This document shows positions 1 to 64,000 of a stretch of 64,000 bases of DNA, in pieces (position 1 is the stretch's first letter; each line of letters opens with the position of its first letter). Below the pieces are notes generated by a model. That model was not told where the DNA came from and did no database searches. It saw nothing but the letters and a program-made list of their open reading frames with translations. Source of the stretch: Gemmatimonadota bacterium (lineage in GTDB: Bacteria > Gemmatimonadota > Gemmatimonadetes > Longimicrobiales > Gaopeijiaceae); the NCBI GenBank assembly GCA_029262115.1, contig JAJCZZ010000053.1, positions 62,001 to 126,000 of the forward strand, in the 5' to 3' direction. A program made the translations under genes and the position numbers.

Positions 1-208
1 CGAAGCCTTCCCGCGGGGTGATGTCTCCCTCGAAGCGCGTCAGTCGGTACAGAGCCAGTGCCACAGCGCCCGTGATGAGCGCGGAGATGAAGAACGCCGG
101 AGCATCACCGTCGCCGTAGAACAGGGCGACGACGCCGGGAGCCAGCATGGCGATCGCGACGAACGCCTGAAGCAGGCCCACGACATTGGCGATCTTGCGA
201 AGCGACAT
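1..208 (-). CDS. trkH: Trk potassium uptake protein TrkH, N-terminal fragment
   Basis: The first 69 codons of a membrane protein whose remainder lies beyond the left edge. TrkH is the ion-conducting subunit of the Trk K+ uptake system in the inner membrane. The translation begins MSLRKIANVVGLL and shows a first hydrophobic segment, then LFYGDGDAPAFFISALI and, near the cut, RFEGDITPREGF, matching the start of TrkH/TrkG proteins. Its ATG overlaps the stop codon of the upstream trkA gene (TGATG), so the two are translationally coupled, as expected for the channel subunit and its cytoplasmic regulator. Pore loops cannot be checked here. Confidence 0.85.
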   Translation of the reverse strand, partial: MSLRKIANVVGLLQAFVAIAMLAPGVVALFYGDGDAPAFFISALITGAVALALYRLTRFEGDITPREGF

Positions 209-1551
209 CAGGCGAACAGCGCTTCGATGTCCACGATGGCGTCGGGAAGCGCGAAGACGATGACCTCGTCGCCGGCCTGGATCCGGTCGTTGCCCCTCGG
301 GATGATGATGTCGTCCTTTCGCACGATGGTCCCGATGAGGGCACCTTTCGGGAAGTCCAGGTCCTTGAGCGCCGTCCCGATGATCTTCGCGTCGGCTTCC
401 ACCTTGAACTCGATGGCCTCGGCGTCGATGCCGGACAGGTGCGCGACGGTCATCACCCTGCCGCGGCGCACGTAGCGCAGGATCGCGTTGACCGTGGCCA
501 TTCGAGGCGATACCGCGGCGTCGATCCCGACGCGCGGAACAAGCCGGAGGTATTCGAATTTGTGGATCAGACTGACGACCTTCCGGGCCCCGGCGGTCTT
601 CGCGAGCAGGCTGGACAGGAGGTTGGTTTCGTCGTTGTGTGTTGCCGACAGGTAGCCGTCGACGCCCGATACGCCTTCCATTTCCAGAAGCTCGAGGTCG
701 GTCGCGTCCGCGTGCAGGACCAGCGCCTTCGGAAGGAGTTCCGCCAACTCGACGCACCGCCGCCGGTCCCGGTCCAGGATCGTGACCTCGACGCCGTTTT
801 CCGTCAGCAGTTCGGCCAGGAACTCCCCCTCCGTGCTCCCACCGGCGATCATGACGCGCCGGAGCTCGTACCGATCGTAGCCGGCCATCGGCGGGATGTA
901 CTTCACCTCCGCGGTGGGGGCCAGCATGTAGAGCTGGTCGCCGGCGCGCACGACGGTTTCGCCGTCAGGGATCGTGGTCTCGCCGTCCCGCACGATGGCC
1001 GCGGTCACGTAGTGCCGATCGGCGAACAGGCGACCGAGCTGCGCCATCGATTTGCCCGCCACCTGGGCCCCTTCCTTCACCTGCAGCCCCAGGAGTTGGA
1101 CACGCCCATCGGCGAACTGGGCCACGTCGGTGGCGGCCGCGCTCCGGAGCAACTGGTAGGTCTCCCAGGCGCACTCGCGCTCGGGGTTGATCATCAGGTC
1201 GATGCCCATGTGCTCCCGAGACAGGACGCTGCCCTGGGCGTAGTACTCAGGGTTGGAGATGCGCGCGATCGTGTACTTCACGCCCAGGCGCTTCGCGGCC
1301 AGGCAGGCGATCAGATTGACCTCGTCCCGGCTTGTGACCGCCAGGAGGATGGTCGCGTTCTTCACACCTGCTTGCTCGAGCACCGAGAGCGACGCCCCGT
1401 TGCCCACCACGGTCATGACGTCCAGATGCTGGGCCGCCACGTCCGCGCGTTGCGGGTCGGACTCGATGAGCACCACGTCCTGATTTTCTTCGGAGAGACG
1501 TTTGGAAAGGTGGAACCCCACCTCGCCGGCGCCCACAACCAGAACGTTCAT
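208..1551 (-). CDS. trkA: Trk system potassium uptake regulator TrkA
   Basis: Cytoplasmic NAD(H)-binding regulatory subunit that gates the TrkH channel. About 447 residues, the usual TrkA length, arranged as two RCK units. The first Rossmann fold opens with VVGAGEVGFHL near residue 4 and the second with MIAGGSTEGEF near residue 233; each is followed by a TrkA_C subdomain (about 135-220 and 365-447). I chose the ATG that starts MNVLVVGAGEVG because TrkA proteins begin immediately before the glycine motif; an in-frame ATG ten codons upstream (1581) is possible. Downstream trkH overlaps by one base, giving a trkA-trkH operon reading leftward. Confidence 0.93.
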   Translation of the reverse strand: MNVLVVGAGEVGFHLSKRLSEENQDVVLIESDPQRADVAAQHLDVMTVVGNGASLSVLEQAGVKNATILLAVTSRDEVNLIACLAAKRLGVKYTIARISNPEYYAQGSVLSREHMGIDLMINPERECAWETYQLLRSAAATDVAQFADGRVQLLGLQVKEGAQVAGKSMAQLGRLFADRHYVTAAIVRDGETTIPDGETVVRAGDQLYMLAPTAEVKYIPPMAGYDRYELRRVMIAGGSTEGEFLAELLTENGVEVTILDRDRRRCVELAELLPKALVLHADATDLELLEMEGVSGVDGYLSATHNDETNLLSSLLAKTAGARKVVSLIHKFEYLRLVPRVGIDAAVSPRMATVNAILRYVRRGRVMTVAHLSGIDAEAIEFKVEADAKIIGTALKDLDFPKGALIGTIVRKDDIIIPRGNDRIQAGDEVIVFALPDAIVDIEALFA

Positions 1552-1714
1552 GCGTTCCTGGACAGGGTCGATGACTGGCATGCGGTCGAGCCGACTCTCC
1601 GCTCGAATGCTCCGCCGAAACAGTGTTGAAGGTAGCGTCCGGGCGCAGAAGGTGAAGCGGACACGGCGCCGGTGGGCCGGAGCGGTCAGGCGACTGGCCG
1701 GCGGGAGGCTCCAG

Positions 1715-1737
1715 GACGTTCATGAGACGTTCACAAG
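1715..1737. promoter_or_regulatory. Phased 11-bp direct repeats upstream of the OmpA-like gene
   Basis: GACGTTCA occurs at 1715-1722 and again at 1726-1733, exactly 11 bp (one helical turn) apart, followed by a further GACG at 1737. Such phased direct repeats are typical of OmpR/PhoB-type response regulator sites. They lie about 105 bp upstream of the start at 1838 and about 165 bp upstream of trkA, so either gene could be the target. Function is inferred only from the spacing. Confidence 0.35.
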
Positions 1738-1837
1738 ACGAGACGGAGGTCGCGTGGCACCTCTTCTGCAGTCGCTCGAAACGCCAAGGCGGCCGCGGCT
1801 GACGGCCGATGACCTGGAACTCGAGGGGGGGATGATC

Positions 1838-2515
1838 ATGCGAAAAGCTTTGATTACGAGACGGTCCATCACGAGAGGAGCCACCGTGGTGGCGGCGATC
1901 ACGGCGACGTCGGCGTGCGCGCACGTCGGGCAGGAGGACTTCGACGCGGGAATGGCCGAACTGAGGGCCGAGATCATTCGCGGCGACGAGGACGTGAGCC
2001 GCCGTCTCGGCGGCCGGATCGACTCGGTCGAGGGTCGATTGGCGCAGTTGGAGCAGGAGTTGGCCGCGCTCGAGTCCGAGTTCGACGTGACCGTCGAGAA
2101 GATGGAGACCGCGCTCCGGCTGCACGTGCCCGTGTACTTCGACTTCGACGCTGCGGCACTCGGGCCGGAGGCTCGGGTCGCGCTCGGCCGCTTCGGCGGC
2201 GTCGTGCGAGAGTACTATCCGGAGAGTCTCGTCACGGTGGAGGGCTTCACCGATCCCTCCGGAAGCGCGGAGTACAACCGCCGCCTCGGCCAGCGGCGCG
2301 CGGACGCGGTGCGCGATCACCTCGTCGGTGAGGCCGGCCTCTTCGATGGGCTCGTGCGGGCGGTCAGCTACGGCGAGGACACCCGCCGGCTGGTGATTCC
2401 CGGCGAGACTGGCCCGGGCCAAGCGGGGTGGCAGAACCGCCGCGTGGTGCTGGTCATCGACCACGGCGGGGACGGCCCGCGACCGACCGTCACGCAGGAT
2501 CCGGCGTCGTCGTGA
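1838..2515 (+). CDS. OmpA-family peptidoglycan-associated lipoprotein
   Basis: About 225 residues. An N-terminal signal (MRKALITRR, then a hydrophobic stretch) ends in TATSAC, a slightly atypical lipobox. Residues about 30-95 are charged and heptad-like, probably a coiled coil. The C-terminal OmpA domain (about 105-220) begins PVYFDFDAA and contains VEGFTDPSGSAEYNRRLG followed by QRRADAV, the signature that binds peptidoglycan diaminopimelate. Role: tethering the outer membrane to the wall, like Pal or YiaD proteins. The purine-rich GAGGGGG at 1824-1830 is best spaced for the ATG at 1838; the ATG at 1832 sits too close. Stands alone, divergent from trkA. Confidence 0.82.
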   Translation: MRKALITRRSITRGATVVAAITATSACAHVGQEDFDAGMAELRAEIIRGDEDVSRRLGGRIDSVEGRLAQLEQELAALESEFDVTVEKMETALRLHVPVYFDFDAAALGPEARVALGRFGGVVREYYPESLVTVEGFTDPSGSAEYNRRLGQRRADAVRDHLVGEAGLFDGLVRAVSYGEDTRRLVIPGETGPGQAGWQNRRVVLVIDHGGDGPRPTVTQDPASS

Positions 2516-2642
2516 GCGAGGGCGCGAAGGGGGCGAGTGGGCGGAGCGTGGAGGGGTGGGACGGCCCAGAAGCGTCGACCTCAGGGAGGCGCGGGCCCGT
2601 CGGCCCTGTGGCGCGCGGCCCGGCCGTGTATCTTAGCCCGAC

Positions 2643-2716
2643 GGGCCCGTAGCTCAGTTGGTTAGAGCACGCGACTCATAATCGCTAGGTCCTGGGTTCG
2701 AGCCCCAGCGGGCCCA
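2643..2716 (+). tRNA. tRNA with CAU anticodon, probably tRNA-Ile2 (lysidine-modified)
   Basis: A 74-base cloverleaf: acceptor stem GGGCCCG (2643-2649) pairs with CGGGCCC (2709-2715), discriminator A2716, D-loop GCTCAGTTGGTTAGAGC, T-loop GGTTCGAGCC. The anticodon loop CTCATAA gives CAU. The anticodon stem GCGA/TCGC and acceptor C4, C5 resemble the lysidine-modified tRNA-Ile2 of other bacteria rather than elongator tRNA-Met, but Met cannot be excluded. CCA is not encoded. A TATCTT element at 2629-2634 could be the -10 box. Confidence 0.93.
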
Positions 2717-2719
2717 CTC

Positions 2720-2775
2720 GGCCGAGACGTTTTCGGCCACTCGGGAAGGGGGCGTCCGGCGACAGCCGGGCGCCC
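2720..2775 (+). terminator. Two stem-loops after the tRNA gene
   Basis: A 6-bp stem (2720-2725 with 2733-2738) is followed by a long stem, GGGCGTCCGGC (2750-2760) with GCCGGGCGCCC (2765-2775), 11 bp with one G-T pair around a GACA loop. There is no T-tract, so this could be a GC-type terminator or processing signal for the tRNA, or a leader structure for the gene starting at 2812. Confidence 0.45.
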
Positions 2776-2811
2776 TCGTCGCTCTCGCGAAACCACGTCT
2801 CCGGAGCCGCC

Positions 2812-4488
2812 ATGACCCCCCGCCTTCCGTCCCAGATCGCCGCCTTGGCCGTCCTGGCCGTCGCGTGCCTCGTGCCGCCCACGCCCGCAGCCGCCCAGTC
2901 GGAGTGGGAGGACCTCACCACGCTGTTCCGCGAATGGCGGGACTTCGAGCGCCCCGCGTTCCGAAACGGCGTCCCCGACTACACGTCGGCGGCCATGGCG
3001 CGCCAGCACCGCGAGCTTCGGTCCTGGAAGGAGCGCCTGTGGCGCTTCGACATCGAGGACTGGCCCGTGGAGCGCCAGATCGACTGGCATCTGGTCCGTG
3101 CGGAGATGAACGGTCTCGACTTCGATCACGTGGTGCGGAAGCCGTGGGCTCGGGATCCCGCCTTCTACGTCATGATGTACCCGTCCGAGAGCGATGTCCC
3201 GGCACACGAGGGCGCGGTCATCCACGGGTGGATCGACAGCTGGACGTACCCGCGTCCGCTCTCCCGAGCGGACGCGGCGGAGTTGGCCGACCGGATCGGC
3301 GCGATTCCGGCTGTGCTCGACCAGGCGCGTCGGAATCTGGCGGGAAGCAACGCGAGGGATCTGTGGGAGGCGGGCATCCGCTCGTTTCGCGGGCAGGCCG
3401 CGGACCTCCGAGCGTTCGGCAGGGAGGAGGCGGGCGTGAGTCGAGACCTCGACGGGGCAATCGAGCGGGCCGCACGGGCCAGCGACGACTTCCGGGGCTG
3501 GATCGAGGCCGAGCTGCCGGGAAAAACGGGAGCGTCGGGCGTGGGGCCCGATGCCTACACGTGGTATCTCCAGAACGTCCACCTCGTACCGTACGGGTGG
3601 AGCGAGCAGGTGACGCTCATGCGGCGGGAGCTCTCCCGCGCCCACGCCTCGCTCCGGCTGGAGGAGAACCGGAACCGGCATCTCCCTGAACTCCAGCGGA
3701 TTTCGTCGCCCGAGGAGTACGATCGCCGGCTGAACGAATCCGTCGACCGGTACATGCGCTTCCTCGCGGAAGAGGAAATCGAGACGGTCGAGGAGTGGAT
3801 GGACGCCGCGCTCCGTGCCGTGAACGGATCGTACACGCCGGCCGAGCCCGGCGAGATCCGCAACTTCTTCAGCGAGGTGATCTACCGGGACCCCGACGCC
3901 TTCCGGCCGCACATGCACCACTGGTTGGAGTTGGCCCGCATGCGTGAGGCGCCACACGCGAGCCCGGTCCGGGCCGTTCCGTCGCTCTACAACATCTTCG
4001 ACGCGCGTTCCGAGGGTTTGGCCACCGGGGTCGAGGAGATGTTCATGCACCTCGGCCTGCTCGACGACAACTCGCCCCGGGCTCGCGAACTCGTGTGGAT
4101 CATGCTCGCGCAGCGGGCCGCGCGCGCCCTGTCCGGCCTCATGTTGCATGGCAACGAGTTCGCGATGGAGGAAGCGGTCGAGCACGCGGGACGGTGGACG
4201 CCCCGCGGGTGGCTGCCGGACGGCGCGCTCGTGCGCAACGAGCAGCACCTCTATCTCCGCCAGCCCGGGTATGGCACCAGCTACGTGACCGGCAAGATCC
4301 AGATCGAGGAGCTCCTGGCCGAGGAGGCGATCGAACGAGGCGACGCCTTCACCATCCGGGACTTCTTCGACGACTTCTACTCGGCGGGCGTCATTCCAAC
4401 GGTCTTGGTGCGCTGGGAGATGACGGGGCTGAAGCACCCGATCCTCGAGGTGGGCGGGCCGCAGGAGGTTCCGGTCGGGCTGCGCTAG
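2812..4488 (+). CDS. Secreted DUF885-family protein lacking the HExxH motif
   Basis: 558 residues with a signal peptide (MTPRLPSQ, hydrophobic core, cleavage near PAAAQ). The C-terminal third follows the DUF885 plan: EGLATGVEEMFMHLGL in place of the EGWALYxE block, then an RAAR-like segment, YLRQPGYGTSYVTGKIQ and the FFDDFYSAGVIPTVLV block. DUF885 proteins belong to the metallopeptidase superfamily and normally carry an HExxH zinc motif ahead of the EGWA block; here that position reads HASPVRAVPSLYNIF and no HExxH exists anywhere in the protein. It may be a non-catalytic relative or may bind metal differently. Single gene after the tRNA. Confidence 0.7.
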   Translation: MTPRLPSQIAALAVLAVACLVPPTPAAAQSEWEDLTTLFREWRDFERPAFRNGVPDYTSAAMARQHRELRSWKERLWRFDIEDWPVERQIDWHLVRAEMNGLDFDHVVRKPWARDPAFYVMMYPSESDVPAHEGAVIHGWIDSWTYPRPLSRADAAELADRIGAIPAVLDQARRNLAGSNARDLWEAGIRSFRGQAADLRAFGREEAGVSRDLDGAIERAARASDDFRGWIEAELPGKTGASGVGPDAYTWYLQNVHLVPYGWSEQVTLMRRELSRAHASLRLEENRNRHLPELQRISSPEEYDRRLNESVDRYMRFLAEEEIETVEEWMDAALRAVNGSYTPAEPGEIRNFFSEVIYRDPDAFRPHMHHWLELARMREAPHASPVRAVPSLYNIFDARSEGLATGVEEMFMHLGLLDDNSPRARELVWIMLAQRAARALSGLMLHGNEFAMEEAVEHAGRWTPRGWLPDGALVRNEQHLYLRQPGYGTSYVTGKIQIEELLAEEAIERGDAFTIRDFFDDFYSAGVIPTVLVRWEMTGLKHPILEVGGPQEVPVGLR

Positions 4489-4513
4489 GGCGGCGGGGGC
4501 GGTGGCGAGGAGT

Positions 4514-4531
4514 GCCGCGCTGAAGCGCGGC
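4514..4531. terminator. Stem-loop between the DUF885 and VWA genes
   Basis: GCCGCGC (4514-4520), loop TGAA, GCGCGGC (4525-4531): a perfect 7-bp stem 26 bp after the stop codon. No T-tract follows; weak candidate terminator. Confidence 0.3.
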
Positions 4532-4628
4532 GTGCGCTCGGCCCGCTGTGCAGCCGACCCGCGTTGGATCGTCATCCTGGGCAAGGAGGCCCACACGCGA
4601 GGCCTCTCCCGCCGCAGGAGATACGATC

Positions 4629-6590
4629 ATGACCTTTCGCGCCTACGCACTCGTCCTGGCTACCGCCGGGTCGGTCGGTCTGCCCCCCGCCGTCGAAGCA
4701 CCGAACTCGAGCGGAGTTCGGGCACCGTCCCTCGTCGGCACCGTCACCGACGTGGCCAGTGGCGTCGCGCTGGCTGGCGCCCAGCTTTCGGTGGAGGGCT
4801 CGTCGGCCGGGTCGCTCACCGACGCGGCGGGCGCCTTCGAAATCCTGTTCCAGGATGGATGGGTGGGCCGTGAAGTGGAGGTGGTGGCGAGGCTCATCGG
4901 CTACTCGGAGGCGCGACGTACGGTGGCGCTCACGGCGGGTGAAAACCGGGTGTCGTTCGCGCTCGCCTCCCAGGCCATGAAGCTCGACGCGATCGGCGTG
5001 ACCGGGGGCGTCGCGGCGGAGGCGACGGGCGGAATCAGGCTGCGGGGGTCGCCCACGCCGGTTGCATTCGGCGGCATCGATGCGCGACGCACCCTCGGGC
5101 CGGTGGCGTCGCCCCCCTCTCCGTACGCAAACGGCGACAACCGCGAGCAGTATGCCTACCTGGAGGAGAACGACTTCCGATCGACCGTGTCCGAGCCGCT
5201 CTCGACGTTCTCCATCGATGTCGATCGGGCCTCCTACGCGAACGTCCGCCGCTTCCTCCGGGACGGACACCGGCCCCCGGTCGACGCCGTCCGGATCGAG
5301 GAGCTGATCAACTACTTCCCCTACTCGGATCCCGCGCCCCGGGGCACCGAAGGCGCGCCCTTCGCGATCCGGACCGAGGTGGGACCGGCCCCGTGGCAGC
5401 CCGCCCATCGGTTGGTTCGGGTGGCGTTGAAGGCTCGCGACGTCGCGCTCGACGAACTGCCTCCGAGCAACCTCGTGTTCCTCCTCGATGTGTCGGGATC
5501 GATGGCCTTCCCGGACAAGTTGCCGCTCGTCAAGAGCGCCCTCCACATGCTGGTGGAGCGGCTTCGTCCGGAGGACCGGGTGGCCATCACCGTCTACGCA
5601 GGGGCCGCCGGGCTCGTGCTGCCGTCCACGCCGGGCTCGGACAAGGAGGCCATCCTCGGTGCCATCGATCGGCTGGAGGCCGGGGGATCGACCGCCGGGG
5701 GCGCGGGGCTGGAGCTCGCCTACCGCGTGGCGCGCGAGAACTATCTCCCGAACGGAAACAACCGCGTCATCCTCGCCACGGACGGCGACTTCAACGTGGG
5801 GGCGTCGAGTGACTCCGAGATGATCCGCCTGATCGAAGAGAAGCGGGAGCAGGGCACGTTCCTGACCGTGCTCGGCTTCGGCACCGGCAATCTCCAGGAC
5901 GCGAAGATGGAGCAGATCGCCGACCACGGGAACGGCTCGTACGCGTACATCGACAGCCGGTTGGAGGCCCGCAAGGCGCTCGTGCACGAGATGGGCGGGA
6001 CGCTCCTGACCCTGGCCAAGGACGTGAAGATCCAGGTCGAGTTCAACCCAGCCCGCGTGGCGGCGTACCGCCTCATCGGGTACGAGAATCGTTTGATGGC
6101 GAACCAGGACTTCGCCGACGACACCAAAGACGCGGGCGAACTGGGCGCCGGCCACTCGGTGGTTGCGCTGTACGAGGTCGTGCCGGTGGGCGTGGAGAGC
6201 CCGGTTCTGGCCTCGGACGACCTCCGCTACCAGGAGGTCCGACCCGTGTCGGGCGAGGCGGCAAGCTCGGAGTTGCTGTACGTGAAACTCCGCTACAAGG
6301 AGCCGAAGGGCACACGGAGTCGGTTGATCGAGCGTGCGGTCGCGGACGTCGACGAGCGACGGGACGTCCGAAGCCTCGACGATGCGTCCACCGACTTCCG
6401 CTTCTCTGCCGCGGTCGCCGCGTGGGGAATGCTGCTGCGCGAATCGGAGCACTGCGGAGACATGACCTTCGCGGACGTGATGACGCTGGCGCGTGGGGCG
6501 CTCGGCGACGATCCCGGGGGATACCGGGCCGAGTTCCTCGGCCTGGTCGCGTCGTCGCTCGCGCTGGACGTGGAGAGCGACGAGCGGTAG
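4629..6590 (+). CDS. VWA-domain (YfbK-like) protein with N-terminal carboxypeptidase-regulatory domain
   Basis: 653 residues. The start at 4629 is set by AGGAG at 4616-4620 and gives an export signal (MTFRAYALVLATAGSVG). Residues about 38-115 form a CarboxypepD_reg-like beta-sandwich (LVGTVTDVASGVALAGAQLSV, the type seen at the front of TonB receptors). Residues about 170-270 match the von Willebrand N-terminal region of E. coli YfbK (FSIDVDRASYANVRRFL). The VWA domain (about 280-450) has an intact MIDAS start, DVSGSM, plus TDGDFNVG; a DUF3520-like tail follows. Such proteins are thought to be metal-dependent adhesion or scaffold modules at the envelope; substrate unknown. Confidence 0.85.
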   Translation: MTFRAYALVLATAGSVGLPPAVEAPNSSGVRAPSLVGTVTDVASGVALAGAQLSVEGSSAGSLTDAAGAFEILFQDGWVGREVEVVARLIGYSEARRTVALTAGENRVSFALASQAMKLDAIGVTGGVAAEATGGIRLRGSPTPVAFGGIDARRTLGPVASPPSPYANGDNREQYAYLEENDFRSTVSEPLSTFSIDVDRASYANVRRFLRDGHRPPVDAVRIEELINYFPYSDPAPRGTEGAPFAIRTEVGPAPWQPAHRLVRVALKARDVALDELPPSNLVFLLDVSGSMAFPDKLPLVKSALHMLVERLRPEDRVAITVYAGAAGLVLPSTPGSDKEAILGAIDRLEAGGSTAGGAGLELAYRVARENYLPNGNNRVILATDGDFNVGASSDSEMIRLIEEKREQGTFLTVLGFGTGNLQDAKMEQIADHGNGSYAYIDSRLEARKALVHEMGGTLLTLAKDVKIQVEFNPARVAAYRLIGYENRLMANQDFADDTKDAGELGAGHSVVALYEVVPVGVESPVLASDDLRYQEVRPVSGEAASSELLYVKLRYKEPKGTRSRLIERAVADVDERRDVRSLDDASTDFRFSAAVAAWGMLLRESEHCGDMTFADVMTLARGALGDDPGGYRAEFLGLVASSLALDVESDER

Positions 6591-6602
6591 GACGGACGCG
6601 CC

Positions 6603-8378
6603 TCAGTCGGCCGGCGGCGGCACGTAGAGTTCGACCCCTTCTACGGAGCCGTCGTCGGCCAGCGAGCGCACGTGGACTTTCGCGCCGCCCAGGTCGATGC
6701 CCCGTCCGACCCGGAGCCCCGGCCCGAGCCGCCGTGTGAGTTCCTCCGCGACGGTTCGGTCGGCAAGGGCGTCGGGGACGACCACGCCGTAGAAGTCCTC
6801 CAGGTCGCGTAACCGTGTATCTCTCGGAAGCGGAAATGTGGTGCGCGAACCGCTCGGGTCCCTCTCTGCAGATACGACCGCATGGGCGTCGGCGGCGACC
6901 GCCGTACCCTCGGTCGTCACCTCGAGCCGTCGCGGCCCGAAGACCCGATCGACCTGATCCCGCGCGGCGGTGATGACCACGAACACGTGATCTCCGGGTT
7001 GGATCACGGTCGAGCCCCGGGGCGGAATGACCGAAGAGCCTCGGGCGATCATGGCCACGACCGCGGTGTCGGGAAGGGCCAGATCACGGACGAGTCTGCC
7101 CGCCGCGCTCGAGTCCGGCGGGATCCCGTACTCGACGATGTCGCCGTTGACGTCCTGGAGGGAGCTGATCTCCAACTCCACCAGGGGCGCCGGGGGACGC
7201 GACCGTTGAAGCCCCAGCACCCGCGCCACAAGGGGCAGGCTCCACCCCTGGGTGATCGCGGACAGGATGACCACGAAGAACGTCAGGTCGAACAGCAGGG
7301 GCGCGCGGGACACCCCGAAGAGTAGGGGATAGATGGCCAGGACGATCGGGACCGCACCGCGCAGCCCTGCCCAGGACAGGAAAAGCCGTTCCCGCCAACT
7401 GAAGCCGAAGGGTGCCAGCGCTACGGAGACGGCGCCCGGTCGGGCCACCAGGACGAGCGTGCCGGCAATCAGGAGTCCCGGGCCGGCCACATCGACCAGG
7501 CGCGACGGGAACGACAGGAGGCCGAGCATCAGGAACAGGCTGATCTGGGCCAACCATGCGGCGCCGTCGTGGAACAGGAGGATACCGCGCCGGAACACGA
7601 GCGGGCGGGAGCCCACGATGACGCCCGCCAGGTAGACCGAGAGAAATCCGCTCCCTCCCGCAGTCGCCGCCGCGCCGTAGGCGAGGAGGCCGACAGATGT
7701 CGTGAAGACCGGGTAGAGCCCTGCGGCGGAGAGGCGGAGGCGCCCGAGCGCCCATGACGACGCCCGCCCGACCATCCACCCGACGGCGCCCCCGACCACG
7801 ACTTGCCGCACCAGCAGCAGCGCCCCGCCCGCGACGCCGAGGCCCTCCTGGAGCGCCATCACCACGGCCAGCACCAGGAAGACCGCCATCGGGTCGTTCA
7901 TGCCGCTCTCCACCTCGAGGGTGGAGGAGACGCGCTCGTCCACGTCCACACCGCTCGAGCGCATGACGCTGAACACGGCGGCCGCGTCCGTCGACCCGAC
8001 GATGGCGCCCAGAAGCAGGCCGTGGAGGGGCGGGAGGTCGAGGAGCAGAATGGCCGCTCCACCCGTGATGGCGGCGGTCAACGCCACGCCCAGCGTCGCG
8101 AGCGAGAGCGCGGGCGCCAGAACCGCACGCACCGACGATACGGAGGTCCGCAGTCCGCCGTCGAAGAGGATGATGGCCAGCGCCGCGGTGCCGACCGCGT
8201 GCGCCAGGGCGTAGTCCTCGAAGGCGATCCCACCGAGGCCCTCGGAGCCGGCCACCATGCCGACCGCAATGAACAGCACGAGCACGGGTAAGCCCACTCG
8301 TGCGGAGAAGCGCGACGACGCGATTCCGAGCAGTACGAGAAGCGGGCCGATCAGCAGGAGGCGATCGATGGCGAACAA
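6603..8378 (-). CDS. K+(Na+)/H+ antiporter of the NhaP2/CvrA type
   Basis: 591 residues. Residues 1-390 are a CPA1-type membrane antiporter of about 12-13 helices, with LFDGGLRTS in an early helix and STDAAAVFSVM and ESGMNDPMAVFLV as the transport-core motifs containing the conserved Asp residues. A TrkA_C (RCK_C) ligand domain follows (about 395-480; ending GDHVFVVIT), then a CorC/HlyC-like domain to the end. That three-part order is typical of NhaP2 (YcgO), which expels K+ in exchange for protons. With trkAH at the left edge it suggests K+ balance is handled in this neighbourhood. Forms an operon with the release-factor-like gene 5 bp upstream. Confidence 0.9.
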   Translation of the reverse strand: MFAIDRLLLIGPLLVLLGIASSRFSARVGLPVLVLFIAVGMVAGSEGLGGIAFEDYALAHAVGTAALAIILFDGGLRTSVSSVRAVLAPALSLATLGVALTAAITGGAAILLLDLPPLHGLLLGAIVGSTDAAAVFSVMRSSGVDVDERVSSTLEVESGMNDPMAVFLVLAVVMALQEGLGVAGGALLLVRQVVVGGAVGWMVGRASSWALGRLRLSAAGLYPVFTTSVGLLAYGAAATAGGSGFLSVYLAGVIVGSRPLVFRRGILLFHDGAAWLAQISLFLMLGLLSFPSRLVDVAGPGLLIAGTLVLVARPGAVSVALAPFGFSWRERLFLSWAGLRGAVPIVLAIYPLLFGVSRAPLLFDLTFFVVILSAITQGWSLPLVARVLGLQRSRPPAPLVELEISSLQDVNGDIVEYGIPPDSSAAGRLVRDLALPDTAVVAMIARGSSVIPPRGSTVIQPGDHVFVVITAARDQVDRVFGPRRLEVTTEGTAVAADAHAVVSAERDPSGSRTTFPLPRDTRLRDLEDFYGVVVPDALADRTVAEELTRRLGPGLRVGRGIDLGGAKVHVRSLADDGSVEGVELYVPPPAD

Positions 8379-8383
8379 TAGGG

Positions 8384-8740
8384 TCAGTCGTCCCTGCGGG
8401 GGGGTCGTCGCATTCTCTTCTTGTCGGACCGCCGTCGCTTACCCTCCAGCCGCTTCTTTCGCTCACGCTTGGGCACGCGGGTCGGGATGCGCGACCGGCG
8501 AGGCCGGTTCAGCTCGATCAGCTTCTCTCGAAGCCGAAGCAGCGCCAGGGCCCGGTTTCGGTGCTGGCTGCGTTCGTCCCGGGCTGTCACGGTAATGCCG
8601 GTCGGTTCGTGTACCAGACGGACCCCCGACTCGGTGGTGTTCTGGTGCTGCCCGCCGGGGCCTCCTGCCCGGAACGTATCCACACGGCATTGGGCGAGCA
8701 GAGCCGCGTCGTCCTCGGGCACCGGTACGTGGGATGACAT
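8384..8740 (-). CDS. Release-factor-like protein with GGQ motif (RF rescue family)
   Basis: 118 residues from the ATG at 8740 ([11 protein letters not shown]). The catalytic class I release-factor domain is present, with [12 protein letters not shown] carrying GGQ, then [19 protein letters not shown] and RSQHRN. There are no codon-recognition domains, and the tail is very basic (KRERKK, then [11 protein letters not shown]), which in ArfB-type proteins reaches into the empty mRNA channel. Likely role: hydrolysis of peptidyl-tRNA on stalled ribosomes. The sequence after GGQ is closer to RF1/RF2 and C12orf65-like proteins than to classical ArfB, so I leave the symbol blank. Confidence 0.82.
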
Positions 8741-8844
8741 GTCGAAATGTAAAGGTCTATGGCACTTCGCCAGCATGGAGGGTACTCTACGCCGCACCTG
8801 CCCGGGCGCGCCCCTCGGCCGTCCGCCCGTCCACACCCCGGTCC

Positions 8845-9948
8845 ATGATTTTCGAGCGCACGGAACAACATCCTGGAGCCCGGCTCCTGCTGGTCTTGGC
8901 GTGCCTCGTCGTGGTCGTGTTCGGGTTGAAGTTCGCCGCCCCCATCCTGCTACCGTCCGCGCTGGCGCTCTTTCTGGCCATCCTCAACGTCCCGTTGATG
9001 ATCCAGTTGCAGAGGAGGGGCGTGCCTCGCCCCCTCGCCATCGCCCTGACGATGCTCGTGACCGTGGCGATCTTCGGGGTGATCCTGCTCCTCGCGGTGC
9101 AGTCGTTTTCCGAACTCCAGACGCAGCTCCCGAGGTACGCCACTCGCCTGCAGTTGCTGCAGCAGCAGTGGGTCCGGTCGTTGGACGCCATGACCGAGTT
9201 CGACCTGACATCCTACTTCACACCCGCGCTGACGACGGACCTGCTGAACCCGTCGTCGGTGGTCGACTTCGTCGGCAACATGCTCGGCCGGATTGCGCAG
9301 CTCGTCTCCACCACGTTCGTGATCCTGCTCATTCTCGTGTTCATGCTCGACGAGGCGGCGGTCTTCCCGAAGAAATTCACCTACATCCTGGGATCGGGGC
9401 CGGATGAGCATCGGATGGCCGCCGTGGTCGGCGAGATCCAGACGTATCTGGGCATCAAGACGATCATCTCCCTGACCACCGGTTTAATCCTGGGTCTGTG
9501 GGCGTACATCATGGATCTGGACTTCCCGGTCCTTCTCGGGGTGTTCGCGTTTCTGCTCAACTACATCCCGACCGTCGGATCGATCATTGCCGCGGCACCC
9601 GCGATTCTGCTGAGCATCATCCTGCACGGCACCCTCGGGCACGCGATCCTGGTCGCGAGCGGGTACGTGGCGGTCAACACCGTGTTTGGAAACATCTTGG
9701 AGCCCAACCTGATGGGGCGGCGCCTGGGGCTGAGCACGCTGGTCGTCATCCTCTCGCTGCTTTTCTGGGGATGGACCTGGGGGCCGGTGGGCGCGCTCCT
9801 GTCCGTTCCGCTCACCGTGGTCCTCAAGATCTGGCTGGAGCACACGCCGGACCTGGCGTGGGTCGCGGTGCTCCTCGACAAAGCGCCGCCCGACCCGGCC
9901 TTCGTCCCGGCGGGACCCGCCGACATCGATATCGACGCAGGGGTGTGA
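8845..9948 (+). CDS. AI-2E family transporter (TqsA/PerM-like permease)
   Basis: 367 residues from ATG 8845 ([11 protein letters not shown]), with about eight membrane helices: two N-terminal ones ([34 protein letters not shown]), a long amphipathic central region (about 95-150), and a C-terminal set containing [18 protein letters not shown], the most conserved PF01594 block, and [16 protein letters not shown]. Members are linked to AI-2 export, Na+/H+ exchange or unknown small-molecule efflux, so the substrate cannot be predicted. Followed after one base by the gene at 9950, probably co-transcribed; divergent from the release-factor-like gene. Confidence 0.9.
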
Positions 9949-9949
9949 C

Positions 9950-10480
9950 ATGCCACGAGTAGACTTCGAACAGCTCCCGGATCACGGCCGGATGTGGGTG
10001 TTCCCGGCTGAGCGCGCCCTCCAGGCCGCGGAGGCGGACGCCCTCCTCACCGAAGTCGACGACTTCCTGGACGGATGGGCGGCCCACGGCGCGCCGCTGC
10101 GGTCGTCCCGCCAGTTCGTGGCGGACCAGTTCTTGATCGTGGGGGTCGACGAAGACGTTGAGGCGCCGTCCGGCTGCTCGATCGACGCGCTGGTCAACCG
10201 GTTGAGGGCGCTGGGAGATGGCATGGGGGTGGTACTGATCCAGCACGCGCCGATCTGGTACAGGGATGGGGACGATGTGGCCGTCGTGAGCCGCGCCGAC
10301 TTCAAGGCGCGGGCCCGGGCGGGTGACGTTGACCTCGACACCCCGGTCATCGACACGTCGCTGACGCGCATTGGGGATCTGCGAAGTGGGAAGCTCGAGC
10401 GGCCGGCGCGGGAGGCGTGGCATGGGCGGGCGTTTCGGTTGCGGGGGCCGGACGGAGAGGTCAAGGAAGAGGGGAACTAA
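9950..10480 (+). CDS. Conserved hypothetical protein with SGCSID motif
   Basis: 176 residues, soluble, no signal peptide. It starts DFEQLPDHGRMWVF and has FLDGWAAHGAPLRSSRQF, a central PSGCSIDALVNRLRAL motif, VSRADFKARARAGDV and REAWHGRAF. I recognise this as a widely conserved uncharacterised family, sometimes mis-labelled ABC transporter ATPase, although no Walker motif is present. The fixed Cys and Asp in SGCSID look like functional residues, but no activity is known to me. One base separates it from the AI-2E permease gene. Confidence 0.72.
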   Translation: MPRVDFEQLPDHGRMWVFPAERALQAAEADALLTEVDDFLDGWAAHGAPLRSSRQFVADQFLIVGVDEDVEAPSGCSIDALVNRLRALGDGMGVVLIQHAPIWYRDGDDVAVVSRADFKARARAGDVDLDTPVIDTSLTRIGDLRSGKLERPAREAWHGRAFRLRGPDGEVKEEGN

Positions 10481-10502
10481 GCATTGAACTAAGCACCGGT
10501 CG
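10474..10502. repeat. Direct repeats at left border of the decayed TA locus
   Basis: GAACTAAGCA occurs at 10474-10483 and again at 10486-10495, 12 bp apart. The second copy is the start of TGAACTAAGCACCGGTCG (10485-10502), which recurs with one substitution and one extra C at 11291-11309. TTAGTTC, the inverse of GAACTAA, is at 11268-11274. Confidence 0.5.
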
Positions 10503-10693
10503 TCTTTGGGATGAACCACACCGGTTTCATCAGAGAGTCCATCGCTTGAGAGCAGGGGGGCATGAGACTCACTTCGTCACAGAGTGGGGCCCACCTTCTA
10601 CCGAGCAGCCCGGCCCGGGGCGAGCGAACAGAAGTGCAAGCGTGTTTGAACAGGATTAGCTTTGCTGTGACGACAACCGTGACGGAGCATCCC

Positions 10694-10967
10694 ATGGAAG
10701 CCAAGGCCAAGGACGCTGAAGCCCGCCGCCAGCGGCTACACCGCCTCGTCGATGACATGCATGAGGGCGAGTTGGAGACGGGTCGAGACGTTCGTCGACT
10801 TCGTGCACGAGCGTGGGGACCCACTGCTGCGTAGGCTGATGAACGCTCCCTACGACGACGAGCCGGTGACCCCCGAAGAAGAGGAAGCGGTTCGGGAAGC
10901 CCTCGACGACATCGCGGCCGGACGGGTCCAAACGCTCGACGAGGTCATGAAGGAGCTCGGGCACTGA
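10694..10967 (+). pseudogene. RelB-type antitoxin, frameshifted
   Basis: Two frames together spell one antitoxin-like protein. From ATG 10694 the first frame reads MEAKAKDAEARRQRL, HRLVDDMHEGELET; near 10780-10785 the homology jumps one base to the frame reading VETFVDFVHERGDPLLRRLM and APYDDEPVTPEEEEAV, ending at 10967 with TLDEVMKELGH. The PYDDEP and EEEAV segments and the ending are typical of antitoxins encoded just before RelE-like toxins. The shift looks like a one-base gain (or two-base loss). A short ORF from 10752 could still make the second half. Confidence 0.65.
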
Positions 10968-10975
10968 CCTGGAGG

Positions 10976-11184
10976 ATGCACGTCACCAACCGCGCCAAGA
11001 AGGATCTGAAGCGCCTCGACAAGCAGGCCCAGGCGAGGGAGACGTCACTATGCTGACCGACGTTCGGCCGCCTGAGTGGCGGCTTCGGGTCGGCGACTGG
11101 CGTGTACGGTTCCGTAAGCATCTCGACGAGCAGATCCTCGAGATCCTCCACGTCCGCCACCGGAGCCAGGCGTACGACCGCTGA
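10976..11184 (+). pseudogene. RelE/ParE-type toxin, truncated and frameshifted
   Basis: The reading frame from ATG 10976, 8 bp after the antitoxin stop and preceded by GGAGG, gives MHVTNRAKKDLKRLDKQAQ, the start of RelE-like toxins, but stops at 11054-11056. A second frame (11050-11184) carries the C-terminal half, RPPEWRLRVGDWRVRFRK, then EILHVRHRSQAYDR. About 20-25 central residues are missing and the halves are out of frame, so the mRNA interferase should be inactive. Together with the frameshifted antitoxin this is a dead TA module. Confidence 0.7.
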
Positions 11185-11290
11185 TGACTGGCCGTATCCG
11201 CGCCTACGACGCTCCCCGCTCCGCGACTGAAGTGCATCCCCCCCCTTTCCCGACCGCCCCGAAGTTGTTAGTTCAGTTTAACAGGCAAAG

Positions 11291-11309
11291 TGAACCAAGC
11301 CACCGGTCG
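11291..11309. repeat. Direct repeat at right border of the decayed TA locus
   Basis: TGAACCAAGCCACCGGTCG matches 10485-10502 with one substitution and one insertion. The pair brackets about 800 bp containing only the broken toxin-antitoxin genes, which could mark an insertion or recombination boundary. Confidence 0.45.
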
Positions 11310-11317
11310 GGTTCGGA

Positions 11318-12508
11318 ATGCGCGGTCGCTTCATCAAGAAGACGTGGGCGTGGGAGCCGCGCCTGTATGCGCCGGCGCGCTATCGGAAGGCGTGTTCCTA
11401 CGAAGCCTTCGTGCCGGATTTCCTCGCTGGATATTCGTTCGATCTGAGTTCCGGGTTGGCGGCCTCGGTGGCCGAAGCGGAGCATGCGATCGGATCGCTG
11501 AATACGTCGGCCCACCCCGCTCTGGCTCCCTTTGCGCGACTCCTTCTTCGAACGGAGTCGATCGCTTCGTCCAAGATCGAAGGGCTCCAAGTGGGACCCC
11601 GCCAGCTCGCGCGGGCCGAATCGCGTGCGGAGACCGGCGGGAAGCTGGCTCCGACCGCCGCTGAGATCGTCGGCAACATCGAAGCCATGCAGTTGGCTGT
11701 GGATGAGGCGGCGGCGGACGCGGGCTTCGGCGTCGCCGAGATCGTTGGGGTTCACCGTCGCCTGATGGAGCGGGCGCCGAACGTCCGGATCGCCGGGGTG
11801 GTCCGATCCGATCAGAACTGGATCGGGGGTAACGACTACAACCCGTGTGGCGCCGACTTCGTCCCACCACCACCCGAGTTCGTCGGCGAGCTCCTCGACG
11901 ACCTTACCGTGGCCGTATCCGAGGGCGGCTTCTCACCCCTCGTGCAGGCGGCCCTCGTCCACGCCCAGTTCGAAACCGTCCATCCCTTTCTGGATGGGAA
12001 TGGGCGAGCGGGGCGGGCGTTGATCCATGTGGTGCTTCGACGTCGTGGCCTCGCCGCCTGGTACGTCCCGCCTATCAGTGTGCGGCTCGGCGCGGAACGT
12101 GAGCGCTACATCGAGGGGCTCACGGCATTCCGCATGGGCGACGTCGAGGGCTGGATCGAGCGGTTCACCGCGGCAGCGGCCCAGAGTGCGGCATTGGCCA
12201 CAGACTATCTCGAGGCGGTTCGAGACCTGATGGAGAGCTGGCGGGAACGGCTGCGGGGCGGTGCGGCGCCGCGTTCCGACGCGGCCGCGTGGGCGCTGAT
12301 CGACGTCCTGCCGGCCCATCCCGTGATCACGGCCCCGGTCTCAGCGGCGGCCACCGGGAGATCGAAGGCCGCCATACATGCTGCCATCGAACAGTTGACG
12401 GAGTGCGGGGTCCTGGAGCCTCTCGGCCCCTTGCAGCGCAACCGTTCCTGGGAGGCTCTGGATCTTCTGGACCTCATGAAGGGACTCGAGGAAGGCCGTC
12501 CCCTCTAA
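11318..12508 (+). CDS. Fic-domain protein with inhibitory motif and C-terminal winged helix
   Basis: 396 residues. The Fic active-site motif HPFLDGNGRAGR is intact at residues 222-233; Fic enzymes transfer AMP or related groups to target proteins. The N-terminal inhibitory motif [S/T]xxxE[G/N] is at residues 84-89 (SSKIEG), the arrangement of class II Fic proteins in which this helix blocks the ATP site. A Fic_N-type region precedes the core, and the C-terminal about 100 residues (AAIHAAIEQLTECGVLEPLG) look like a winged-helix DNA-binding domain, as in Fic/DOC proteins that may control their own transcription. No separate antitoxin gene is adjacent. Its end overlaps the convergent YheT gene by 4 bp. 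Confidence 0.88.
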   Translation: MRGRFIKKTWAWEPRLYAPARYRKACSYEAFVPDFLAGYSFDLSSGLAASVAEAEHAIGSLNTSAHPALAPFARLLLRTESIASSKIEGLQVGPRQLARAESRAETGGKLAPTAAEIVGNIEAMQLAVDEAAADAGFGVAEIVGVHRRLMERAPNVRIAGVVRSDQNWIGGNDYNPCGADFVPPPPEFVGELLDDLTVAVSEGGFSPLVQAALVHAQFETVHPFLDGNGRAGRALIHVVLRRRGLAAWYVPPISVRLGAERERYIEGLTAFRMGDVEGWIERFTAAAAQSAALATDYLEAVRDLMESWRERLRGGAAPRSDAAAWALIDVLPAHPVITAPVSAAATGRSKAAIHAAIEQLTECGVLEPLGPLQRNRSWEALDLLDLMKGLEEGRPL

Positions 12509-13533
12509 TCGACCCGAGCCATCCCCGCCAACCCACTCCCCAAAAAGCGCGCGGCCTCCTCGTCGGCCCAGAAGCGCGGATCGGTCGGCGAACCTTGCAG
12601 GAAGCCGACGTGCCCGCCGCGCTTCGTGACGGCGGGCACCAGCCAGGGGTTCTGCTCCATGGCCTCGAGCGGCACGCGGTCCGCCGGGAGGAAGGGGTCG
12701 TCCATGCTGTGCAGCAGCAGCGTCGGCACCCGGATCGTGTCCAGGAAGCGCACGCTGCTCGACTCCCGGTAGTACGCCTCGGCGCCTTCGAAGCCGTGAA
12801 GTGGGGAGGTCGCGCGTTCATCGAACGCTCGAATGGTTTGGGCCCGCCGAATGGCCTCGATGTCGAGCACGGGCGCCAGATCGCCCTCCTTCAGGCGGAC
12901 CTTCTCACGGAGCGACCGGAGGAAGTACTGGCTGTACAGCCGGCCCATCCGGCCCGTTTCAAGGATGTCGGCGCCGGCCGAGAGGTCGTAGGGGACGGAC
13001 ATGACCGCCGCGACGTCGAGGAGCCCCCGCCCGCCATCGCCTCGCTCCCCCATGAGCTTCAGGAGCACATTGCCGCCCAGGGAGAAGCCCATGGCGCCGA
13101 TCGGTCGGTCCGGATGCCGGGCGCGCAGCAATTCGAGCACATGGACCGGGTCCTCGGTCGCGCCGGAGTGATAGAGGCGGTTGGTGCGGTTCGGCTCGCC
13201 GCTGCAGCCGCGGAAGTTCATGGCCACGGGGTGCACCCGACGCCGGCCGAGCTCGCGGCACAGGTTCCGGACGTAGGTGCGGGCGGCACTTCCCTCCAAT
13301 CCGTGCAGGATCAGGCAGATGGGCGCGCCCGGCGCCGGCTCGGGCGCCCAGTCGAGATCGAGGAAGTCTCCGTCCGGTGTCTCGACCCGCTCCCGTGTGT
13401 AGTCGGGTCCCTTGGACGACCGGAGGGATCGCGCCAGGAGCGTTTGTAGATGCGGGCCGGGAGCCCAGGCGGCGGGTCGAAACGGCCGGAGATGGAAATC
13501 CAGTCGCGAATCATCGGGGGATGGTGTGGACAT
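12505..13533 (-). CDS. YheT/UPF0017-family alpha/beta hydrolase
   Basis: About 342 residues from ATG 13533 (MSTPSPDDSRLDF); an ATG at 13602 would add 23 residues of unlikely sequence. The fold shows LILHGLEGSA (oxyanion loop), nucleophile elbow GFSLGGN, a catalytic Asp in HSMDDPFLP and His in RGGHVGFLQG. NFRGCSGEPNRTNRLYHSG is the signature segment of this subfamily, close to E. coli YheT and eukaryotic ABHD1/3 proteins that act on lipids. Substrate unknown. Its 3' end overlaps the convergent fic gene. Confidence 0.87.
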   Translation of the reverse strand: MSTPSPDDSRLDFHLRPFRPAAWAPGPHLQTLLARSLRSSKGPDYTRERVETPDGDFLDLDWAPEPAPGAPICLILHGLEGSAARTYVRNLCRELGRRRVHPVAMNFRGCSGEPNRTNRLYHSGATEDPVHVLELLRARHPDRPIGAMGFSLGGNVLLKLMGERGDGGRGLLDVAAVMSVPYDLSAGADILETGRMGRLYSQYFLRSLREKVRLKEGDLAPVLDIEAIRRAQTIRAFDERATSPLHGFEGAEAYYRESSSVRFLDTIRVPTLLLHSMDDPFLPADRVPLEAMEQNPWLVPAVTKRGGHVGFLQGSPTDPRFWADEEAARFLGSGLAGMARVD

Positions 13534-13675
13534 TCCGGCTCGGTGCGGGGGACGGGAACGCGTGTCCCGGGAGTCTGGCGGTTCCGGCTGCGTGCGCAAC
13601 AAAAGGGCCGTCCATAGCCGTAGTGCGAAGTCCGTGCCCGCAGTGCTCTACAGCCACGGCGACGGCGTGACGCGG

Positions 13676-13734
13676 TGACACATACCGCGTCGATGTGAAA
13701 CAGATTACGATTGATGTGTCACATCATATAAAAT
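13676..13734. promoter_or_regulatory. AT-rich regulatory patch with nested palindromes
   Basis: This 396-bp gap (13534-13929) contains one of the few AT-rich stretches in the window. TGATGTG-T-CACATCA at 13712-13726 is a perfect 15-bp palindrome, directly followed by TATAAAAT (13727-13734), a likely -10 box. TGACACAT at 13676-13683 pairs with ATGTGTCA at 13714-13721, giving a second, wider inverted repeat. A dimeric repressor or activator covering the promoter of the 13930 gene would explain both. The rest of the gap shows nothing recognisable. Confidence 0.5.
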
Positions 13735-13929
13735 GTTACAAGCCGTTTTTGCATAAAGAGATGTGCAACTTTGACGTCCCTGGCACGAAGGTGGCGACTG
13801 AGGTCCGCAGCGGTGAGGTCGAGCGACCGTCGCTCCCCAGGCGGCTCCGACCGCATCGCTTTGAAACGCTGGCTCGCGAACGACCGTAGTGGAAGAACCC
13901 AACGCTGACGCTGCTCCCTTGCGAGGAAT

Positions 13930-15195
13930 ATGATGGTCGGACTGAAATGGCTGGCTCTGGCGCTGACGACCACCCTGGCAGTTTCCCCCGAGGCCCCGCC
14001 GCCGGACGATCGGATGTACGGCCGGGTCGTTACCGCGGGAGGCGATGTCTTCGAGGGTTATCTCCGTTGGGATCGTAATGAGGGGAGTTGGGGGGATCTC
14101 CTGTCCGGAAGCAAGGAGATGCCCTGGCAGAACGCCCGTGACGCGGAGCGCTTCGACCGTGACGGGCGACGCGACCGCGCGCGGCGGCGCAGCGTGAGCG
14201 TTCTCGGTCTCCGCATCAGTTGGACGGACGACGACGGCGACGACTTCCCACGGACCGCGACGTCCGGCATCCGTTTCGGTCACGTACGGGCGCTCGAAGT
14301 TCGTGGTGAGAACCGCGCGCTGCTGACGCTCAAGTCGGGGGAAGAGCTCGAACTCAAGAACGGGTCGACCGACCTCGGCAACGATCTGCGCGGTCTGCTG
14401 GTCGCGGATCCGGAGCGCGGCGAAGTGACACTACGGTGGCGCGACCTCGACCGGGTGGAGTTCATGGCGGCTCCTGCGGGCATGCCCGAGCCCGCGGCTC
14501 GGCGGCTGTACGGCACGCTACGCACCCGGGGGGGCGAGAGCTTCGACGGCTTCATCGCGTGGGATGTGGATGAGATCCTCACGACGGACGTTCTCGACGG
14601 GGAAGAGCGCGGACGCGACCGGAAGATCCCGTTCGGAAGCATCGCTTCGATCGAGCGATCCGGTTCGTCGGGCGCCTATGTCGTCCTGAGAAATGGGGAG
14701 GAGTTCGAACTCCGTGACTCCAACGACGTCGACGACTCCAACCGGGGCATCTCCGTGTCGGATCCTGGCCTGGGGCAAGTCACGGTGGAGTGGGACGAGT
14801 TCGAAGACGTCTCCTTCCGCGACGCTCCGGCGGGCATGGGCTCCTACGCGGACTTTGATGGGGGTCGTGCGCTCTACGGGACGGTGGAGACGGAGTCGGG
14901 CGACCTGGTGACCGGATGGATCCGGTGGGACAACGACGAGGAGTTCACCTGGGAGATCCTCGACGGTGAGGACCGAGACGTCGAGTACGACGTGGAGTTC
15001 GGCCTGATCCGATCGATCACGAAGCGTGGCTCGTGGGGCTCGGAGGTCCAGCTTCTGGACGGTCGGGTGCTGCAGCTCGAGGGCTCGAACGACGTGGACG
15101 AGGACAACAAGGGCATCTACGTCACCTCCGAGGACGGCGAGACCGTGCGGATCGATTGGTGGGACTTCCGTGAGGTCGAATTCGACAACCGATGA
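13930..15195 (+). CDS. Secreted protein of three tandem repeat domains, unknown function
   Basis: 421 residues after a GAGG site and a double ATG (13930/13933), with a signal peptide (MMVGLKWLALALTTTLAVS). The mature protein is three copies of one unit of about 105 residues (roughly 28-180, 192-296 and 314-419). Each opens with [LM]YGxxxTxxG and [GA][YFW]xxW, passes a FGxIxxI-like strand and an L-[KR]-[SND]-G-E-E-[LF]-[EQ]-L strand, then D..D..N.G[IL].V, and ends with a strand of the type V.[LIV].W.[DE]F..V.F. Copy 1 carries an extra Arg-rich insert. The pattern predicts small all-beta domains. I do not recognise the family. It is coupled to the outer-membrane protein gene 4 bp downstream. 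Confidence 0.72.
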   Translation: MMVGLKWLALALTTTLAVSPEAPPPDDRMYGRVVTAGGDVFEGYLRWDRNEGSWGDLLSGSKEMPWQNARDAERFDRDGRRDRARRRSVSVLGLRISWTDDDGDDFPRTATSGIRFGHVRALEVRGENRALLTLKSGEELELKNGSTDLGNDLRGLLVADPERGEVTLRWRDLDRVEFMAAPAGMPEPAARRLYGTLRTRGGESFDGFIAWDVDEILTTDVLDGEERGRDRKIPFGSIASIERSGSSGAYVVLRNGEEFELRDSNDVDDSNRGISVSDPGLGQVTVEWDEFEDVSFRDAPAGMGSYADFDGGRALYGTVETESGDLVTGWIRWDNDEEFTWEILDGEDRDVEYDVEFGLIRSITKRGSWGSEVQLLDGRVLQLEGSNDVDEDNKGIYVTSEDGETVRIDWWDFREVEFDNR

Positions 15196-15199
15196 CGCG

Positions 15200-17467
15200 A
15201 TGACGATGTGTGGGGTGGGGAGGGGAGGCGTCGGAGCCCTGGTGTTCGCGGCCGTGATGGTCGCCGCCGGGGCTCCCGACGTCGTGGGTCAGTCCCCAGA
15301 CAGTCCTTTCGGGGATGCGACCGCGGAAGCGCTGTGGCGGGCCGCCGCGGACCATCGCCTTCGAACCGAGGACGAGTTGGTGTCGTACACGGCGGTCGTA
15401 CGACAACGCGTGTCCGCGGGCATCCGCATGCCGCTCAAGGACCGGACGCTGTACCGCGCGGAATCGGCCCATCGGGTCCTCTGGGACCGGGAGGGCGATG
15501 TGATCGTGCAGGTGCTCGCGCTCCGGGAGCAGACGCCGATGGGCGTCGAGGAGGGCCGCACGAAGCTGGGTTTGTTCGACGAGAACTTCGATCCGCTCGA
15601 CGACCGGCTCTTCTTCGGGATGGCCCCGTCCGATGACGAAGGGTATCAGGAAGACCCGCACGACTTCTGGTTCGAGCATCCGCTGGAGCCCAGCTACCAG
15701 GCGGGCTATCGGTACACGGTCGGCGACACCCTGACGCTGAGCCTTCCGGAGGGTCGAACCGTCCTCGCGGTCGAGCTCCGAGTCGTGCCCACCGAAGTGG
15801 ACGTCCACCGCATGACGGGCTCTCTGTGGATCGAACCGGAGAGCGGGGCGCTCGTGCGGGCCGTCTACCGGCTCTCGGACCGCTTCGACGTCATGCGCGA
15901 CGTGCCCGACGTCCGGGAGGAGGACGAAGAGGGCAACTTCAAGTTCGTGCCGCCGATGCTGAAGCCCTGGGGCGCCGAGATCCGGATGATCGCCGTGGAC
16001 TACGCGATGTGGGACCGGACCTGGCTGCCCCGCTCGCTCCGGGCCGAAGGCGTGATCTCGGCCGGGGTCGTCCATGCGCCCGCCGCCATCGAGGTGACGT
16101 ACGAGATCGAGGATGTCGTCACTGAGGCCGACCTGGCGGCGTCGACCGACGGCGACGTCGAGACCCGGCACTTCGAGACGCGCGCGGAGGCGATGGACGC
16201 CCTCGCGCGCCTGACCACTGGGGACGAGCCGTACCATCTGGAGCCGGGGTGGAGTTCGAGAGACGAGCGCCGCCGCCCGGGTCGGGGCTCGCGCCACCGC
16301 GTTCGCTACCTGGTGCCGGACGATCCGAGCTACCTGCTGGACAGCCCCATGCTGCCCCCGCCCATCTGGGACGACGCCCCGGGCTTCCCGGACGACGCGG
16401 ATGTAGAGGACTACCTGAAGGTGCTGGACGGGCTGCCGTCTCCGACTCAGGTGGGCATCCCCTACACGGTCCGGTGGGGCCCCCAGCGCCCCGACCTGCT
16501 GCGCTTCAACCGCGTGGAGGGTCTGTCTGTCGGCGTCCGTGGCCAGGTCCGTCCGCAAACGCCGCTCGGCGCCCTGTCGCTGACCGGCTCGGTTCGCGCG
16601 GGCCACGCCGACGTCACGCCGTCTGCCCGCCTGGACATCACGCGCGAGACGCTCCGGCGCCGGATCACCGTGCGGGGCTACAGCGAGCTGGCTGCGGCGG
16701 ACGAGCGGGCGCGCCCGCTCGCGCTTGGCAACTCGCTGATGGCGCTCCTGTTCGGCCGGGACGAGGGCGAGTACTTCCGGCGTTCGGGCGCCTTCGTGTC
16801 GTGGAGCCCACCGTCCGCCGAGCGTCAGACGTTCGAGGCGCGGCTCTACGGCGAGTATCACGAGGCGGTGGGGACGGACACGCGGGTGAGCGTCCGGGCC
16901 ATCGGGCAGGAGGGATGGGCGTTTCGGCCCAACATCGTCGCCGAGGAGGGATGGGACGTGGGGACCCTGGTTCGGCTGGCGCCGTGGTGGGGGACCGATC
17001 CGCGCATGGTCCAGGCCGGCCTCTCGCTCGAGCTTCAGGGTGCGACGGGCGACTTCGAGTACGCGCGCTCGTCCCTCACAGGGCAGCTTCTCGTTCCGCT
17101 CGGCGGCGACTACCGCGCCGGCTTCGAGGCCGCCGGGGGCACGTCGTGGGGCGCGCTGCCAATTCAGCGGCACTGGTTCCTCGGGGGCACGCGGACGCTA
17201 CGCGGGTACGCGCCCTCTACCGCCGTGGGCCCCGCCTTCGTCCGCGGGCGCGCCGAGGTGGGCCAACAGTTCGCGTTCGGCCTGATCGGACTGTTCGGGG
17301 AAGGGGGATGGGCGGGTCCGAAGGACGTGTTCGATACCGACGCGCTCCTCTACTCGGTCGGAACGGGCCTGTCGTTGATCGACGGACTCTTCCGGCTGGA
17401 CGGTGCGTGGGGTCTGGCGGACGGCGCGGGCTTCCGGCTGCACTTCTATATGGATGGGGCGCTCTGA
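15200..17467 (+). CDS. Outer-membrane beta-barrel protein with large periplasmic region
   Basis: About 755 residues from ATG 15200, with a signal peptide ending near VVGQ. Residues about 25-370 are soluble, with an outer-membrane lipoprotein-like middle part (SLWIEPESGALVRAVYRLSDR) similar to the LolA/LolB-like region of DUF5686-type proteins. Residues about 420-755 alternate as barrel strands, and FLGGTRTLRGYAP near residue 660 matches the Omp85/BamA-type surface-antigen barrel motif (GGxxxxRGY). It probably sits in the outer membrane with the repeat protein made by the preceding coupled gene as periplasmic or surface partner. Exact function unknown. Confidence 0.7.
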   Translation: MTMCGVGRGGVGALVFAAVMVAAGAPDVVGQSPDSPFGDATAEALWRAAADHRLRTEDELVSYTAVVRQRVSAGIRMPLKDRTLYRAESAHRVLWDREGDVIVQVLALREQTPMGVEEGRTKLGLFDENFDPLDDRLFFGMAPSDDEGYQEDPHDFWFEHPLEPSYQAGYRYTVGDTLTLSLPEGRTVLAVELRVVPTEVDVHRMTGSLWIEPESGALVRAVYRLSDRFDVMRDVPDVREEDEEGNFKFVPPMLKPWGAEIRMIAVDYAMWDRTWLPRSLRAEGVISAGVVHAPAAIEVTYEIEDVVTEADLAASTDGDVETRHFETRAEAMDALARLTTGDEPYHLEPGWSSRDERRRPGRGSRHRVRYLVPDDPSYLLDSPMLPPPIWDDAPGFPDDADVEDYLKVLDGLPSPTQVGIPYTVRWGPQRPDLLRFNRVEGLSVGVRGQVRPQTPLGALSLTGSVRAGHADVTPSARLDITRETLRRRITVRGYSELAAADERARPLALGNSLMALLFGRDEGEYFRRSGAFVSWSPPSAERQTFEARLYGEYHEAVGTDTRVSVRAIGQEGWAFRPNIVAEEGWDVGTLVRLAPWWGTDPRMVQAGLSLELQGATGDFEYARSSLTGQLLVPLGGDYRAGFEAAGGTSWGALPIQRHWFLGGTRTLRGYAPSTAVGPAFVRGRAEVGQQFAFGLIGLFGEGGWAGPKDVFDTDALLYSVGTGLSLIDGLFRLDGAWGLADGAGFRLHFYMDGAL

Positions 17468-17749
17468 GGTACGGGCCCACCGCTGAGACAGGAGCGCCGC
17501 TCCGCTGAGGCTGGACGGCCGAGCCGCCGCGACGGGAAGGCCTGGCAGCTCCGGCTGGACGGCCGAGCCGCTGAGACTGGAGGAGGAGCGGCTCAAACGG
17601 ACCCACGAGCCGCTGAAAATGGACGCCCGCTCCCCTGCGACCCCGTCGGCCGTGCCCTTCTGACTGGACGACCGTAGCGGCGACCTTCAGGTTGTGCGGC
17701 GTACACACCCGTCCTGTCGCCGCGCCGCTCCTCCGCCCACGGGCCTTCC
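17468..17749. repeat. Gene-free stretch with short degenerate GC repeats
   Basis: 282 bp without a plausible gene. GGCTGGACGGCCGAGCCG occurs twice, near 17510 and 17552, and the motif GAGCCGCTGA recurs (CCGAGCCGCTGAGAC, ACGAGCCGCTGAAAA). A related motif, GAGCCGCTCAGCC, is duplicated at 56969 and 56994 in another gap. No promoter or terminator is obvious. Confidence 0.45.
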
Positions 17750-20332
17750 ATGTCGCTCCGTCGAATCCTGTGCTGCTCGCTCCTGCCGCTCGCCGTCCTC
17801 GCCTGCGAGCCGGAGGGCGACGCGACGTCCACCGAGCGGGGTATCGCCTGGTCGCTCGCGGAGCACCGCGCCGCCACGATTTCCGATCTCGCGTACGGAT
17901 TCGACCTGTGGATCCCGGAGGACCGCGCGGAGCCGATCCGTGCGAGCACGACCATCCGGTTCGCGTGGGCCGACCCCGACCTGCAGCCGGTCGTCGTCGA
18001 TTTCATGGAGCCCGCCGCTCGGGTGCAGCAGGTTCGGGTGGGCGGGGCGGCCGTCGAGTGGGAGGCCGTCGAGGACCACATCGTGATCGGAGCGGCCGCC
18101 TTCTCGGACGGCGCCAATGAAATCGAGATCGTCCACACAGCCGGCGATGAGGCGCTGAACCGCAACGACGAGTTCCTCTATGCGCTGTTCGTGCCCGACC
18201 GGGCGCACTTCAGCCTGCCCGTGTTCGATCAGCCCAACTTGAAAGGGACCGTCCAGTGGTCCGTCAGCGTGCCGGAGGGGTGGGTCACGGTGGCGAACGG
18301 GCCCGAAGCCGAGGAGATGGTCGAGGAAGGGGGGCGCACCACCACGCGCTTTTCGCCCACCGAACCGATTCCCACCTACCTCTTCGCGTTCGCGGCGGGG
18401 CGCTTCCAGGTGGAGACCGAGACCGTGGACGGGCGCCCCATGCGCATGTATCACCGCGAGACGGACGACGCGAAGGTCGCACGGAACCGCAATGCCATCT
18501 TCGAACTGCATGGTCGGGCGCTGGCCTGGATGGAGGAGTACACGGGCATCGGATATCCCTTTGCGAAGTTCGACTTCGTGCTGGTGCCCTCGTTCCAATA
18601 CGGCGGCATGGAGCACCCGGGCGGCATCCTGTACCGGCAGGGCGGCCTGATGCTCGACGAGACGGCGACGCAGGGGCAGTACCTCGGGCGTGCGTCCGTG
18701 ATCGCGCACGAGACGGCCCACATGTGGTTCGGCGATCTCGTGACCATGAACTGGTTCGACGACGTCTGGACGAAGGAAGTGTTCGCGAACTTCATGGCCG
18801 CCAAGATCGTCGAGCCGTCCTTTCCGGAGGTCGACCACGACCTCCGCTTCGTGATCGCGCACCATCCGTCCGCGTACGGCGTGGACCGCACGCCGGGCGC
18901 CAACCCGATCCGGCAGCCGCTGGAGAATCTCCGTGAGGCGGGCACGCTGTACGGCGCCATCATCTACCAGAAGGCGCCCATTGTCATGCGCCAACTGGAG
19001 GCGCGCGTGGGTGAGGACAGCTTCCGCGACGGGCTGCGCGAGTACCTCCAGACGTTCTCGTACGGGAATGCGACCTGGCCCGACTTGATCGAGATCCTCG
19101 ACCGTCGCTCTCTGGACGACCTGGCCGCCTGGAGCCGCGTGTGGGTCGAGGAGGCCGGCAGGCCGACCATCCGGGTCGAGCTCCGTGGGCAGGACATCGT
19201 GGTCCGACAGGAAGATCCGACCGGGTCGGGTCGGGTCTGGCCGCAGCGGCTGCGACTCGCGGTCGGGCGGAACGGAGGTGTGGACTTCGTCGATGCCGAC
19301 CTCGCCGGCGGGGATCCCGTCGTTCTCGAAGGGGCCGCGCAGGGCGCCGACTTCGTGCTCCCCAACGGGTCGGGTGTCGAGTACGGGTCGTTCGCCCTGG
19401 ACGACGCGAGCCGGGCCTGGCTCCTGGAGCACGCCGCCGACATCGACCGTCCGGTGGTGCGCGGCGCCGCCTGGGTCACGCTCTGGGATCAGGTGGAGGA
19501 TGGTCTCATCGCACCGACCGACTTCCTGAACGCCGTCGTGTCCGCCCTGGACGCCGAGACCAACGAGCTGATCCTCGGCCGCCTGATCGGCTACCTGGGA
19601 GCGACGTGGTGGTCCTACCTCCCTGCGAGCGAACGTGCCGGCCGCGCGGCCCAGGTCGAGGAGACGCTGTGGCGCGGCGCGACCGGGCCGCTCGCTGCCA
19701 CCGCTCGCTCGTCGTTCCTGTCGGCGTACCGGTCGAACGCGCTCACGGAGGCAGGGGTGGCACGGCTGCGCCGGCTCTGGGACGGGAGCGAGCGCGTACC
19801 GGACCTGCCGCTGTCCGAAAGCGATCAGACCGCCTTCGCGTCGGCGCTCGCCCTCCGGGGCGTGGACGATGCCGAGACGATCGTCGCCGAGCAGCAGGAC
19901 CGTATCGAGAACCCGGACAGGGCCGCGCGCTTCCGTTTCGTTCGACCGTCGTTGTCGGCCGATCCGGTCGTGCGGGCCGAATGGTTCGCCCAGCTCTCGG
20001 ACCCGAAAAACCGGGAGCGGGAGCCGTGGGCGCTGGCGGGGCTCGGCAACCTGCACCACCCGCTGCGGCAGTCTGAGTCCTTGCCGCTCGTCCGCCCGGC
20101 CCTCGACATGCTCGAAGAGGTCCAGCGCACGGGTGACATCTTCTTCCCGGGTCGGTGGCTCGATGCCACGCTGGGCGGGCACACGTCGGTGGAGGCCGCC
20201 GAGGTTGTCGTGTCGTTCCTCGACGAGAACCCCAATCTGCCGCCGCGGCTGCGGGCGAAGCTGCTCCAGTCGGCAGACGGGGTCGAGCGGGCCGCGCGCA
20301 TCGTGCACAGGTGGGACGGGAGCATCCGATGA
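17750..20332 (+). CDS. M1-family aminopeptidase lipoprotein
   Basis: 860 residues with a lipoprotein-like signal (MSLRRILCC, LAVLAC). The zinc site is HETAH at residues 320-324 with the third ligand Glu 19 residues on (TKEVFANF). The substrate-binding loop reads GGMEHPG where most M1 enzymes have GxMEN. The N-terminal beta domain, catalytic domain (about 220-440) and helical C-terminal half are all present, so length and order match aminopeptidase N/LTA4H relatives. It should trim N-terminal residues from peptides in the periplasm. The last codons overlap the start of the cyclophilin gene (ATGA), and the following genes overlap similarly, forming one transcription unit. Confidence 0.92.
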   Translation: MSLRRILCCSLLPLAVLACEPEGDATSTERGIAWSLAEHRAATISDLAYGFDLWIPEDRAEPIRASTTIRFAWADPDLQPVVVDFMEPAARVQQVRVGGAAVEWEAVEDHIVIGAAAFSDGANEIEIVHTAGDEALNRNDEFLYALFVPDRAHFSLPVFDQPNLKGTVQWSVSVPEGWVTVANGPEAEEMVEEGGRTTTRFSPTEPIPTYLFAFAAGRFQVETETVDGRPMRMYHRETDDAKVARNRNAIFELHGRALAWMEEYTGIGYPFAKFDFVLVPSFQYGGMEHPGGILYRQGGLMLDETATQGQYLGRASVIAHETAHMWFGDLVTMNWFDDVWTKEVFANFMAAKIVEPSFPEVDHDLRFVIAHHPSAYGVDRTPGANPIRQPLENLREAGTLYGAIIYQKAPIVMRQLEARVGEDSFRDGLREYLQTFSYGNATWPDLIEILDRRSLDDLAAWSRVWVEEAGRPTIRVELRGQDIVVRQEDPTGSGRVWPQRLRLAVGRNGGVDFVDADLAGGDPVVLEGAAQGADFVLPNGSGVEYGSFALDDASRAWLLEHAADIDRPVVRGAAWVTLWDQVEDGLIAPTDFLNAVVSALDAETNELILGRLIGYLGATWWSYLPASERAGRAAQVEETLWRGATGPLAATARSSFLSAYRSNALTEAGVARLRRLWDGSERVPDLPLSESDQTAFASALALRGVDDAETIVAEQQDRIENPDRAARFRFVRPSLSADPVVRAEWFAQLSDPKNREREPWALAGLGNLHHPLRQSESLPLVRPALDMLEEVQRTGDIFFPGRWLDATLGGHTSVEAAEVVVSFLDENPNLPPRLRAKLLQSADGVERAARIVHRWDGSIR

Positions 20333-22455
20333 GCGCGCGCACCCTGAATCTCGTTCTGTCCACCTGCCTGCTCGCCGTGGCGTGCGCTCCCGGCGGCCCC
20401 GGAGCTTCCAGCGTGAACGGTGACCTCCCGCCCGCCCGCATCGAAGCTCGTCCCGACGACGGCCTGCTCGATCGGCCGGAGCTCCAGACCCTCGTCGACC
20501 ATCAGGTCGCGCGTGACGGCGCCGCGCTGGCCCGTGCCCTCTCGGATGCGGACGCCGCGGTGCGCGCGCGGGCCGCCTACGCTCTCGCATCGGTTCAGGA
20601 CGGGGCGCTCCTCCCCGCGGTGCTCCCGCTTCTGAGCGACGCCGATGCATCTGTGCGTCGGGACGCGGCGTTCGCGGTGGGGCAGACGGGTGCGGACGCC
20701 GCGGTCGACCCGATCACTGCCGCCCTCGCCACGGAGACCGACCCGACCGTGCGCCGTCGGCTCTACGAGGCGCTCGGGAAGATCCCTACGGGGGCGGCCG
20801 CGGAAGCGCTCCTGGCGGCCGAAGCGCCCACGCCGCCGGACGAGGCGGCGCGGAGCCTCGCGCTGGCCCACCTGATGGCGGTCGGTGGCGTCCGCCACCA
20901 GCCGGCGCAGGACCATCTCCTGGCGCGGCTCGACGACCCGGACGCGGACGTCCGGTGGGGCGCGGCGTACTACTTCGGCCGACAACCGGAGCCGGGCCTG
21001 TGGGTCCCGCGCGTCGCCCGGGTCCGGCAGGCGCTCGACGGATATGACCTCGGAGATCCGGCCGCCATGCAACTGGCGCAGGCGCTCGGCCGCATTGCCG
21101 ATCCGGTCGACTCCGAGCGGCTCGCCCACTGGGCCTCGGCCGCGACGGACTGGCGGACGCGCTTCAACGCCACGGCGTCGCTCAGCGGCCGGGACGATCC
21201 CGGAGTGGTCGAGGCGCTCTTCCTAGGCCTGGACGACGCCTCGACCCATGTGGCCGCCATGGCCGCCGAGGGTCTGTCGCTCCTGACGCACCCGCCGTCC
21301 ATGATGCCCCGGCTGCGCAGTTGGATCGACACGCACCCGGACGCGGTTGCGGTGAGCGGCCCGCTCATCGGCCTCCTGGCGCGCCAGGACGAACGGGAAT
21401 TCGTCTTCGAATGGATCGACCGCACCGATCCGACCGACGACGCGCGTGTGGCCGTCGGGGTCGCGGCGCTCTCCGTGATGCGCGGCCAGGAGGCCACCGA
21501 GCGGCTGATCCGCGCCGCGGACGCGCCGTCCGACGTGGTCGCGGCCCCGGCCGTCGGCGGGCTCGTCCAGCAGTGGCGGACCCTTCGCCGGGATCCGTCC
21601 ACGCACGCGCGCTTCTTCGAGCTGTTCCGCACGGCCACACTCCGCGGCAGCGCGCGGATCTCCCGGCAGTCGGCGCCCGCGCTGGCGGACTCGGTCTTCG
21701 GTCCCCTCGGAAACGTGGCGGCCCTCACGGAAGCGTATCGGGCGGCCGAGGCGAGCGGTGACGTCGAGGCCATGATCCCGGTGCTCGCGGCCTTCGGAAT
21801 CACCCGTGTCCGGGCCACGGAAGAGCTGCTGCGCGAGGCCATGCGCTACCCCCATCAGGGCGTTCGCGACGCCGCCGCGGTCGCGCTCACGGGCGTCCTC
21901 GGTCGGGGCGTATCCGCTGATACGCTCGACGCGGGCTCACGCCCCCGCTCACCGCGTGCCGGGGTGCCGGAGGGGGCCGACCCCGGCCGTATCGATTGGG
22001 CCTTCCTCGCGGAGGTGGGTGCGGCACCGAGGTTGGTGCTGGAGACAGAAGAGGGCAGGGTGGTCGTCCGCCTGTCGACACTCGACGCGCCGCACACGGT
22101 GCAGACCATCGTGCGCCTCGCCGAGGCCGGGCTGTACGACGACGTCGCCTTCCACCGGGTCGTTTCGAACTTCGTGGCGCAGGGCGGGGACTTCGCTCGG
22201 GGCGACGGGAACGGGGGCCCCGGCTACGCGATCACGAGCGAGTTCACGCTCATCACCTTCGAACGCGGCGTCATCGGTATGGCCAGCGCGGGCAAGGACA
22301 CGGAAGGGTCGCAGTTCTTCATCAACCATGTGGCCACCCCGCACCTCGACGGCCGCTACACGGCGTTCGGGGTCGTGGTCGAGGGCATGGACGTGGTCGA
22401 CGCTCTCCTCCCCGGCAGTCGGATCGTCGGCGCGCATATCGAGCGTAGCCGTTGA
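20329..22455 (+). CDS. HEAT-repeat lipoprotein with C-terminal cyclophilin peptidyl-prolyl isomerase domain
   Basis: 708 residues. A signal ending LLAVAC suggests a lipoprotein. Residues about 40-550 are alpha-helical HEAT-like repeats (DADASVRRDAAFAVG, DPDADVRWGAAYYFG, HQGVRDAAAVALTG). Residues about 565-706 are a cyclophilin domain with VVVRLSTLDAPHTVQTIV, DVAFHRVVSNFVAQGGDF (including the catalytic FHRV), GMASAGKDTEGSQFFI and AFGVVVEGMDVVD. It would isomerise prolines in exported proteins, with the HEAT arm as binding surface. Overlap with the M1 peptidase gene and the transporter gene suggests co-expression. Confidence 0.88.
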   Translation: MSARTLNLVLSTCLLAVACAPGGPGASSVNGDLPPARIEARPDDGLLDRPELQTLVDHQVARDGAALARALSDADAAVRARAAYALASVQDGALLPAVLPLLSDADASVRRDAAFAVGQTGADAAVDPITAALATETDPTVRRRLYEALGKIPTGAAAEALLAAEAPTPPDEAARSLALAHLMAVGGVRHQPAQDHLLARLDDPDADVRWGAAYYFGRQPEPGLWVPRVARVRQALDGYDLGDPAAMQLAQALGRIADPVDSERLAHWASAATDWRTRFNATASLSGRDDPGVVEALFLGLDDASTHVAAMAAEGLSLLTHPPSMMPRLRSWIDTHPDAVAVSGPLIGLLARQDEREFVFEWIDRTDPTDDARVAVGVAALSVMRGQEATERLIRAADAPSDVVAAPAVGGLVQQWRTLRRDPSTHARFFELFRTATLRGSARISRQSAPALADSVFGPLGNVAALTEAYRAAEASGDVEAMIPVLAAFGITRVRATEELLREAMRYPHQGVRDAAAVALTGVLGRGVSADTLDAGSRPRSPRAGVPEGADPGRIDWAFLAEVGAAPRLVLETEEGRVVVRLSTLDAPHTVQTIVRLAEAGLYDDVAFHRVVSNFVAQGGDFARGDGNGGPGYAITSEFTLITFERGVIGMASAGKDTEGSQFFINHVATPHLDGRYTAFGVVVEGMDVVDALLPGSRIVGAHIERSR

Positions 22456-23363
22456 GCGAACCACGAGAGGCCATCACGGGGTGGGCCCGGTGGGCCGCAC
22501 CCCTGTCTTCGGTCGGGCCCGGACTCCAGGCCATGGCGGCCGGCGCCCTGTCGTTTTCGGCCATGGCGGCGCTCGCAAAAGTGGCGGGCACCCGGGTCCC
22601 GCTGTTCGAGATCGTGCTGGCCCGCTCGGTGGTGGTCGCGGCCATCGCCGGCCCGCTGCTCCTGCGCGCCCGCACACCTCTGCTCGGTCACGAACCCCGA
22701 TGGCTTCTCCTGCGGGGGGTTCTCGGCTTCGGAGCGCTGACCTGCTTCTACTTTGCGGTCATCCACCTGCCGCTGGCGGACGCGACAGTCATCCACTTCA
22801 TGAATCCGGTCTTCACCGCCCTCGGCGCCGCCTTGTTGCTGGGCGAACACGTCGGCGTGCTCGAAGGGCTCCTGGTCCTCGGCAGCATGGGCGGCGTGGT
22901 CATGGTCGCGCGCCCCTCCTTCCTGTTCGGCGCGTCCGCCTCGCTCGATCCGTTCGCAGTCGGCGTCGGACTGCTCGGCGCGGTCCTCGCCGCCGGCGCG
23001 TACGTGACGGTACGGCGCCTCAAATCGGAAGCACCGATGCTCATCGTCTTCTGGTTCGCGATGGTCAGCATCGTCCTGGCCCTTCCGCTGGTGTGGCGTG
23101 ACCCGGTCATGCCCACGCTTCCCATGCTTCTGGTCCTGCTGGGCGTTGGCCTGACCACGCACATCGGCCAGATCCTGATCACGTGGGGCTTCCGCCTGGA
23201 GCGCGCGGGCCGTGCCTCCGCCATCGGCTACCTGCAGATCGTCTTCGCTGCGGGGTGGGGGTGGTTCCTCTTCCGCGATGTGCCGGACGCATGGACGTGG
23301 GCCGGGGCTGCACTCATCGTTGGGTGCACGGTGCTGCTCAGTCGAGTCCACGCGGTCCGGTGA
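22452..23363 (+). CDS. EamA/DMT-family transporter
   Basis: 303 residues, ten predicted helices in two EamA halves. The first half contains LPLADATVIHFMNPVFTALG and the second a matching pattern ending with RASAIGYLQIVFAAGWGWF. The TTG at 22452 overlaps the previous stop (TTGA) and is the likely start; an ATG at codon 28 would remove part of helix 1. DMT transporters export metabolites or amino acids; the substrate cannot be told. Confidence 0.86.
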   Translation: MSEPREAITGWARWAAPLSSVGPGLQAMAAGALSFSAMAALAKVAGTRVPLFEIVLARSVVVAAIAGPLLLRARTPLLGHEPRWLLLRGVLGFGALTCFYFAVIHLPLADATVIHFMNPVFTALGAALLLGEHVGVLEGLLVLGSMGGVVMVARPSFLFGASASLDPFAVGVGLLGAVLAAGAYVTVRRLKSEAPMLIVFWFAMVSIVLALPLVWRDPVMPTLPMLLVLLGVGLTTHIGQILITWGFRLERAGRASAIGYLQIVFAAGWGWFLFRDVPDAWTWAGAALIVGCTVLLSRVHAVR

Positions 23364-23409
23364 CCCGAGTGGGGCGGCACCTTCCTCATCTCCATACCTC
23401 GGGGCATAT

Positions 23410-24675
23410 ATGACAACGGGTCCGACCGGTCGATCGATGAAGCCGTTTCTCATGGCGATGGCACTCTGGGGGGGCACCCACGCAGCCGGTGCCGCCGCCC
23501 AGGACCTGGTCCTGATCAACGCGAATGTCGTGAACGTCACCGATGGCTCGATTGTCGAAGGCGCCAGCGTGATCGTCCGTGGCGGTGTCATCACGTCGAT
23601 CCGGTCTGGGGCGCCGCCCGCGACGCCCGGAGTTCGCACCGTCGACGTCGGGGGGATGTATGTCGCGCCCGGCCTGATGGACGCCCACGTCCACGTCCAG
23701 TCGGAAGATCAGGCGCGGCGGGCGCTCCTCTCGGGGGTGACGACCATGCGCGGCATGGGCGCCAGCCACTACGCGGACGTCGGACTCCGCGAGCTCGGGC
23801 GTGCCGGGCACGTGCAGATGCCGGAGTACCTGGCCGCCGGCTACCACGTCCGCCCGCCCGCCGCGGAGGAGTTCTTCCAGGATCATCCGGAACTGGGGGC
23901 GTACTTCGGCTCGGAGATCCGCGGCGTGGAGGCCGTACGGGCTATGACCCGGGCCATCGTCTCGCGCGGCGTGGACTTCGTGAAGACCAACGCCACGGAG
24001 CGAGCGGGCCTGCCGAACACGGATCCTCGCAAGCAGTTCTACACGGAGGGGGAACTGCGGGCGATCGTCGAGGTGGCCGAGGCGGCCGGGATCGGCGTGG
24101 CGGCGCACGCCCACGGTGACGCGGGCGGCAGGGCGGCGGTGTCGGCCGGGGTGAGGAGCATCGAGCACGGGACGTATCTGAGCGAAGCGACCCTGACCCT
24201 GATGCAGGAAAAGGGGACGTATCTGGTGCCGACCATCGCAATCGTGCGCGACCTCACGATTCCGGGGGGCGACTACGACAACGCGGTGCTCAACATCCGG
24301 GGGCGACACATGTTGCCCCGCGTGCAGGAAACCGTGCGGAACGCCCACCGGATCGGCGTCACGCTCGTGGCCGCCACGGACACGGGGTACGGGCCCAACA
24401 GCACCACCACGCTCGCGCACGAACTGCTCGAACTGGTCGACGTGGGGCTGACACCGCTGGAAGCGCTCAGGGCGGCGACCACCAACGCCGCCGCGCTGTT
24501 CGGCATGTCCGACCGGGTCGGCTCGCTGGACGAGGGCATGGAAGGCGACATGATCGTCCTGGAGCGTAATCCGCTGGAGAACATCGGGGTCGTGCAGGAT
24601 GTCCTGATGGTCGTCAGCGACGGCGAGGTCATCGTCCAGCGAGGCGACTGGCCCGGGGAGCGTCCGATCTCGTAG
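23410..24675 (+). CDS. Secreted metal-dependent amidohydrolase (imidazolonepropionase-like)
   Basis: 421 residues from ATG 23410; a second ATG at 23437 (MKPFLMAMALWGG) gives the neater signal peptide and may be the true start. The TIM-barrel metal ligands are visible: MDAHVHV (HxH), a Lys in VDFVKTN, AHAHGDAG, EHGTYL and the late Asp in AATDTGYG. The C-terminal block GMEGDMIVLERNPL closes the small composite beta domain. Such periplasmic enzymes often act on cyclic dipeptides or Xaa-Pro peptides, which would fit the peptidase genes upstream. Separate transcription unit, 46 bp after the transporter. Confidence 0.86.
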   Translation: MTTGPTGRSMKPFLMAMALWGGTHAAGAAAQDLVLINANVVNVTDGSIVEGASVIVRGGVITSIRSGAPPATPGVRTVDVGGMYVAPGLMDAHVHVQSEDQARRALLSGVTTMRGMGASHYADVGLRELGRAGHVQMPEYLAAGYHVRPPAAEEFFQDHPELGAYFGSEIRGVEAVRAMTRAIVSRGVDFVKTNATERAGLPNTDPRKQFYTEGELRAIVEVAEAAGIGVAAHAHGDAGGRAAVSAGVRSIEHGTYLSEATLTLMQEKGTYLVPTIAIVRDLTIPGGDYDNAVLNIRGRHMLPRVQETVRNAHRIGVTLVAATDTGYGPNSTTTLAHELLELVDVGLTPLEALRAATTNAAALFGMSDRVGSLDEGMEGDMIVLERNPLENIGVVQDVLMVVSDGEVIVQRGDWPGERPIS

Positions 24676-24694
24676 GGCGCGACACAGAGCGCCC
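24675..24694 (+). terminator. Stem-loop at the amidohydrolase stop codon
   Basis: GGGCGC (24675-24680) pairs with GCGCCC (24689-24694) around an 8-base loop, beginning on the last base of the stop codon. No T-tract follows. Confidence 0.35.
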
Positions 24695-24712
24695 ACACAG
24701 GCAGCGCGCCGC

Positions 24713-24806
24713 CCGGTCTGCCGCGACCACGTTGACCGCCCGCCAGCCGGGTCCGCCGCGGCCACGTTGACGGGCCCTGCCGCCGGGTCCGCCGCGGCCA
24801 CGCGGG
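24713..24806. repeat. Three-copy 35-36 bp GC-rich tandem repeat
   Basis: CCGCGACCACGTTGAC at 24721, CCGCGGCCACGTTGAC at 24756 and CCGCGGCCACGCGGGC at 24792 head three degenerate units, with CCGGGTCCGCCGCGG shared by the last two. It lies upstream of the blaI-like operator and shares the CGGGTCCGCCGC core with the array at 50714-50912. Confidence 0.55.
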
Positions 24807-24876
24807 CGGAGCGCTGCGGGTCTTGCCGCCCCCCGGACCACCAGCCGGTTGCGTGGATCGCGGGGGCCTGCTAGAA

Positions 24877-24904
24877 TTTTAGCACGATGCTAAAAAAATA
24901 GCAC
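24877..24904. promoter_or_regulatory. BlaI-type palindromic operator
   Basis: TTTTAGCA-CGA-TGCTAAAA (24877-24895) is a perfect 8+3+8 inverted repeat, followed by a third half-site TAGCAC at 24899-24904, only 8 bp before the GTG start of the blaI-like gene. Position and symmetry fit autoregulation by the dimeric repressor encoded next. Confidence 0.72.
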
Positions 24905-24911
24905 TGGAGGG

Positions 24912-25313
24912 GTGGTGAACGGAGCGAGAGTGGGGGCAGGCGGGGATCTCAGCCGGCGAGAGCGTCAGATCATGGATGTGATCTGGCAACAGGGCACGGC
25001 AACGGCGGCCGACGTGCTGGAAGCACTGCCGGACCCGCCGAGCTATTCGGCGGTCCGTGGGTCGCTTCGTGTCCTGGTCGAGAAGGGACACGTCGAGTAC
25101 CGCCAGGACGGCCCCCGGTACGTGTACCACCCCACGACCCCGAGAGAGGAAGCCCGCGCTTCGGCGCTCAAACGGGTGCTCAACACCTTCTTCGACGACT
25201 CGCCCGAGAAGGTGATGGCCGCCTTGCTCGATCTGTCGTCGGGGTCGTTGTCGGACGACGAGTTGGCGCGGTTGGAGGATCGGATCCGGGAAGCCAGGGA
25301 GGAGGGACGATGA
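24912..25313 (+). CDS. BlaI/MecI/CopY-family transcriptional repressor
   Basis: 133 residues from GTG 24912, preceded by GGAGGGG. The winged helix is clear: LSRRERQIMDVIWQQGTATA, SYSAVRGSLRVLVEKGHVEY and RYVYHPTTPREEA. The C-terminal helix (FDDSPEKVMAALLDL, SDDELARLEDRIREA) is the dimerisation and proteolysis region. In the known BlaI/BlaR1 and MecI/MecR1 systems a partner M56 protease relieves repression by cleaving the repressor; the partner gene here overlaps the stop codon. The operator at 24877 suggests self-repression. No beta-lactamase gene is nearby, so the signal is probably not an antibiotic. Confidence 0.92.
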   Translation: MVNGARVGAGGDLSRRERQIMDVIWQQGTATAADVLEALPDPPSYSAVRGSLRVLVEKGHVEYRQDGPRYVYHPTTPREEARASALKRVLNTFFDDSPEKVMAALLDLSSGSLSDDELARLEDRIREAREEGR

Positions 25314-28111
25314 TGACCGGCGCGGTGATGGTGGGGCTCAAGGGGATGGTCGCTCTGACGGCGGCGGGCGGCCTGGCCGCTCTCCTCCAACACGCGCCTG
25401 CGTCCAGGCGCCACATGGTGTGGGCGGGGGGGCTGGGGGCGTTGCTCCTGCTCCCGGTCCTCCAGTGGGGCGGGCCGAAGTGGGACGTGCGAGTGCCCGG
25501 GAGCCAGGCGGTGGCCCGGGCAGTGGCGACCGCTCCTTCCACGCGGCGGTCACCGACGGCGTCGGTAACCGTCGGTGGCTCGCGGGCGATGGACGCGGCG
25601 CTGCGAGGAACGGCGGCGCTGGGGTCTGCTCGTCAGGGCGAGGGGGGGCCGCGCACGACGCTACCCGCCTCGCCCACGGAGGGCGATCCTGCCGCGCCAC
25701 GGACGCGCGACGTACGGACCCCCGGGGACACGGACGGGTCTGTCGGCGCGGCCGGCACGCCGCCGAGCGCCCCTGCTACCGGAGCGCAACGTGGCAGCCT
25801 TGCGAGCGAAATGCCGGCTGGCTCGCTCGCGACTGGAGCGCCGGCGGGTTCGCTCATGACACGAACGCTGTCGCGCGCGGTGGCGTCGGTGTTGGGGTGG
25901 CTCTGGCTGATCGGGATCGCCCTCCTGAGCATCCGTTTGGTCCGGAGCTACCGGGCTGCGTCCGTCCTCGCCCGTTCAGGGACGATGGCACGGCGAGCGG
26001 TTCAGGCGCGCGCGACCGAGCTGTCTCGCCACCTGGGTGCCGGTGCCACCGCCACTGTGCGCATCCACCCCTCGGTGGCCGTGCCCCTCGTGGTCGGGCT
26101 CCGTCGGCCGGTCATCCTCCTTCCGCGCGATGCTGAAAAATGGTCCCAGGCCACGCTGGACCACGTCCTGCTGCACGAGTTGGCCCACGTGGCCCGCCGT
26201 GATCCGTGGCTCCACGCCATGGCGGATGCGGCCCGTGCCCTGCACTGGCCCAACCCGTTGGCGTGGGCTGCCGTTCGCCGCCTCCGCCTCGAAAGCGAGC
26301 GCGCGTGCGACGACCGCGTCCTCGAGGCTGGACGCGCGCCGTCGCGGTATGCCGAGGACCTGCTCAGGGTAGCCCGCGCGCTCGGTGCCGCGCCCGCCCC
26401 GCCACGGGCGGCCGCCGCCATGGCCCGCACGCCGGATCTGGCCCGGCGGCTCGATGCGATCCTGGACGTGGATCGGGCGCGGCAGCCGGCGGGTCGACGG
26501 GCTCTCGCGGCCACGGGCGTGGTGATGCTCATCGCCGCGATCGGTCTCGGCGGGGCGACGCCGGCGCCGCCCTCCGCCGCGGCGGACACGGAGACGACTG
26601 AGAGTGGCTCGGTCGTCGTGGACGTACGCGTGCCGGGAGTGGCCGAGGTACCCGAGACAGCACCGCGGAGGGTGGCGGATCCGGTGGCCTCACTCCGAGA
26701 ACCGCTTGCGCGGAGCCTGTCCGAGTCCGGGCCGTCGCCGTACGCCGAGCCGAGTGTGCCGACAGGGCCGGCTGGTCTACCGGGTACGACCGTTCGCCGT
26801 CAGGAATCCGCACTTCTGTGCGGATTCGTCGATCGGGACGGCGGTCGCTCGACGCGCATCCACATCGACGACGACCGCTTTGAAATCCAGATCGAGCAGC
26901 GTGACTGCCGGGTGGAGGTCGAGGCGCGCGGCGATATCCGCTTCTCCGACGACGATCGTAGCATCGTCGCTCTCGGTGACGATGCCTACTTCGAAATCGA
27001 GGAGCGCGACCGGACGCGCGAGCGGCGCGTGCGGATCCGCCCCGACGACGCAGGTGGGGTGGAGCGCCGGTGGTGGGTGGACGGTGAGCGCCGCGAGTGG
27101 GGAGCCGACGCGGATGCATGGCTTGCCACCGTGCTCCCGGTCCTGTTCCAGGAGACCACTTTCAACGCCCGCGCTCGTGTTCAGCGCATGCTGGACGAGG
27201 GCGGCGTCGACCGTGTGCTGGACGCGACCGAGACCATGCACTCCGGGGCCGTTGCGCGGCGATACGTTGAACTCGCCGTGGAGTTGGGGCGGGTTTCCGA
27301 GGCTCAGGCGATTCGCATCATGGGCATCGCCGGCCGGATGGAGGGCGACCACCACAAGGCCTCGCTTCTGAGCGCCATGGCCCGGGCGCACGGCCTTGGA
27401 ACGCGGAGACTCCAGGAACCGTTCCTCGAGGCCGCGCTTTCGATCGGGGCGGATCACCACGTCCGCAATGTCCTGGAGGTGTTGCTCGACCAGCCCGGGC
27501 TGACCGACCCGCAGTGGGACGCCGTCGTGCGCGCAGCCGGGCGGATCGAGGCGGACCACCACACCGCCGCGCTCCTCAAGGGTGTCGTGGCGTCGGGCGG
27601 CCCGGGCGTGTCGGGTCGCGCCAGCTTCCTGGAGGCCCTTCGCTCGATCGATGCGGACCACCACCAACGGAACGTCCTGGAGGCCTTCCTCGATCAGGGC
27701 CGGGTGTCACCGGAAGAGATCAGCCAGATCCTTTCGCTCTCCGGTGAGATCGGAGCTGACCACCACCGTGCGTCCATCCTCCAACAGATCGCCGACCGGT
27801 ACTCTTTGGACGGTGAGCCTTTGGACGCCTTCGTCCGCACCGCCCGCGGAATCGAAGCGGACCACCACCTTCGGTCGGTGGTCGAGAGGCTGTTGGGGAG
27901 GGATGAACTGTCTCCTGCCCAGGTGGACGCCGTCCTCGACATGGTCGAGCGCGTCGGAGCGGACCACCACCGGCTCGCCCTCCTGGAGCCGCTGGCTCAA
28001 CGTCACGCGCTCACCGGTGCCCAACGCGAGCGGTATGTGTGGCTGGCCGAGCAGATGTCGCGGCGGAGAAGCGATCAGGCCTTGGCGGTCCTGGCCCGGA
28101 CCAGCGGCTGA
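25310..28111 (+). CDS. M56 (BlaR1-like) membrane metallopeptidase with seven ADHH repeats
   Basis: 933 residues, much longer than typical BlaR1. Helices near 1-50, 180-215 and about 400 anchor it. A Ser/Thr/Pro/Ala-rich low-complexity linker fills about 70-180. The M56 zinc site is HELAH at residues 289-293, with ESERACDDRVL downstream. After the last helix the extracytoplasmic part has a charged all-beta segment (about 500-610) and then seven helical repeats of exactly 34-35 residues, each starting [GED]ADHH, with the Asp at residues 680, 715, 749, 783, 817, 851 and 885. There is no penicillin-binding sensor domain; the repeats probably form the sensor or a protein-binding solenoid. Coupled to the repressor gene by overlap. 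Confidence 0.88.
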   Translation: MMTGAVMVGLKGMVALTAAGGLAALLQHAPASRRHMVWAGGLGALLLLPVLQWGGPKWDVRVPGSQAVARAVATAPSTRRSPTASVTVGGSRAMDAALRGTAALGSARQGEGGPRTTLPASPTEGDPAAPRTRDVRTPGDTDGSVGAAGTPPSAPATGAQRGSLASEMPAGSLATGAPAGSLMTRTLSRAVASVLGWLWLIGIALLSIRLVRSYRAASVLARSGTMARRAVQARATELSRHLGAGATATVRIHPSVAVPLVVGLRRPVILLPRDAEKWSQATLDHVLLHELAHVARRDPWLHAMADAARALHWPNPLAWAAVRRLRLESERACDDRVLEAGRAPSRYAEDLLRVARALGAAPAPPRAAAAMARTPDLARRLDAILDVDRARQPAGRRALAATGVVMLIAAIGLGGATPAPPSAAADTETTESGSVVVDVRVPGVAEVPETAPRRVADPVASLREPLARSLSESGPSPYAEPSVPTGPAGLPGTTVRRQESALLCGFVDRDGGRSTRIHIDDDRFEIQIEQRDCRVEVEARGDIRFSDDDRSIVALGDDAYFEIEERDRTRERRVRIRPDDAGGVERRWWVDGERREWGADADAWLATVLPVLFQETTFNARARVQRMLDEGGVDRVLDATETMHSGAVARRYVELAVELGRVSEAQAIRIMGIAGRMEGDHHKASLLSAMARAHGLGTRRLQEPFLEAALSIGADHHVRNVLEVLLDQPGLTDPQWDAVVRAAGRIEADHHTAALLKGVVASGGPGVSGRASFLEALRSIDADHHQRNVLEAFLDQGRVSPEEISQILSLSGEIGADHHRASILQQIADRYSLDGEPLDAFVRTARGIEADHHLRSVVERLLGRDELSPAQVDAVLDMVERVGADHHRLALLEPLAQRHALTGAQRERYVWLAEQMSRRRSDQALAVLARTSG
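27341..28063 (+). repeat. Seven in-frame 102-bp repeats encoding ADHH units
   Basis: The GAC-CAC-CAC core recurs every 102 bp (105 bp for the first interval) inside the M56 gene. Units alternate between two types: odd units read DHH[KTR]xxLL or DHHRxxIL, even units read DHH[VQL]RxV[LV]E. The architecture is therefore a 68-residue super-repeat. Confidence 0.85.
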
Positions 28112-28235
28112 GGGCACGGATCGAACCCGCCACTGCCGCCTGACTCCGACACGCGATCGTCGCCTGGCTTGGGCGCTCCACCCACGTTGAGCACGGCGAA
28201 GCCTCGTCGTCTCCGGTAGCGCAGACTCGCACCAT

Positions 28236-28310
28236 TTGACACTAAACAGTGTTACCTCCCGTAGGACTCCAGAGATTGACGTCCTGCGGGGGTGTGTTTA
28301 CAGTGTTCAC
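28236..28310. promoter_or_regulatory. Promoter and TetR operator candidates before the efflux operon
   Basis: The 200-bp gap 28112-28311 holds ACACT-AAAC-AGTGT (28239-28252), an inverted repeat overlapping a perfect TTGACA (28236-28241). The half-site ACAGTGTT recurs at 28246-28253 and 28300-28307. TTGACG (28276-28281) and TACAGT (28299-28304) are 17 bp apart and make a good promoter whose -10 overlaps the second site. Binding by the TetR protein encoded next would block transcription of the operon. Confidence 0.55.
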
Positions 28311-28311
28311 C

Positions 28312-28950
28312 ATGTCAGATCAACGAGAAAAGATCCTTTCCTGCGCATGTGAGCTCTACCTGAACGACGGCCTCGACGGGTTTTCGATGCGAAAGCTCGC
28401 TCGCAGCGTCGGCGTCACCGCGCCCGCCCTGTACCGCCATTATGAGAGCAAGGAGCACGTGCTCATCGATGTGGTACGCGAGGCGTACCGGGAGTTCACG
28501 GGCTTCCTCTATCGAGCGTTGGAGGGCCGGACGCCCGAAGAGCGACTGGCCAAGGCCGGGGACGGCTATATCGAGTTCGGCCTCCGGCATCCGCGCTGGT
28601 ACCGCATCGTGTTCACGGCCGCTGACCGTCTCGGGCTGGACGAACTCCCTGCTGACGTCGAAGCCCAGGGTTGCGCGATCCACCAGTTCTGGGTCGACCG
28701 CCTCCGCGAGTGCATGGATGCCGGGCTGCTGCGTCGGGGCGACCCCGCGGCGATCGGGATGACCATCTGGGCCCACTCCCACGGGCTCATCACCCTGTAC
28801 CACAACGGGCACTTCCAGACCGACGAGGAGGGGTTCTGCTCCTTGTGCGATGCCTCGTGGCAGCGGCTGCTGGAGGGGGTCGCAACCGACGAGTACATCG
28901 GGGATCTGAAGCGGCGCGACTTCGCGTCGGTCACCGCGGGTTCGACCTGA
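28312..28950 (+). CDS. TetR/AcrR-family transcriptional regulator of the RND operon
   Basis: 212 residues from ATG 28312. The N-terminal helix-turn-helix is intact: ILSCACELYLNDGLDGFSMRK up to VTAPALYRHYESKEHVLIDVV. The ligand domain (about 60-200) carries GLRHPRWYRIVFTAAD and HSHGLITLYHNG, typical of TetR_C regulators of efflux genes. It is the first gene of a run in the same direction with TolC, adaptor and RND genes, so it very likely controls the pump, with an unknown drug, bile-like or lipid ligand. Confidence 0.9.
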   Translation: MSDQREKILSCACELYLNDGLDGFSMRKLARSVGVTAPALYRHYESKEHVLIDVVREAYREFTGFLYRALEGRTPEERLAKAGDGYIEFGLRHPRWYRIVFTAADRLGLDELPADVEAQGCAIHQFWVDRLRECMDAGLLRRGDPAAIGMTIWAHSHGLITLYHNGHFQTDEEGFCSLCDASWQRLLEGVATDEYIGDLKRRDFASVTAGST

Positions 28951-28988
28951 ACCATGTCTACAGTGCATTTCAGAGGACGATAGACGGG

Positions 28989-30497
28989 ATGACGATGATA
29001 CGAATGGCTCGCTCCTTGTTCGGGCTGGGCTCCTGGAGACGGGCACTGATCCTGGCGGGGGCCGTCGCGCTGACGTTGCTGTTCGCCTCGGCCGGACTGG
29101 TGTCGGGACAAAACGTGCGCACCCTCGGCCTCGACGAGGCCGTACGGACCGCGCTCGACCGCAGTCGCGATGTCCGTTCGGCCCATCTCGGCCTGGAGGA
29201 GGCGAACGAGCGCGTCTCGGAGGCCTGGAGCAACGTGTACCCCTCGCTGGACTTCAACGCGAGCTACACGCGCAATCTCTCGCCCGCCGTGAACTTCCTT
29301 CCGGCGGCGATCTTCGATCCGACCGCCGGCCCGGACGACTTCATCCCGGTTCAGTTCGGTGCGGACAACCAATGGACCACGACCATCTCGCTGGAGCAGC
29401 CGCTGTTTTCGGCGGGCGCGTTCATCGGGGTCGGCGCGGCTGGCCGCTTCCAGACGCTGCAGGAAGAAGTGGTCCGTGGGCTGACGCAGAGCGTGGTGAC
29501 ACGCGTTCGCTCCGGCTACTACGGGCTCCTGCTGGCCCAGGAGCAAGCGCGGCTGACGGAGAACTCGCTGGAGCGGGTCCGTAAGACGCTGAAGGAGACG
29601 ACCGCTCTGAACAAAGCGGGGCTGACGTCCGACTATGACGTGCTCCGCCTGGAGGTCGAGGCAGCCAATCTCGAACCGAACCTCCGTCGGGCGGAGAACG
29701 CGGTGCGCCAGGCTCGCCGCGATCTGGCGGTGGAGTTGGATCTACCGCCGGGTGAAGAAGTCCGGGTGGAGGGCTCGCTGGCATCCATCAACCTGCAGGA
29801 CCCATCCGACAACACGCCCGCCAACCGGGAAATCCTGTCGTTCATCGGGTTCAGGGGCGTCGGGATGGAGGTGGTCGACGAGGCCGTCGGCATGGCCACC
29901 GAACTGCGATCCGACCTCCGTCAGTTGGAGTTGACCGAGTCGCTTCGCAAGACGGAGATGCGGTTGGAGCAAGTCGAGTATCTCCCGCGCGTCTCGCTCT
30001 TCGGCACCTACTTGATTTCGGCGCAGGACAACGGGAGCCCGAGCTTCTTCGGTCGGGGCGATGGCCAGCGCGCGTACTCTCGCAACGTCGGTGTTCAGGT
30101 GACCGTGCCGATCTTCCAAGGCTTTCGACGCGACGCACGTATCGATCAGAAGCGCGCGGTCCTCCGTCAGGCCGAGACACAGACGCGTCTCGCCACCGAT
30201 CAGGCCCGGAGTCAGGTGCGCACGCTGTTGGAACAGGCCGAAGAAGCGCTCTTGCGGGCGCGGGGCCAGTCGCTGGCCGTTCGGCAGGCCAGCCGGGGCT
30301 TTGCGATCGCCCGGGCGCAGTACAGCGAAGGGCTCGGGAGTCAGTTGGAGGTGACGGACGCCGAGGTGGCGCTCCGACAGAGTGAGTTCAACTACGCGCA
30401 GGCGGTCTACGACTATCTGATCGCTCGCGCCCAACTCGATGAGGCCACAGGGCGGGTCCCGATGGTCGATGTCGATACGGACGGGATGGGAGCATGA
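28989..30497 (+). CDS. TolC-family outer-membrane efflux channel
   Basis: 502 residues from ATG 28989 (MTMIRMARS; nearby ATGs at 28995 and 29004 are alternatives) with a signal peptide ending VSGQ. Two OEP repeats are visible: AVRTALDRSRDVRSAHLGLEEAN with YPSLDFNASYTRNL, and ELRSDLRQLELTESLRK with YLPRVSLFGTYL. Strand segments ISLEQPLFSAGAF and VTVPIFQGF precede the long helices, as in TolC/OprM. It forms the exit duct of the pump encoded by the next two genes and overlaps the adaptor gene by 4 bp. Confidence 0.92.
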   Translation: MTMIRMARSLFGLGSWRRALILAGAVALTLLFASAGLVSGQNVRTLGLDEAVRTALDRSRDVRSAHLGLEEANERVSEAWSNVYPSLDFNASYTRNLSPAVNFLPAAIFDPTAGPDDFIPVQFGADNQWTTTISLEQPLFSAGAFIGVGAAGRFQTLQEEVVRGLTQSVVTRVRSGYYGLLLAQEQARLTENSLERVRKTLKETTALNKAGLTSDYDVLRLEVEAANLEPNLRRAENAVRQARRDLAVELDLPPGEEVRVEGSLASINLQDPSDNTPANREILSFIGFRGVGMEVVDEAVGMATELRSDLRQLELTESLRKTEMRLEQVEYLPRVSLFGTYLISAQDNGSPSFFGRGDGQRAYSRNVGVQVTVPIFQGFRRDARIDQKRAVLRQAETQTRLATDQARSQVRTLLEQAEEALLRARGQSLAVRQASRGFAIARAQYSEGLGSQLEVTDAEVALRQSEFNYAQAVYDYLIARAQLDEATGRVPMVDVDTDGMGA

Positions 30498-31615
30498 AGA
30501 CCAATACGGTAAGGAGCATCATGGGACGGCAGTCGAGATATCGGGTGGGTGTACTGGGCTTGGCGCTACTGGCGTCCGCGTGCGGCGGACCGACCGAGGA
30601 CGCCGGCGCGGGGGACGGTGTCCCTGAAGCCGAGGCAGGTGCTCCGGCAGCCTTTGCGCGCATTATCAACGTGGAGGTGAGGCCGGTCGAAACGCGCGCT
30701 TTCGCCGAGCAGATCCGTCTGACGGGCGTCGTCTGGGCCAGCCGGGATGTTCAGGTATCCGCGGAGGAGACCGGCGTCATCCGTGAGATCGTCGTGGACC
30801 GTGGTCGCCGCGTGTCGGCAGGTCAGCCGCTGTTCCGGATCGACTCCAGCGTGCTTCGGGCACAGGTGGCCCAGGCACGCGCGCAGGCCGACTTGGCCGA
30901 GCAGACCTGGGAACGCCGGCGCCGCCTCTACGAGCAGGATCAGGTCGGCTCCGAGCTCGCGTACCTGGAGGCGCGGTCCATGGCCCAGCAGACGGCCGCC
31001 AACCTCCAGTCGTTGGAGGCGCGGTTGGCTCGCACGACCATCCGCGCGCCCTTCGCAGGCATCATGGACGAGCGCATGGTGGAGCTCGGCACTCTGGTAT
31101 CGTCCGGACAGGTGGTGGCTCGCATCGTCGACCTGAGCACGGTCAAGGTGGTTGCGGGTGTCCCGGAGCGGTACGCGGCCGACGTTCGCCCGGGCGGGGA
31201 GGCGACCGTCCTCTTCGACGTGCTGACGGGCGAGGAGTACCCGACGACCATCCACTACGTGGGGTCGACAGTGAATCCGCAGACTCGATCATTCCCCATC
31301 GAAATCCGGATGGGGAACCCGGGCGGTCTGGTCAAGCCGGAGATGGTATCGAACATCCTGGTGAAGCGGAACTCGCTCACGGAGGCCGTCGTGGTCCCGC
31401 AGGACGCGCTCGTTCGAGTCGAAGAAGGCTACGTGGTCTTCGTCGCGGAGGAGTCGGCTGCAGGTCCTGTGGCGAGGGTGCGCCCGGTGGTTCTCGGTGC
31501 GCGTCAGAACGACGAAGTGGTGATCGAGGCGGGGCTCGACCCGGCCGATCGACTGATCGTGGTTGGACAGAAGTCCGTTGCGGATGGTGATCGCATCAAC
31601 GTGGTAGTCAACTGA
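30494..31615 (+). CDS. RND efflux periplasmic adaptor (membrane-fusion) lipoprotein
   Basis: 373 residues; the lipobox LLASAC puts the lipidated Cys at residue 30. Lipoyl halves flank a helical hairpin: VSAEETGVIREIVVDRGRRV, then a short hairpin (about 115-175), then TTIRAPFAGIMDERMVELG. The beta-barrel and membrane-proximal domains follow (VVVPQDALVRVEEGYVVFV). It bridges the RND permease in the inner membrane to the TolC channel. ATGA overlap with the channel gene and a 43-bp gap to the permease gene show one operon. Confidence 0.92.
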   Translation: MKTNTVRSIMGRQSRYRVGVLGLALLASACGGPTEDAGAGDGVPEAEAGAPAAFARIINVEVRPVETRAFAEQIRLTGVVWASRDVQVSAEETGVIREIVVDRGRRVSAGQPLFRIDSSVLRAQVAQARAQADLAEQTWERRRRLYEQDQVGSELAYLEARSMAQQTAANLQSLEARLARTTIRAPFAGIMDERMVELGTLVSSGQVVARIVDLSTVKVVAGVPERYAADVRPGGEATVLFDVLTGEEYPTTIHYVGSTVNPQTRSFPIEIRMGNPGGLVKPEMVSNILVKRNSLTEAVVVPQDALVRVEEGYVVFVAEESAAGPVARVRPVVLGARQNDEVVIEAGLDPADRLIVVGQKSVADGDRINVVVN

Positions 31616-31658
31616 CGACTTCGAAGACCGGGCGCGGGCGCGCTCAGAGGCGAATCAA

Positions 31659-34600
31659 ATGAGCGGTACAGAACGGAACGGAAGTGCCCCCGACGGGCCC
31701 CCCGACGACGGTGGGAAGCGGCGGTACAGAGAGTTCGGGCCCACGAGCTTTGCGATCGCCCACAAGACCAGCGTGGTGATGTTGTTGGTGATCATCACCC
31801 TGCTCGGACTCGTCTCCTACCGGGCGACCCCCAAGGAGTCGTTCCCGGAATTGGCCATCCCGATCATCGCGGTCAACACGATCTACCCGGGCGTATCTCC
31901 GGCGGACGTGGAGACGCAGATCACGAGGGTGATCGAGGAAGACCTCAGCACCATCAGCGACATCAAGGAGCTGACGTCGACCTCCGTGGAGGGGTACTCG
32001 AGCATCGTGGCTGAGTTCGCCCCGTCCGTGAACCTCGACGACGCGCTCGCGAAGGTCCGCGAGAAGGTCGATCTCGCGAAGCCGGATCTACCGGATGACG
32101 CCGAAGAGCCGACGATCGTCGAGTTCAACTTCTCCGAGATCCCGATCCTTCAAGTCAACCTGTCCGGTGAGTACGGGCTGGTGCGGCTCAAGGAACTGGG
32201 TGAGGAGCTACAGGACCGCCTCGAGCAGATTCCCGCCGTCCTGCGTGCCGATCTGCGCGGTGGTCTCGAGCGCGAGGTCAGCGTCGACGTCGACCTGACC
32301 AAGATGCAGTACTACGGGCTGTCGCTCACCGACATCGTAGACGCGATCCGGGACGAGAACGTGAACATTCCCGGGGGTTCGATCGATGTGGGGGACTCGA
32401 AGTATCTGCTCCGCGTCGACGGTGAGTTCGATGATCCCGCCGTCATTGGCGACCTGGTCGTGAAGGTGCGGGAGGGGCGGCCCGTGTACGTGCGTGACGT
32501 CGCCTCGGTCGACTTCGGCTTCGCGGAGCGGGACAGCTACGCCCGGATGAACGGCGACGCAGTGGTCACCCTCGACGTCATCAAGCGCGCGGGGGCCAAC
32601 ATCATCGCGACATCGGCGTTGGTGAATGAGGTGCTCGCGGACATGGAGCCGCTTCTTCCGAAGACGACTCGGGTCGAGATCACCTCGGACCAGACCGAGC
32701 AGATCGAGGACATGGTGTCGAGTCTCGAGAACAACATCATCTCTGGGCTCGTCCTCATCGTCGGAGTGCTGCTGTTCTTCCTCGGCCTGGCCAACTCGAT
32801 GTTCGTGGCCGTGTCGATCCCATCTTCGATGTTTCTGTCGTTCATCGTCCTGAAGTTGCTCGGCGTCTCGATGAACATGGTGGTGTTGTTCAGCCTGATT
32901 CTGGCGCTGGGCATGCTGGTCGACAACGCGATCGTCGTGGTGGAAAACATCTACCGGTTCCTCGAAGAGGGCTGGGACAGGGAGACGGCGGCGCGGAAGG
33001 CCACGGGCGAGGTCGCGGTGCCGATCATTGCCGCGACGGCCACGACGCTCGCGGCGTTCGCTCCTTTGCTGTTCTGGCCGGGAGAGGTCGGGGAGTTCAT
33101 GGGCTATATGCCCAAGACGCTGATGGTCACGCTGACCAGTTCGCTGTTCGTGGCGCTCATCATCGTCCCGACGCTGTGCGCCATGTTCATGAAGCTCGAT
33201 GGCACGCCGTCGCGCCCGATGACCCGCGCCATGCGCTGGACCTTGATCGGGGTGGCGGCGCTGACGCTTCTGATCGTCGCGGGCCTGAACCCACTGACTG
33301 CGGTCCTACTGGCGGCGACGGGAGCCATTCTGTGGTTCCTCCACACCCGGCTGTTCGAGCGCGCGGGCCGCGCGTTCCAGGACCGCACGCTGCCGGCCGT
33401 GGTCGATCGTACCTACGAGCCGACCCTCCGGTGGGCGCTGGGTCATCGCGCCGTGCTGCTGGCCATGACGGTGGTCGCGTTCATCGGCACGTTCATGCTG
33501 TTCGGCGCCTTCAATGCCGGAATCGAGTACTTCCCGGAGTCGATGCCGCCGGCTCAGTTGATCGTGGACGTCGAGGCACCGGTCGGGACTCGGGCGGAGG
33601 TCACCGACTCGGTCGTCCGGCGGATCGAGCGGGCGCTTCCGTCCTTCGAGGGCACGCAGGACTGGGAATCGGTGGTGGCTGTAGCGGGGGGTGGCGGGGG
33701 TGGCGGTAACCCGATGGGCGGCGGTCCGGGCGGCCCGGAGGCTGGTCGCGTCACGATCTCCCTGATCGACTTCCAGGACCGTTCGGCGGACGCCTTCACT
33801 ACGCTGGCCACCATGCAGGCGAGCCTCGGCAGCGACATCGCGGGCGCCGAAGTGACGGTCGACAAGCCGGCAGAGGGTCCCGCCCAGGGCGCCCCGGTCA
33901 GCATCGAGATCGTCGGTGAGGATCCCGACGTCCTCGAGGAGCTGTCCGATCGTGTTCTGTCCGTACTGCGCGCCGCGCCGGTCTACGCCCGACTCGTCGG
34001 TCTGGAGAGTGATCTCGACGCGGCACGGCCGGAACTGTCGATCCGTGTGGACCGTGAAAAGGCGGCGCTCTACGACCTCAACACCATGAAGGTCGGGCAG
34101 GCCATCCGTGGCGCGATCAACGGGATCGAGGCCGCGAAGTACCGCACCGGGAACGACGAATACGACATCGTGGTCCGACTGGACCAGCGCTACCGCCAGG
34201 AGCTCGAAGGACTGCGCGACCTGGCCGTCATGGCCGAGGGGGGCATTCAGGTGCCGCTCGTCTCAGTCGCCGATTGGAGCGTCGAGGACGGGTACGGCTC
34301 GATCAAGCGGAAGGACCAGGAGCGGATGGCCACCATCAGCGCCGACGTGGCGGCTGGCATCAACTCGAATGCGGTCCTGGCCGAGGTTCAAGCCACCCTG
34401 GTCGACTTTCAGAATGGTCTGCCGCCCGGCTACAAGATGCAGTACGCAGGGCAGTCGCAGGACCAGGCCGAAGCGCAGGCGTTCCTGGGCGGCGCGTTCC
34501 TCACGGCGTTGCTGTTGATCGGGTTCATTCTGATCAGCCAGTTCAACTCGGTCGTGAAGCCGGTCATCATCCTGACCAGCGTCATCATGTCGACGATGGG

Positions 34601-35195
34601 CGTCCTGCTCGGGTTGATGATCTTCCGGATGCCGTTCGGAATCATCAACACGGGTGTCGGCATCATTTCACTCGCTGGCATCGTGGTGAACAACGCCATC
34701 ATCCTCATCGATTACATCGACGTGTTGCGAGAGCGCGACGGAATGAATCGGCGCGAAGCTCTGATTCAGGGCGGCAAGACGCGTTTCCGCCCGGTGGTCC
34801 TGACGGCGATGACCACGGCGCTCGGGCTGGTCCCGCTGTCGATTGGAATGAACTTCGACTTCTTCGGTCTGTACGGTTCGTTGAACCCCGAGCTGTACTG
34901 GGGTGGAGAGCAGGCGGCGTGGTGGGGGCCGATGGCCGTGGCCATCATCGCGGGCATCCTGTTCGCGACCTTCCTGACGCTCGTGCTGGTGCCGGTCATG
35001 TATTCGCTGGTGGACGATGCGACGGCCTTCTTCAAGAAATACTACGTGGCCCATGACGACGAAGACGAAGAGCGTACGGCCGAGGCGCCGGCGTACGAGG
35101 CGCCGCCGGCACCCGTCCGCGTGCCCGAGCCGGCCGGCGTGTCGCGTTCGAGGAGCGACGGGGGAGGCTTCGGCCTCGCGCCGGAGCGAGGTTGA
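31659..35195 (+). CDS. RND-family efflux permease (HAE1/AcrB type)
   Basis: 1178 residues, longer than AcrB (1049). The TM4 proton-relay motif reads LVDNAIVVVENI near residue 418 (AcrB has LVDDAIVVVEN), and TM10 has VVNNAIILIDYIDV. Porter domains carry IEEDLSTISDIKELTSTS and EYFPESMPPAQLIV. Oddities: two extra hydrophobic segments between the usual TM6 and TM7 (about 525-565), a glycine-rich run (about 676-694) in the periplasmic second half, and a Pro/Glu-rich cytoplasmic tail. Substrate range is unknown, but the class exports drugs, detergents or lipids using the proton gradient. Confidence 0.93.
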   Translation: MSGTERNGSAPDGPPDDGGKRRYREFGPTSFAIAHKTSVVMLLVIITLLGLVSYRATPKESFPELAIPIIAVNTIYPGVSPADVETQITRVIEEDLSTISDIKELTSTSVEGYSSIVAEFAPSVNLDDALAKVREKVDLAKPDLPDDAEEPTIVEFNFSEIPILQVNLSGEYGLVRLKELGEELQDRLEQIPAVLRADLRGGLEREVSVDVDLTKMQYYGLSLTDIVDAIRDENVNIPGGSIDVGDSKYLLRVDGEFDDPAVIGDLVVKVREGRPVYVRDVASVDFGFAERDSYARMNGDAVVTLDVIKRAGANIIATSALVNEVLADMEPLLPKTTRVEITSDQTEQIEDMVSSLENNIISGLVLIVGVLLFFLGLANSMFVAVSIPSSMFLSFIVLKLLGVSMNMVVLFSLILALGMLVDNAIVVVENIYRFLEEGWDRETAARKATGEVAVPIIAATATTLAAFAPLLFWPGEVGEFMGYMPKTLMVTLTSSLFVALIIVPTLCAMFMKLDGTPSRPMTRAMRWTLIGVAALTLLIVAGLNPLTAVLLAATGAILWFLHTRLFERAGRAFQDRTLPAVVDRTYEPTLRWALGHRAVLLAMTVVAFIGTFMLFGAFNAGIEYFPESMPPAQLIVDVEAPVGTRAEVTDSVVRRIERALPSFEGTQDWESVVAVAGGGGGGGNPMGGGPGGPEAGRVTISLIDFQDRSADAFTTLATMQASLGSDIAGAEVTVDKPAEGPAQGAPVSIEIVGEDPDVLEELSDRVLSVLRAAPVYARLVGLESDLDAARPELSIRVDREKAALYDLNTMKVGQAIRGAINGIEAAKYRTGNDEYDIVVRLDQRYRQELEGLRDLAVMAEGGIQVPLVSVADWSVEDGYGSIKRKDQERMATISADVAAGINSNAVLAEVQATLVDFQNGLPPGYKMQYAGQSQDQAEAQAFLGGAFLTALLLIGFILISQFNSVVKPVIILTSVIMSTMGVLLGLMIFRMPFGIINTGVGIISLAGIVVNNAIILIDYIDVLRERDGMNRREALIQGGKTRFRPVVLTAMTTALGLVPLSIGMNFDFFGLYGSLNPELYWGGEQAAWWGPMAVAIIAGILFATFLTLVLVPVMYSLVDDATAFFKKYYVAHDDEDEERTAEAPAYEAPPAPVRVPEPAGVSRSRSDGGGFGLAPERG

Positions 35196-35198
35196 CAT

Positions 35199-36479
35199 TT
35201 GAGGGCTCGTACATCTCTGGCTGGACTGTGCGCCGCGGTGGTTCTCGCCGCGGCGCCGGTCTTCGGCCAGGACGCTGGACGCGGGGGACGTACCGACGCC
35301 CTGCATGTGTTCTTCGAGTGCTCGGGGGGCTTTGGCGGCGGTTGTGATCAGCGTCAGTTCCGCACCGATATCGGCTGGGTCAACTGGATGCGGGACCGGC
35401 AGGACGCCGAGGTCCATGTCATCGTCACCACACAGCGGACCGGCAGTGGGGGTGCCCAGTACAGCTTGGACTTCATCGGGCTGGGGGACCTCGCCGCCTT
35501 CGAGGACCGGCTGTCGTACACGTCGCTCGGAACGGACGTGCGGGACGAGACCGTCAGGGGGGTTGGCCAGATTCTCGCCGTCGGGCTCGCCCGCTTCTCG
35601 CTTCTGGCGGGCGCACCGACCCGTCTCGAGGTTGGAAGCGCCGATGCGGCGGACGCGACGGATCGCCTCGTGACCGCCGAGGAAGTGGACGACCCGTGGG
35701 ACTTCTGGGTCTTCGAGGTCAACGTCGGAGCGGACTTCGAGGGGGAGTCGACCCGAAAGGAGCGGAGCTTCCGGAGTGGACTGGATGCATCACGCATCAC
35801 CGAGGCCTGGAAGCTGGAGTTCGAAGCGGACGCCAGCTTCTCGCGTGACGAAATCCAGCTCTCCGATACGACCATCATCGACAGTCGCCGACGATGGGAT
35901 ACGGATGTGTCCGCCGTCTACGCCCTGGCCAGCCACTGGTCCACGGGAGTCGAAGCGCGCGCGGGCGCCGCGACCGCTACGAACCAGGACTTTTCGGCGT
36001 CCATTCTTCCCACGCTCGAGTTCTCCGTCTGGCCCTATGAGGAGTCTCCGCGGCGGCGCCTGCGTGCTCAATACCGAGTCGGTCTGCGCCACTTCAACTA
36101 CGAAGAGACCACCGTCTTCGGCTTCGATCGTGAGACCCGTGGCGTGCAGGAACTCGAGCTGTCCATCAACCAGCGACAGCCTTGGGGCTCGGTGTTTGCC
36201 AACGTCGAGGGCTCCCACTACCTCCACGATCTCGACAAGTACCGCGTGAGCTCGGGCGGCTTCCTCTCGTTCCGTGTGATCCGAGGGCTGAACCTCCGTG
36301 TGAACGGCCGGGTCTCGTGGATTCGCGACCAACTCTTCCTGGCCGCGGGCGGCGTCAGCGACGAGGAGATCCTCCTTCAGCGCCGCCGGTTGGCGTCGAA
36401 CTTCGACTGGGATCTGGGTGTCGGGCTCTCGTTCCAGTTCGGCTCCATCTACAACAACGTCGTGAATAACCGGTTTTAG
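35199..36479 (+). CDS. Outer-membrane beta-barrel protein co-encoded with the RND pump
   Basis: 426 residues starting at TTG 35199, 3 bp after the permease stop and with GAGG at 35188-35191. The signal peptide (AGLCAAVVLAAAPVFGQ) is followed by a soluble N-terminal region with two Cys (FFECSGGFGGGCDQRQF) and then alternating strands with turns such as TRGVQELELSINQRQPWGSVF. It ends in VVNNRF; a C-terminal Phe is the classic beta-barrel assembly signal. Family not recognised. A fifth operon member alongside a complete tripartite pump could be a surface accessory or cell-envelope sensor. Confidence 0.72.
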   Translation: MRARTSLAGLCAAVVLAAAPVFGQDAGRGGRTDALHVFFECSGGFGGGCDQRQFRTDIGWVNWMRDRQDAEVHVIVTTQRTGSGGAQYSLDFIGLGDLAAFEDRLSYTSLGTDVRDETVRGVGQILAVGLARFSLLAGAPTRLEVGSADAADATDRLVTAEEVDDPWDFWVFEVNVGADFEGESTRKERSFRSGLDASRITEAWKLEFEADASFSRDEIQLSDTTIIDSRRRWDTDVSAVYALASHWSTGVEARAGAATATNQDFSASILPTLEFSVWPYEESPRRRLRAQYRVGLRHFNYEETTVFGFDRETRGVQELELSINQRQPWGSVFANVEGSHYLHDLDKYRVSSGGFLSFRVIRGLNLRVNGRVSWIRDQLFLAAGGVSDEEILLQRRRLASNFDWDLGVGLSFQFGSIYNNVVNNRF

Positions 36480-36648
36480 GGCGACTCCGGATAGGTGAGC
36501 CTCCCTGGTCCAGCGCCGGCGCTTCGGCTGCGCCCGCCGCTGGGGGGGCACGGTCGGCGCACGCCGAGCCAGTCGCCACGCGACGGATCGGTAACGGTCC
36601 CGTCACGCCACTTGCCCCCGGACGACGGTGGTGGAAACGTGGTGGTAC

Positions 36649-37005
36649 ATGTTCAACCATCCGACCGCTCCATTCGGTTCCGCCGACTCGCTTCAAGAGT
36701 TCGTGCGTCGCGCCGGCGAAACGCCGGTTCCGTCCCCGAGTGAGGCCGACCGTCTGGCCGAGGCTGCGGCAAACGGTGACGATTCGGCCGAGCGCCAACT
36801 CGTTGCCGCCTACGCCCGCATCGTCGTGGACGAGGCGATCCGCTACCGAAGCGACGGCGCGAGGATGCGTGATCTCGTCCCGGACGGGGTGGCGGCCCTG
36901 TCTGCCGCCGCGCGAGGCTACACGCCGCGGGCCGACGATACGTTCGCGCGCTTTGCGCGGTCGGCCATCCGCGAAGCCATGGGGCGACGTTTCGCCGCCA
37001 ACTGA
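36649..37005 (+). CDS. Stand-alone sigma-70 region 1.2/2-like protein without regions 3-4
   Basis: 118 residues from ATG 36649; GTG 36628 would add seven. Residues about 14-45 (SLQEFVRRAGETPVPSPSE, then RLAEAAANGDD) match sigma region 1.2, and about 46-115 match region 2: LVAAYARIVVDEAIRY, RMRDLVPDGVAALSAAA, FARFARSAIREAMGRRF. The core-binding 2.2 segment is kept in outline, but the aromatic residues of 2.3 that melt the -10 element (the WW of RpoD) are replaced by SA. The stop comes directly after region 2 and no other frame continues with regions 3 or 4. Could be a fragment, an RNA-polymerase decoy or half of a split sigma factor. Confidence 0.62.
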   Translation: MFNHPTAPFGSADSLQEFVRRAGETPVPSPSEADRLAEAAANGDDSAERQLVAAYARIVVDEAIRYRSDGARMRDLVPDGVAALSAAARGYTPRADDTFARFARSAIREAMGRRFAAN

Positions 37006-37044
37006 TCCGGGTGGGTCCGCCGTTCCGATAGCGGGGCTGACTCG

Positions 37045-37821
37045 GTGGTGACGACGATCCTCGATCCCGGCCTGAGCGGCCTGGCCACGGTCGTCGGGGC
37101 CATGGTGTTCCTCTGGATCGTCAGCGTCGTTCGTCGAGATGCGTCGATCGTGGACCCGTTCTGGGCGCCTGGATTCGCTCTGGTCTGCGGGGTCTACGTC
37201 GTGCGACTCGGAGGTACGAACCGGGGGCTGTTGGTGTTGACCATCGTGGTGTTGTGGGCTCTCCGACTCGGCGCTCACCTCTGGTCCCGTAACCGACGCG
37301 AGGGTGAGGACCCCCGGTATGCCGCTTGGCGCGAGGAGCATGGCGCGCGGTTCTGGTGGGTCAGCCTCTTCACGGTCTTCCTCCTCCAGGCCCTGATCCT
37401 CTGGGTCGTTTCTGCCCCCCTCCTCGGTGCCGCGGCGGGACGGAGTCCCCTCGGCGTGCTCGACGGGATCGGCGCCGCCGTCGCGGCGTTCGGCCTCCTC
37501 TTCGAGTCCGTGGCGGACCATCAGCTCCGCGAGTTTCGGGCACGGCCCGACACGTCCGGGATCGTCTTGGACGAAGGCCTGTGGCGGTACTCCCGACACC
37601 CGAACTACTTCGGGAATGCGGTGCTCTGGTGGGGACTCTGGCTCATCGCGGTGGCGGCGGGTGCCACGTGGACGGTTGTGGGTCCTCTCCTGATGACGTT
37701 CCTTCTCCTGCGCGTATCGGGGGTCTCGCTCCTCGAACGGCGTTTGCGCGCCCACCGGCCCGGGTACGAAGACTATGTGCGCCGCACGTCGGCGTTCGTC
37801 CCCCTTCCGCCGCGTGCCTGA
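37045..37821 (+). CDS. DUF1295 membrane protein (steroid 5-alpha-reductase-like)
   Basis: 258 residues from GTG 37045 (a second GTG follows at 37048), with about six or seven helices. SIVDPFWAPGF and SRNRREGEDPRYAAWR in the first half, and GLWRYSRHPNYFGNAVLWWG plus HRPGYEDYVRRTSAFVP in the second, match PF06966. The RHPNYFG block is the cofactor/active-site segment shared with ICMT and sterol reductases, so an NADPH-dependent reductase or methyltransferase activity on a lipid is plausible but unproven. Confidence 0.87.
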   Translation: MVTTILDPGLSGLATVVGAMVFLWIVSVVRRDASIVDPFWAPGFALVCGVYVVRLGGTNRGLLVLTIVVLWALRLGAHLWSRNRREGEDPRYAAWREEHGARFWWVSLFTVFLLQALILWVVSAPLLGAAAGRSPLGVLDGIGAAVAAFGLLFESVADHQLREFRARPDTSGIVLDEGLWRYSRHPNYFGNAVLWWGLWLIAVAAGATWTVVGPLLMTFLLLRVSGVSLLERRLRAHRPGYEDYVRRTSAFVPLPPRA

Positions 37822-37843
37822 CGTCCACCTCCTACGTCGGCCC

Positions 37844-38350
37844 ATGGACACAGCCCCCAGGCCGGAGCACGATCCCGCGATTGGCGCGCTCGGTCAGACT
37901 ATCGGTCCAGCCATCATGAAGAGCATGGTGCCCCGTCTCGGGCGTGCGCTGGTTCCTATCGTCATCGCCTGGATCGTGGGCTGGCTGCAGATCGCTCGAG
38001 GCGCACCGGGGTCCGCGGCAGTCCTGCTGTTTGGCGCGCCGATCGCGATCGGGCTGCTTCTCGTGCTTAGCACGTCCATCGTCCGCAACGCGTTCGGACG
38101 GCCCCTTCGGCCCTGGATGGCCGTGGCGCCGCTCGGTGGCGTCGTGCCGATCGTCTTCGGCTTGTACGTTCTCGGGTGGATGGGTCTACGGGAGACGGCG
38201 GCCGGGGGCTCAGGCGTCGAGATCGGGATCGGTCTCGCGATGGTCGTACTGGGTGGGTGGATTCTGCGGGCGGTGATGAATGTGATCGAGTTGCAACAGT
38301 TGGCGCGGGTGATGGTGGCCCCTACGAGCGCCGAGCGGGGAGAGCGATGA
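37844..38350 (+). CDS. Four-helix integral membrane protein, unknown
   Basis: 168 residues from ATG 37844, 22 bp after the DUF1295 gene. Hydrophobic segments: about 32-46 (LVPIVIAWIVGWL), 52-74, 88-112 and 120-140. A short basic patch (FGRPLRPW) separates helices 2 and 3, and the end is cytoplasmic-looking (ELQQLARVMVAPTSAERGER). No family recognised. Its stop overlaps the ATG of the next small gene, so the two products are probably made together. Confidence 0.6.
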   Translation: MDTAPRPEHDPAIGALGQTIGPAIMKSMVPRLGRALVPIVIAWIVGWLQIARGAPGSAAVLLFGAPIAIGLLLVLSTSIVRNAFGRPLRPWMAVAPLGGVVPIVFGLYVLGWMGLRETAAGGSGVEIGIGLAMVVLGGWILRAVMNVIELQQLARVMVAPTSAERGER

Positions 38351-38556
38351 GCCGCGGTCGTCGGGTGGCCTTCACGGTGGTGGGGTACGCCGTCCTCTCG
38401 GTGGCTCTCATTCCGGTGTTTCGGGGCGTGCGTAGCCTGCTTCTTCTCCCGCCGCTCTTCATGACCCTCGCCCTCGGCCTCCTGGCCCTGGGGCTCCCGG
38501 TCGCTCTACTGGTCGCCTGGCGGTACCCGGACGTCGGATCGCCGCCCGATGAGTGA
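38347..38556 (+). CDS. Small two-helix membrane protein
   Basis: 69 residues starting at ATG 38347 (ATGA overlap with the preceding gene). Two hydrophobic stretches, AFTVVGYAVLSVALIPVF and a longer leucine-rich LLLLPPLFMTLALGLLALG to VALLVAW, linked by a short RGVRS turn. No family recognised; likely a partner of the upstream membrane protein. Confidence 0.55.
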   Translation: MSRGRRVAFTVVGYAVLSVALIPVFRGVRSLLLLPPLFMTLALGLLALGLPVALLVAWRYPDVGSPPDE

Positions 38557-38581
38557 GAGGGCCGCTCCGCTCACCGACTCC

Positions 38582-39151
38582 CTACGAGACACATCCGTCG
38601 GCGGGTTGGCGGGAGGGGCCGTCCGCGTTTCCGAAGACCATGACCCAGTAGAACCCGTAGGCGCTCCCCTCCCGATCGGCTCGCGCGATCCCGACATGGC
38701 GCGCCCGTTCGCTGCGGATGTTACGGAGATGGGGCGGCGACTCCTCCCATCCCTCGAAGGTCGCCCTGGCGGAGGACCGACCGGCCGCCGTGTTCTCGGC
38801 CACGAACACCCACGGGTACGCCGCAGCCGCCGCCCGATCCGCGGGAAGCGAAGCATCGGAGCCCTCGTGACCCGAGAAGCCGCCACGGGCCATGTCGTTC
38901 ACGTGCCGCCGCGCGGCTTCTTGCAGACGGGTATCGACCTCGAGCGCGGGAAGCGGTGCGTCTCGACGCGCTTCGTTCACGAGCTCCAACATCTCCCGGA
39001 TGGGCGTGTCTCGGCACTCGCTCGAAGCCGGTCTCGCGCCTTTTGCGGCTGGGGGAGCGACCGGACCACACGCGGCCAGGACCACGATACCGACGGCGGG
39101 AAGTGCGATGCGCGACCGACCCCGGCACCGTCGCGGTCGGGCTGAGCCCAT
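38582..39151 (-). CDS. CAP/SCP-domain lipoprotein
   Basis: About 189 residues. From ATG 39151 the product starts MGSARPRRCRGRSR, then a hydrophobic core and the lipobox VVLAAC. The CAP domain (about 50-185) shows MLELVNEARR, LQEAARRHVNDMA with the first His, FSGHEGSD, FVAENTAAG and a C-terminal YWVMVFG strand; these are the CAP1-CAP4 features. Bacterial CAP proteins such as YkwD are secreted, Ca2+- or lipid-binding modules of unclear activity. Its start codon shares two bases with the start of the divergent gene (CCATGG), leaving no room for a normal shared promoter unless one of the longer starts is used. Confidence 0.83.
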   Translation of the reverse strand: MGSARPRRCRGRSRIALPAVGIVVLAACGPVAPPAAKGARPASSECRDTPIREMLELVNEARRDAPLPALEVDTRLQEAARRHVNDMARGGFSGHEGSDASLPADRAAAAAYPWVFVAENTAAGRSSARATFEGWEESPPHLRNIRSERARHVGIARADREGSAYGFYWVMVFGNADGPSRQPADGCVS

Positions 39152-42100
39152 GGGGTCGATCCTCCTGTATGCGGCCTTCGTTCTGTCTGGCATGGCCGGA
39201 CTCGTCTACGAGGTGGTGTGGGCGCGGTACCTGGGTCTGCTCGTGGGAAGCAGTGCCCTCTCCCAGGTTCTGGTGCTGGTTGTCTACCTGGGCGGCATGG
39301 GCCTGGGTTCCCTCCTGGTCGCACGCCGCTCCCGCGAGATCGGTCGGCCTCTGGTGGCGTACGCGACGCTCGAGTTCGCGTCCGGCCTCTTGGGGCTGGT
39401 CTTCCACACGCTCTTTGTCGTCGTCACCGATCTGACCTACGACGGGCTCTTCGGGCTCGATTGGCTGGGGCCGTCCGGCGGCGCCGCCCTGAGGTGGGGT
39501 GTCGCGTCGCTCCTCGTTCTCCCCCACGCCTTGTTGTTGGGGGCAACGTTTCCGCTGATGGTAGCGGGCGTCATCCGAATGCAACGGGCCCGACCCGGGG
39601 AGGGGGTGGCAACCGTATATCTCGCGAACGCGATCGGTGGGGCGGCGGGCGTTCTGCTCGCCGGCTTCGTTCTCATCGAGTGGGTAGGACTTCCCGGAAC
39701 CGCTCGGGCCGCCGGACTGATCAACCTGTTGGTCTTCCTCCTCGTCATGGTCGCCCCCGGCGCCCGGTCGCCCGCGGCACCGTGGAGCGGACCGCGCTCC
39801 CGGTCGTCGGAACGGGGGACCAGCGGCACGCCGGTCGGTCGAGCCATGCCGAAGTTGATGCTGTTCGTCGCGTTCGCCTCGGCGGCGGCGTCCTTTGGCT
39901 ACGAGATCGCGTGGGTGCGCATGCTCGCCCTGCTCATGGGCGCGGCGACGCACGCGTTCGAAATCATGCTCTCGGCGTTCGTGCTGGGGCTCGGCCTGGG
40001 CGCGTGGTTCGTGCGCGGCATCCTCGATCGAACGGACTCGCCCACGCGGCTGCTCGGCGGAATTCAGTGGATGATGGCGGTGGCGGCGCTCGCCACCGTG
40101 CCGATCTACATTCTCTCGTTCGAGGCGATGGCGGGGCTGGTACCGAGCGCGACCGCCTCGGATGGGGGCTATCTATACCTGAACGCGGGCCGGTACGCCC
40201 TTTCCCTCATCGTCATGCTGCCCGCGACGTTTCTAGCGGGTATGGCGCTCCCCGCCATCACAAGCGCGCTCCTCCACTCGGGATCTTCGGAGCGCGCCAT
40301 CGGCCACGTCTATGCCTGGAACACGTTCGGGTCGGTGACGGGGGCTGCCCTGTCCGGCCTGGTCCTGCTGCCGGTCCTGGGTGCAAAGGGACTCCTCGTC
40401 GGGGCGGCGGGCATCGACATGGCCCTCGGAATTGTGCTCTTGAGCGTAGCCGCGGGACGAGACGGCGTGGCGCGGGTGGCCCCCGTCCTGGCCGGCATCG
40501 TCGGACTGTTCGGTATGCTCGTCATCGGCGTGGGTGTCCCGCTGGACCGTGTCGTGCTCACCGGTGGGGTCTTCCGGTACGGAGCGGTGCCGGCCCCCGG
40601 GACGCGGGAGATCGTCTACTATCGCGACGCTCCTACCGCCACGGTTGCGGTCCACCGTATTCTCGACGGCGGCCTTCTGGTCCTGACGACGAACGGGAAG
40701 CCGGACGCGTCCCTCGAGCCGAGGTGGCTGCTCGACCGGCGCGACACGCTGTCCGAAGTGCCGGTTCCCGCGCTGAGCGACGCCGGGACCCAGCTCTTCG
40801 CGCCCCTCGTTGGTCTGGCCCATCGCCCGGACGCCGCCCGAGTCCTGAACATCGGCCATGGTTCGGGCATGTCGGCGGCGGCCTTGCTCGCCAGCACGAA
40901 CATCGAGGAGTTGACGACCGTGGAGATTGAGCGGGCGGTGGTCGAGGCGTCTCGCTCGTTTTTCCCTGCCAATGCCGCGGCGTTTTCGGATGCACGGGCG
41001 CGTTGGGTGTTCGAGGACGCCAAGTCGTACCTCGCGCGAACACGTGGTCCGCTCGACCTCTTGTTCTCCGAGCCATCCAATCCCTGGGTGACCGGCGCGT
41101 CGAGCCTGTTCACGAAGGAGTTCTACCAGCGAGCTCGTGGAAGCCTCCGCCAGGGCGGGATCATTGTCCAGTGGTTGCAGCTCTACGAACTGGACGATCG
41201 CCTTTTCCTGACCGTGCTCTCCGCCTTGTCGCGAGAGTTTCCCTGGTACCGCGGGTATCTCGTGGGTGACGGCGATATCGTGGTCGTCGCCTCGGCTGAC
41301 GGTCCGGTGCCGGACCCCGACTGGTCGGTGTTCCGCCTTCCAGCGATCGAGGCCGCGGTCTTCGTCGACGTACCCCCCTTCCATCCGCAACACGGTCGCG
41401 CGCTCGAACTGTTCGATCAGACGACGATGGAGCCGCTCGTGTCGGCCGCGGCGCCCAACTCGGACTTCCATCCGATTCTCGATCTCGGCGCCGAGCGGGC
41501 TCGATTCGCCAGGACGGGCGCGGACGGCTTCGCGTCTCTAGGCACGGCTCGAGTCGACCTGTGGAGGACCCGAGCCGGAATTCGGCGGGAGCGGCCCGAC
41601 CGATATCACATCCCGCCGGCCCGTGGGCTGGCGCCGCTCGTGCGACAGGAGCGTGCCGCCTGGCTCGCGGCACGGAGCGCCGGAGCCGGGGGCGTTGGGG
41701 CCCGGAGCACCGGCGCCGCGGGCGACACGGTGCCGTCCGCCTTTCCGGAGTGGTCGCAGGTGGCCGACGAGGTCGACGCGTTCCTGCGTACCCTCGACTC
41801 GGAGGGACCGCCGGAGGACTGGAGGGAGTGGGCGCGGACCTTCGAGACGGTCGAGGCCTACCTACACGCCGGAACCGCGGGTTGGGCCGACTCGACGTTC
41901 TATCAGCGGGTACGCTCGTATCTTGCGCGGACGAGCACCCCGGACCTCGCGGCCGCTGTCGTTGACTTCATGGAGGGTGTAGCCGTCTGGGATTTCGTCG
42001 TCGTGGCCGGGGCGGCGGACCGTCTTCTCGCTCCGGCGGACTCGGAGGAGGTCTGGCTCTCTGCGGGCACCCTGCTCGATGGGTCGGCGCTCGCCTACCT

Positions 42101-42239
42101 CTCGGTCGGGCGTACCGACGACGCGCTCGGAGTGCTCTCCCGGTTGAGCGAGCGGACGGGCCGGAGCCCGGACAACCTCCGCACCGGCCTCCTCACGGCC
42201 TGGATCACGGAGGCCGCGAGCGAGAGACGGTCGCCTTAG
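39150..42239 (+). CDS. Membrane-integral spermidine-synthase-like protein (MFS-like fusion)
   Basis: 1029 residues from ATG 39150. Residues about 1-470 form 12 or so helices in two halves, each with a G-x-x-Y-E-[VI]-x-W-x-R motif (GLVYEVVWARYLGLL; FGYEIAWVRMLALLMG), the transporter-like half of this family. Residues about 490-800 form a Rossmann methyltransferase-like domain similar to spermidine synthase: NIGHGSGMSAAALLAS (SAM-binding glycine loop) and TTVEIERAVVEA, then LLFSEPSNPWVTGASSLFT and YQRARGSLRQGGIIVQWLQL. About 230 C-terminal residues are TPR-like helices. Family members are common in environmental bacteria but their product is uncertain; true polyamine synthesis is not established. 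Confidence 0.82.
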   Translation: MGSILLYAAFVLSGMAGLVYEVVWARYLGLLVGSSALSQVLVLVVYLGGMGLGSLLVARRSREIGRPLVAYATLEFASGLLGLVFHTLFVVVTDLTYDGLFGLDWLGPSGGAALRWGVASLLVLPHALLLGATFPLMVAGVIRMQRARPGEGVATVYLANAIGGAAGVLLAGFVLIEWVGLPGTARAAGLINLLVFLLVMVAPGARSPAAPWSGPRSRSSERGTSGTPVGRAMPKLMLFVAFASAAASFGYEIAWVRMLALLMGAATHAFEIMLSAFVLGLGLGAWFVRGILDRTDSPTRLLGGIQWMMAVAALATVPIYILSFEAMAGLVPSATASDGGYLYLNAGRYALSLIVMLPATFLAGMALPAITSALLHSGSSERAIGHVYAWNTFGSVTGAALSGLVLLPVLGAKGLLVGAAGIDMALGIVLLSVAAGRDGVARVAPVLAGIVGLFGMLVIGVGVPLDRVVLTGGVFRYGAVPAPGTREIVYYRDAPTATVAVHRILDGGLLVLTTNGKPDASLEPRWLLDRRDTLSEVPVPALSDAGTQLFAPLVGLAHRPDAARVLNIGHGSGMSAAALLASTNIEELTTVEIERAVVEASRSFFPANAAAFSDARARWVFEDAKSYLARTRGPLDLLFSEPSNPWVTGASSLFTKEFYQRARGSLRQGGIIVQWLQLYELDDRLFLTVLSALSREFPWYRGYLVGDGDIVVVASADGPVPDPDWSVFRLPAIEAAVFVDVPPFHPQHGRALELFDQTTMEPLVSAAAPNSDFHPILDLGAERARFARTGADGFASLGTARVDLWRTRAGIRRERPDRYHIPPARGLAPLVRQERAAWLAARSAGAGGVGARSTGAAGDTVPSAFPEWSQVADEVDAFLRTLDSEGPPEDWREWARTFETVEAYLHAGTAGWADSTFYQRVRSYLARTSTPDLAAAVVDFMEGVAVWDFVVVAGAADRLLAPADSEEVWLSAGTLLDGSALAYLSVGRTDDALGVLSRLSERTGRSPDNLRTGLLTAWITEAASERRSP

Positions 42240-42286
42240 GAGGCGTTGGAGCGTGGCGTCGTCGGCCGACCGGGTCACGGCAACGG

Positions 42287-43300
42287 CTACTCCGGCGGGA
42301 AGGACGTACCGCAGAACTTGCAGAAGCGCGCGGCCGGGTTGCTCTCGACGTGCTCGCAGCCGATGCAGGCCCGGGCCATCGTGGGTAGCTCCGGGGCGCC
42401 TGGCGGCGCCCTTGTGGCGTTGCCCGGGGCGCCCGCCGCCGCCATCGCGGCGTTGTCGAGAGCGGGCCCAAGGCTCGGGGGAGCCGCCCCGCTGCTCACG
42501 GGCGCCCCAGCGCCGCCACCCGGCGCCGCGGGCGGCAGTCCCTGACGGCTCAGCTCCACCGTGACGATTCCCGTTGGGACCGCAATGATGGCATAGCCCA
42601 TGATCATCACCACGGCCGCCAGCGCCTGCCCGACGGACGATGTCGGTGCGATATCACCATACCCCACCGTAGTGAGCGTGACGATGGCCCAGTACATCCC
42701 CTTGGGAATGGACGTGAATCCGGCTTCCGGCCCCTCCACGAGGTACATCATCGCGCCCACTACCACGACGATACTGACGACCGAGATCATGAAGACCGTG
42801 ATCTTGAAGCGTGCGGAGCGGAGGGCCGCCCCGAGCACGTTCGCCTCACCGACGAACTGCGCCAGCTTGAGAATCCGGAAGACCCGTACGACCCGGAGGA
42901 TCCTGACGACGGCCAGGACCTGGCCTCCGGGGAAGAGCGCGCTCAGATACGACGGAAGCACGGCGAGCAGATCGACGACGCCAAAGAAGCTGCGCGCATA
43001 GGTCGCGGGCTTCTGCACGCTCCACATTCGGGCGGCGTACTCCACCGTGAAGAGGACGGTGAACACCCACTCCGCGATCCGGAGCTCCGCGCCGTATTCG
43101 AGTCGCACGCTGCGCACACTCTCCAACATGACCGCGGCCACGCTCGACAGAATCGCAATCAACAGGAGAACGTCGAAGGCCTTTCCTGCCGGCGAGTCGT
43201 GCTCGAAAATGATGTGGAATAGCCGTGCTCGGGCGGACCCGGGCGGACCTGCGGGGCGGAACGGGTTCGGTGGCGGGGGCGCTTTCTTGATGGTGTTCAC
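42287..43300 (-). CDS. Voltage-gated potassium channel with C-terminal zinc ribbon
   Basis: 337 residues. Six helices with a charged S4 (RILRVVRVFRILKL, Arg every third position), a pore with the exact K+ selectivity filter TTVGYGD near residue 215, and S6. The Pro/Ala/Gly-rich linker (about 255-305) ends in a treble-cleft zinc ribbon with two CxxC pairs (ACIGCEH and RFCKFCGTSF). The ribbon is an unusual cytoplasmic tail for a Kv-type channel and might bind zinc or a partner. Single gene convergent with the spermidine-synthase-like gene. Confidence 0.9.
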   Translation of the reverse strand: MNTIKKAPPPPNPFRPAGPPGSARARLFHIIFEHDSPAGKAFDVLLLIAILSSVAAVMLESVRSVRLEYGAELRIAEWVFTVLFTVEYAARMWSVQKPATYARSFFGVVDLLAVLPSYLSALFPGGQVLAVVRILRVVRVFRILKLAQFVGEANVLGAALRSARFKITVFMISVVSIVVVVGAMMYLVEGPEAGFTSIPKGMYWAIVTLTTVGYGDIAPTSSVGQALAAVVMIMGYAIIAVPTGIVTVELSRQGLPPAAPGGGAGAPVSSGAAPPSLGPALDNAAMAAAGAPGNATRAPPGAPELPTMARACIGCEHVESNPAARFCKFCGTSFPPE

Positions 43301-43369
43301 ACCGGCATGATGGGGACGAGCCCGGGTCGTGTCACGGTCGGAGGACTCGATGGCGATATCGGTATGGGC

Positions 43370-44299
43370 CTACGGTACCAGGTCGGCCCGGTACGACATC
43401 GCGAACTCGATGAACTTCGACACCTCGGTCATGTCCTGACCCACGAACGCGATCGTGTGGGCGTCCACCCGTTCGACGCCGGGCAGGTACGCCATGAGTT
43501 CGGCCGGCTGGTAGTTCTTGTAGGTGAGCTCAAGCCGGATCGGACCCTGCAGTGTCATCGGCCGGAAGTCTCCGACCCGGGCCAGCGCGGCGCGCACCTT
43601 GTCGCCAATCAGGCGCCGACCCGCGGCGGGTGTCATGGTGCGGGCACTGTGGAAGCCCAGGCTCCACTTCACCACGGCCGTCTCCATGGGCCCGATGATC
43701 CGAAGCGCTTCTTCGGCAATCGCGTCGTCGCCGGAGATCATCACGACGGGTACCCCGAAGTCCCCGGCGATGGCCGCGTTCACTCCCGCCTCGGGCATCT
43801 CGACGCCGTTGATCGTCAACCCCGCCAGCGTGGCGCTCGACATCGTATGCGCACGCACGCCACGGGTGTTCCCGGTCGAGCTATGGTACCCGAGGAAGAT
43901 GGCGGCATCGAACCGTCGGTCGATCCCCTCCATCATCATCAGGGGGCGGGGCCACGCCCGGATGACCTGTACATCGTCGGGCAGGCGGTCGATCAGGAGG
44001 TTCTCGCCATTTCCGTGGGAGTCGCTGACGAGGATCTCGACGGCACCCGCCTCACGCGCCGCCGCGATGGCGGCCAGGACCTCGTCCGTCATGAATTCCC
44101 GGAAGCGGCCGTACTCGAAGCCGGACGGCCCGAGCTGATCGCCCGTGACCGCGCCGGTCACCCCCTCCATGTCCGCGGAGATGTACACCCGGAGCCCGTC
44201 GTTTTGAGCGGCGGAGGCAGCAGGGAAGAGGCCGGTAGCGGCAACAGCCGAAGCGGCAGCAACGGCGGCGGTCTGGAGCCAACGGGAGGTCACGCGCAT
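43370..44299 (-). CDS. Secreted M55-family D-aminopeptidase (DppA-like)
   Basis: 309 residues from ATG 44299, with a signal peptide (MRVTSRWLQTAAV to AASAAQ); B. subtilis DppA is cytoplasmic, so an exported form is notable. The zinc ligands fall in YISADMEGVTG, SDSHGNGEN, and GYHSSTGNTRGVRAHT, the standard M55 blocks, and the C-terminal region with LTYKNYQPAEL closes the decamer-forming fold. It should cleave D-amino-acid peptides, probably from peptidoglycan. It follows the oxygenase gene by 4 bp. Confidence 0.88.
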   Translation of the reverse strand: MRVTSRWLQTAAVAAASAVAATGLFPAASAAQNDGLRVYISADMEGVTGAVTGDQLGPSGFEYGRFREFMTDEVLAAIAAAREAGAVEILVSDSHGNGENLLIDRLPDDVQVIRAWPRPLMMMEGIDRRFDAAIFLGYHSSTGNTRGVRAHTMSSATLAGLTINGVEMPEAGVNAAIAGDFGVPVVMISGDDAIAEEALRIIGPMETAVVKWSLGFHSARTMTPAAGRRLIGDKVRAALARVGDFRPMTLQGPIRLELTYKNYQPAELMAYLPGVERVDAHTIAFVGQDMTEVSKFIEFAMSYRADLVP

Positions 44300-44303
44300 G
44301 GGG

Positions 44304-45299
44304 TCACTCCGTACGTGAAGGGGCGTTCGCCGACGTCCACGCGCGCCGGCAGTCGTTGACGACATCGGCGGCCGGGACGACCGCGTGGACATCGTCCACG
44401 GACTTGCCCGCCTGCCAGTACTCGGTCGATCCGGCCGTGTCCATCGACGCGCGCTTGAGCTGCCAGGCGGACCGGAGGGTGTAGAACGTGCGCATCCAGT
44501 GCTTTCGCTTTCGACCTCGTAGCATCCACCGGGCGAACGGGCCCGCTTTCGTGCCCAGACGGCGAACGTAGTCCGTTTCGATGACGGCCACGGGCACACC
44601 CGTCAGCCGCTCCGTCAGTACGATGTCGTCTTCGTCGGCTTCGACAATGGCCTGCTTGTACGGCCGGGAGGCGGTGCATTCGGTCGTGGCAATGAAGCGC
44701 GTGCCCATCTGGACGCCGGCGTACCCCTGGTCGAGCGCCTGGGCGAAGCCCGTGCCATTGCCGATCCCTCCCGCACACACGACCGGTAGCCCCAGGTCCA
44801 CGAGTTCTTCCAGCAACTCGACCTGCCCCCTCTCACCGGCATGCCCGCCGGCCCGGCGGTTCACGGCGATCAGACCATGGACTCCGGAATCGACCGCTTT
44901 CTGGGCCCATTTCCGCTCGGTGACATCATGGTAGACGACGCCGCCGACCGATTCGACCCGATCCACGACCCAGCGCGGCTTCCCGAGTGAGGTCACGAAG
45001 AAGCGGATGCCTTCCTCCAGCGCGATGTCCAGCCACGCGACCATCCGCTCGTGGTAGGTCCTGGAAGACGACTCGATCAGCGCGTTCATGCCGATGGGTC
45101 GGTCCGTGAGCGAGCGGATGTAGCGGAGTCCCTCTCTGAAGCCGTGGCCGTGCACGAACGTCAGGGAGACCGGTTGAACGATTCCGAGCCCGCCGGCCGA
45201 CGATACGGCGGCCACGAGCTCCGGGTTGGAACAGGGGTACATTGCCCCACAGATCAGCGGCACCTCCACACCAGCGTCCCGCGTCAGCGCGGTCGTCAC
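44304..45299 (-). CDS. Nitronate monooxygenase-family FMN enzyme (FabK/NMO fold)
   Basis: 331 residues from GTG 45299, whose GTGA overlaps the upstream stop; the GTG at 45326 is an alternative. FMN-barrel features: PLICGAMYPCSNPELVAAV, VNRRAGGHAGE (catalytic His region), GLPVVCAGGIGNGTGFAQAL and GVQMGTRFIATTEC (phosphate loop). This is the NMO/2-nitropropane dioxygenase fold; relatives oxidise alkyl nitronates, reduce enoyl groups or act on quinones, so the substrate is open. Middle gene of a three-gene operon with the hotdog protein and the M55 peptidase. Confidence 0.86.
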   Translation of the reverse strand: MTTALTRDAGVEVPLICGAMYPCSNPELVAAVSSAGGLGIVQPVSLTFVHGHGFREGLRYIRSLTDRPIGMNALIESSSRTYHERMVAWLDIALEEGIRFFVTSLGKPRWVVDRVESVGGVVYHDVTERKWAQKAVDSGVHGLIAVNRRAGGHAGERGQVELLEELVDLGLPVVCAGGIGNGTGFAQALDQGYAGVQMGTRFIATTECTASRPYKQAIVEADEDDIVLTERLTGVPVAVIETDYVRRLGTKAGPFARWMLRGRKRKHWMRTFYTLRSAWQLKRASMDTAGSTEYWQAGKSVDDVHAVVPAADVVNDCRRAWTSANAPSRTE

Positions 45300-45781
45300 G
45301 ACCGCTTCACCGGCCCCAGACGCCACCGCGCGCGGACGCGCGCCACCTCCTTGCCATCGCCATTGCGAATCACCGACTCCACCTCATGGTCGGTCTCTTC
45401 GCTCACATCGGGCACCTCGCATCGGCATTCCGCCACGAGGGTGCCGCGGGCCTTCCGCGTGTACGTCACTTCGAGGCTCAGTACGATGCCGCGCACGCCG
45501 GGTGGCATCGCGCCGAGGACGGCCAAACCCGACACGGCCTCGCCCAGGTTGGCGAGCGCCACCGCGTGGATCGATCCGAGGTGGTTTCGAACCCGACGAC
45601 GGTCGGCGAGTTCGGCGCGGCAGTATCCTGGCTCCAACGCCATCACGTGCAGTCCGATGCTACCGGTGTAGGGCACCATCCTTCCCAGGACTCGACTGAA
45701 GAGCCGACTACCTCCCGGGAGGGGAGCGAGGCGGTCCCACATCCTTCGCAGTCGCTCGCCGGGTGCCTCCATGCCGGGCAT
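45296..45781 (-). CDS. DUF4442 hotdog-fold thioesterase-like protein
   Basis: 161 residues. ATG 45781 is supported by GGAGG six bases upstream; ATG 45772 is less likely. Hotdog signature RRRVRNHLGSIHAVALANLGEAVSGLA with the central helix, then VTYTRKARGTLVAEC strands, matches DUF4442 (PaaI-like) proteins, which hydrolyse or bind acyl-CoA. First gene of the leftward operon; the adjacent FMN enzyme may process the same acyl substrate. Confidence 0.85.
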   Translation of the reverse strand: MPGMEAPGERLRRMWDRLAPLPGGSRLFSRVLGRMVPYTGSIGLHVMALEPGYCRAELADRRRVRNHLGSIHAVALANLGEAVSGLAVLGAMPPGVRGIVLSLEVTYTRKARGTLVAECRCEVPDVSEETDHEVESVIRNGDGKEVARVRARWRLGPVKRS

Positions 45782-45901
45782 GGGAATCCTCCGGGTGGGG
45801 GGAGTGGGGTGGGTGATGACCGTTCCCCGGCGTATCTTCGGGCGGAGCTACGTTGCGGGCAATGGGATAGCGGACCGAACGTCCGGGTCGAAGGGGTTGG
45901 C

Positions 45902-46189
45902 GTGTCGGACTATATTCTCGAAGCCGTCATCGGATTCATCGTGTGGTCGGTGGCGAACGTGGTCTACCTCGACATGGTGCGTGGTGGAACGCGTGGATTT
46001 CGCAGACTGGTCGCCTTCTGGATGGGCACGCCCACCACGATCCTTACGCTCCTGTTTGTGCGGCGGGAAAATCGGGTGGCGTTCGAGCCACCCCCGGACG
46101 ACGACCAACAGCTCCTCGAAGAGATCCGCCGGGACCGCAGAACCCGCGCACTCGGCGAGGCGCGGGAAACCACAGAGGAGGAAGCGTGA
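45902..46189 (+). CDS. Small membrane protein, unknown
   Basis: 95 residues from GTG 45902. One or two N-terminal hydrophobic helices (ILEAVIGFIVWSVANVVYL; LVAFWMGTPTTILTLLFV) separated by a basic loop RGGTRGFRR, then a charged tail (DDDQQLLEEIRRDRRTRALG). No family recognised. First gene of a tightly overlapping operon with a lipoprotein, a MATE pump and a LON-domain protein (GTGA overlap at its end). Confidence 0.55.
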   Translation: MSDYILEAVIGFIVWSVANVVYLDMVRGGTRGFRRLVAFWMGTPTTILTLLFVRRENRVAFEPPPDDDQQLLEEIRRDRRTRALGEARETTEEEA

Positions 46190-46716
46190 GGGGAACCAAG
46201 GCAATCCTGGTGCTACTTGCCGCGGCCATGGCCGGCGGCTGTGGGGCGGATGGTGACGACGAGTTGGACCTGAGCGGTGTGACCGAAGGGTTGGAGGCCG
46301 ATACGGCCATCGTCGCGCGGCATCCCGACGCCGCGGCGGTCGAAGGCGTGGTCCGGACCCTGTTCGACCATATGCGACAGGGTGACGCGGCGGCGATGTC
46401 CGTCCTGTTCCACCCCGACATCCGGCTGGTGACGACCGGCTCCCAGGACGGAGCGCCCACCTCGAGAGTGGTGGCGGCGTCGGCGTGGGCGCAGAGCGTG
46501 GGCTCCTCCGAGCGCGAGCTCGACGAACGCCTGTACGAGATGGAGGTTCGGGTCGCGGAGAACCTTGCGATGGTGTGGACGGAGTACAGCCTCTTCGTGG
46601 ACGGCACGTTCTCGCACTGCGGGGTCGATCTCATCGACCTGATCCGCACGGACGAGGGGTGGCGGATCGTTCAGATTGCCGACACCCGAAAGCAGGAGGG
46701 CTGCCGCACCTCGTGA
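46186..46716 (+). CDS. SnoaL/DUF4440-like lipoprotein
   Basis: 176 residues from GTG 46186 (overlaps the previous stop). Signal KAILVLLAAAMAGGC gives a lipidated Cys. Residues about 50-175 form a cone-shaped NTF2-like fold: AAVEGVVRTLFDHMRQGDAAA, LFHPDIRLVTTG, LAMVWTEYSLFVDGTFSHCG, TDEGWRIVQIADT, as in SnoaL/DUF4440 proteins with a ligand pocket. Activity unknown; secreted versions are thought to bind small molecules. Overlaps the MATE gene by 4 bp. Confidence 0.72.
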   Translation: MRGTKAILVLLAAAMAGGCGADGDDELDLSGVTEGLEADTAIVARHPDAAAVEGVVRTLFDHMRQGDAAAMSVLFHPDIRLVTTGSQDGAPTSRVVAASAWAQSVGSSERELDERLYEMEVRVAENLAMVWTEYSLFVDGTFSHCGVDLIDLIRTDEGWRIVQIADTRKQEGCRTS

Positions 46717-48110
46717 GCGGGGACGCGCCGCGGCCGGGCTCCCTGCGAGGCTTCCTCCCGAACCGGCGCGACCTCACGGCTCTGATCGACTTGGCGGTGC
46801 CGGTCGCGGTCGTGCAGGTCGGACTCCTGCTCATGGGCGCGGTCGATACGATCATGGTCGGGCGGGTGTCGCCCGCCGACCTCGCCGCCGTGGCGCTCGG
46901 CAACCTCTACTTCTTCGGGGTGGCCGGCTTCGGGATGGGCGTGCTGTTCGCCCTCGATCCGATCATTTCCCAGGCCGTGGGCGCGGGCGACTCGCTCGGC
47001 GTTGCACGTGGGCTCCAGCGAGGGTTCGTCCTCGCGGCCGTCATGACGGTCGTGGCCGCGGTCCTCCTCCTGCCCGCCGAGCCGATCATGACGTGGCTTC
47101 GTCAGCCGGACGAGGTCATTCCCGTGGCGAGCGGGTACACGCTCGCGTCGATTCCCGGGGTGTTTCCGTTCTACGCGTTCGTGGTGTTACGCCAGAGCCT
47201 CCAGGCTATGGGACGGGTCCGACCGATCGTGATCACCGTCGTGGCCGCGAACGCCCTCAACGTCGTGCTCAACTGGGTCCTGGTGTTCGGGAAGGCCGGG
47301 GTGCCGCCCATGGGAGCGGTTGGATCCTCCGTCGGAACGTCACTGAGTCGCTGGTTCATGACGCTCGGCCTGCTGGCGCTCGGGTGGCCGCTTTTGCGGA
47401 GCGCCGTCGTGCCGCTCCGGCGGGAGGCCGTGGCTCTCGAGCCGCTTCGTCGTATCCTGCGTGTGGGTGCGCCCATCGGAGGCCAGCAGGTCCTCGAGTT
47501 CGGCGTTTTCGGGGCCGCGGGACTTCTGATGGGCCTGATCGGCACGGTGGCCATGGCCAGCCATCAAGTGGCGCTCAACCTCGCGGCGCTCGTGTTCATG
47601 GTCCCGGTGGGCGTGGCGCAGGCGGCCTCGGTGCTCGTGGGCCGGGCCGTGGGCGCTGGCGACCCTCACGGAGCCCGCCGCGCCGCGGGGGCGGGCCTGC
47701 TGGTGGGGGCCGGCTTCATGACCTGTAGCGCGATCCTGTTCCTCTCGATTCCCGGGGCCCTCGCCCGGCTGTTCTCGACCGATCGCCCAGTGGTCGTCGC
47801 CGCCGCCCTCTTGATTCCCGTCGCCGGCATCTTCCAGCTGTTCGATGGCCTTCAGGTGGTCGCCGCCGGTGTGCTGCGCGGGGTAGGGGACACCCGCGTC
47901 CCCATGCTCGTGAGCCTGATCGGATTCTGGTTGATCGGTCTTCCGGTGAGCGCGGTGCTGTCGTTTCCCTTGGGGATGGGGCCGGTGGGGATCTGGTGGG
48001 GTCTGGCCGCCGGCTTGGCCGCGACCGCGGTGCTCCTTCTGTTCCGTGTCCGCGCCCGCTTCGGGCGTGACCTTCGGAGATTGCTGATCGATGAGGACGT
48101 GACCGCATGA
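46713..48110 (+). CDS. MATE-family multidrug efflux transporter
   Basis: 465 residues from GTG 46713 (GTGA overlap). Twelve helices in two pseudo-symmetrical halves: LAVPVAVVQVGLLLMGAVDTIMVGRV and GNLYFFGVAGFGMGV in the N-half, VGAPIGGQQVLEFGVFGAAGLLM and MASHQVALNLAALVF in the C-half. NorM-type proteins exchange Na+ or H+ for cationic drugs. The operon partners (small membrane protein, ligand-binding lipoprotein, LON-domain protein) are unusual for a MATE pump. Confidence 0.9.
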   Translation: MSGDAPRPGSLRGFLPNRRDLTALIDLAVPVAVVQVGLLLMGAVDTIMVGRVSPADLAAVALGNLYFFGVAGFGMGVLFALDPIISQAVGAGDSLGVARGLQRGFVLAAVMTVVAAVLLLPAEPIMTWLRQPDEVIPVASGYTLASIPGVFPFYAFVVLRQSLQAMGRVRPIVITVVAANALNVVLNWVLVFGKAGVPPMGAVGSSVGTSLSRWFMTLGLLALGWPLLRSAVVPLRREAVALEPLRRILRVGAPIGGQQVLEFGVFGAAGLLMGLIGTVAMASHQVALNLAALVFMVPVGVAQAASVLVGRAVGAGDPHGARRAAGAGLLVGAGFMTCSAILFLSIPGALARLFSTDRPVVVAAALLIPVAGIFQLFDGLQVVAAGVLRGVGDTRVPMLVSLIGFWLIGLPVSAVLSFPLGMGPVGIWWGLAAGLAATAVLLLFRVRARFGRDLRRLLIDEDVTA

Positions 48111-48703
48111 GCGGGCCCGCACCTCGCGTTCGCCTGCCGCTGTTCCCCCTGCCGGTCGTCCTCTTCCCGACTGCGGCGCTCCCTCTCCACATCTTCGAGC
48201 CCCGGTACCGGAGGATGGTGGCGCGCTGCCTCGAATTCGACCGGAAATTCGGGCTCATCCACCATGACGCCGACGAGCAGGGACCGTTCCTGTCCGAGCC
48301 GGGTCGGGTCGGGTGCATCGCGGAGATCGAGACGTTCCAGCCGCTCCCCGACGGCCGCTCCATCCTCCTGGCGCGCGGTGTGGACCGCTTCGTCATCGAC
48401 GACGGAATCGAATCGGAGGAGCCGTACTACGAAGCGCTCGTGTCCCCCTATATGGACGAGGAGCGAGCGCTGGACCTCCTGCACCGGCGAGAGCACTCCC
48501 TGACGCTTTTTGAACAGGTGGTGGGCGCGTTGCCGGACGAACCCGAGCGGCTCCCCGAGTTGGACATCAACCATGAGCTCTCGTTCCCCCTGGCTCGAAC
48601 GATCGAGGTGAGTCCGCCCTGGCAGCAGACCTTCCTGGAGCTACGGGACGAGGCGTGCCGGCTGGCGGAGCTCGACCGGGTATTCCGGGCGGCGCTGGAC
48701 TGA
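48107..48703 (+). CDS. LON substrate-binding-domain protein (no protease)
   Basis: 198 residues from ATG 48107 (ATGA overlap). The N-terminal LON/PUA-like beta domain of Lon protease is clear: LPLFPLPVVLFPTAALPLHIFEPRYRRMV, CIAEIETFQPLPDGRSILLARG and DRFVID; the C-terminal half is helical. No AAA+ or protease domain follows, as in the widespread stand-alone LON-domain family of unknown function. Its last 63 bp overlap the convergent M16 peptidase gene. Confidence 0.88.
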   Translation: MSGPAPRVRLPLFPLPVVLFPTAALPLHIFEPRYRRMVARCLEFDRKFGLIHHDADEQGPFLSEPGRVGCIAEIETFQPLPDGRSILLARGVDRFVIDDGIESEEPYYEALVSPYMDEERALDLLHRREHSLTLFEQVVGALPDEPERLPELDINHELSFPLARTIEVSPPWQQTFLELRDEACRLAELDRVFRAALD

Positions 48704-50662
48704 CCCACCGCCCGCCTCCTCGACGGCGGCTACGAACTCGTACGGGTCGCGAACGCGGACCAGATACGCGAGACCCCGAGGCGGTCGGATCCACACCGCC
48801 GGCCTCATCAGCCCGAGACTGAACGGGATTGTCTGTAGCCAGTCGCCTTCGCGGAAGACCTGCGCCCAGGTCGATATCTCGACGCGAGTCCCCGCGAGGG
48901 GCAGGCAGCGGGAGCGGAACGAGAGATATTTGACCCGCAATTCGTCGTCGAACAGGAGGAGCTTCCGGGGTGGGAGCGACAGGTAGAAGATGGCCAGAGC
49001 CAGGAGCGCCATTCCGGCCACGGCGTACACGCCGGTCTGAAAAAGGTAGACGTCGACCGGCAGGACCCAGCGTGCCAGCACTCGCTCCGCGACGGCGGCC
49101 ATCAGTCGCAGGACGATCGCGCCGATCATGAGGTAGATGGCTCCTGACATGATCCAAGAAGGGATGCTCAGTTGGATCCTGGCGACGTAGCGAATGGAGC
49201 GCATATCCAGCGGTACCACGAGCAGACGTCGCGTTGCGTGAATCGTCAGCCAGGCGAGGACGAGCACGAGCGAGAGCAGGATCCCCTGGGACAGAGGCTG
49301 AGGCCGGGCGATCCATGTCGCCTGGCGGTCCTCGGTCATGCGGCCCACCAACTCCGCCAGATCGCCCTGCTCGATAGACATGAAGAAGGCGGCCACGTCC
49401 GGAAACTCCGGGTGGACCGAAGCATCGTTGAAGCCGTTGTGGGCCCAGAAGATCATGTTCTCGGCCTCCTGATTCTCTGCCACGATCCGTTCGACGACGG
49501 CGGCCCGGTCCGCGCGGAAGGTGTCCGCGTCCCCGGAGCCCGCCGCGAGCACCGCCATCTCCTCCTCAATCACGCCCAGCGCGTAGTCCCATCGAATTGG
49601 GTCGACCGGTGCCGCAATCAGGAAGTGGGTGGCCGGACCGCGGCGGATGACCTGCGCCGCCACGCCGTAGACTGCCTTGATCGGCCCGAAGCGGAGGCGA
49701 GCGCCGAGGCGCCGGTCGAGGTACCGTGCCAGGAAAAGGAGACGGAGGTGATCATCCTGGGTGATCTCGTACAGCTTGAAGACCCGTTGGAAGCGTACGT
49801 TCGGCCGGACGCTCCAGGTGACCGCGCGGAAGGCCCGCCCCGGATCCGTCAGCGGGCCGTAGCGCGGAGGTGCTGCGCGGGGCCGGAGCTCCCCGAAGGC
49901 CGCCTCGACCTCGGCTCTCGCCTGTTCCGGCTGCACATCGCCTGCGACGATTACGGTCATGGCCGTCGGCGTGTAATACCGATCGTAGAAGTCTCGCAGG
50001 TCCTCGGGAGTGATACGCTGGAGGGCGTCGTACCGATTGTACACGCGGGCAGCTCGGGTCTCCAGGCCGAACTCGCGCTCCCAGTACTCCGGGGGGCGGA
50101 GTCGTTCGGTTCGAAAGAGAGCGGCCACACGGTCGAACAGTTGAGCCGGGCGGGCCCCGATCTCCAGCGCGACGGGCTGGCGATTCCGCTCCACGACCGC
50201 AGGGTCCATCAGCTTGGGTTCGAGCACCGATCCGAGCCAGCCTACGCCGAACAGCCCCTGGCTCCTCGGTAGCGTCACGTAGTAGAAGGTGTGGTCCGGC
50301 GTGGTGATCCCGTTTCGTCTCCCGCCGCGGGACTCGACCTCGTCGAGGATCTGCTCTTCGGTCTTGCCGTCGTAGTCCCCGAACAGCATGTGCTCGGTGA
50401 AGTGGGCCAGCTCCTCCTTCCCGCGGGGGTCCTGGTCCCAACCGTAGGGAACCACCACGCCCACGCCGATGTCGGACGCCTCGGGCATCGGCACGATCCA
50501 GAGCCTCAGGCCGTTCGAGAGGACGTGGGTCTCGGCTCCGGCGAACGGGCTCTCGATGGACGCCGCCGGCGCTGCTTCCTGTGCCGCGAGCCCCGCCGCG
50601 AACGCGGGTGCCAGCAGAAACAGGGTCGCGCCAAAGGAGCGGAGGAAGGAGGGGCGGTGCAT
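48641..50662 (-). CDS. Membrane-anchored M16 (insulinase-type) peptidase
   Basis: 673 residues from ATG 50662 with a signal peptide (MHRPSFLRSFGATLFLL to GLAAQ). The inverted zinc motif HxxEH is intact at residues 87-91 (HFTEH), with a candidate third Glu about 70 residues on (RNRQPVALEIGARP). A second M16 half follows (VIVAGDVQPEQARAEVE; ITQDDHLRLLFLARYLD). Unusually the C-terminal 200 residues contain three hydrophobic helices (GILLSLVLVLAWLTIH; SGAIYLMIGAIVLRLM; TGVYAVAGMALLALAIF) and a soluble beta domain, so the protease is tethered to the membrane. It overlaps the convergent LON-domain gene by 63 bp. Confidence 0.82.
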   Translation of the reverse strand: MHRPSFLRSFGATLFLLAPAFAAGLAAQEAAPAASIESPFAGAETHVLSNGLRLWIVPMPEASDIGVGVVVPYGWDQDPRGKEELAHFTEHMLFGDYDGKTEEQILDEVESRGGRRNGITTPDHTFYYVTLPRSQGLFGVGWLGSVLEPKLMDPAVVERNRQPVALEIGARPAQLFDRVAALFRTERLRPPEYWEREFGLETRAARVYNRYDALQRITPEDLRDFYDRYYTPTAMTVIVAGDVQPEQARAEVEAAFGELRPRAAPPRYGPLTDPGRAFRAVTWSVRPNVRFQRVFKLYEITQDDHLRLLFLARYLDRRLGARLRFGPIKAVYGVAAQVIRRGPATHFLIAAPVDPIRWDYALGVIEEEMAVLAAGSGDADTFRADRAAVVERIVAENQEAENMIFWAHNGFNDASVHPEFPDVAAFFMSIEQGDLAELVGRMTEDRQATWIARPQPLSQGILLSLVLVLAWLTIHATRRLLVVPLDMRSIRYVARIQLSIPSWIMSGAIYLMIGAIVLRLMAAVAERVLARWVLPVDVYLFQTGVYAVAGMALLALAIFYLSLPPRKLLLFDDELRVKYLSFRSRCLPLAGTRVEISTWAQVFREGDWLQTIPFSLGLMRPAVWIRPPRGLAYLVRVRDPYEFVAAVEEAGGGSVQRRPEYPVELRQPARLVP

Positions 50663-50713
50663 GCGGGACGCTACGAACGGTGACGCCCGCGGTCCAGGCC
50701 CGCGCGATACCGT

Positions 50714-50912
50714 CGGGTCGCCGCCGAGGTCGTCTCGGGTCCGCCGCCGAGGTCGTTTCGGGTCCGCTGCCGAGGTCGTCTCGGGTCCGCCGTCGAGGTC
50801 GTTTCGGGTCCGCTGCCGAGGTCGTTTCGGGTCCGCCGCCAGGCGCGTTCTCGTCCGCCGCTGTGCCTGTTCCCGTCCGCCGCGGAGTGCGTTCTCGTCC
50901 GCTGCCGGGGCT
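50714..50912. repeat. 23-bp tandem repeat array between divergent genes
   Basis: GAGGTCGT recurs at 50726, 50749, 50772, 50795 and 50818, exactly 23 bp apart. The linked GTCCGCYGC core continues at 50739, 50762, 50785, 50808, 50831 and then at 50853, 50875 and 50897 with 22-bp spacing as the units degenerate. The array fills most of the 301-bp gap between the M16 gene and rfbC. There are no unique spacers, so it is not a CRISPR array. Confidence 0.88.
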
Positions 50913-50963
50913 CGCTCGCGGGCGCCCCCGTTGATGGAGATGGGCCCCGCGCTACTTTCAGCC

Positions 50964-51530
50964 ATGTCTTTTCGATTCGAACCCACGGAGATCCCTGCGG
51001 TGGTTCTGGTGACGCCCACGCGTCACGGAGATGAGCGCGGATTCTTCAGTGAGACCTATCGCCAAAGCGCGTTCGTGGACGGTGGGATCGTCGCCGAATT
51101 CGTCCAGGACAATGTGGCGCGTTCGAGCGGGCCGGTGTTGCGGGGCCTGCACTACCAAGCTCTGCCTCGCCCCCAGGCGAAGCTCGTCCGAACCCAACTC
51201 GGGTCCATCTTCGATGTCGCCGTCGATCTGCGGGAAGGATCGGACACCTTCGGAGGGTGGGTCGGCCGTGAACTGACCGACGCCACGGGGAGCATGCTCT
51301 GGATCCCCGAAGGCTTTGCGCATGGGTACGTCGTCCTCAGCGACGTGGCCGAGGTCGTCTATAAGACTACCGCGGAGTGGGAGGGCCCCCTGGACCGCGG
51401 TGTCCGGTGGAACGACCCGGATATCGGCGTCGACTGGCCGGTTGACCGACCGATCCTGTCGGAGCGCGATGCCAACGCGCCTTCTCTGGGTGAGATGGGT
51501 CGACCGTTCCCGACCGGGTCGGTCTCGTGA
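50964..51530 (+). CDS. rfbC: dTDP-4-dehydrorhamnose 3,5-epimerase
   Basis: 188 residues from ATG 50964. Cupin fold with substrate-binding GFFSETYRQSAFVDGG, catalytic His in VLRGLHYQ, and WIPEGFAHGYVVLSD carrying the catalytic Tyr partner; ends with WNDPDIGVDWP. It epimerises the sugar nucleotide on the way to dTDP-L-rhamnose for surface polysaccharide. The other rhamnose genes (rfbA, B, D) are not in this window. The GTGA overlap at the 3' end couples it to the esterase gene. Confidence 0.92.
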   Translation: MSFRFEPTEIPAVVLVTPTRHGDERGFFSETYRQSAFVDGGIVAEFVQDNVARSSGPVLRGLHYQALPRPQAKLVRTQLGSIFDVAVDLREGSDTFGGWVGRELTDATGSMLWIPEGFAHGYVVLSDVAEVVYKTTAEWEGPLDRGVRWNDPDIGVDWPVDRPILSERDANAPSLGEMGRPFPTGSVS

Positions 51531-52234
51531 GCGACCGGAGGAAGGCCAGCGACCGCGGGCACCACGGCAACCGAACCGGCGCGCAGGAACACCACATCGA
51601 GGTGCGCCGGACCGCGCGCTACTGGACGTTGGGCCCGGCGTCCGGTGCGACATCGTTCTGGCTCGTCCTCCACGGCTACAAGCAGTTGGCACGACGCTTC
51701 CTCCGGCGCTTCGAGCCCATCGACGACGGGCACACGCGGATCGTAGCGGCCGAAGGGCTCTCTCGGTTCTACATCGACAAGGCGCCGGGTCGGCATGGAC
51801 CGGAGTCGGTGGTGGGCGCCACGTGGATGACCCGGGAAGACCGCGACGCCGAGATCGACGACTACGTGGCGTACCTGTCCAGGTTGACGGCCCACGAGCA
51901 TGCGGGGTCGCCGGCCGCTCCGAAGACGCTGCTCGGCTTCTCGCAGGGTGTCGCGACCGCGGCCCGTCTCGCCGTCTTCGGCTCGGTGCGGTTTTCCCGC
52001 CTGATTCTGTGGGGCGATACCCTCCCGCCGGACCTCGACATGGCGGCAACCGCCGTGCGGCTGGGGGGCCTCGAACTGATTCTGGTGCGAGGGAGCACCG
52101 ACGGCGCCGTGGGTGGTGCCCGCGCCGAGGAGGAAGCCCGTCGACTCGACGCCGCGGGGATTGCATACCGGAGGGTCGCGTACCAGGGTGGACATGATGT
52201 CGACGCGGAGGCGCTCCGGGGGTTGGTCGGATAG
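51527..52234 (+). CDS. Phospholipase/carboxylesterase-family hydrolase
   Basis: 235 residues from GTG 51527 (overlaps the rfbC stop). Alpha/beta hydrolase of the PF02230 type: FWLVLHGYKQLA (oxyanion), nucleophile elbow LLGFSQGVATAARL, Asp in RGSTDGAVG, His in YQGGHDVDAEAL. Relatives are small-molecule or acyl-protein esterases. Its 3' end, from GIAYRR to the catalytic His, is partly duplicated about 270 bp downstream. Confidence 0.87.
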   Translation: MSDRRKASDRGHHGNRTGAQEHHIEVRRTARYWTLGPASGATSFWLVLHGYKQLARRFLRRFEPIDDGHTRIVAAEGLSRFYIDKAPGRHGPESVVGATWMTREDRDAEIDDYVAYLSRLTAHEHAGSPAAPKTLLGFSQGVATAARLAVFGSVRFSRLILWGDTLPPDLDMAATAVRLGGLELILVRGSTDGAVGGARAEEEARRLDAAGIAYRRVAYQGGHDVDAEALRGLVG

Positions 52235-52271
52235 CGCACTTGCGGATCCGCCACCGCGTGACGCCGAACGC

Positions 52272-52380
52272 CCGCGACTCCATCACGCCTGACCAGAATT
52301 ATCGCCGGTACGGTTGCAGTGGACCCGGCGTCCCCGCGACTCCATCACGCCTGACCGGAATTATCGCCGGTACGGGTGCA
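52272..52380. repeat. 47-bp direct repeat, two copies
   Basis: Copies at 52272-52318 and 52334-52380 start CCGCGACTCCATCACGCCTG and differ at only two positions. They lie in the 329-bp gene-free convergent junction between the esterase and phosphotransferase genes. Confidence 0.85.
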
Positions 52381-52425
52381 CTCGAGCCGCGCGAAGACGG
52401 GGTGGAAGGGTCGGCCGATCTGGAG

Positions 52426-52490
52426 GGGGATTGCATACCGGAGGGTCGCGTACGACTGCGGACATGACATCGACGCTGGCGCCCTGAAGG
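52426..52490 (+). pseudogene. Duplicated 3' fragment of the esterase gene
   Basis: 28 identical bases (52426-52453 versus 52156-52183) followed by diverged but alignable sequence. The fragment reads GIAYRRVAYDCGHDIDAGAL in the esterase frame, retaining the catalytic His. No start or upstream part is present, so it is a remnant of a partial tandem duplication or of a lost paralogue. Confidence 0.75.
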
Positions 52491-52518
52491 TGCTGGCCCG
52501 GTGGGCCCCGGAGGTTCT

Positions 52519-52634
52519 ACCCCCTCTGCACGCAGGCGCTCGACCACGGCTCGGCCGACGACCTCATGGGCCCTGACCCCCCTCTGCGCGCAAGCGCTCG
52601 ATAATGGTCCGGCCGACGACCTCGTGGGACGTGA
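52519..52634 (-). repeat. 58-bp tandem duplication of the phosphotransferase 3' end
   Basis: Two adjacent copies, about 52519-52576 and 52577-52634. On the minus strand they encode HEVVGRTIIERLRAEGG and HEVVGRAVVERLRAEGV. The second lies beyond the natural stop at 52564-52566. Confidence 0.75.
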
Positions 52635-53455
52635 CCCCGCAGGTGGCGAGTGCCGACCCGAAGAACACGGCCCACCCTCGCGCTTGGCTGACCAGATCTG
52701 CATCGGCCCCGTAGGCATCCATCAAGGACGGAACGGCGTGTTCCCTCTCCCTCGAACAGTGTCCAGGCGCTCGCCAGATCGGTTGCCGGGTCGCCGGCGC
52801 ATAAATCGCCCCAGTCGATGACCCCGGCCAACGAGCCGTTCGCGGTCAGAACATTGTGGGGGTGAAGATCCCCGTGAAGCCAGGTGGTCTCGCGGGCGGG
52901 AAGGGCGTCCAGTCCGTACTGCCAACCACGGCGAAGCGTGGGGCTCGCCGGGGAGCCCGCCCGCTCGACTGCGCCGATACGATCTACGATAAAGTTCGTG
53001 CGCTCCCGGAGCGGACAGCCCCTCACCGAGCTGCGGGGTGCGTCGTCCGGAGCAGGTCCGTGCAACCGACGGAGGAAGCGGGCCACTCGGGTGGCCTGGT
53101 CCTCCGCAAGGGGTTCGTCGGCTGCGGGCGACCCGTGGATCCAGGGAACGATGCTCCATGGAAACGGAAACGAGGGTGCCGGTTGGCCGATGTGAAGCGG
53201 GTCGGGTACCGCCACTGACAGCCGGGCCGCCAACTTGGGCAGCCACCTCTGTTCGTTCCGGAGCAGTTCCGCGGCTGGAGGGCGGCGCGGAAGGCGAAGG
53301 GCCAACCCGTCGCCGAGACGAAACGTGACGTTGTCCCACCCCTCACCCACCCGCTCGACCCGGAGGCTCGCGAGGTCAGGGCGCTCCTCCGCCAGCAGGC
53401 GACCGACCACCGCCTCGTCGATCTCGATCTCTGCCTTGGGCCGCTGCGCATCCAT
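52564..53455 (-). pseudogene. Aminoglycoside-phosphotransferase-family kinase, frameshifted
   Basis: From ATG 53455 the protein is a normal APH/choline-kinase fold: GEGWDNVTFRLGDGLALRLPRR, hinge region WSIVPWIHGSP, catalytic HGDLHPHNVL, Mg-binding VIDWGDLCAGDP and DLASAWTLFEGE. At about 52738-52752 (a G-rich run on the coding strand) one extra base shifts the frame. The correct continuation, EHAVPSLMDAYGADADL and then SQARGWAVFFGSALA, lies in the next frame and ends at 52564. Unless this is a sequence error, the long ORF ends in nonsense and the C-terminal helices are lost. Catalytic residues precede the break. Confidence 0.8.
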
Positions 53456-53547
53456 CCGGAGTTCCGCACAGGACGTTGAAAATCCTCACCCACGTGAGGT
53501 CGGATCCGAACATTCGATCCAGGATTCACCAACGTACGAGGCTAGAA

Positions 53548-53581
53548 GTGTGGTGACTCGAAAGTTCGCGAGCCACCACAC
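53548..53581 (-). terminator. Intrinsic-type terminator of murB
   Basis: On the minus strand, starting on the murB stop codon, the stem GTGTGGTG-x-CTCG pairs with CGAG-x-CACCACAC around an 8-base loop (12 pairs, one mismatch), followed by TTCT. The best-formed terminator hairpin in the window. Confidence 0.7.
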
Positions 53582-54531
53582 TAGAACTCCCCGATGAAGG
53601 AGATCTCGGTCTCGAGGCGGTACCCGGTCTCCTTTTCCACCGTGCTCTGGGCGAGGTCGATCAGGTAGCGGATCTCGGCGGCCGTGGCGCCACCGTGGTT
53701 CACGACAATGTTCGCGTGCCTGTGAAAGATTCCGGCGGCTCCGTGGACGTGACCCTTCAGTCCGCACTGATCGATCAGGCGGCCGGCGCCGACACCCTCG
53801 ATCTTCTGGAAGATCGATCCGGCGGAGGGATACAGCCATAGATCCGGGTGGCGGTCGTCCCGCCACTCGAGGTTGTCCCGCATGACCTGCCGCAGTTCGG
53901 CCTCCGGCGCGGGATCGAGCTTGAACGTGGCCGTGAGGACAATGTCGTCGCGCTCGTGCAGGATGCTCTGGTCGTATCCGAACTCGAAGTAGTCGACGCC
54001 CACCGTCTTGCGATCGCCTTCCTCGGTCAGGAGTTCAGCTTCCTCCACGACCTCCTCGATGAACATCGTCCGCTCCCGCTCCGGGGCGGGGGAGAGGAAG
54101 TGGAGGTTCTGCCAGAGGGCGCCCCCGACCGTGCTGGGAATCCCGACGTAGTGATGCAGCCCGCCGAGATTCCGGCGCACGGTGGCGTTGATCAGATCCG
54201 GGAAGGTGTCGACGCCGCCGCCGGCCCGGACCCGGCGGTCGTCCAGGAATTCGATCCCGCCCGCGCGGTTGTGGATGATCAGACCCCGAAAGCCCTTGTC
54301 GGCCACCAGGATGTTTGCGCCGCGACCGAGCATGAAGTACGGGGTCTCAGTCGCACGCGCGGCGGTCACGGCCTCCGCCAACTCCTCCGGTGTACGGGCG
54401 AGCGTGTAGACATCGGCCGGTCCACCGATGCGGAAGGTGGTGAACGGTGCGAGGACGACATCCCTCTCCAGCCGCCCGGGGTCCATGTGGGCCGACAGGG
54501 CGAGGACGACGGCGTCGCTGGAGGGGGACAT
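53581..54531 (-). CDS. murB: UDP-N-acetylenolpyruvoylglucosamine reductase
   Basis: 316 residues from ATG 54531 (MSPSSDAVV); longer starts add unlikely sequence. FAD-binding TTFRIGGPADVY and FMLGRGANILVADKGFRGLII, then HHYVGIPSTVGGALWQN. The catalytic Ser is in PSAGSIFQKIEG, followed by GRLIDQCGLKG and NIVVNHGGATAAEI; the final Glu lies in LETEISFIGEF. It makes UDP-MurNAc for peptidoglycan with NADPH. Isolated from other mur genes; divergent from the M61 peptidase and closed by a terminator. Confidence 0.94.
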   Translation of the reverse strand: MSPSSDAVVLALSAHMDPGRLERDVVLAPFTTFRIGGPADVYTLARTPEELAEAVTAARATETPYFMLGRGANILVADKGFRGLIIHNRAGGIEFLDDRRVRAGGGVDTFPDLINATVRRNLGGLHHYVGIPSTVGGALWQNLHFLSPAPERERTMFIEEVVEEAELLTEEGDRKTVGVDYFEFGYDQSILHERDDIVLTATFKLDPAPEAELRQVMRDNLEWRDDRHPDLWLYPSAGSIFQKIEGVGAGRLIDQCGLKGHVHGAAGIFHRHANIVVNHGGATAAEIRYLIDLAQSTVEKETGYRLETEISFIGEF

Positions 54532-54668
54532 GAGAGGTCGCTGACAAAGGGGCGTGTCCGGAGCGGTCTCGAAGTTACCCATGCGCCGGGATGGAAGGTA
54601 CCCGACGCGCGGACTACCTTCCGGACGACAACCGTACGCTGTCTTCTGGCTCTCCATCCTGCGTGCCC

Positions 54669-56477
54669 ATGCGATTCGCACCTGCTGCTCTCGCCATCGC
54701 CCTGACCCCGGGGGCGCTCGCCGCCCAGACGGTCCGCTATGAGATCACCTTTCCCAACGCGGCCCACCACGAGGCGGAGATCTCCGTCGAGTACACGGAC
54801 ATCGACCCAGGCGTCCTGGAGCTACGGATGAGCCGGACGTCTCCCGGGCGGTACGCGCTCCACGAGTTCGCCAAGAACGTCTACAACGTGCGGGTGGAAG
54901 GCCTCGACGGGCGGGACGTGTCGGTTACGCGGGCGGACCCGCATCAATGGGACGTTGCGGAGCACGGCGGACGGGTTCGCGTGATGTACACGCTCTATGG
55001 GGATCGCGCCGACGGGACCTACACGGGTATCGACCGGACGCATGGACATCTGAACATGCCCGCGACGTTCATGTGGGCCCGTGGCCTCGAGGCGCGTCCG
55101 ATCGAACTGGCGGTCACGGTCCCCGAGGGTTCCGGGTGGCGGGTTGCGACCCAGTTGGCCCCGACGTCCGACCCGTATCGGTTCACAGCGCCAGACCTGG
55201 CCTACTTCCTGGACAGCCCGACCGAGGTGTCGGACTTCGCGCTCCACGAGTGGGAGGTCGGCGGACCGTCCGGCCCGCAGACCGTACGGGTGGCGCTCCA
55301 CCACACCGGCACGGAGGCTGAAGCGGCAGAATACGTCCGCGCCGCCGAAGCGATCGTGCAGGCGGAAGCCGGCGTGTACGGAACGCTTCCGCGTTTCGAC
55401 TACGGCACGTACACCTTTCTCGCGTGCTACGCGCCGTGGGTGAACGGGGACGGCATGGAGCACCGTAATTCGACCGTGCTGACCAGTTCGGGGAGCCTGG
55501 AGCGCAGCATGACGGGCCTCCTGGGCACCGTCGCGCACGAATTTTTTCATGCCTGGAACATCGAGCGCATCCGGCCGGCAGCGTTGGAGCCGTTCGACTT
55601 CGAGGCGGCGAACATGACCGGGGCGCTGTGGTTCGGCGAAGGCTTCACGTCCTACTACACGAACGTGGCGCTGTGGCGAGCCGGCCTCATCGACGACGAG
55701 CAGTTCGCCGGGCGGCTCGGCGGCACCGTCAACTTCGTGACCAACGCCCCCGGCCGCCGCTTCTTTTCTCCCGTGGAGATGAGCATGCAGGCGCCGTTCG
55801 TCGACGCCGCGGTCTCGATCGACCCGCAGAACCGTAACAACACGTTCATCTCCTACTACACGTGGGGCTCGGCCATCGGCCTCGGCCTCGACCTCACGCT
55901 GCGCACGCGCTTTCCCGGAGTGACCCTCGATCACCTCATGAGGGAGATGTGGCGCCACCACGGCACGCCCGAGATCCCCTATGTGGTGGCCGACATCCAG
56001 GCGGCGCTCGGGGCGGTGACGGGTGATCCGGCGTTCGCGGCCGAGTTCTTCGCCCGCTTCATTCGCGGTCGTGAAATTCCTGATTATGCTGCGCTGCTGG
56101 GGGCCGCCGGCTTCGAGCTGCCGCTGGCGAACCCCGGTCGACCGACACTCGGAGCGGTCCAACTGGCGCCGGTGGAGGGAGGGTTGCGCGTGGTCAACGG
56201 GACACAGATGTCCACGCCGTTGTACGAGGCAGGTGTCGATCGAGGCGACGTCATCCGCTCCGTCGCGGGCCGCAGCGTTACGGAGCCGGCGGAGGTAGCC
56301 AGCGCGTTGGACGGCCGGCGGCCCGGCCAGACCGTGGAGATCCAGTACGAGTCACGCGGCATGGAGTTCACCACACGGGTCCTGCTGGTGGAGGATCCGT
56401 CGCTACGGGGCTCGATCTCACCGGCTGCCGCCACCGAACAGATGCGTTTTCGTGATGAGTGGAGGAGCGGGTCGTGA
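54669..56477 (+). CDS. M61-family glycyl aminopeptidase with PDZ domain
   Basis: 602 residues from ATG 54669 with a signal peptide (MRFAPAALAIALTPGALAAQ). An N-terminal beta domain (about 20-200), then the M61 catalytic domain with HEFFHAWN (HExxH at 290-294), WFGEGFTSYY supplying the Glu ligand, and SYYTWGSAIGLGLDLTLR. The C-terminal PDZ domain (about 490-590) includes TPLYEAGVDRGDVIRSVAG. Secreted peptidase releasing N-terminal Gly/Ala from peptides. Stop overlaps the DinB-like gene start. Confidence 0.9.
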   Translation: MRFAPAALAIALTPGALAAQTVRYEITFPNAAHHEAEISVEYTDIDPGVLELRMSRTSPGRYALHEFAKNVYNVRVEGLDGRDVSVTRADPHQWDVAEHGGRVRVMYTLYGDRADGTYTGIDRTHGHLNMPATFMWARGLEARPIELAVTVPEGSGWRVATQLAPTSDPYRFTAPDLAYFLDSPTEVSDFALHEWEVGGPSGPQTVRVALHHTGTEAEAAEYVRAAEAIVQAEAGVYGTLPRFDYGTYTFLACYAPWVNGDGMEHRNSTVLTSSGSLERSMTGLLGTVAHEFFHAWNIERIRPAALEPFDFEAANMTGALWFGEGFTSYYTNVALWRAGLIDDEQFAGRLGGTVNFVTNAPGRRFFSPVEMSMQAPFVDAAVSIDPQNRNNTFISYYTWGSAIGLGLDLTLRTRFPGVTLDHLMREMWRHHGTPEIPYVVADIQAALGAVTGDPAFAAEFFARFIRGREIPDYAALLGAAGFELPLANPGRPTLGAVQLAPVEGGLRVVNGTQMSTPLYEAGVDRGDVIRSVAGRSVTEPAEVASALDGRRPGQTVEIQYESRGMEFTTRVLLVEDPSLRGSISPAAATEQMRFRDEWRSGS

Positions 56478-56950
56478 GCGGGAGGGCGTTGGGGCCGGCG
56501 CTGGCCGACGTCCTGAGTCGGGAGTGCGAGCGGATCGCGCTCCAGATCGAGGCCTACCCGGACGACGCGTCCGTGTGGAAGCTCGAAGGCTCCGTGAAGA
56601 ACAGCCCCGGCACGCTTGCGTTGCACGTCGTGGGCAATCTGGAGGCCTACATCGGGGCCGGTCTGTGCGGGACCGGGTATGTGCGCGATCGGGAGGCCGA
56701 GTTCGGCGACCGGGACGTGCCTCGCGCCGAGATCACCCGGCGGCTGCGCGCCACGGCGTCCATGCTGCGCGAAAGGTTGGACCAGCTGGATGACGAGACC
56801 TTACTCGCGCCCTACCCGGGCACGGCGCCCGGACGGTTCGCGGAGCTGACGTCCATCGAATTCCTCACCCACCTCACCTGGCACCTCGGCTGGCACGAGG
56901 GGCAGATCGACTACCACCGGAGGATTCTGTTCGGAGGCGACGCGATCTGA
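56474..56950 (+). CDS. DinB-superfamily (DUF1572-like) metal-binding protein
   Basis: 158 residues from GTG 56474 (GTGA overlap; GTG 56459 is an alternative). Four-helix bundle with three likely metal ligands: His in TLALHVVGNLEAYIG, and two in LTHLTWHLGWHEGQIDYH. Bacterial members act as thiol-dependent transferases or are uncharacterised; no partner gene indicates the substrate. Likely co-translated with the M61 peptidase. Confidence 0.82.
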   Translation: MSGRALGPALADVLSRECERIALQIEAYPDDASVWKLEGSVKNSPGTLALHVVGNLEAYIGAGLCGTGYVRDREAEFGDRDVPRAEITRRLRATASMLRERLDQLDDETLLAPYPGTAPGRFAELTSIEFLTHLTWHLGWHEGQIDYHRRILFGGDAI

Positions 56951-56968
56951 GGGGGGCGCGGGCGACCC

Positions 56969-57006
56969 GAGCCGCTCAGCCGGCAGGGCGCCGGAGCCGC
57001 TCAGCC
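56969..57006. repeat. Two copies of GAGCCGCTCAGCC
   Basis: At 56969-56981 and 56994-57006, 25 bp apart, between convergent genes. Similar to the GAGCCGCTGA motifs at 17468-17749. Confidence 0.45.
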
Positions 57007-57025
57007 AGCCCGATGTCCGACGTTC

Positions 57026-59074
57026 TCAGCGTTTCCTCAATACCCGTCCCGGCCGCAGGTCGCGGTAGAGCCCGTCGTCCACCGTCGGCACTCCGTTGAT
57101 CACCACCCACGGAATCCCCACCGGGTACTGGTGGGGCGCCTCGAACGTGGCGCGGTCGGCCACCGTCTCGGGGGAGAAGACGACCAGGTCAGCGAACCAG
57201 CCCTCCCGCACTTCGCCGCGCTCCGCGAGCCCCATCCGGCGGGCGGGCAGCGACGTCATCTTGCGCACCGCATCCTCGAGGGTGAGCACGCCCCGGTCGC
57301 GCACATAGCGCCCGAGCACCCTCGGGAACGTGCCGTACCACCGCGGGTGGGGGTGGCCGATTCCCGGCTGTGTCAGACGTCCGTCCGAGGCGATCATCGT
57401 CCAGGGGTGGGCCATGATCGCTTCGACATCGCCCTCGTCCATCGCGTGGTAGATGGCGCTCGCGCCGCCGCGCCGGACGACCTCGACCACCAGGCGGGCC
57501 CCGTTGGCCGGGGTCGGGGCGACGCCTTCCCGCTCCGCGAAGTCCCGCAACGTCTTCCCTTCCAGCGTGCGGTCCCACTCGACCAGCGCGAACTGGACGC
57601 GGGACAGGTCGTTGCCGCCCCGGTCATTGACGATGTTGAACTCGATGCCGGCCAGGATCGAGTCGGCCAGCGCCGGATCCTCGGCCCGCTGGAGGAACGC
57701 GCCGGTGCCCCCCTCCATGGCCCAGGCGGGAATCAACACGGTGATGCCGGTATAGCTGGCGGTGTAGGGGTACTGGTCGATCATCGCGTCCGTGCCGGCC
57801 GCGCGCGCCGAGTCGACCATCGCCAGGGTCGTGGCCGAGGCGCCCCACATGGGCTGGCCGACCACCTTGTGGTGGGTGAGCACAATTGGAATCCCGGCGC
57901 GGCGGCCGATCTCGAGCGCTTCCGACACCCCGCCGAGAAGCTCGAGGCCCTCCTCCCGCAGGTGGGACGTGTAGAAGCCGCCGGCTTCGGCCGCCGGGCG
58001 TGAGAGTGCCACCACTTCGTCGACCTCCGAGAAGGCGCCCGGCAGATACTTGAGCCCGGTGCTGATGCCCCAGGCCCCTTCCGCCATCGCCTGTGCCACC
58101 ATCGCCTGCATCCGGCGTAGCTCGCCGTCCGTGGGCGCCCGGTTGTCGAGGCCCATGATCTCCCGGCGGATCGTGTTGTGGCCGACCATGAAGCCGACGT
58201 TCATCCCGACGCCCAGCGTCTCGGCGCTGTCAAGGTGCTCCGCGAACGGCCACGGACCGCCTCCGTCCGGCCCACCGAGCGCCGTGGTCACGCCCTGGCG
58301 GACGTGTGTCTCGGCGCCCGGCAGACGGAGCAGGGGATCGAGGTGCGCGTGCAGGTCGACGAAGCCGGGCGCGACGACCAGGCCCGACACGTCCACCACC
58401 CGCGAGGCGAGCCCCCGGTCGAGCGGCCGGGCGGAAACGGCCACAATGCGGTCGCCGCGCACCGCCACGTCGGCCACGAAGCCCGGGGCGCCCGTGCCGT
58501 CGACGACCGTGCCCCCGGTGAAGAGGAGATCGTACGTCGCTCCCTGCCGACGGACGTAGCGGCCGTCGAACGCCACGGACCAGGTCGCGCCGCCGTCCGT
58601 CGAGGTCTCCCAGAGCTGGCGGACCCGTTCGCCCGTGGCGTCCATGGGCGTCCATGTGATCCGCTGCCGGGACGTGGTGCCGTCCGCTCCCACGGTCTCA
58701 CCGGCCATCACCATGGACTCCTCGCGCGCACCACCCTCGAGCCTCAGCAGCAGGCCCCCGTTGTCCGCCCAAGTCTGGTGCCACACGCCTCGGGACACGT
58801 CGAAGATGTTGATGCTCTCGCCCTCATAGCCGCTGGGCGTGGTATATCGCTCGTGGAGAACGCACCCGCCCATCAGACGCCGAATGGTGTTGCGCCCGGC
58901 CAGCGTGCCGTCGGGGAGTTGGACGTCCCACGAGCCCACCCAGAAGTCGAACGCTCGATGGGCGGGGCTGGCGCACGGGGCGCTTTGGCCCACGAGGGTC
59001 GGGGGCAGGGGAAGGAACCCGACGGCACTTAGCAGGACGAGGCCGACGGCGCGGGCGGGGCGGATGCGGGACAT
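57026..59074 (-). CDS. Secreted D-aminoacylase with N-terminal DUF1579-like domain
   Basis: 682 residues; signal peptide ends near TLVGQ. Residues about 35-180 resemble DUF1579 lipocalin-like proteins (HRAFDFWVGSWDVQ, GGCVLHERY, GVWHQTWADNGGLLL). Residues about 185-682 are an N-acyl-D-amino-acid deacylase: LLFTGGTVVDGTGAPG, VAPGFVDLHAHLDP (HxH), SHLREEG, VLTHHKVVG, MIASDGRLTQPGIGHPHPR (catalytic Asp) and GWFADLVVFSPETV. It should release free D-amino acids, complementing the M55 peptidase elsewhere in the window. The fusion of the two parts is uncommon. Divergent from the second blaI-like gene. Confidence 0.86.
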   Translation of the reverse strand: MSRIRPARAVGLVLLSAVGFLPLPPTLVGQSAPCASPAHRAFDFWVGSWDVQLPDGTLAGRNTIRRLMGGCVLHERYTTPSGYEGESINIFDVSRGVWHQTWADNGGLLLRLEGGAREESMVMAGETVGADGTTSRQRITWTPMDATGERVRQLWETSTDGGATWSVAFDGRYVRRQGATYDLLFTGGTVVDGTGAPGFVADVAVRGDRIVAVSARPLDRGLASRVVDVSGLVVAPGFVDLHAHLDPLLRLPGAETHVRQGVTTALGGPDGGGPWPFAEHLDSAETLGVGMNVGFMVGHNTIRREIMGLDNRAPTDGELRRMQAMVAQAMAEGAWGISTGLKYLPGAFSEVDEVVALSRPAAEAGGFYTSHLREEGLELLGGVSEALEIGRRAGIPIVLTHHKVVGQPMWGASATTLAMVDSARAAGTDAMIDQYPYTASYTGITVLIPAWAMEGGTGAFLQRAEDPALADSILAGIEFNIVNDRGGNDLSRVQFALVEWDRTLEGKTLRDFAEREGVAPTPANGARLVVEVVRRGGASAIYHAMDEGDVEAIMAHPWTMIASDGRLTQPGIGHPHPRWYGTFPRVLGRYVRDRGVLTLEDAVRKMTSLPARRMGLAERGEVREGWFADLVVFSPETVADRATFEAPHQYPVGIPWVVINGVPTVDDGLYRDLRPGRVLRKR

Positions 59075-59111
59075 GGCGGCAGCTACTAGATTTATCGTTG
59101 ACGACCGGAGA

Positions 59112-59129
59112 GCACGTGGGGTAACGTGC
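59112..59129. promoter_or_regulatory. Inverted repeat before the second blaI-like gene
   Basis: GCACGT-GGGGTA-ACGTGC, a perfect 6+6+6 inverted repeat 31 bp before the ATG at 59161. It differs from the TTTTAGCA operator of the first BlaI system, so the two repressors probably do not cross-regulate. Confidence 0.45.
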
Positions 59130-59160
59130 GGAACGGACCACGCGTACGACAGGGGAGCCG

Positions 59161-59541
59161 ATGGGAGACGTTTCGTTTACGGACCGGGAACTGGACGTGA
59201 TGGCGGTACTCTGGGAGTGCGGACCTTCGACGGTGGCCGATGTGCGGGATCGTCTCACCGATCCGTTGGCGTACACGACGGTCCTGACGATCCTGCGTAC
59301 GCTGGAAGACAAGGGGCACGTGGGGCACGAGGAGGAGGGGCGCGCGTACCGGTATCACGCGCTTGTCGAACAGGGCGAGGCGCAGGGCAGCGCGCTCGAC
59401 CACCTCACCAGGAAGCTGTTCGCGGGGTCGACCGAGCTCCTCATGACCCACCTCGTTGCGGACCGCGAGCTGTCGGACGACGAGCTCGCCCGCATTCGCC
59501 GTTTGCTCGACGAACGCCTTGGCTCGGGAGGGGATACGTGA
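59161..59541 (+). CDS. BlaI/MecI-family repressor, second copy
   Basis: 126 residues, shaped like the repressor at 24912 but only distantly similar. Winged helix FTDRELDVMAVLWECGPSTVA, LAYTTVLTILRTLEDKGHVGH and YRYHALVEQGEAQ; the C-terminal helix (GSTELLMTHLVADRELSDDEL) is the dimerisation region. The downstream M56 peptidase gene overlaps by 4 bp (GTGA), the normal sensor-repressor arrangement. Confidence 0.91.
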   Translation: MGDVSFTDRELDVMAVLWECGPSTVADVRDRLTDPLAYTTVLTILRTLEDKGHVGHEEEGRAYRYHALVEQGEAQGSALDHLTRKLFAGSTELLMTHLVADRELSDDELARIRRLLDERLGSGGDT

Positions 59542-60518
59542 TCGGAGTGTGGATGGTCTACTGCGTGGCGCTCGGTGTTCTGATCGCGGGTGCTGCGCTC
59601 CTGGCCGAGCGGGCCGCGCTGTGCCTTCGGGTCTCCACACGGCGCATCTGGGCGCTCGCGATCACCCTCGGAGTCGCGTTTCCCGTGGTGGGTGTGATTC
59701 TGCGCTCGTCCGACCTTCCGGAGGAGGTGCTCTTCGCCGAATCGGCGGCCGTCGTCTCTCCGGTCGGGGGCCTCCTGGTGCAAAGCGTGGAGTCGCTGTC
59801 CACCCTGGACACGCCCCTCCTCGATGCGTGGTCGGTCGCGACGCTGCTCCTGGTGATGGGCTTTCTGGTTGCGGCTGCCGCGACGGGCATCCGGCGGCGC
59901 GGGTGGGCCAAGGACACGGTGGACGGCGTCCCGGTCCTGCTCTCGGACGAGGTCGGACCGGGGGTGGTCGGGGTGGTGCAGAGCAGGGTGGTCTTGCCTC
60001 GGTGGGCGCTCGACGGCGACGCCCGTGAGCGTTCGATCATCCTGAGACACGAAGTCGAGCACCTGTCCGGCGGCGACCCACAACTCGTTCTGTTTGGCAC
60101 GGTCATGGCGATGCTCATGCCGTGGAACCTGCCGCTCTGGTACATGCTCCGCCGACTCCGGCTGGCCGTCGAGGTGGACTGCGATGCGCGTGTGCTTCGC
60201 GGCGGGGACACCGACGTCGGCCACTACGGCCACCTGTTGCTCGCGGTGGGTGGAAGGCGCGGACGACGGGCCTGGCCCGTGACGGCGTTTTCGAGGCCGC
60301 GTTCGGCGCTGCACCACCGGATCGATCGGATGACCCGCCCGCCATCTCCCTATGCGCGGCTCCGGGCCGCCAGTCTCGTCGCTGCCGTCGCAGGCCTGAT
60401 CCTGTCCGCCTGGTTCCTCCCGCAACCGGTGCGTGCGGCCGATTCGACCTGGATCCTCGCTCCATGCCCGGTGGACTTCAGCGCCCCGGTCGACGTCCAC
60501 GACTCGGATATGGCGTGA
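59538..60518 (+). CDS. M56 membrane metallopeptidase, short form
   Basis: 326 residues from GTG 59538. Helices near 5-25, 37-55, 95-115 and a last one near 285-300. The zinc motif is HEVEH at residues 171-175 (ILRHEVEHLSGGD) with AVEVDCDARVLRGG supplying the third ligand. The protein ends about 20 residues after the last helix (RAADSTWILAPC), so there is essentially no sensor domain, in contrast to the ADHH-repeat version. Signal perception must occur in the membrane or through another protein. Confidence 0.87.
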   Translation: MIGVWMVYCVALGVLIAGAALLAERAALCLRVSTRRIWALAITLGVAFPVVGVILRSSDLPEEVLFAESAAVVSPVGGLLVQSVESLSTLDTPLLDAWSVATLLLVMGFLVAAAATGIRRRGWAKDTVDGVPVLLSDEVGPGVVGVVQSRVVLPRWALDGDARERSIILRHEVEHLSGGDPQLVLFGTVMAMLMPWNLPLWYMLRRLRLAVEVDCDARVLRGGDTDVGHYGHLLLAVGGRRGRRAWPVTAFSRPRSALHHRIDRMTRPPSPYARLRAASLVAAVAGLILSAWFLPQPVRAADSTWILAPCPVDFSAPVDVHDSDMA

Positions 60519-60803
60519 CCGGAAGGTGTCCGATTTTGGGACGAGACGTCCCGCGAGCGGAGCTTTCGACCGTGTCGGCGGTAGGCGGTAATCTTACGTA
60601 ACACATTTCAGAGAAAGAAGTTACGGAACCGATATCTCGCTGGCACGCTCCTTCCCTTCTCTAGGGGTGATGACAAGACGAGTGATGTCCGGCCGGAGGG
60701 ATGGGTGACGAGGGGTGGATGGGTCAGTGATCAGCCCGCTGGCTCCGGTCGGGCAGCTTCGCTTGCGAGAGTGAGTTCACCGATTCGACAGGGTGATAGG
60801 TCC
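60519..60803. promoter_or_regulatory. Leader region of the export operon with TTACGTAA sites
   Basis: 285 bp without a gene. TTACGTAA (60594-60601, palindromic) and TTACGGAA (60621-60628) lie 27 bp apart in an AT-richer stretch, plausible regulator half-sites. A GGGACG-AGA-CGTCCC hairpin at 60538-60552 follows the M56 gene. No clear -35/-10 pair. Confidence 0.4.
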
Positions 60804-62336
60804 GTGAGAAACGATTCAGTCGCCATCGACCGCCAACAGCACGTGGGACGCGCCGTCGCAGGAGCCCTGACGCTTCTGGCTCTGGCAGCGACCACGCTGG
60901 TCGGTCAGCAGATTTCCGAAACGCTCACGTTCGAAGAGGCGCTGCGGGTGGCCCGGGACAACAACCCGGTGTTCCAGTCGACCCGCAATGACCGTCCGGC
61001 CGCGGACTGGCAGGTTCGCGAGGCGTACTCGGCCTTTCTGCCGACCGCGAGCGCAAACTCGAGCCTGACCTACCTCGAGGGGGGCGCGCAGCGCTTCGGG
61101 ACCGTGGATCTCGGCGTGTCGGGCACGGACTACTATCAGTCGTTCTACAGCCTGAGCTTCAACTGGCAGTTGAACGGAAACACGATCTTCGGCCTTCCGG
61201 CGGCGCGCGCGAATCAGCGGGCTACGGACGCCCGGATCGACGCATCGCAGTTCAACCTCGAATCCCAGGTCGCCCTCGCGTACATGACGGTGCTGCGGGC
61301 TCGGGACGGGGTCGACGTGGCGCAGCGCCAGTTGGACCGGGCGCTTCAGAATCGGCGCATCGTGACCAGTCGCGTCACTTCGGGTGCCGCCGCCGGGACC
61401 GACGGCAAGCAGGCCGAGGTCGACGAAGGACGCGCCGAAGTCGGCGTGATCCAGGCGCGACGCCAGTACCGTGAGTCGATGGCTCTGTTGGCCGAGGCGC
61501 TCGGTGTGACGCTCGACGAGGACGTGACGCTCGCCAGCGAGTTCGACGTCTTCGAGCCGGAGTGGAGCCGCGAGTCTCTCATGAAGATGGCGCTCAGCAG
61601 CCATCCCTCCCTGCGTTCGTTCGCCGCCCAGGAGCAGGCGGCGAGTGCGACGGCGCGGCAGGCGGCGAGTCAGTACTTTCCGTCCCTCTCGATCAACAGC
61701 AGCTTCCGTGGAGTGACGCAGGAGGCCACCAACCGGGACTTCGTCGTTAGTGAGGCGCAAGAGTTCTGGGAGAACCGTGTCTCGAACTGCGAGTTCCAGA
61801 ACGCGCTGATTCAAGGCGTGCCGACTCTGGGTGGGGATCTCAACGACTGCTCAGAGTTCGCGTTCACCGACGAGCGCAGGGTGGCCGCACTAGCCGACAA
61901 CAGCGTGTTTCCGTTCAGTTACACCAAGCTGCCGTTCCAGGCGTCGCTCCAGGTGTCGATCCCGATCTTCACCGGCTTCACCCGCCAGCGGCAGGTGTCG
62001 CAGGCGAACAACCAGGCCGAGGACGCGAAGTACAACCTGCGTGCCGAGGAGTTGCGTCTTCGCACCGCCGTCACGCAGTCGTACGACAACCTCGCCGCCG
62101 CGTATCAGGTGGTTCAGCTCGAACAGCGCAACCGCAGCTTGGCCGAGGAGCAGCTCCAGATGCAACAGCGTCGGTATGCGCTGGGTGCCGGGGGGATGTT
62201 GGAGCTCCTGGACGCTCAGACGACGCTGAGCACCGCCGAGCAGGCGTACCTCAACGCCGTGTACGACTTTCACCTGAACCTGATTCGTCTGGAAGCCGCC
62301 GTGGGCCAGGGCCTGCGTGCCGAGCGTCAGCCGTAA
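60804..62336 (+). CDS. TolC-family outer-membrane protein of an ABC export system
   Basis: About 510 residues from GTG 60804; a signal peptide (VGRAVAGALTLLALAATTLVGQ) follows a short leader. Two OEP halves: TFEEALRVARDNNPVFQSTR with FLPTASANSSLTYL, and SLMKMALSSHPSLRSFAAQEQ with YFPSLSINSSF; strand VSIPIFTGF and the end QAYLNAVYDFHLNLIRLEAAVG match TolC. A Cys pair (SNCEFQ, NDCSEF) lies in an insert in the second half. Outer-membrane duct for the adaptor and ATPase encoded next. Confidence 0.9.
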   Translation: MRNDSVAIDRQQHVGRAVAGALTLLALAATTLVGQQISETLTFEEALRVARDNNPVFQSTRNDRPAADWQVREAYSAFLPTASANSSLTYLEGGAQRFGTVDLGVSGTDYYQSFYSLSFNWQLNGNTIFGLPAARANQRATDARIDASQFNLESQVALAYMTVLRARDGVDVAQRQLDRALQNRRIVTSRVTSGAAAGTDGKQAEVDEGRAEVGVIQARRQYRESMALLAEALGVTLDEDVTLASEFDVFEPEWSRESLMKMALSSHPSLRSFAAQEQAASATARQAASQYFPSLSINSSFRGVTQEATNRDFVVSEAQEFWENRVSNCEFQNALIQGVPTLGGDLNDCSEFAFTDERRVAALADNSVFPFSYTKLPFQASLQVSIPIFTGFTRQRQVSQANNQAEDAKYNLRAEELRLRTAVTQSYDNLAAAYQVVQLEQRNRSLAEEQLQMQQRRYALGAGGMLELLDAQTTLSTAEQAYLNAVYDFHLNLIRLEAAVGQGLRAERQP

Positions 62337-62367
62337 GCCGCACCTTCACTCCTTAGAGGACTGATTC

Positions 62368-63633
62368 GTGGATATCATTCGCGATACCAAGCCGCAGAAG
62401 AAGAAAAAAAAGATCCTCTGGACCGGCCTGGCCCTCGGTGCGCTGACGATCATCACGGTCGGCATCAAGAGCCTGCCGTCGGCGGCGCCGTCGGTCGACG
62501 CCGCCACCGTGTGGATGGACACGGTCCAACGGGGCACCATGGTGCGCCAGGTCCGCGGGCCGGGGACGCTGATTCCCGAGCAGACGCGGTGGATTACGGC
62601 CGTGACGCCCGGACGGATCGAGCAGATCATGTCGCTGCCCGGCACGCCGGTGGCCCAGGGCGACATGATCATGCGTATGAGCAATCCGGACGTGGACATG
62701 CAGTTGCTCACCGCGCGTCAGCAGCTCTCCGCCGCCCAGGCGCAGTTGGCGCAGCTTCGGACCAGCCTGCGGACACAGGAGCTGACGCAGCGCGGGGTCG
62801 TGGTCACCACACAGGCGCAGTTCAACGACGCCAGGCGCGTGTATGAAGCGAATCGGCAACTGTCGGAGGAGAACCCCGACCTGGTCGCGCGGGACGAACT
62901 TACGCGGACGCGCGAAGTCATGGAGGAGATGCAGACCCGTCTCGAGATCGAGGAGGATCGCCTTCAGGTCATGCGATCCACGTCGCAGGAGCAGTTGGAC
63001 GCGCAGACCGAGCAGATTTCCCGGCTCCAGGAGATGGTGCGCTTCAACCAGGACCGGTTGAACTCGATGCAGGTTTCGGTTCCGGTGGCAGGTGTGCTTG
63101 CGCCGCTGGACATCCCGCTCCAGGAAGGGCAGTGGGTCCAGTCCGGACAGCAGCTGTCCCGTGTGGTCGTGCCCGGCCGGCTCAAGGCGGAGATCCGCAT
63201 TCCGCAGACGCAGGCGCAGGACGTGGTCGTCGGTCAGCAGGCACTGATCGATACGCGGACCGACACGATCATGGGTCAGGTGACCCGGATCGATCCCGCC
63301 GTTCGGAACGGGACGGTGACGATCGACGTGACGCTTCCCGACAACTTGCCGCCGTCGGCTCGTCCGGATCTGAGCGTGGACGGTAACGTGATCATCGAGC
63401 GCCTCGATGACGTCGTGTACGTCGGCCGGCCCACCTTCGGTCAGGCCAACGCGCAGGTGAGCATCTTCAAGCTGGTCGAGGACGGGCAGTACGCCGAGCG
63501 GATCACCATCCGCCTTGGGGCCTCCTCCGTGAACGAGATGGAAGTGCGCGAGGGTCTCCAGCCCGGAGACATCGTGATCCTGTCGGACATGTCGCAGTGG
63601 GACGGTTTCGACCGGGTGAAGCTCAGGAACTGA
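62368..63633 (+). CDS. Periplasmic adaptor of a MacAB-like ABC exporter
   Basis: 421 residues from GTG 62368. A lysine run (KPQKKKKKILW) and one helix anchor it in the inner membrane. A lipoyl half (RIEQIMSLPGTPVAQGDMI) is followed by a very long coiled-coil hairpin (about 105-230, rich in Gln and Glu), the second lipoyl half (VSVPVAGVLAPLDIPLQEGQ) and beta-barrel domains. A long hairpin is typical of MacA/HlyD-type adaptors that reach a TolC protein. Between the channel and ATPase genes of one operon. Confidence 0.88.
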   Translation: MDIIRDTKPQKKKKKILWTGLALGALTIITVGIKSLPSAAPSVDAATVWMDTVQRGTMVRQVRGPGTLIPEQTRWITAVTPGRIEQIMSLPGTPVAQGDMIMRMSNPDVDMQLLTARQQLSAAQAQLAQLRTSLRTQELTQRGVVVTTQAQFNDARRVYEANRQLSEENPDLVARDELTRTREVMEEMQTRLEIEEDRLQVMRSTSQEQLDAQTEQISRLQEMVRFNQDRLNSMQVSVPVAGVLAPLDIPLQEGQWVQSGQQLSRVVVPGRLKAEIRIPQTQAQDVVVGQQALIDTRTDTIMGQVTRIDPAVRNGTVTIDVTLPDNLPPSARPDLSVDGNVIIERLDDVVYVGRPTFGQANAQVSIFKLVEDGQYAERITIRLGASSVNEMEVREGLQPGDIVILSDMSQWDGFDRVKLRN

Positions 63634-63758
63634 TTCTTCGACCTGGACCGGTCGTCCCCCGCGTGTGAGTGGGATGTGCGTGGGGAGGGGGGCGATCGAC
63701 CCGGGACGTTCGTGGTGGGACTCGACGTAGGACGACTCAACAGGGAGAGGGGACGACG

Positions 63759-64000
63759 ATGGCTGGAGATCACGCACTGATCCATCTGGAAGGCCTGAGC
63801 AAGGTTTTCTACACGGAGGAAGTGGAGACCCACGCACTTTCCAACATCAACCTGCAGATTGCGACCGGTGAGTTCGTGTCGATCGCGGGTCCGTCGGGGT
63901 GTGGCAAGACGACGTTGCTGTCGATTCTAGGGCTGCTCGACAGCCCCACGGGTGGGAAGTACCTGCTGGACAATGAGCCGGTGGAGAACCTGTCTGCCAG
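63759..64000 (+). CDS. MacB/LolD-type ABC transporter ATPase, N-terminal fragment
   Basis: The first 80 codons from ATG 63759; the rest lies beyond the right edge. Sequence ALIHLEGLSKVFYTEEVETHAL, then FVSIAGPSGCGKTTLLSILGL contains an intact Walker A motif, followed by LDSPTGGKYLLDNEPV, the layout of MacB/LolD/FtsE ATPases. With the adaptor and TolC genes it completes a tripartite ABC export system; a permease gene probably follows. A 125-bp gap separates it from the adaptor gene. Confidence 0.88.
   Translation, partial: MAGDHALIHLEGLSKVFYTEEVETHALSNINLQIATGEFVSIAGPSGCGKTTLLSILGLLDSPTGGKYLLDNEPVENLSA

Follow-up and report, generated by a model that had tools for sequence, protein, structure and literature searches.

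A BlaI–M56 protease pair of Gemmatimonadota with a beta domain and a uniform-loop helical solenoid in place of the penicillin-binding sensor

The 64,000-nucleotide stretch of DNA analysed here (the window) includes a gene for a 933-aa M56 sensor protease, P0001 (25310–28111, from the ORF and Pfam; all coordinates are window positions on the forward strand unless stated otherwise), whose system was recognized as a new variant of the BlaR1 type with an apparently undescribed sensor. The putative sensor is composed of a beta domain and a helical-hairpin solenoid, and the loop of the solenoid units is nearly identical throughout one protein, unlike between proteins. On balance we consider it probable that P0001 is a BlaR1-type signalling metalloprotease in which periplasmic beta and solenoid domains stand in the place of the sensor, and in which a ligand lying along the loop edge would lead to BlaI cleavage and induction of the operon. 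In this little-studied phylum, the BlaR1 signalling chassis would then operate with a very different kind of sensor.

The blaI-like repressor gene (24912–25313, 133 aa) matched PF03965 with an E-value of 5.5e-28, and its stop codon and the M56 start overlap. The M56 peptidase domain covers residues 187–384 of P0001 (25868–26461; PF05569, E 8.6e-33) and its zinc-protease motifs are intact, H289ELAH293 together with the ExxxD motif E330RACD334. The combination of gluzincin HExxH and ExxxD is the signature reported for BlaR1 (PMC9834060). Pfam searches did not find a penicillin-binding/transpeptidase sensor domain in P0001, and the NCBIfam model blaR1_generic gave a score of 74 against a cut-off of 400. 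Judged from its sequence, P0001 is thus an intact M56 protease encoded directly after blaI and lacking a penicillin-binding sensor. Hydropathy analysis indicated three clear membrane helices, the second falling below the threshold, and four in the homologues; the last predicted helix covers residues 398–416 (26501–26557). Proteins of the BlaR1/MecR1 type have four membrane helices with both termini outside, and cleave BlaI as well as themselves. The present system resembles BlaR1/MecR1–BlaI/MecI in having an M56 domain with both motifs, an adjacent BlaI-family repressor and an operator over the promoter, and also the C-terminal sensor of P0001 is expected to be extracytoplasmic. Unlike in those systems, the sensor is a beta domain with a helical solenoid, the operator is TGCTA-N6-TAGCA, and a long low-complexity stretch separates membrane helices 2 and 3.

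Ahead of the blaI-like gene, a promoter-like TTGCGT-N17-TAGAAT (24849–24877) was found, with TTGACA or a similar hexamer at the equivalent place in several homologues. Its −10 element lies inside the first of two dyads, TGCTAGAATTTTAGCA (24869–24884), and the second, TGCTAAAAAAATAGCA (24888–24903), follows 3 bp past the first. These dyads form a putative operator at the repressor's own promoter, over the −10 element, and similar tandem dyads are present ahead of most homologous blaI genes. A Penicillinase_R domain combined with putative dyads at the own promoter is shared with the BlaI/MecI/CopY repressors. The adjacent repressor and operator reported in an earlier sequence-only reading of this DNA were therefore confirmed by the PF03965 match and by the two dyads over the −10 element, which are kept in homologues. 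No exact TGCTA-N6-TAGCA beyond these two was detected in the 5.45 Mb assembly, so the circuit is predicted to be mainly autoregulatory and the blaI–M56 operon is thus its only clear candidate target. Genes for a TetR-OEP-HlyD-RND efflux system follow downstream (28312–35195) and are a possible second output. The region ahead of tetR (28200–28311) contains possible TetR-type palindromes, TTGACACTAAACAGTGTTACC and TTTACAGTGTTCACC, so that the efflux genes may be controlled separately. A second BlaI–M56 pair is located at 59161–63630; its M56 protein is about 300 aa long and has no repeats, and OEP and HlyD efflux genes come directly after it.

The solenoid covers residues 599–933 (27104–28108) as delimited by the AlphaFold model and a unit HMM, and includes seven DHH units with a cap unit at either end. 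The DHH motifs are at residues 680 (27347–27355), 715 (27452–27460), 749 (27554–27562), 783 (27656–27664), 817 (27758–27766), 851 (27860–27868) and 885 (27962–27970), exactly as first noticed from the sequence, and P0001 includes no further DHH. In 20,000 shuffles of residues 641–933 the mean number of DHH was 0.06 and the maximum three, against the seven observed. The regular spacing described earlier was borne out, the successive distances being 35, 34, 34, 34, 34 and 34 residues, as was the alternation of two sub-types (38% identity between units of the same parity, 26% between those of opposite parity), which is apparently old because the homologues have it too. The repeats had been described as ADHH units; DHH is present in all seven, with unit 1 reading EGDHH instead. 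Degenerate cap units flank the repeats near residues 645 and 919.

The same reading placed the repeats right after the last membrane helix, which did not hold, since a linker and a beta domain (residues 513–596; 26846–27097) intervene. The beta domain was recognized in AlphaFold models with pLDDT 87.6 and 84.8. It contains Cys533 and is preceded by Cys504, and both columns are invariant in the aligned homologues. Structure prediction, which had been proposed as a check, gave a solenoid fold for the C-terminal part of P0001: with three homologues as alignment, AlphaFold modelled the beta domain, followed as far as the C-terminus by a helical-hairpin solenoid (pLDDT 87.6, pTM 0.77), in which every DHH opens the second helix of a hairpin. 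Searches of Pfam, NCBIfam and PDB sequences found no family model for either the beta domain or the solenoid. The beta domain had no fold match at E ≤ 0.001, and the solenoid had weak Foldseek matches to generic alpha solenoids only (best TM about 0.4). It is like HEAT/TPR-type alpha solenoids in being a generic two-helix solenoid, but unlike them it exceeded the cut-off of no Pfam repeat family. The 34-residue two-helix unit with a variable inter-helix loop also resembles TAL effector repeats, and a weak profile match to the TAL structure 3ugm was obtained (E 9e-5). In contrast to TAL, the loop of P0001 is uniform within the protein and expected to be outside the cytoplasm, with no sign of DNA binding. 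There was no Pfam TAL match and no TAL structure among the best 50 Foldseek matches, and the TAL relationship, a single weak profile match unsupported by the fold search, was rejected and the likeness taken as convergence.

Comparison with the homologues showed that the usual loop of the family is S-D-x-E, of which ADHH is one variant. The loop reads ADHH in P0001, SDHY in L014 and L041, SDHE in L022, SDFE in L021, SDYE in L023, SDGD in L047, SDME in L036 and SSSS in L028, and only the Asp, which opens the second helix, is widely kept. The uniformity was analysed in 23 proteins over a 35-column unit, the expectation being obtained by exchanging units between proteins. A clear departure from the expectation was present in columns 16–25 only and was strong in columns 17–21 and 24, while the flanks were not homogenised. 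In column 20, identity was 0.76 within proteins and 0.17 between them (z about 25). Eleven held-out proteins replicated the result (0.90 within, 0.17 between, z 22), confirming columns 17, 20, 21 and 24, with columns 18 and 19 near-invariant in this set. On the M56-domain tree, which is poorly resolved (14 of the 23 inner branches open, the row of L032 without a clear loop), at least 12 changes of the majority residue were counted for column 20. The pattern is in keeping with selection that has switched the loop of whole proteins repeatedly. Exceptions with an alternating or mixed loop were found in some proteins (L020, L048).

A pattern of this kind looks like concerted evolution, the usual cause of which is gene conversion, and the loop might have been homogenised in each lineage by conversion or by recent expansion of units, without functional selection. 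This explanation is hardly credible here and was rejected on flank, unit-pairing and synonymous-codon evidence. The flanks show no within-protein excess. The units can be paired one to one between species and genera, with a flank identity of 0.53 between orthologous units against 0.24 otherwise, so that in paired units the flanks follow the orthologous unit and the loop follows the protein. The synonymous codons used in the loop show no greater likeness within proteins than between them, a question which P0001 alone cannot settle because its His is always CAC. Selection that keeps the edge ladder uniform gives the best fit, and gene conversion does not explain it; a concerted loop change over seven to ten old and individually diverged units, with silent codons unhomogenised, is a clear mark of selected uniformity in a repeat protein. 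The chief rival is a packing constraint between neighbouring units, in which positions 17, 20, 21 and 24 of each unit pack against the next and force matched changes with no ligand involved. We regard it as possible, if somewhat doubtful. The homogenised columns do cluster in a single patch where helix B begins, and S-D-x-E resembles a helix capping box, but successive units of L020 alternate between H and Y/F and L080 has a mixture of Y, F and H, so adjacent units need not match, and the residues Gly, His, Met, Thr and Tyr found at one position have no common packing chemistry.

The 21 Asp and His residues had earlier been suggested to bind metal. As a conserved site and family function this was rejected: homologues of the same architecture replace the His pair in all units together (DHY, DYE, DFE, DGD, DME, SSSS), and it is because the full loops vary (SDHY, SDYE, SDFE, SDGD, SDME, SSSS) that such a site is unsupported. 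The narrower reading that the seven DHH loops of P0001 itself bind Zn, Cu or Ni and that the circuit senses metal appears quite improbable. All seven units have two His and one Asp each, genes of an RND-type efflux system are located downstream, and the copper sensor CopY is related to MecI and BlaI (PMC5772342). Against it, the closest relative has DHY, no sign of metal export by the RND pump was seen here, and the intervening tetR gene has its own upstream region. That the downstream TetR-OEP-HlyD-RND locus is the main output, with the M56 pair as an envelope-stress sensor, is compatible with ligand sensing by the solenoid, but unlikely. The efflux genes come directly after the M56 gene and the second BlaI–M56 pair of the window likewise precedes OEP and HlyD genes; however, exact operators are found ahead of blaI only, about 200 bp intervene, as does a separate regulator, and the neighbours of the homologues vary (DUF5916, M1 peptidase, DUF2911).

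For ligand sensing by the solenoid, we infer a periplasmic location, ligand binding, BlaI cleavage and derepression. A periplasmic ligand or partner would bind along the edge of the solenoid, on which the loop (A-D-H-H in P0001) recurs from unit to unit, and the binding would alter the membrane-embedded M56 protease. The protease would then cleave the BlaI-like repressor, which would leave the two TGCTA-N6-TAGCA dyads so that the blaI–M56 operon is induced. The conserved Cys pair and the signal-peptide-like N-termini of standalone module copies point to an extracytoplasmic place of the sensor. Against ligand sensing stand the alternating or mixed loops of L020 and L048, the relatives with other tails than the solenoid and the poor resolution of the M56 tree. 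The BlaI/M56 pair (lacking a penicillin-binding domain), the solenoid and the operator together supply the parts of the signal–proteolysis–derepression circuit postulated in the sequence-only reading, its sensing step remaining conjectural. It is uncommon for a loop to change protein-wide, and this points to a repetitive target beyond the inner membrane; from the uniform ladder, the ligand may be expected to have numerous equivalent sites, as in a polymer or a protein array. As a tentative extension, which we hold to be rather doubtful, the residue after S-D could be a protein-wide specificity code, by which the solenoid edge would read a repetitive extracytoplasmic ligand and all units would switch together upon a change of ligand. 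What requires identical loops throughout a protein is the question raised by these data, and among the present results the concerted loop most deserves to be pursued. The sensor module, the operator and the operon partners are now named and hence open to experiment.

The solenoid module was present as a single copy in its own genome, and the whole module was found in two others among the 96 sampled genomes of the host family. Across the phylum, the module or the beta domain was detected in 45 of 298 genomes. A broader profile matched 81 of 395 sampled genomes, in 38 of 138 genera, many with the solenoid as well and many of the weaker matches being to the beta domain alone. The first contig scan, with the solenoid as query, gave no match; the second, with the query A3, found three loci, two from Gemmatimonadota/Gemmatimonadales and one from an uncultured bacterium, these searches covering mainly Gemmatimonadota. 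No relative was found in viral contigs. The literature search found nothing describing a module of beta domain and solenoid, and the family is apparently undescribed and widespread.

The architecture varies within the family. L015 and L016 include BlaI, M56 and the beta domain but another tail than the solenoid, which is therefore seen as an exchangeable part. It had been held earlier that homologues without the repeats but with a fully functioning sensor pair would speak against the sensing role; of these two points, the absence of repeats is the one found, in L015 and L016. The tail of the L015 protein (L015:2866–5445) has 15-residue repeats of the HRGHVAALRG type and a coiled-coil-like end instead. 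In L047, L048, L049, L051, L052 and L055, a predicted secreted, protease-free copy of the module adjoins the M56 gene, the standalone copies having signal-peptide-like N-termini. The loops of the M56 protein and the neighbouring secreted copy match in L055, in the others mostly not. A DUF5916/CBM9-like gene is located nearby downstream in L047, L048, L051 and L055, and other neighbours of homologues include an M1 peptidase (L058) and DUF2911 (L014). The M56 proteins L048:10509–13691 (reverse strand) and L049:5970–8177 have the solenoid ahead of the beta domain, the order of the modules therefore being switched. In L032, the C-terminal extension of the M56 protein resembles by eye an N-acetylmuramoyl-L-alanine amidase domain, which may be a hint of a cell-wall signal.

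Follow-up and report, generated by a model that had tools for sequence, protein, structure and literature searches.

The window analysed here (the whole stretch of DNA, 64,000 nucleotides in length) carries on its + strand a short sigma-like gene at positions 36649..37005, which begins with an ATG at 36649 and ends with a TGA at 37003-37005, the stop being included in the coordinates. Its product is a protein of 118 amino acids that resembles a stand-alone sigma region 1.2-2.3 with a part of region 2.4. An alternative GTG start at position 36628 would give a protein of 125 residues. Upstream, on the same strand, lies the element GTAAC-N15-CTTGC-N17-GGAAACGT (36591..36640), which stands 8 bases before the ATG and has the appearance of a promoter and ribosome site. 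The gene of a DUF1295 membrane protein follows directly downstream (37045..37821, + strand), and this order is kept in G001, the sole other genome of the genus that was compared.

The wider neighbourhood contains an AcrB-type pump gene (31659-35195) and then, at 35199-36479 on the + strand, a gene with a TTG start coding for a 426-residue protein without Pfam match; in G001, the place of this last gene is occupied by a DinB-like gene. After the DUF1295 gene is found a membrane-like protein without Pfam match (37841-38350, + strand). It is fast-evolving, with a G001 counterpart that is 34.5% identical and a pN/pS of 0.90. A CAP-domain (cysteine-rich secretory protein) gene is located at 38582-39193 on the - strand (Pfam E-value 5e-20).

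Sigma-factor match and predicted fold

An initial annotation, made from the DNA alone, had aligned the protein with sigma factors, and this match is significant, being well above chance. The NCBIfam RpoS model recognizes residues 11-113 with an E-value of 1.1e-9 and a score of 38.3 bits (curated cut-off 378.7), and the RpoS chains of the PDB match residues 12-113 with an E-value of 3.9e-7. The top scorers are the models of group 1-3 sigma factors, which include region 1.2. The initial annotation had named two Pfam families for comparison. Sigma70_r2 is matched by the window protein with an E-value of 1.8e-4 and 21.6 bits, below the cut-off of 24 bits, the orthologue in G001 being above this cut-off (31.5 bits) and the relative in a third genome, G138, below it (12.7 bits). 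Sigma70_r1_2 matches only the G001 and G138 proteins, in both cases below its cut-off. Besides the sigma part, no further Pfam domain was matched in the 118-residue protein, and no response-regulator part.

The region 1.2-like part comprises residues 12 to 42 approximately (36682..36774, + strand), with helices 12-24 and 30-41 in the structure model, and the Sigma70_r2-like part comprises residues 51-115 (36799..36993, + strand). The alignment thus starts in region 1.2, as had been claimed, but it does not end after region 2.2: it runs through region 2.3 and ends inside region 2.4. A structure model built from a two-row alignment, in which the window protein was paired with a sigma row of the locus L035, has a mean pLDDT of 87.9; the same protein modelled without any alignment gives a weak model (pLDDT 66.8). 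The former is predicted to have the helical fold of region 1.2-2 and superposes on the RpoS region 1.2-2 structure 5h6x_B over 96 residues (Z 15.2, rmsd 1.7). In the comparison with the Escherichia coli sigma70 (6ca0_F), residue 118 of the model is aligned with residue 446, a position that we take to lie inside region 2.4.

The absence of regions 3 and 4 from all frames, also claimed by the initial annotation, was confirmed. Regions 2.4-4 were searched by tblastn, using three sigma factors of the window's own genome as queries, in the interval 33649-40005 of the window and in the corresponding regions of G001 and G138, and the best E-value was 0.42, against 2e-111 for the positive control. There is moreover no room for regions 3-4, since the DUF1295 gene starts 39 bases downstream in the window's own genome (G000) and 20 bases downstream in G001. 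Three ordinary full-length sigma hits are also present in G000.

Residues lost and kept in the short proteins

The orthologue in G001 is a protein of 119 residues, encoded at the same place before DUF1295, with an identity of 42% over residues 8-111 (39% overall), and it also ends inside region 2.4. G138, which represents another genus of the family, encodes a relative of 110 residues at an unrelated locus; this short sigma-like gene (L096:8611-9127) is localized between phoU of the pst operon and cstA. The end point is identical in the three proteins. All three genomes are drafts, with a completeness of 95.66% (G000), 89% (G001) and 80% (G138).

These proteins were aligned with 74 full-length rows, among which are L031, cut by a contig end, and one protein present twice with different ends (L010 and L083). 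Three rows with misaligned tails were then dropped, leaving 71 for the comparison of conserved positions; they seemed to have no W433/W434, an alignment artefact as these rows read YAVWWIRQAI. Thirty-five positions are conserved in at least 95% of the 71 rows, of which 18 are kept in G001, 16 in G000 and 16 in G138. The three short proteins keep 12 of the 35 in common (G43, L51, R57, D75, L76, G80, L84, A87, A88, F99, A103 and R108). The positions of this set that none of them retains include N383, E407, N409, W433, W434 and Q437. Conversely, V19, A22, D61, E62, I64 and R104 occur in all three short proteins and in none of the 71 full-length rows. Three of these residues belong to the motif DEAIR (residues 61-65; 36829..36843, + strand), common to the three proteins, which stands in place of the usual S-V-A-K-(K/R) of region 2.1.

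In sigma factors, the capture and melting of the -10 element involve the residues N383, Y430, W433, W434 and Q437 (numbering of sigma70). The ECF sigma factors and some group 3 sigma factors are also devoid of the two tryptophans, and because of this the loss of W433/W434 alone is not decisive. N383, W433, W434 and Q437 are lost in the three short proteins. The sequence S-A-I-R-E of the window protein (residues 105-109; 36961..36975, + strand) corresponds to the positions 433-437, and the two tryptophans are replaced by S/A in this protein, Q/A in G001 and S/S in G138, so that the replacement of the melting aromatics had been read correctly in the initial annotation. Of the three proteins, only that of G001 conserves Y430; the window protein has F at this position and the G138 protein has H.

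The residues 403, 406, 407 and 409 of the E. coli sigma70 contact the beta' coiled-coil, as described in PMC8321222. The positions 406-409 correspond to P-D-G-V in the window protein (residues 78-81; 36880..36891, + strand), where Q406, E407 and N409 are replaced, and these three residues are lost in the other two short proteins as well. Q406 gives way to S, P or R in the short proteins, whereas 71 of the 74 full-length rows have Q or N; E407 is shared by 73 of these rows and N409 by all 74, and both are replaced in all the short proteins. D403 is the sole beta' contact kept in the three, along with L404, G408 and L412 of region 2.2. As far as can be judged from the sequences, both functions of the sigma-2 domain, the gripping of polymerase and the melting of DNA, look damaged, and the residues of the frame stay.

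This loss of the polymerase grip beside that of the melting residues is the main point against a protein that binds core but cannot open promoters, one of the functions put forward in the initial annotation. The second half of that proposal stands, since with the melting residues gone the protein is unlikely to open promoters; the first half is weakened by the replacement of 406, 407 and 409 in all three proteins. According to the same source, the mutation of region 2.2 contacts weakens core binding and does not abolish it (PMC8321222), and some core binding could remain because D403 persists together with most of the hydrophobic frame of this region. A competitor that holds the beta' clamp without opening promoters, at the expense of housekeeping or alternative sigma factors, nevertheless seems unlikely to us. 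Sigma factors bind core mainly through sigma-2, the fold of which is predicted intact here, and this together with D403, L404, G408 and L412 speaks for such a role, but a competitor should keep Q406, E407 and N409, and these are replaced, mostly by different residues in each protein.

Distribution, upstream element and selection

Scans of 121 genomes of the family, 154 of the order, 394 of the class and 395 of the phylum gave three short members among the matches listed; the genome samples of these ranks overlap and some candidates per genome were scored, so that weaker members could be missed. Two other short frames from the family scan were rejected, G099:C44 being an ordinary sigma factor cut by a contig end and G106:C105 beginning, from its coordinates, at base 3 of its contig. 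An origin from a phage or a plasmid was considered and not retained. P0001 has matches in 7 phage and 22 plasmid records, with 26-33% identity among the matches listed, and those with an annotation bear the name of sigma factors. No relative was found in viral_contigs by a scan with the profile A4.

DUF1295 is present in 19 of 59 genomes, including that of the window. The short gene was found only in those of G000 and G001 among the 21 DUF1295 loci fetched, and an ORF scan of eight wider DUF1295 loci (L059-L066) detected no sigma gene at an E-value of 1e-5. An orthologue with regions 3-4 at the same position, the sign by which the initial annotation would have recognized a truncated gene, was therefore absent: the only orthologue there is equally short, and no full-length sigma factor occurs at the 21 loci or at L059-L066. 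A recent truncation was rejected on these grounds. Concerning the locus of G138, neither phoU nor a short gene was found within the fetched flanks of six other CstA loci. In G137 and G139, congeners of G138 with a close CstA, the fetched flanks contain neither phoU nor a short gene.

In both members of the genus the short gene immediately precedes DUF1295, an arrangement that would suit a sigma-2 fold recruited to a role unrelated to sigma factors, such as that of a DNA-binding or membrane-partner subunit in a DUF1295 operon. The gene of the third member is flanked by phoU and cstA, away from DUF1295, and we consider such a reuse rather improbable.

The upstream element is found, in the form GTAAC-N15/16-CTTGC-N17/18-GGAA(A)CGT, in the noncoding DNA that precedes each of the three short genes, with two unrelated loci represented (36591-36640 in the window, L006:1421-1470 and L096:8635-8685). 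The distances to the ATG are 8, 6 and 5 bases, respectively, and as they put the blocks in different reading frames, a coding conservation does not account for them. In a run-based test on the upstream DNA of G000 and G001, none of 1500 shuffled pairs reached the same sum of shared runs. This test was adopted with the blocks already in view, and G138 therefore offers a more independent control: the pattern was recovered in none of 20000 shuffles of its upstream DNA, with a pattern that tolerated the spacings and the single absent A of G138. When the upstream DNA of G000 and G001 was compared by whole-overlap or by gapped alignment, the result was not significant (the observed value was reached by 3554 of 5000 and 607 of 2000 shuffles, respectively). 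The first two blocks occur once in the 64-kb window, for 0.07 expected.

A consensus scan of the DNA upstream of the short gene detected no sigma-70-type promoter. A cognate ECF sigma factor for the element was sought in 40 stretches close to where other sigma-like genes start (33 in G000 and 7 in G001, a part of those of the two genomes), and no match with fewer than two mismatches was found. GTAAC-N-CTTGC at the DUF1295 locus of G031 is inside an ORF and was taken as chance, as were 18 stretches of viral_contigs from a scan with the upstream pattern, for which the profile A4 gave no relative. The element GTAAC-CTTGC-GGAA(A)CGT may represent a promoter plus a ribosome site.

In a tree of 77 rows (the three short proteins and 74 full-length-type ORFs from the fetched loci), the short proteins form one clade supported by values of 100/99, with very long branches over 110 columns, the end branches exceeding 5 changes per column. 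Between G000 and G001, the identities at the codon positions 1, 2 and 3 are 0.53, 0.59 and 0.36, values reached by 0/2000, 0/2000 and 1009/2000 shuffled pairings, respectively. The codon positions 1 and 2 are constrained and position 3 is saturated. The raw pN/pS is 0.63 for the short gene and 0.51 for DUF1295, and 0.90 for the short gene in the pair G001-G138, a value that is weak by itself; because silent sites are saturated, a dN/dS value is not trustworthy.

From the same ends, the single clade, the shared and lost residues, the upstream element and the codon constraint, we conclude that the three short proteins constitute a small, selected, sigma-derived family that is unlikely to work as a sigma factor. 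Because the gene and its control region are conserved in two species that are related to each other, and again in a third at a locus unrelated to theirs, we regard the short protein as a probable regulator in working order and not as the product of a broken gene. The decaying remnant of a sigma factor, by chance open in three genomes, that the initial annotation had also considered would fit the scores of the window and G138 copies below the Pfam cut-off, the fast evolution and the patchy distribution. It is made improbable by the codon-position constraint, by the new residues held in common, by the same end in three genomes and by an upstream element kept at two unrelated loci.

Partner search, possible function and known systems

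A separate region-4 partner was sought in G000 and in the fragmented G001, both genomes being incomplete. Twenty of the 22 region-4 hits without region 2 were read, and no stand-alone sigma region 4 was found among them: by eye, they are LuxR-type, XRE-type, ECF-type with a weak region 2 or other HTH proteins. None of the unpaired hits adjoins the short sigma-like gene. Although RsoA offers the precedent of a natural sigma-2-only protein that needs SigO (PMC8103513 and PMC10141391), half of a split sigma factor, as the initial annotation had suggested, is very unlikely here, with no suitable region-4 protein among the hits read and with the loss of the melting and -10 residues that a working half should keep.

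The comparisons and the structure model trace the gene product back to a group 1-3 sigma factor, as a sigma-2-like protein that stands alone, has a predicted sigma-2 fold and is under selection. The residues with which a sigma factor grips RNA polymerase are lost from it, as are those that capture and melt the -10 element. It has acquired conserved residues of its own, D61, E62 and I64 in helix 2.1 and R104, which may form a binding face. The explanation that we tentatively prefer is a mimic of sigma-2 that would bind a sigma-2 partner protein. Transcription of the short gene would start at the conserved promoter-like element before it and, in this genus, would probably extend into the DUF1295 gene. 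The target of the short protein would be a protein whose usual ligand is domain 2 of one of the cell's group 1-3 sigma factors, with anti-sigma factors and sigma-2-binding co-activators as the candidate classes. By occupying this target, the short protein would free or withhold the sigma factor concerned, in the manner of PhyR and NepR. To our knowledge, no sigma-2-binding regulators have been described in this bacterial group. The family behind the mimic reading counts three members, and the nature of PhyR, an ECF-like mimic fused to a receiver where the short protein is a sigma-2 part only, speaks against this reading.

In its general form, the proposal is that a group 1-3 sigma factor was cut to region 1.2-2, disarmed towards polymerase as well as DNA, and has been retained, together with a promoter element of its own, as a free-standing decoy controlling a sigma-2-binding regulator, which would be a mimicry outside the ECF class and without a response-regulator part. 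We regard this form as possible but doubtful. If true, a conserved free-standing sigma-2 protein devoid of the polymerase grip and of the melting residues would extend sigma mimicry beyond the alphaproteobacterial stress response, and the short protein could serve as bait for sigma-2-binding regulators.

A search of the literature found no comparable protein; subscription journals were mostly outside its coverage, and this result is not a proof of novelty. Three known systems are the closest. The short protein is similar to RpoS, RpoD and RpoH in regions 1.2 to 2.3, by sequence and by predicted fold, and differs from them by the lack of regions 3-4 and of N383, Q406, E407, N409, W433, W434 and Q437. 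RsoA (listed at 9.00 kDa in PMC10141391) is likewise a small protein in its own right that consists of a sigma-2 domain, as described in PMC8103513. However, RsoA acts together with SigO, which is encoded in its operon, and no equivalent of SigO was found here; the short protein also has a region 1.2, and its initiation contacts are replaced. Finally, the sigma-like domain of PhyR, which titrates the anti-sigma factor NepR in the general stress response of alphaproteobacteria, resembles the short protein in that its core- and promoter-binding parts are degenerate (PMC8103513). The PhyR domain is ECF-like and included in a response regulator, whereas the protein described here consists of region 1.2-2 of a group 1-3 sigma factor alone.
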